NCBI GenBank assembly: GCA_001818835.1
Contig: MHKL01000041.1
Span: 12,292 to 26,161 of the forward strand
DNA length: 13,870 nt
Source of the DNA: Candidatus Komeilibacteria bacterium RIFCSPLOWO2_01_FULL_45_10
GTDB taxonomy: Bacteria; Patescibacteriota; Patescibacteriia; UBA1558; UBA10009
Direction: 5' to 3'
The notes below the pieces were generated by a model. It did no database searches. It worked only from the letters and a program-made list of their open reading frames with translations, and was not told where the DNA came from. Both the position numbers and the translations under genes were made by a program. Shown in pieces: positions 1 to 13,870 of the stretch. Within the stretch, counting starts at the first letter, position 1. The number at the start of each line of letters is the position of its first letter.

Positions 1-329
1 CAAGCTGCAGCTTTGGCAATGGGGCCATCAATAAAGTCGGACAAGCTGATGACCAGGCATAACATAAACGCCGGCCAAAAGCCGAACCGCTGATGGTCAA
101 CAATCAGAACCGCTAGCGGCAAAAGCAAAACTGCCCGTGAGAAAGAAATCAGATTGGACAGATTCACCAATCGCGGCCGAAGCCAAGCGGCCGCGAAACG
201 CCGGTAACTTTCCGGATGAGAGCGTTCATACCAAGCAAAGATATTTTTAAACGCTCTTACCAGAATTTTTTCCCTCCAAAGATTGATTTTCTTAAAGAGG
301 GAAAGAACGGGCAATTCCAGAACGTTCAT
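1..329 (-). CDS. CDP-alcohol phosphatidyltransferase, 5' part (runs off the window)
   Basis: I translated the minus strand from the ATG at 329-327; 109 codons are visible before the window edge, with no stop. About residues 55-105 carry the family N-terminus: a NLISFSRAVLLLPLAVLIV helix, then a second helix ending in SDFIDGPIAKAA. The last segment fits the start of the CDP-alcohol phosphotransferase signature D-x2-D-G-x2-A-R, with Lys in place of Arg. The rest of the signature (G-x3-D-x3-D) lies outside. Family members transfer a phospho-alcohol from or to CDP-diacylglycerol in the inner membrane (PgsA, PssA and relatives); the substrate cannot be told from this part. The first 50 residues are a basic, probably cytoplasmic extension. 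The start is supported by a strong Shine-Dalgarno site. It is divergent from the genes that follow. A link to gpsA in phospholipid synthesis is reasonable but inferred. Confidence 0.8.
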   Translation of the reverse strand, partial: MNVLELPVLSLFKKINLWREKILVRAFKNIFAWYERSHPESYRRFAAAWLRPRLVNLSNLISFSRAVLLLPLAVLIVDHQRFGFWPAFMLCLVISLSDFIDGPIAKAAA

Positions 330-334
330 TTTAC

Positions 335-340
335 CCTCCT
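335..340 (-). promoter_or_regulatory. Shine-Dalgarno site of the CDP-alcohol transferase gene
   Basis: On the minus strand AGGAGG lies 5 nt before the ATG at 329. It is the only full-consensus ribosome binding site next to a gene start in the window and it fixes the start of this gene. Confidence 0.75.
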
Positions 341-365
341 TTATTTTTAGTTGTTCAGGTGCCAA

Positions 366-404
366 GACATTTATCACCTTACTCATTAACTGGATAAATG
401 TCAA
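366..404 (-). promoter_or_regulatory. Candidate promoter with 10-bp inverted repeat
   Basis: GACATTTATC (366-375) and GATAAATGTC (393-402) form a perfect 10-bp inverted repeat with a 17-bp gap. On the minus strand TTGACA (404-399) is a consensus -35 box and overlaps one arm; 17 bp further is a weak -10 candidate TAAGGT (381-376). The geometry suits an operator over the promoter of the CDP-alcohol transferase, or a 5'-leader hairpin. Promoter assignment is inference. Confidence 0.35.
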
Positions 405-449
405 GATTTTTTGAGCCGGTAAATTTTTTAAAAAGAATCCTGTTGATTA

Positions 450-488
450 TTGACAAATTCGGTTTTAGGTGTAGAAGTTTACCTAAAA
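450..488 (+). promoter_or_regulatory. Candidate promoter and operator-like dyad of the 83-aa gene
   Basis: TTGACA (450-455) is followed after 16 bp by TAGAAG (472-477), four of six matches to a -10 box. A perfect 8-bp dyad, TTTTAGGT (463-470) and ACCTAAAA (481-488), straddles the -10 and the expected start point with a 10-bp gap. It could be a repressor site or a leader hairpin. The expected leader is roughly 35-40 nt, with AGGA at 510-513 as ribosome binding site 8 nt before the ATG. Confidence 0.4.
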
Positions 489-521
489 GAGTTCTTTGTT
501 CATTTTTTCAGGATGTAGAAT

Positions 522-773
522 ATGCCTAGCTATGGCATTTGCTGGCGGGTCAAACAGCCGGACGGAACAACGAATTTTGATTTAGGTTCCGCTGTTGAGG
601 CGCTTTCTTTTGAAACGGCGGCGGCAGCATTGGGTTGTTTTGTCGCTTCAACCATTACCGATCGAATGGCCGTCTTAAGCGGAACCGGCGCTTTAGAAAA
701 GCAATTCGCCGGACATCATATTGTCATAAATTTTCCCAAGGGAGAAATCTGTCTTTCCCAAGTGGGGGAATAA
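522..773 (+). CDS. Hypothetical protein, 83 aa
   Basis: I do not recognise this protein. It runs from ATG to TAA, with a moderate ribosome binding site (AGGA at 510-513), a candidate promoter upstream and a clear terminator 10 bp downstream, so it looks like a genuine single-gene transcript. The product is soluble, with no signal peptide or membrane segment. It starts with a Trp/Lys-containing strand-like stretch (GICWRVKQPDG), has an Ala-rich middle (residues 25-42, ALSFETAAAALGCF) and ends in an alternating hydrophobic stretch (HHIVINFPKGEICLSQ), giving a mixed alpha/beta look. There is one Cys near each end and one in the middle. The overlapping reading frame at 635-838 runs through the terminator and is not credible. 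Confidence 0.65.
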   Translation: MPSYGICWRVKQPDGTTNFDLGSAVEALSFETAAAALGCFVASTITDRMAVLSGTGALEKQFAGHHIVINFPKGEICLSQVGE

Positions 774-783
774 ATCAATTTTT

Positions 784-820
784 AAAGACGCGGTCTTGCC
801 TGACCCGTCTTTTTTTATTT
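784..820 (+). terminator. Intrinsic terminator of the 83-aa gene
   Basis: Stem AAAGACG (784-790) with CGTCTTT (806-812), and inside it GGTC (792-795) with GACC (802-805), one bulged C and a 6-nt loop, followed by T6-A-T3. It lies 10 bp after the stop. Confidence 0.85.
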
Positions 821-830
821 TCTCCCAAAT

Positions 831-841
831 TATGCTAAAAT
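831..841 (+). promoter_or_regulatory. Extended -10 promoter, leaderless start
   Basis: TATGCTAAAAT matches the extended -10 pattern (TG, one base, then TAAAAT at 836-841). The ATG at 848 lies 6 nt beyond the hexamer, so transcription would begin at or within a base or two of the start codon. No Shine-Dalgarno site precedes the ATG, as expected for leaderless translation. There is no good -35 box; that region overlaps the preceding terminator. Confidence 0.5.
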
Positions 842-847
842 TACCTT

Positions 848-1204
848 ATGGCAAAAGAAAATTTTTTGGTTGATTTAATCAGGGCCTTGTTAAATGCTGT
901 CTGGCATTTTGTTTATTGGCCGCTCTGGTGGTATTCAGGCGGCTTTTTGTTGATTTTAAAGTTTACGGTCCAAAGAATCGCTTTGGCTTGGAAAGGGCTG
1001 GCTTTGGACGTTTGGCTGAAAAACCTTTTTGTGCCCATGTACGGCCAGTATGATTTTGCCAGCCGCGCCATCAGTTTTATCATCCGAGTCATTCAGATTG
1101 TTTTAAGGTTTGCCATGATGGTCATTATCAGCTGGCTGGTTTTATTGATTCCCTTGATTTACTTGGGATTGCCGGTCTTGGCGATTTGGCAGTTATCGTC
1201 TTAA
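848..1204 (+). CDS. Small integral membrane protein, partner candidate of the Clp-like ATPase
   Basis: 118 residues, not a family I can name. The sequence is rich in Trp, Phe, Ile and Leu. Hydrophobic segments lie near residues 9-28 and 29-45 (a Trp-rich stretch WHFVYWPLWWY joins them) and residues 74-115, long enough for two crossings. The middle (46-73) is amphipathic and carries KGLALDVWLKN and VPMYGQYDFASR. There is no signal peptide cleavage site. The start is the ATG placed 6 nt after an extended -10 box. The stop is followed by the 11-bp repeat hairpin and then, 87 nt on, by the membrane-anchored Clp relative on the same strand. Co-transcription and physical partnership with that ATPase are inferred from position and shared membrane location. 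Confidence 0.75.
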   Translation: MAKENFLVDLIRALLNAVWHFVYWPLWWYSGGFLLILKFTVQRIALAWKGLALDVWLKNLFVPMYGQYDFASRAISFIIRVIQIVLRFAMMVIISWLVLLIPLIYLGLPVLAIWQLSS

Positions 1205-1284
1205 CGCCAATAGTTCGCCAATAACCCGCCAATGGCACGCTAATATTGGCGAGTTATTCGCGCGCCATTCGCGAACTATTGGCG
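1205..1284 (+). repeat. Array of 11-bp units folded into a long hairpin
   Basis: Left arm: four 11-bp units starting at 1205, 1216, 1227 and 1238, each CGCCAAT or CGCTAAT plus four variable bases. Right arm: the same kind of unit on the opposite strand. The outer stem is perfect over 14 bp (CGCCAATAGTTCGC at 1205-1218 with 1271-1284). The inner stem pairs AATAAC (1220-1225) with 1253-1258 and CGCCAAT (1227-1233) with 1245-1251, around an 11-nt loop. It begins right after one stop codon and ends 7 nt before the next ATG. There is no T-tract, so it is not a standard terminator. Confidence 0.85.
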
Positions 1285-1291
1285 ATTATAT

Positions 1292-3907
1292 ATGAGTCAA
1301 GAACAAAAAACTGAACATCAAGAATTAGAAGGCCATACCTTAATTTGGCAAAGAAGATTTTCGCCAACCGCGATTTTAATAAGAGAAATCAGCGGATTTT
1401 TAAGGGCGATATTAAGAATCGCTTCTTCGGCTTTTGGCTTATACGGTTTATACCTGCTTTTAAACCATCTTTGGCTGATTCAGCAAAGCGGGCTTTCTTT
1501 TTTTGAAGCCAAGGCGTGGCAAACTCCCTCTTTAAGTTATTTTTGGTGGTCGCTTTTGGGGCTGACTTACCTTTTTTACAGTTTCGGCTTGGCGGCGGGC
1601 AAAAATTTCCGCGTCTTAAAAAAAAGTTTTGGCCCGCTCAAGAAAAAAAGAGCGAAAAAGATTAACGTCGCGGAAAGCTTTCATGGCCAGGCGCTTAAAA
1701 CCATTGACCGCGCCTACTTAAAAGCCGTCAGCCAAAAAAAACTGCTGGATCATTACTATCTTTTTCATCAGCTTTTCAACCAGCCCAAAGTCCGGGTGGT
1801 TTTTGCCCGCCTGGGCTTGCCCTGGAAGCCTTTAAAAGTTTTAGCCAACCGCCTTTTGTCCCGTTCGGCCAACCTTGACGCCGCCGCTTCCCGGTCAGCG
1901 ATAGTCAAGGTGTTTTTTGACGCTTATTTTTTTGCTTATCAGGCCGGCCGGAAAAAAGTCATGCCCATTGATTTGCTGGTTGCCGCGGTTCTGTCATCGC
2001 CCCTGCTTCAGGAAGTGCTGGTGGAATTCAACCTGACAGCGGACAAAGTCGCCAACGTCGTCAAATGGCTGCATATCAACGAAACCATGCTGGAGCGCTA
2101 CAAGCATTTCAGGGCCAAAGCCACTTACAAGCCCAAAGGCGCCATGGACCGCGCCATGACCGCTTTGGCCACGCCGGTTTTGGACAGCTTTTCCGACGAC
2201 CTGACTTCGCTTGCCCGGGCCGGCTATCTGCCGCTTTCCGTGGCGCGGGAAAAAGAGCTGGCCGAGATTTTTAACATTATTGAGGGCGGTCGGAACAGCG
2301 TGGTTCTGGTTGGTCTGGCTGGCGTGGGTAAAACCAACATCATTGATGGTTTGGCCAACTTAATGGTGGCCGAAGAAGTGCCTAAAACTTTAAAAGACAA
2401 GCGGTTGGTGAGCTTGTCCATTCCCCGTTTGGTGGCGGGCGCGGCCCGGCCCGGGGTTTTGGAAGAGCGGCTGATGCTGATTGCCAGGGAGGTTTTAAGG
2501 GCGAGGAATGTCATTTTGCACGTTGACGACATTCATAATCTGGTCGGCACCACCTCGGTTTCAGGCGGCAACGTGGAACTAGGCGAAATGTTTGCCGAAA
2601 TTTTGACCAAGAAAGGCATTATTTTAATCGCCACCACCACGCCCGCCGATTATAAGCAGTATTTGGAAAACCATCCTTTGGGCCAGGCCTTGCAAAAGGT
2701 TTTAATTGAAGAGCCGGATGACAACCGCGCCATTTTAATGGTCGAAGCCAAGGCCGGCTATTTGGAAGGCAAAAATCAGGTTTTCTTAAGCTACGGCGCT
2801 ATTGAAAAAGCCGTGGTTTTGTCCAGAAGATTTATTCCCGACCATTATCTGCCGGATAAAGCCATTATCCTGCTGGAAGAAACGGCCACGGCCGTCAGGC
2901 AGGAAAAAGGCAAGAACAGTTTGGTTTCCGGCGAGGATGTGGCCGGCGTCATTGCCCATAAAACCGGCATTCCCTTAACCCAGATTACCCAGAGCGAAAC
3001 GGAAAAACTGCTTAATCTGGAACCGCTTATCCATCAGCGCATGGTTGACCAGGAAGAAGCGGTCAACCTGGTGGCCTCGGCTCTGCGTCGCGCCCGGGCA
3101 GAACTGCGGGATACCAAAAGGCCGATTGTCAATCTGCTGTTTTTGGGCCCGACCGGCGTGGGCAAAACCGAACTGGCCAAAACCGTGGCCCAGATTTATT
3201 TCGGCTCCGAGGACAAAATGATCCGGCTGGACATGAGCGAATACCAGTTAAAGGAAAATCTAAACCGGTTAATCGGTTCCGGCAACGAGGAAAGGGGAAT
3301 TTTAACCGAAGCCGTCAGAAAGTCGCCTTTCGCCCTGGTGCTGTTGGACGAAATTGAAAAAGCCCATCCGGATATTTTGAATCTGTTTTTACAGGTGATG
3401 GACGACGGCCGCCTGACCGATGCTTTGGGCCGGACCGTTGATTTTGGCCATACCATCATTATTGCCACGTCCAACGCCGGCACCCAATTCATTCAGGACA
3501 ATTTAAGAAGCGGGAAAACCCTGGAAGAAGTCAAAAACCAGCTTTTGCTTTCGGAGTTAAAACAGCATTTTAAGCCGGAGTTTTTGAACCGCTTTGACGG
3601 CATTGTTGTTTTTAAACCTTTAAGCCAAGCTGATATTGAAAAAATCACTTACTTGATGCTGGCTAAAGTCAAAAAGCGTTTGGCGGATAAAGGCATCAGC
3701 TTGGAAGTAACGGAAGCCGCTGTAAAAGAGTTAGCCAAAATCGGCTTTGACCCCGCTTTTGGCGCGCGGCCCTTGCGGAGGGCGATTCAGGAAAGGGTGG
3801 ACAGCGCTTTGGCCAATTATCTTTTAACCGGCAAAATCGGCCCAAGGGATAAGGTGATTTTGGAAGAAGGGGGAGGGTTGAGAATTGAGAAAGCGCGTAA
3901 GTTTTAA
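1292..3907 (+). CDS. Membrane-anchored double AAA+ ATPase related to ClpA/ClpC, with altered pore loops
   Basis: 871 residues. A short cytoplasmic head (1-38) is followed by two membrane helices (about 39-63 and 81-103) and a Lys/Arg-rich stretch (104-123), placing the bulk in the cytosol. Residues about 130-270 look like a degenerate Clp N-domain. AAA+ ring 1 (about 305-540): Walker A GLAGVGKT 341-348, Walker B ILHVDD 408-413, sensor 1 at 446-451. Ring 2 (about 565-860): Walker A GPTGVGKT 619-626, Walker B VLLDEIEK 683-690, sensor TSNAG 726-730, arginine finger R767 (EFLNRF), sensor 2 GAR 824-826. Compared with ClpB/ClpC, ring 1 has Asp for the Walker B Glu, ARPG (385-388) where KYRG forms the pore loop, and GQAL (464-467) where ERRF supplies the arginine fingers. 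In ring 2 the GYVGY pore loop is replaced by a shorter SGNEERG (663-669). There is no coiled-coil middle domain and no VGF/LGF ClpP loop. It is probably ClpP-independent; its substrate is unknown. No ribosome binding site precedes the ATG. Confidence 0.88.
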   Translation: MSQEQKTEHQELEGHTLIWQRRFSPTAILIREISGFLRAILRIASSAFGLYGLYLLLNHLWLIQQSGLSFFEAKAWQTPSLSYFWWSLLGLTYLFYSFGLAAGKNFRVLKKSFGPLKKKRAKKINVAESFHGQALKTIDRAYLKAVSQKKLLDHYYLFHQLFNQPKVRVVFARLGLPWKPLKVLANRLLSRSANLDAAASRSAIVKVFFDAYFFAYQAGRKKVMPIDLLVAAVLSSPLLQEVLVEFNLTADKVANVVKWLHINETMLERYKHFRAKATYKPKGAMDRAMTALATPVLDSFSDDLTSLARAGYLPLSVAREKELAEIFNIIEGGRNSVVLVGLAGVGKTNIIDGLANLMVAEEVPKTLKDKRLVSLSIPRLVAGAARPGVLEERLMLIAREVLRARNVILHVDDIHNLVGTTSVSGGNVELGEMFAEILTKKGIILIATTTPADYKQYLENHPLGQALQKVLIEEPDDNRAILMVEAKAGYLEGKNQVFLSYGAIEKAVVLSRRFIPDHYLPDKAIILLEETATAVRQEKGKNSLVSGEDVAGVIAHKTGIPLTQITQSETEKLLNLEPLIHQRMVDQEEAVNLVASALRRARAELRDTKRPIVNLLFLGPTGVGKTELAKTVAQIYFGSEDKMIRLDMSEYQLKENLNRLIGSGNEERGILTEAVRKSPFALVLLDEIEKAHPDILNLFLQVMDDGRLTDALGRTVDFGHTIIIATSNAGTQFIQDNLRSGKTLEEVKNQLLLSELKQHFKPEFLNRFDGIVVFKPLSQADIEKITYLMLAKVKKRLADKGISLEVTEAAVKELAKIGFDPAFGARPLRRAIQERVDSALANYLLTGKIGPRDKVILEEGGGLRIEKARKF

Positions 3908-3910
3908 CTC

Positions 3911-4022
3911 CTACTAATTACTAATCTTACGAATATACGAATAATAGTTTCATTCGTTATTGTTTTAGATGACCGAGAATAGATGAATTCGTATATTCGT
4001 ACAAATTCGTAATTCATAGTAG
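3911..4022 (+). repeat. Palindromic AT-rich spacer repeat
   Basis: Outer arms CTACTA (3911-3916) and TAGTAG (4017-4022). A perfect 15-bp inverted repeat TACGAATATACGAAT (3928-3942) faces its complement at 3987-4001 across a 44-bp spacer. The left edge has two tandem heptamers TACTAAT (3912-3918, 3919-3925). It ends 2 nt before the gpsA ATG. No clear promoter or ribosome binding site is visible. Confidence 0.8.
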
Positions 4023-4024
4023 AT

Positions 4025-4975
4025 ATGGATATCTCTATTTTAGGCGCCGGGCGCTGGGGTTCAACCCTGGCCTGGGCGCAGAATCAGGCCAAAAGAAAAA
4101 TCATTCTTTGGAACCGCGACGACGGGTTTTTGCGAGAGTGGCAAAAAACCAGAAAAAACAAATATCTGCGCTTGCCCAAAGACGTTTTAATCACCGCGGA
4201 TTTAAAAAAGGCGCTTCAAAGCCCCGTGATTTTTATTGCCATCCATGCCCAGAGCTTCCGGGATTTATGCCGGCGTTTGAAAAAATTAAAGCCGGAAAAC
4301 AAACTGTTCATTTTAGCCATGAAAGGTTTGGAAGAAAAAACGGGCAAGCGCCTTTCGCAGATTTTTAGGGAATACTTTGACGGCCATAACCGTTTAGGGA
4401 TGCTGGCCGGGCCCGGGCATCCGCAGGAAATTTCCAAGCACATTCCCACGGCCATGGCGGTGGTCTGCGAAAGACAAGCGGATTTAAAAACAGCCATCAG
4501 GTTTTGCGAAACTCCCTCAATCAAAATTTTCCCAAATCGCGATTTTTTGGGCGTGGAAATCGGGGCGGCTTTAAAAAATGTGATGGGCCTGGCCGGCGGG
4601 ATACTAACGGCTTTGGGCCAGCCGTCGCTTAAAAGTTATTTGTTGGCGCGCGGACCGGTGGAAGTGGGCCGCTTAATCAAAAAAATGGGCGGAAAATACC
4701 AGACGGCTTTTAGCTTGGCCCACCTGGGCGATTTTGGCGCCACGGTTTTTTCCGGCTTCAGCTATAATCATCAGGCAGGGGAGCTGTGGGTTAAAAAAAG
4801 AAAAAGAGCGGCCAATGCCGAAGGCATCCCCACCTTAAAAGCCGCTATGGTTTTGATGAAGAAATATCATGTAAAAATGCCGATTTGCGAGGCGGTCTAC
4901 CGGGTGTTTTATAAAAATCTGGCGCCAAAAAAATTCATGGCGGCACTGCTGGAAAGAAAAACGGAGTTTGAATAA
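4025..4975 (+). CDS. gpsA: Glycerol-3-phosphate dehydrogenase [NAD(P)+], GpsA family
   Basis: 316 residues, a normal length for GpsA, which makes sn-glycerol 3-phosphate from dihydroxyacetone phosphate for phospholipid synthesis in the cytoplasm. The Rossmann nucleotide loop is GAGRWGSTLA (7-16). MKGLEE (99-104) and the catalytic-lysine helix EIGAALKNVMGLAGG (178-192, K184) follow the family pattern, as do ARGPVEVGRL (208-217) and LAHLGDFGAT (231-240, D236). Two sites deviate: the usual GPSFA is GPGHP (129-133), and the usual SRN of the phosphate-binding region is SYN (246-248), so the substrate-contacting Arg is missing. The fold and most of the active site are kept, so I call it GpsA; a changed substrate cannot be excluded. 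It is flanked by a palindromic repeat upstream and a terminator downstream and appears to be transcribed alone. Confidence 0.87.
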   Translation: MDISILGAGRWGSTLAWAQNQAKRKIILWNRDDGFLREWQKTRKNKYLRLPKDVLITADLKKALQSPVIFIAIHAQSFRDLCRRLKKLKPENKLFILAMKGLEEKTGKRLSQIFREYFDGHNRLGMLAGPGHPQEISKHIPTAMAVVCERQADLKTAIRFCETPSIKIFPNRDFLGVEIGAALKNVMGLAGGILTALGQPSLKSYLLARGPVEVGRLIKKMGGKYQTAFSLAHLGDFGATVFSGFSYNHQAGELWVKKRKRAANAEGIPTLKAAMVLMKKYHVKMPICEAVYRVFYKNLAPKKFMAALLERKTEFE

Positions 4976-5114
4976 AACCAAAAAGGCCTTATCCTCATTG
5001 TCATTGCGAGCCCCAAAGGGGCGTGGCAATCCCACTGTATCTGACATAAACATTGAGATTGCTTCGTCGCTCCGCTCCTCGCAATGACGTTGTCAATAAG
5101 GCCTTTTTGGTTTT
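4974..5114 (+). terminator. Terminator-like 19-bp stem interrupted by a repeat element
   Basis: AAAACCAAAAAGGCCTTAT (4974-4992) overlaps the gpsA stop and pairs perfectly over 19 bp with 5096-5114, whose strand contains T5 and T4 runs. With its usual short loop this would be a bidirectional terminator between gpsA and glyQS. Here the loop is 103 nt and holds another palindromic element, so its efficiency is uncertain. Confidence 0.6.
5000..5088 (+). repeat. Dispersed palindromic element (GTCATTGCGAG type)
   Basis: Ends GTCATTGCGAG (5000-5010) and CTCGCAATGAC (5078-5088) are perfect 11-bp inverted repeats. Inside are CCCC-AAA-GGGG and a GCAATC/GATTGC pair. The text resembles the GTCATTGCGAGGAGC...GCAATC repeats common in Rickettsiales and many metagenome-derived genomes; this likeness is from memory, not a search. 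Confidence 0.7.
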
Positions 5115-5119
5115 CAAAT

Positions 5120-5148
5120 TTGCCAAAAGTCGGCGTTTTTATTATAAT
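5120..5148 (+). promoter_or_regulatory. Near-consensus promoter of glyQS, near-leaderless
   Basis: TTGCCA (5120-5125) and TATAAT (5143-5148) are separated by 17 bp. The ATG at 5161 lies 12 nt after the -10 box, leaving a leader of only about 5-6 nt and no room for a Shine-Dalgarno site. It is the best promoter in the window and would drive glyQS and the M16 peptidase gene. Confidence 0.7.
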
Positions 5149-5160
5149 TAAGTCAATTAT

Positions 5161-6552
5161 ATGTCCAAAAAACCTTCTCCCAAATCAGAAAACGATTTAA
5201 TGGAAAAAATCGTATCTTTAGCTAAGCGCCGCGGGTTTGTTTTCCCGTCCTCGGAAATCTACGGCGGCATCAATTCCATTTACGATTTCGGCCCGTTGGG
5301 CGTGGAATTAAAGAATAATATCAAACGGGAATGGTGGAAAACCATGGTTCAGCTTCGAGCCGACGTCGTGGGCTTGGACAGCGGCATTTTAATGCACCCC
5401 AAAATCTGGGAGGCCTCGGGCCACGTGGCCGGATTTTCCGACCCGTTGGTTGACTGCAAATCGTGCAAAAAAAGGTTCAGAGCCGACCATCTTTTGGAAG
5501 GCAAGGGGATGAAGCCGGATTTCAGGCCGCAGGATTTTAAAAAGGCCAAGGTGCGCTGCCCCGAATGCGACGGCGAGCTGACCGAAGTCCGGGATTTTAA
5601 TCTGATGTTTAAGACCTTTATGGGCGCGCTTGAGAATGAAGCGAGCGAGATTTATCTTAGGCCCGAAACCGCCCAAGGCATTTACGTCAATTTTCAGAAC
5701 GTTTTAAATGCTTCGCGCCAGAGCGTGCCTTTTGGCATTGCCCAGATCGGCAAGGCGTTTAGGAACGAAATCACGCCCGGCAATTTTATTTTCCGGACGC
5801 GCGAATTTGAGCAGATGGAAATGCAGTTTTTTGTTAACCCCAAGGAAGTGGACAAGTGGTTTGACTATTGGCAAAAAGAGCGCCTGAACTGGTACCGGTC
5901 TTTAGGTTTAAATAAGGAGAATTTAAAATCGAGGGAACACCAATCGCGTGAACTGGCGCATTACGCCAAAAAAGCGGCGGACGTGGAATACGCTTTTCCG
6001 TTCGGCCAGAGCGAACTGGAAGGCGTTCACAACCGCGGCGATTTTGACCTTTCGCGCCATCAAAAATACTCGGGCAAGGATTTAACTTACTTTAACGCGG
6101 AAACCAAAGAAAAATTCATTCCTTACGTCATTGAAACCTCCGGCGGGGTGGAGCGCTCGTTGTTAGCGTTTTTGGTTGACGCTTACACGGAAGTGGACCC
6201 CAGAAGCGGCGACGAGGAATCAAAGCACGAGAAAGAAGTTATTTTAAAGTTGGATAAACGGCTGGCGCCGATCAAGGCGGCCATTCTGCCCCTGTCCAAA
6301 AAATTGGAAAAAGAGGCCCGACAGATTTATTTGGATTTGCAAGCAAGTTTTATGTGCCAATTTGATGCCAGCGGCGCCATTGGCCGCCGCTACCGCCGGC
6401 AGGACGAAATCGGCACGCCTTTTTGCCTGACTTTTGATTTTGAATCATTGAATGACAAAAAAATAACGGTCAGGGACAGGGACACCATGAAACAGGAAAG
6501 GGTGGCCATTGGGGAATTGAAAGATTATTTAAGAGAGCAGCTGGGGCAATAA
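5161..6552 (+). CDS. glyQS: Glycyl-tRNA synthetase, alpha2 (single-chain) type
   Basis: 463 residues. This class II synthetase charges tRNA-Gly in the cytoplasm. Motif 1 region: GGINSIYDFGPLGVELKNN (35-53). Two Cys pairs, C99/C102 and C133/C136, form the zinc-like insertion typical of the bacterial homodimeric enzyme. RPETAQGIYVNF (167-178) and the motif 2 segment FRNEITPGNFIFRTREFEQME (from residue 200) bind ATP and glycine; motif 3 is GGVERSLLAFLVDAY (328-342). Residues about 365-463 are the anticodon-binding domain, ending DYLREQLGQ. Length and motif order are normal and there is no frameshift. It is the single-chain enzyme, not the GlyQ+GlyS heterotetramer. It starts a two-gene operon: the M16 peptidase begins 3 nt after its stop. 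Confidence 0.95.
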   Translation: MSKKPSPKSENDLMEKIVSLAKRRGFVFPSSEIYGGINSIYDFGPLGVELKNNIKREWWKTMVQLRADVVGLDSGILMHPKIWEASGHVAGFSDPLVDCKSCKKRFRADHLLEGKGMKPDFRPQDFKKAKVRCPECDGELTEVRDFNLMFKTFMGALENEASEIYLRPETAQGIYVNFQNVLNASRQSVPFGIAQIGKAFRNEITPGNFIFRTREFEQMEMQFFVNPKEVDKWFDYWQKERLNWYRSLGLNKENLKSREHQSRELAHYAKKAADVEYAFPFGQSELEGVHNRGDFDLSRHQKYSGKDLTYFNAETKEKFIPYVIETSGGVERSLLAFLVDAYTEVDPRSGDEESKHEKEVILKLDKRLAPIKAAILPLSKKLEKEARQIYLDLQASFMCQFDASGAIGRRYRRQDEIGTPFCLTFDFESLNDKKITVRDRDTMKQERVAIGELKDYLREQLGQ

Positions 6553-6555
6553 TTT

Positions 6556-7821
6556 ATGTTTAAATTAGACACTTTAAATAACGGCATTACTCTTTTAACT
6601 GCTCCTTTAAAAGAAACCCAGGCCGTCACGGTTCTGGTTTTGGTTAAGGTCGGCTCCAGGTATGAGCCCTTAAAATTAAACGGCATCTCCCATTTTATTG
6701 AGCATCTGCTTTTTAAAGGCACTGGCAAGAGGCCGACCTCCTTGGACATTACCAAAGAACTGGACGGCGTGGGCGCCGATTACAACGCTTTTACGGCCAA
6801 AGACCACACCGGCTACTACGTTAAGGTTGAAAAAGAGCATTTAAAATTGGCCTTGGACATTGTTGCCGACATGCTGTTTAACCCGCTTTTCCCAAAAGCG
6901 GAAATGGAAAAGGAAAGAGGGGTGATTATCGAGGAAATCAACATGTACGAGGATAACCCTCTGATGCTGATCGGCGATATTTTTGAGAGTTGCATTTTTT
7001 CCGGCCATGCTTTGGGCCAAAGAATCAGCGGGCCCAAGCAAAACATCAAAAATTTAAAGCAAGAAACCATTGTTGATTTTTACCAAAAGCATTACTTGAA
7101 CCGCCGGCTTTTGGTGGGCATTGGCGGCAATTTTCCCGCCCAAGACATTAAAAAAATAGTTAATCAGTATTTCGGTGCCAAACGTCTGGCCGGCCAAAAA
7201 CGCCCTTTCAGCAAATTTGTTTTAAAACAGCGCCAACCCAAGGCCAATTTGCATTATAAGGATACCAGCCAGGCGCAGTTGGCGCTTGGCCTGCCCGCCT
7301 TTAAAAATACGGACCCGCGCTTTTATCCTTTAACGCTCTTAGCGGTGATTTTGGGCGGCAACATGAGCTCGCGGCTTTTTTTGGAAATCAGGGAAAAGCG
7401 GGGCTTGGCTTATTTTGTCAGGGCCGGCGTTAATTTATACGAGGATACGGGCGCGTTTCTGGTGCAGGCGGGCCTGGAAAAATCCAGGATTTTTGAAGCC
7501 GTTAAAGTTATCCGCGAAGAGCTGGAAAAAGCCAGAGAAAAAGGAGTGACCGCTGAAGAGTTAAAAAGAGCCAAGGAATTTATCAAAGGCAAATTGGTTT
7601 TGCAGCTGGAGGATTCGGCCAGTTTAATCAGCTGGCTGGGGGAACAAAGGCTTTTAGCCGACAAGGTGGAAAGCGCGGAGACGAAGCTCAAAAAAATTAA
7701 CGCCGTTACTCTAGAGGACGTTAAAAAAGTCGCGCAACAGATTTTTGATTTTAAAAAAATAAATCTGGGCTTAATCGGCCCGTTTAAAGAAAAAAGCCGG
7801 TTTTTAAATATCTTTAATTAA
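6556..7821 (+). CDS. M16-family zinc metallopeptidase (pitrilysin/processing-peptidase type)
   Basis: 421 residues, the length of single-chain bacterial M16B peptidases such as B. subtilis MlpA/YmxG. The inverted zinc motif HFIEH is at 46-50 (ligands H46 and H50, catalytic E49), and the third ligand falls in VIIEEINMYEDNP (E126 or E127, about 76 residues on, as the family requires). The C-terminal half contains SSRLFLEIREKRGLAYFV, the R/Y substrate-binding element of the second M16 domain, so both halves are present. No signal peptide is seen, so it is cytoplasmic or leaves by another route. It follows glyQS with a 3-nt gap and no ribosome binding site, suggesting translational coupling. The substrate is unknown; family members degrade peptides or process leader peptides. 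Confidence 0.93.
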   Translation: MFKLDTLNNGITLLTAPLKETQAVTVLVLVKVGSRYEPLKLNGISHFIEHLLFKGTGKRPTSLDITKELDGVGADYNAFTAKDHTGYYVKVEKEHLKLALDIVADMLFNPLFPKAEMEKERGVIIEEINMYEDNPLMLIGDIFESCIFSGHALGQRISGPKQNIKNLKQETIVDFYQKHYLNRRLLVGIGGNFPAQDIKKIVNQYFGAKRLAGQKRPFSKFVLKQRQPKANLHYKDTSQAQLALGLPAFKNTDPRFYPLTLLAVILGGNMSSRLFLEIREKRGLAYFVRAGVNLYEDTGAFLVQAGLEKSRIFEAVKVIREELEKAREKGVTAEELKRAKEFIKGKLVLQLEDSASLISWLGEQRLLADKVESAETKLKKINAVTLEDVKKVAQQIFDFKKINLGLIGPFKEKSRFLNIFN

Positions 7822-7823
7822 TA

Positions 7824-7894
7824 GTAACTCGTAACTCGTAATCCGTAACTTGTAATAATTATCTTAATTACAAATTACGAGTTACAGGTTACAA
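7824..7894 (+). repeat. Heptamer array with complementary return arm (GTAACTC type)
   Basis: Forward units starting at 7824, 7831, 7838, 7845 and 7852: GTAACTC, GTAACTC, GTAATCC, GTAACTT, GTAATAA. The reverse strand carries units at 7867-7894 (ATTACAA, ATTACGA, GTTACAG, GTTACAA on the plus strand). The spacing is exactly 7 bp throughout. The arms pair in several registers. It ends 6 nt before the next ATG. Confidence 0.85.
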
Positions 7895-7900
7895 AAAAAT

Positions 7901-8950
7901 ATGGAAAAACCATCAACCACCATTAACATTTCCACGGCCACCATTTTTAAAATTTTGATTATTTTTCTGGCCATTTCTTTCCTTTATCTCATCAAGGACG
8001 TGATCTTTATCGTTTTTGTCGCCCTGATTTTATCCGCGGCCTTTGATCCGTGGGTGGACTGGTTCCAGAAAAGAAAGATTCCGCGGGGACTCGGAATTCT
8101 CGCGATTTACATCATTCTTTTCGCGGTTGTCACCTCGGCTTTCATTTTAATCGTGCCGCCGATTTCCAAAGAAATCGCCCAGCTGGCGGAAAATTTTCCT
8201 CTTTATTATGAGAAAGTGGCGAATGGCCTGCAGAGTTTACAAGGCGCCACTGCCGGCGACAATGTCCAGAATGAATTGCAAAAGGGCCTGACTTCTTTGG
8301 GCGAAAATCTGCCGGGCACCCTTTCCAACGTGGTCGGCACCATTTTTGACGTTTTTGGCGGCATTGTTTCGGTCTTATTGGTCTTGGTCATCACTTTTTA
8401 TCTGACGGTTCAGGAAGAGGCCATGAAAGGGTTTATCCAGTCCATTACCCCTTCCCGCGCCCAGCCCTATTTGATGCGTTTTTACGGCCGGATTCAGGTT
8501 AAAATGGGCCAGTGGCTAAGAGGGCAGCTGGTGCTTTCGGCGATTATTTTTACTTTGACTTTCATCGGCCTGACCATCCTGGGCGTGCCGTACGCTTTGA
8601 TTTTGGCGTTTATCGCCGGCTTGTTTGAAGTGGTGCCGTTTATCGGGCCGCTGTTGGCGGCGATTCCGGCGGTCTTTTTCGCCTTTCTCCAGTCGCCGTT
8701 TATGGGCATTTCCGTGGCCATTCTTTACCTGATCATCCAGGAATTGGAAAACCATTTAATCGTGCCTAAGGTGATGAGCAAGGCCGTGGGCTTAAATTCC
8801 TTAATCGTCATTGTCGCCATTTTAGTCGGCGCCAAATTAGGCGGGGTGGTGGGCGCGCTTTTGGCCGTGCCGGTCACCACCGGCCTTTCGGTTTTTTTGA
8901 AGGATTTTGTGGAAAAGAGGATTGAGGAAGAAACTAAACTGGCAGAGTAA
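7901..8950 (+). CDS. AI-2E family transporter (PerM/YdiK type)
   Basis: 349 residues with the layout of the AI-2E/PerM family. Membrane segments lie near 14-30, 33-48 and 63-86; a soluble amphipathic stretch (87-145) follows, then further segments near 150-170, 208-228, 229-246, 248-266, 268-282 and 300-335. Family signatures are LFEVVPFIGPLLAAIPA (241-257) and QELENHLIVPKVMSKA (280-295), followed by GGVVGALLAVPV (314-325). The C-terminus is charged (KRIEEETKLAE). Members of this family are reported to export autoinducer-2 or act as Na+/H+ antiporters; which applies here cannot be read from sequence. Repeat arrays flank it on both sides, so operon membership with rsmI is uncertain. No ribosome binding site is visible. 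Confidence 0.9.
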   Translation: MEKPSTTINISTATIFKILIIFLAISFLYLIKDVIFIVFVALILSAAFDPWVDWFQKRKIPRGLGILAIYIILFAVVTSAFILIVPPISKEIAQLAENFPLYYEKVANGLQSLQGATAGDNVQNELQKGLTSLGENLPGTLSNVVGTIFDVFGGIVSVLLVLVITFYLTVQEEAMKGFIQSITPSRAQPYLMRFYGRIQVKMGQWLRGQLVLSAIIFTLTFIGLTILGVPYALILAFIAGLFEVVPFIGPLLAAIPAVFFAFLQSPFMGISVAILYLIIQELENHLIVPKVMSKAVGLNSLIVIVAILVGAKLGGVVGALLAVPVTTGLSVFLKDFVEKRIEEETKLAE

Positions 8951-8957
8951 TTGGCCG

Positions 8958-9029
8958 GTAGCTTGTAGGAGGTAGCTAGTAGGAAAATTCCTACAAGCTA
9001 CTAGCTACTAGCTACAAGCTACAAGCTAA
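8958..9029 (+). repeat. Heptamer array with complementary return arm (GTAGCTT type)
   Basis: Forward units at 8958, 8965, 8972 and 8979: GTAGCTT, GTAGGAG, GTAGCTA, GTAGGAA. Then two A bases, then return units every 7 bp from 8988 to 9029: TTCCTAC, AAGCTAC, TAGCTAC, TAGCTAC, AAGCTAC, AAGCTAA. The hairpin loop is tight and the right arm is two units longer. It ends 1 nt before the rsmI ATG. Confidence 0.88.
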
Positions 9030-9030
9030 T

Positions 9031-9765
9031 ATGGGAATTTTATACGTCGTGGCTACGCCGATCGGTAATTTAGAGGATATCACCTTAAGGGCACTTAGGA
9101 TTTTAAAAGAAGTTGATTTGATTCTTTGTGAAGACACGCGGACCACCAAAAAGTTATTGGAACGCTACAACATCGGCACCAAAACTTTATCGTATCACCA
9201 GCATTCTGACGAAACAAAAGTTAATCAGGTAATCAGCTTAATCGGGGAAGGGAAGAATTTGGCTTTGGTCACGGACGCGGGTACGCCGGGGATTTCCGAT
9301 CCGGGCGGCGTTCTGATAGCGGCGGCTTTACGAGCCGGCGTCCACATTGAATCAGTTCCCGGCCCCTCGGCTTTAACCGCCGCGATTTCGGTTGCCGGAG
9401 TTCCCTTGGATAAATTTTTATTTTTGGGATTTTTGCCGCATAAAAAAGGCCGGCAGACATTGCTGAAGAAAATCGCTGAAAGTGAGTATCCTGTTATATT
9501 GTATGAATCGGTTCATCGGATTAATAAACTGTTAGCGGAGTTGTTAGAGTTAGAGCGTAGCCGCCTAAATTCATTAGGCGGCGGATATCAGGTGATTCTT
9601 TTTCGCGAACTGACCAAAAAATTTGAAACCGTTTACCGGGGAACGGTTGAAGAAGTCAAAAATCAATTAAAGCCGGAAGAAACGAAAGGGGAGTTCGTGG
9701 TGATAATAACTAAAAACTTAAAACTTCCGCCAAAGGCGGATCGGCCTATGGCCGAAAAAACTTAA
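9031..9765 (+). CDS. rsmI: 16S rRNA (cytidine1402-2'-O)-methyltransferase
   Basis: 244 residues. This SAM-dependent tetrapyrrole-methylase-fold enzyme modifies C1402 in the ribosomal P site. Signatures: YVVATPIGNLEDIT (5-18), LCEDTRTT (32-39), LVTDAGTPGISDPG (79-92), VPGPSAL (109-115), FLGFLPHKKG (131-140), and ARELTK-like FRELTKKFETVYRGT (191-205). Two parts depart from the usual form and coincide with palindromic DNA: an extra loop ERSRLNSLGGGYQ (175-187), where relatives have a short turn before the RELTK strand, and a tail KLPPKADRPMAEKT (231-244) past the conserved core. Both keep the frame. metG starts 5 nt after the stop. Confidence 0.94.
   Translation: MGILYVVATPIGNLEDITLRALRILKEVDLILCEDTRTTKKLLERYNIGTKTLSYHQHSDETKVNQVISLIGEGKNLALVTDAGTPGISDPGGVLIAAALRAGVHIESVPGPSALTAAISVAGVPLDKFLFLGFLPHKKGRQTLLKKIAESEYPVILYESVHRINKLLAELLELERSRLNSLGGGYQVILFRELTKKFETVYRGTVEEVKNQLKPEETKGEFVVIITKNLKLPPKADRPMAEKT
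9561..9581 (+). repeat. Palindrome inside the rsmI reading frame
   Basis: CCGCCTAA (9561-9568) and TTAGGCGG (9574-9581) make a perfect 8-bp stem with a 5-nt loop. It codes for part of the extra loop at residues 175-187 of RsmI. Confidence 0.7.
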
Positions 9766-9767
9766 AA
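9712..9767 (+). repeat. Twin small palindromes between 12-bp direct repeats at the rsmI 3' end
   Basis: AAAAACTTAAAA occurs at 9712-9723 and again at 9756-9767. Between them are CCGCC-AAA-GGCGG (9727-9739) and CGGCC-TAT-GGCCG (9742-9754). The first direct repeat is read as Lys-Asn-Leu-Lys; the second, in a different frame register, supplies the rsmI stop codon. The run after the hairpins is A-rich, so this is not a plus-strand terminator. Confidence 0.75.
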
Positions 9768-9770
9768 TTA

Positions 9771-11198
9771 ATGAAGAAATTTTACATCACCACCGCCATT
9801 CCTTACGTTAACGCCCGTCCGCACATCGGTTTTGCTTTGGAAGCGGTTCAGGCCGATGTTTTGGCCAGATACCGCCGCGAACTTGGCGAAGAAGTTTTCT
9901 TTTTAACCGGCACCGATGAAAACAGCTTAAAAAACGTCCAGGCCGCGGAAAAAGAGGGGATTGGCCCTCAAATGTTTTGCGACCGAAACGCCAAAATTTT
10001 TTATGATTTAAAAAAGGCCCTTAACCTTTCTTTTGACGAATTTATCAGAACGACGGAAAAACGTCATTTTTTAGGCGCCCAAAAGCTTTGGTCGGCCTGC
10101 CGGCAAGAAGACATTTACAAAAAGAAATATAAGGGTTTGTACTGCGTCGGCTGCGAGACCTTTTACGAGGAAAAGGAGCTAATCCAAGGCAAATGTCCGG
10201 AACACCAAACTGCGCCGGAAGTGATTGAGGAAGAAAATTATTTTTTCAAACTATCCCGCTATCAGGAAAAACTTTTTAAGCTGATTGAATCGGACGAATA
10301 TAAAATCATTCCGTCAACCAGAAAAAACGAGGTCTTGAGTTTTATTAAAATGGGTCTCAAGGATTTTAGCATTTCCCGTTCTAAGGAGCGCGCTCACGGC
10401 TGGGGCGTGCCGGTTCCCGGCGACGAATCGCAGATAATGTATGTCTGGTTTGACGCTCTGGCCAATTATTTGACGGCTCTTGATTATAATAAGGAAGGCA
10501 AATTATATAAAAATTACTGGCCGGCTGATGTCCACGTTATCGGTAAAGGCGTGATTCGTTTTCATGCTGTTTACTGGCCGGCCATGCTTTTATCTGCCGG
10601 CTTGCCTTTGCCTAAAGAGTTGTTTGTTCATGGTTACATTACTTCCGGCGGTGAAAAAATGAGTAAGTCCTTGGGTAATGTGATTAACCCTTTTCAACTG
10701 GTTGAAAAATATGGCGCCGATGCGGTCCGTTACTTTCTTTTAAAGTACGTCCATCCTTTTGAGGACTCTGATTTTACCATTGAAAAATTTGAAGAGGTCT
10801 ATAATGCCGATTTGGCCAATGGTTTGGGGAATTTAGTATCAAGAACAGCTAATTTGATTGAAAAGAATTTTGACGATAAAATCGATATTGGTAATGATAG
10901 GGAGTTTAATTTAGAAGAAGTTGATAAAAGTATAGAAGATTATCAGTTTAATGTTGCTTTTCAAATCATCAATCACTCAATATCGTTATTAGATGCGTAT
11001 ATTGATGAGGAAAAACCGTGGGAATTAATAAAAAAAGATAAAGATCAAGCCAAACGAGTTTTATCAAGATTAACTGATCGAATATTGATTATAGCAAAGA
11101 AATTAAAGCCGTTTTTACCCCAAACCGCCGAAAAAATCCTTAAACAGTTTACAGCCAGAAAAATCAAAAAAGGCGAATCCTTATTTCCAAGAATTTAA
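9771..11198 (+). CDS. metG: Methionyl-tRNA synthetase (compact form)
   Basis: 475 residues. This class I enzyme charges tRNA-Met for initiation and elongation. The start AIPYVNARPHIGF (9-21) carries the HIGH motif as HIGF. The connective peptide has one knuckle, C125/C128 with C142/H145 (YCVGC...CPEH). WFDALANYLTAL (226-237) and the KMSKS loop GGEKMSKSLGN (293-303) are intact. The segment usually TGTDEHG is TGTDENS (46-52). Residues about 345-475 are the helical anticodon-binding domain; the C-terminal Trbp111-like tRNA-binding domain is absent. From about 10780 to 11110 the DNA becomes much more AT-rich than its surroundings while staying in frame. It begins 5 nt after rsmI, so the two are probably co-transcribed. 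Confidence 0.95.
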   Translation: MKKFYITTAIPYVNARPHIGFALEAVQADVLARYRRELGEEVFFLTGTDENSLKNVQAAEKEGIGPQMFCDRNAKIFYDLKKALNLSFDEFIRTTEKRHFLGAQKLWSACRQEDIYKKKYKGLYCVGCETFYEEKELIQGKCPEHQTAPEVIEEENYFFKLSRYQEKLFKLIESDEYKIIPSTRKNEVLSFIKMGLKDFSISRSKERAHGWGVPVPGDESQIMYVWFDALANYLTALDYNKEGKLYKNYWPADVHVIGKGVIRFHAVYWPAMLLSAGLPLPKELFVHGYITSGGEKMSKSLGNVINPFQLVEKYGADAVRYFLLKYVHPFEDSDFTIEKFEEVYNADLANGLGNLVSRTANLIEKNFDDKIDIGNDREFNLEEVDKSIEDYQFNVAFQIINHSISLLDAYIDEEKPWELIKKDKDQAKRVLSRLTDRILIIAKKLKPFLPQTAEKILKQFTARKIKKGESLFPRI

Positions 11199-11213
11199 TT
11201 TTCACACCAAACC

Positions 11214-11249
11214 AATCACCAATCACCAATCACTAATTAACTAATCACT
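11214..11249 (+). repeat. Heptamer array (AATCACC type), one-armed
   Basis: Units AATCACC (11214), AATCACC (11221), AATCACT (11228), an 8-bp AATTAACT (11235) and AATCACT (11243), ending 6 nt before the cvpA ATG. On the other strand the unit reads GTGATTG/GTGATTA. Unlike the other arrays it has no long return arm. Confidence 0.8.
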
Positions 11250-11255
11250 AATTCC

Positions 11256-11840
11256 ATGAACACCATTGACATTGTCATTATCGTCATTCTCGCCCTTTTT
11301 GTGTGGAAGGGGATTAAACTCGGCCTAATTGAGGCCGTGGGCGGCATTGTCGGCCTGTTTATCGGCGCGTTTATGGCCGGCCGCTATTATGACGAAGCCG
11401 CGGAAATGCTCAAAGGCCTGCTGTTCGGCTCCGAAATTTTAGCCAAAGTCCTGGGATTTTTATTGGTTTTCATTGTGGTCAACCGCGCCGTGGCTTTGAT
11501 TTTCTGGATTGTTGACAGGGTTTTCCACATCATTGCCGTCATTCCGCTCTTAAAGACGTTTAACCGGCTTTTAGGGGGAATTTTCGGCCTTTTGGAAGGG
11601 TTGATTTTTATCGGCATCATTGTTTTCTTTTTGTCGCTGGTTCCTTTTACCGGCGGCTTGCAGTCAACGGTTCAAAAATCCCGCTTTGCCGGCGCTTTGG
11701 AGACCATTGGCAAAATCGCTGACCCCTTTATTCCGGATTCCATTGCCAGCTGGTCCTTGGATTTGCCCGAGCTTCCCTTGCCGCAGAATTTCGGCGAAAT
11801 CCCCGGCGATATTTCCAATATTATGGATAAGAATAAATAA
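11256..11840 (+). CDS. cvpA: CvpA family membrane protein
   Basis: 194 residues. The N-terminal two thirds match the CvpA (colicin V production) family: MNTIDIVIIVILALFVWKG (1-19), then the GLIEAVGGIVGLFIGAFMAGRYYD segment from residue 23, LAKVLGFLLVFIVVNRAVAL (62-81) and RLLGGIFGLLEGLIFIGIIV from residue 104, giving four membrane helices. The Gly-rich LLGGIFGLLEG is the most typical part. The tail (about 135-194) is soluble and Pro-rich near its end (LPELPLPQNFGEIPG). Family members are implicated in envelope maintenance; the exact role is not established. tatD follows after 16 nt of T-rich sequence without a hairpin, so they are probably co-transcribed. Confidence 0.88.
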   Translation: MNTIDIVIIVILALFVWKGIKLGLIEAVGGIVGLFIGAFMAGRYYDEAAEMLKGLLFGSEILAKVLGFLLVFIVVNRAVALIFWIVDRVFHIIAVIPLLKTFNRLLGGIFGLLEGLIFIGIIVFFLSLVPFTGGLQSTVQKSRFAGALETIGKIADPFIPDSIASWSLDLPELPLPQNFGEIPGDISNIMDKNK

Positions 11841-11856
11841 TTTTTTTTCTGTCATT

Positions 11857-13233
11857 ATGTTAATTGATACTCACGCCCATCTCAACTTCCGCGCCTACGA
11901 CAAAGACCGCGACGAGGTGGTTAAACGTTGCCAGTCAAAGCCAATGAAAGTGATTAACGTCGGCGCCCAGCTGGAAACGTCAAAAAAAGCGGTCGAGCTT
12001 GCCAATCATCACGATAATTTGTACGCCACCGTCGGATTGCATCCCTTGCACGTTTTTGACGAAATTTTTTCCGTCAAGGATTATGAATCTTTAATCAACG
12101 ACAAGGTGGTGGCCATTGGCGAAACCGGCCTGGACTATTGGTGGTTTAAGCACTTACAAGAGCCGTACAAGATTGTTTTATTGCACGGCTGGGGCGGTTC
12201 AAAGGAGGAGCGGTTTTTTATCTGGCTGGATAAGGAATTGACTAAACTCGGCCATCAGGTCATCCGCTTTAATCAGCCGGACACTGATAATCCCAATCAA
12301 GCGGCTTGGCTTAAGGAAACAGGCAAGCAAGTCGGCTACGTCAATGCCAAAACCCTGCTGGTCGGCTTTTCTTTGGGCGGGGCGACCATTTTAAGGTTTT
12401 TGGAAACGCTGGACGAAGACGCGAGAGTGGGCGGCGTTTTTTTGCTGGGCGCGCCGGCTGACCCTTTGGGCTACGTTGAGCTGGCCGATTTTTTTAAAAC
12501 CGATTTTAACTGGGGACAGATCAAATCGGTCTGCCCGAATTTTTACATTTACAGCTCCGACAACGACGAAGTGGTGCCGCCGGCGCACGGCAAAATTTTA
12601 AGTGAAAAGCTGAACGCCAAGTTGAAGGTAGTTAAGGGCGCCTGGCATTTTAACGTGGAAGAACTGCCCGACGTTTTGTCGGACATCAAAAATACCATCA
12701 GTCAGTCGGAAAAAGAATTGCCAACCATTGAAGAAGTGATTAAAAAGCAAAAAGCGCTGTTTTTGGATCACGTTAAACTGGCTAAGATCAATCAGCTGCC
12801 CTTAATGCTCCATGCCCGCAACGGTCCCTCGACTTCGCTCGGGACAGGCTTGGAAGGGAAAAACGTTTACTTGGAAATGCTGGAAATCCTAAAGGAGGAA
12901 AAGGTAGAAAGGGCCGTTTTCCACTGCTATGGCGGCGATTTGGCAACAGCCAAAGAAATTACGGCAAGCGGTTATTTTATCGGCATTGACGGCCCGGTCA
13001 CTTTTACCAAAAAATCGGAGGAACTGCAGAAAATCGTTCGGGAAATTCCCTTAGAAAAAATTTTAATTGAAACCGATTGCCCGTATTTGGCGCCGGAGCC
13101 GCACCGCGGCGAAAGGAATGAGCCTGTGTACGTTGAATTCGTTGCCCAAAAGATAGCCGATCTTAAGGGGCTGTCTAAGGAAGAGGTGATAGAGCGGACT
13201 TGGCAGAATGCCAAAAACCTGTTTAAATTATAA
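11857..13233 (+). CDS. tatD: TatD-family metal hydrolase with a nested RBBP9/YdeN-like serine hydrolase domain
   Basis: 458 residues against about 255-260 for TatD. I chose the ATG at 11857 because the protein then begins MLIDTHAHLN, the standard TatD start; the open frame extends upstream into cvpA. TatD metal ligands: H6, H8, E89 (GETGLDY), H319 (MLHAR), H356 (FHCYGG), D407 (ETDCPYL). Residues about 99-286 are a separate alpha/beta hydrolase inserted after GLDYWWFK: oxyanion-type HGWGGS (110-115), nucleophile elbow GFSLGG (170-175, S172), acid D237 (SDNDEVVPP) and H264 (GAWHFN). The triad order fits the RBBP9/YdeN serine hydrolases. A second insertion, GPSTSLGTGLEGKN (323-336), follows HAR and is encoded by palindromic DNA. 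Removing both leaves a normal-length TatD. TatD proteins are Mg-dependent nucleases and some deacylate D-aminoacyl-tRNA; the serine hydrolase substrate is unknown. There is no ribosome binding site. Confidence 0.9.
   Translation: MLIDTHAHLNFRAYDKDRDEVVKRCQSKPMKVINVGAQLETSKKAVELANHHDNLYATVGLHPLHVFDEIFSVKDYESLINDKVVAIGETGLDYWWFKHLQEPYKIVLLHGWGGSKEERFFIWLDKELTKLGHQVIRFNQPDTDNPNQAAWLKETGKQVGYVNAKTLLVGFSLGGATILRFLETLDEDARVGGVFLLGAPADPLGYVELADFFKTDFNWGQIKSVCPNFYIYSSDNDEVVPPAHGKILSEKLNAKLKVVKGAWHFNVEELPDVLSDIKNTISQSEKELPTIEEVIKKQKALFLDHVKLAKINQLPLMLHARNGPSTSLGTGLEGKNVYLEMLEILKEEKVERAVFHCYGGDLATAKEITASGYFIGIDGPVTFTKKSEELQKIVREIPLEKILIETDCPYLAPEPHRGERNEPVYVEFVAQKIADLKGLSKEEVIERTWQNAKNLFKL
12824..12845 (+). 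repeat. Palindromic segment inside the tatD reading frame
   Basis: GTCCC (12824-12828) and GGGAC (12841-12845) enclose CGA/TCG pairs. The text TCCCTCGACTTCGCTCGGGA is of the type found in dispersed bacterial palindromic elements (from memory), and shares the CGA...GCTCGGG pattern with the element at 13259-13384. It encodes GPSTSLGTG, extra to the TatD family. Confidence 0.65.
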
Positions 13234-13258
13234 TTTGTAGAAAGGAGAGGTATTGAAA

Positions 13259-13384
13259 GCCGCGCCCTAGAGTGTCATCCTGGAGCGGAGCCGAAGGCGG
13301 AGCGATAGGATCCCGTAATTTATAGGAGATTCTATCGCCCTTCGACAAGCTCGGGGCTCCAGAATGACGGCGTGAGGGCGCGGC
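13259..13384 (+). repeat. Large nested palindromic element between tatD and rmuC
   Basis: Outer arms GCCGCGCCCT (13259-13268) and AGGGCGCGGC (13375-13384) are perfect. The next arms, GTCATCCTGGAGC (13274-13286) and GCTCCAGAATGAC (13356-13368), pair at 12 of 13. The core has GCGATAGGATC opposite GATTCTATCGC (13302-13338). It resembles the GTCATCCTGGAGC...GGATC repeats seen in many genomes (from memory). The element is GC-rich and without a T-tract. Confidence 0.75.
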
Positions 13385-13422
13385 CTTGCCGGGGCGCTTG
13401 CCCTAAGTTAATCAAAATATTT

Positions 13423-13870
13423 ATGGAAATATTGTTATTCATCATTTTAGCCGTCATTGTCATGGGTTTTGCCGCCCTGTTTTGGCTTTCCGCCAAAAAA
13501 GGCAAAGACGTTTCGCAGGACCAGTCCATGTTAATGCTGCAGAATCAGCTTAACGAGCTCAATAAAACCCTGGACGCCAAGCTGCACCAATCGTCCCAGG
13601 TGATGCAGCAGCAGTTTTCCCAATCCGCCACCATTATCCGCGACGTTACCGAACGTTTAACCAAGCTTGACGAAACCAACAAGCAGGTAGTTTCTTTTGC
13701 CGACCAGTTAAAATCGCTTCAGGACATTTTAAAAAATCCCAAACAGCGCGGGGTGTTAGGGGAGTATTATTTGGAAACGGTTTTAAAAAACGTTTTGCCG
13801 CCCGGCGCTTATAAGCTGCAGTATCCTTTCAAAGACGGCAGCATCGTGGATGCGGCGATTTTTGTCAAAG
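13423..13870 (+). CDS. rmuC: RmuC family protein, 5' part (runs off the window)
   Basis: 149 codons are visible from the ATG at 13423. Residues 1-21 (MEILLFIILAVIVMGFAALFW) are an N-terminal membrane anchor, as in other RmuC proteins. A coiled-coil stretch rich in Gln, Leu and Asn follows (about 30-100, LNELNKTLDAKLHQSSQVMQ and on). The beginning of the nuclease-like core is plain: LKNPKQRGVLGEYYLETVLKN from about residue 105, then DGSIVDAAIFVK at the edge. RmuC is linked to limiting inversions and recombination at short inverted repeats, notable in a window so rich in them, though that link is inference. No Shine-Dalgarno site precedes the ATG. Confidence 0.92.
   Translation, partial: MEILLFIILAVIVMGFAALFWLSAKKGKDVSQDQSMLMLQNQLNELNKTLDAKLHQSSQVMQQQFSQSATIIRDVTERLTKLDETNKQVVSFADQLKSLQDILKNPKQRGVLGEYYLETVLKNVLPPGAYKLQYPFKDGSIVDAAIFVK

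Follow-up and report, generated by a model that had tools for sequence, protein, structure and literature searches.

TatD/YcfH proteins (PF01026, TIGR00010; structures 1j6o and 1yix) are metal-dependent nucleases, and the RBBP9/YdeN proteins (PF06821; structures 1uxo, 2qs9 and 7oex) are hydrolases with a Ser-Asp-His triad. Human RBBP9 is reported to be an aminopeptidase that prefers aromatic residues and requires a free alpha-amine; in cells it trapped hydrophobic amino acids, and the bond cleaved may, according to the authors, be an amide, ester or thioester (PMC8866121). Insertion of one domain into another is common: a survey reports it for 20% of multidomain proteins, with TIM barrels and tRNA synthetases among the preferred hosts, and its text contains no occurrence of TatD or Patescibacteria (PMC13114784). 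An earlier note on the DNA studied here knew of no described TatD with a nested second enzyme; indeed, open-licence papers yielded no published description of such a TatD, nor of a leucyl-tRNA synthetase (LeuRS) with nested enzymes.

A complete serine hydrolase lies within a TatD frame

The window, i.e. the whole stretch of DNA analysed, comprises 13,870 nucleotides of Candidatus Komeilibacteria bacterium RIFCSPLOWO2_01_FULL_45_10. The features of its tatD gene are as follows.

11857 to 13233, + strand: 458-aa ORF, TatD with nested serine hydrolase (from ORF, translation and Pfam)
11857 to 12150, + strand: TatD part 1, residues 1-98 (ligand positions H6 11872-11874, H8 11878-11880, E89 12121-12123)
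12151 to 12699, + strand: inserted RBBP9/YdeN-like serine hydrolase, residues 99 to about 281 (structural matches reach 283-286, i.e. up to 12714)
12370 to 12372, + strand: catalytic Ser172, motif G-F-S-L-G (alignment)
12565 to 12567, + strand: catalytic Asp237 (alignment)
12646 to 12648, + strand: catalytic His264 (alignment)
12715 to 13230, + strand: TatD part 2, from about residue 287 (ligand positions H319 12811-12813, H356 12922-12924, D407 13075-13077)
12829 to 12845, + strand: small palindromic repeat (core), inserted in frame within the second part of TatD, at loop residues about 323-331

The earlier note had described a complete RBBP9/YdeN-like hydrolase within TatD, in an uninterrupted 458-codon frame. 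The frame is indeed open from the ATG at 11857 to the stop at 13231-13233, and Pfam splits TatD_DNase PF01026 into two stretches (E 5.7e-70, 236 bits, cut-off 27) with Ser_hydrolase PF06821 between them at residues 106-269 (E 4e-18, 66.4 bits, cut-off 22). The 458-aa protein as a whole belongs to TIGR00010 (229.1 bits, cut-off 206), and its sequence matches in the PDB include 1j6o for the TatD part and 1uxo (YdeN) and 2qs9 (RBBP9) for the insert. It is the only match to PF01026 and the only match to PF06821 (E <= 0.001) in its own genome (594,480 bases, 72.75% complete). The GC content of the insert, 0.497 against 0.476 and 0.466 in the TatD flanks, gives no compositional signal of a recent foreign origin. 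For dN/dS of the nested protein, dS was saturated.

The core of the palindromic repeat occurs at 27 places in the genome at up to 3 mismatches, compared with one place for the reversed control. The loop insert that it forms is missing in the 90% identical P0003, and P0004 and P0006 carry similar short peptides, compared at the protein level only, at the same loop site of TatD. Palindromic elements that insert within genes are known from Rickettsia, and the repeat of the window resembles them.

Relatives share the same junctions

Relatives were searched with residues 90-310 as query among 1281 candidates of 0.55 to 1.75 times the full length (252-801 aa), at E <= 1e-5. Fifteen proteins matched, the window's own (P0002) and 14 more, 51-90% identical, and all of them contain both the TatD and the Ser_hydrolase domains. 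Their source names are TatD family hydrolase, from Patescibacteria or Candidatus Komeilibacteria, and one JGI name gives both activities. Since the 14 further clusters have the same junctions as the window protein, chance is excluded. The nest is found in 2 of the 36 genomes of the order, namely the window's own (G000) and G002 (E <= 1e-60; the other two hits are TatDs with no interruption). Among 380 genomes of the class, the same two are nested (E <= 1e-70; one further match is uninterrupted). A very distant nest could escape at either cut-off. A DNA-pattern scan of genome contigs returned one public locus, LCKE01000066 (Parcubacteria group bacterium GW2011_GWF2_45_11), which represents G002 and has identical junctions at 65-66% identity; P0011, one of the 14, is nearly the same as the G002 protein. 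From this record and the source names above, the class and phylum searched are presumably Patescibacteria.

An assembly or binning chimera, refuted by the 14 other clusters and by the junctions of G002, has a practically negligible probability. Artefact, frameshift and pseudogene were likewise ruled out by the open frame and the independent homologues. Among the outcomes that the earlier note had named as speaking against the nest were the lack of any other genome with it and a model with a broken domain; both were examined, and the outcome favours the nest.

Catalytic residues of the two enzymes

The residues H6, H8, E89, H319, H356 and D407 and, in the insert, S172, D237 and H264 are invariant in all 15 nested proteins, so that both catalytic sets are intact, as first proposed. 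From family knowledge and the alignment, we take the six to be metal ligands and the three to be the catalytic triad. None of the six positions (H-x-H, E, H, H, D) varies among 28 uninterrupted TatDs either. Of 38 aligned standalone hydrolases, 37 have the S-D-H triad and one has E for D.

Other positions vary. The residue before the catalytic serine is F171 in all 15 TatD inserts but H in 29 of 29 LeuRS inserts and in 55 of 59 others, and the elbow glycine G174, present in 14 of the 15 TatD inserts, is V in P0010. In a profile alignment of sequences read by eye, the RBBP9 cage residues Y99 and F140 correspond to P200 and V239, L103 and L141 to L204 and V240, and the amine-binding Glu108 falls in a gap. 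By this alignment, the features of an RBBP9-type aromatic aminopeptidase (cage Tyr99, Leu103, Phe140 and Leu141, plus Glu108) would not be present together in the insert, and aromatic specificity is not predicted because two of the four cage residues, Y99 and F140, are replaced (by P and V, respectively). Given F171, the V for G174 in P0010 and the two altered cage positions, the ancestral chemistry of the family may have changed.

Uninterrupted TatDs and the history of the insert

The 28 uninterrupted TatDs (258-286 aa) have no counterpart of residues 99 to about 281, and their loop at this site varies in length. Among five genomes of the window's family, the few on which the dispensability of the insert is judged, two are nested, two have an insert-free TatD (L004 in G001 and L003 in G004) and one (G003) is without TatD. 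The G003 genome is a single contig, listed as 96% complete, with no TatD_DNase match. PF06821 has no match in G004 and a single weaker one in G001 (E 2.8e-11), so that not every member of the family requires the hydrolase.

In a host-only tree of 43 TatDs, the 15 nested TatDs do not form one clade (AU p 0.0077). L003 groups with the nested P0015 (99/94), firmly inside the nested set, and L004 lies inside it by a weaker branch (93/78). The TatD inserts, on the other hand, form one clade (100/97) in a tree of 103 hydrolase domains, whose bootstrap had not settled. Left out of the hydrolase tree were P0002 (a version of the window protein with a longer start), two L054 duplicates, a 29-bit L041 match, the second hydrolase ORF of L073, the 127-aa frame L047, and L050, which repeats the nest of G002. 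Together, the trees fit a single gain followed by loss or allele replacement, once or twice, or, alternatively, an exchange of the insert between alleles. By eye, the L003 loop, EILTKGAKSIEEI, is like the loops of the wider order and not a scar, and this sequence likeness tends to favour several gains, or the replacement of the nest by an uninterrupted allele, over precise excision.

These data bear on the idea of a neutral, inert fusion, retained since its excision is hard. The loop tolerates insertion, as its varying length among uninterrupted TatDs indicates, and the elbow glycine is substituted in P0010. However, the catalytic residues and the overall identity of the insert are maintained at the level of the host, and the presence of at least one uninterrupted member within the nested group indicates that the nest can be undone or replaced. 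We regard a neutral fusion as very improbable.

Predicted structure

In the model of the window protein (43 aligned sequences; mean pLDDT 92.8, pTM 0.83, pLDDT below 50 only at residues 326-331), both folds form and neither domain is broken. Foldseek and VIA-align recovered TatD across residues 1-458, with a predicted TIM-barrel fold, and YdeN/RBBP9 inside 99-286, where the modelled fold matches that family over spans from 103-283 to 99-286. The insert bounds first given, 12151-12714, are thus right to within a few residues. The insert emerges from the loop after strand 84-93, which bears the Glu ligand E89, where the earlier note had placed it.

In a TIM barrel, the end after the strand with E89 is the catalytic face. 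Since the insert follows this strand, it is plausible, from barrel topology and the high pTM of the model, that the two active sites face each other. The pTM also suggests that the two domains are held in a fixed orientation to each other, something that independent enzymes would not require. Both the position on the catalytic face and this orientation would suit a lid or gate, in which the hydrolase body mainly restricts or orients the substrates of TatD and its own catalysis is secondary. A mere lid, however, would not need a triad invariant in 15 of 15 proteins, and two orthologues do without the insert; such a role seems improbable to us.

Gene neighbourhood

The following genes of the window flank tatD.

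9771 to 11198, + strand: methionyl-tRNA synthetase (metG), kept in most compared loci
11256 to 11840, + strand: cvpA (Colicin_V family), conserved upstream neighbour
13423 to 13869, + strand: start of an RmuC-family gene, downstream neighbour, leaving the window

The gene at 9771-11198 is presumably metG, being named from sequence likeness. The order metG, cvpA, tatD, rmuC recurs in the nested locus L031 (with other ORFs between) and in the insert-free L004, L005, L012, L014 and L017. L021 is without a cvpA match, L028 lacks metG and has rsmI adjoining cvpA, and L003, on a short stretch, shows cvpA and tatD only. In all, six of nine compared loci, as well as the window, have metG near tatD. 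In LCKE01000066, ORFs made of repeated near-identical peptide units of roughly 37 residues lie in the stretch from cvpA to the nested tatD (L031:2933-3909). The intergenic region between tatD and rmuC in the window (13256-13387) contains nested inverted repeats.

The same hydrolase family is nested in leucyl-tRNA synthetases

Among the matches listed for the class, at least 25 frames longer than 300 aa contain the hydrolase, and 20 of these are LeuRS; in those 20 it is nested at one of three places, in some together with NUDIX, Ham1 or HAD domains. The hydrolase lies inside or beside the editing domain, and its triad is kept in 29 of 29 LeuRS inserts. In the free tree, 27 of these 29 rows form their own clade (94/89) apart from the TatD clade, with L071 and P0065 elsewhere. 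A common clade of TatD and LeuRS inserts is nevertheless not rejected (AU p 0.425), so the TatD insert might derive from a LeuRS insert. One LeuRS (L070, 1554 aa) contains three nested enzymes. The nested LeuRS are probably a larger finding than the TatD nest.

Several further arrangements were observed. Patescibacterial LeuRS carry nested enzymes (RBBP9-like, NUDIX, Ham1-like, HAD) at three or four recurrent places (L060-L064, L066-L072, L074-L080, P0056-P0065, L087, L096, L097, L106-L108). L073, L059 and P0042 are end-to-end fusions of an RBBP9-like hydrolase with NUDIX, DUF2130 and GNAT domains. A PF06821 match (G684:C14:152668-152955, E 3.1e-10) falls in a frame reported as 24,995 aa, either a giant gene or masked sequence.

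The earlier note had suggested that the nest may couple two reaction steps. One form of this would be a clean-up of aminoacyl-tRNA, in which aminoacyl esters or amides are the substrates of the hydrolase, and TatD takes the same substrate or the next one (D-aminoacyl-tRNA or the tRNA 3' end). The main other host seen for the hydrolase family, LeuRS with its editing domain, and the closeness of TatD to metG point in this direction. Furthermore, the cyanobacterial D-aminoacyl-tRNA deacylase DTD3 is TatD-like, though the papers examined that mention DTD3 contain no occurrence of TatD; literature on TatD with metG or with D-aminoacyl-tRNA deacylase gave nothing related. Against it stand the missing insert in two orthologues, the RBBP9 cage residues Y99 and F140 aligned with P200 and V239, and the NUDIX, Ham1 and HAD domains that occupy the same LeuRS slots, which favours tolerant slots over one pathway. 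Coupling in general is weakened by the two insert-free TatD orthologues in the window's own family and by the nesting of the hydrolase family in LeuRS, a host unrelated to TatD. We therefore consider coupled clean-up rather unlikely.

Discussion

Collectively, the data show that the double enzyme formed by the TatD nest is real and conserved, and that it belongs to a broader habit of building enzymes into enzymes. We think it reasonably probable that one gene encodes two autonomous enzymes, the hydrolase being an insertion-prone module. The basis of this reading is the open frame, the conservation in 15 proteins, the modelled folds, the single clade of inserts and the two insert-free orthologues. 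One gene would thus give one polypeptide with two complete enzymes: a TatD metallohydrolase that is ordinary both in itself and in its gene neighbourhood, and an RBBP9/YdeN-type serine hydrolase growing out of the loop after the third barrel strand. Both sites are probably active. The hydrolase could retain the ancestral chemistry of its family, cleaving small and perhaps aminoacyl substrates at an ester or amide bond, and would work largely independently of TatD, its position in the loop ensuring 1:1 co-production and proximity with no obligate relay. The family would be a module prone to insertion in this phylum, settled in loops of housekeeping enzymes (TatD here, LeuRS elsewhere), probably owing to the closeness of its two putatively adjacent ends.

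A more speculative proposal, to which we give a low probability, is that RBBP9-like hydrolases are an unrecognised quality-control module for aminoacyl esters or amides in Patescibacteria, repeatedly built into LeuRS, in or next to the editing domain, and into metG-linked TatD, with two hydrolytic sites sharing one aminoacylated substrate. If true, Patescibacteria would do without separate enzymes for clean-up, having nested each of them in the enzyme whose errors it removes. This aminoacyl theme shared with LeuRS is the most interesting open possibility, but the evidence favours two autonomous enzymes.

In this case a complete second enzyme, apparently active as judged from its residues, is contained in an ordinary housekeeping enzyme and is traceable as a presence/absence trait. 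The larger home of the hydrolase in LeuRS, together with NUDIX, Ham1 and HAD, suggests a general strategy by which very small genomes merge clean-up with essential enzymes. The nest also offers a testable starting point for identifying the substrates of TatD and of RBBP9-like enzymes, which are poorly understood in both cases.

Compared with TatD/YcfH nucleases, the window protein has the same fold and the six ligand positions, but the loop that follows its Glu-ligand strand holds an inserted enzyme of about 183 residues; the solved TatD relatives matched are 243-362 residues long and aligned over 241-250. Its insert resembles RBBP9/YdeN over the whole fold (181 of the 186 residues of 1uxo aligned) and in the S-D-H triad, and differs in having no start or stop of its own, F for H before the catalytic serine and two of four cage positions changed. 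The nested LeuRS are alike in that the same hydrolase family sits inside a housekeeping enzyme with its triad kept, whereas the host differs and the inserts form a separate clade in the free tree.
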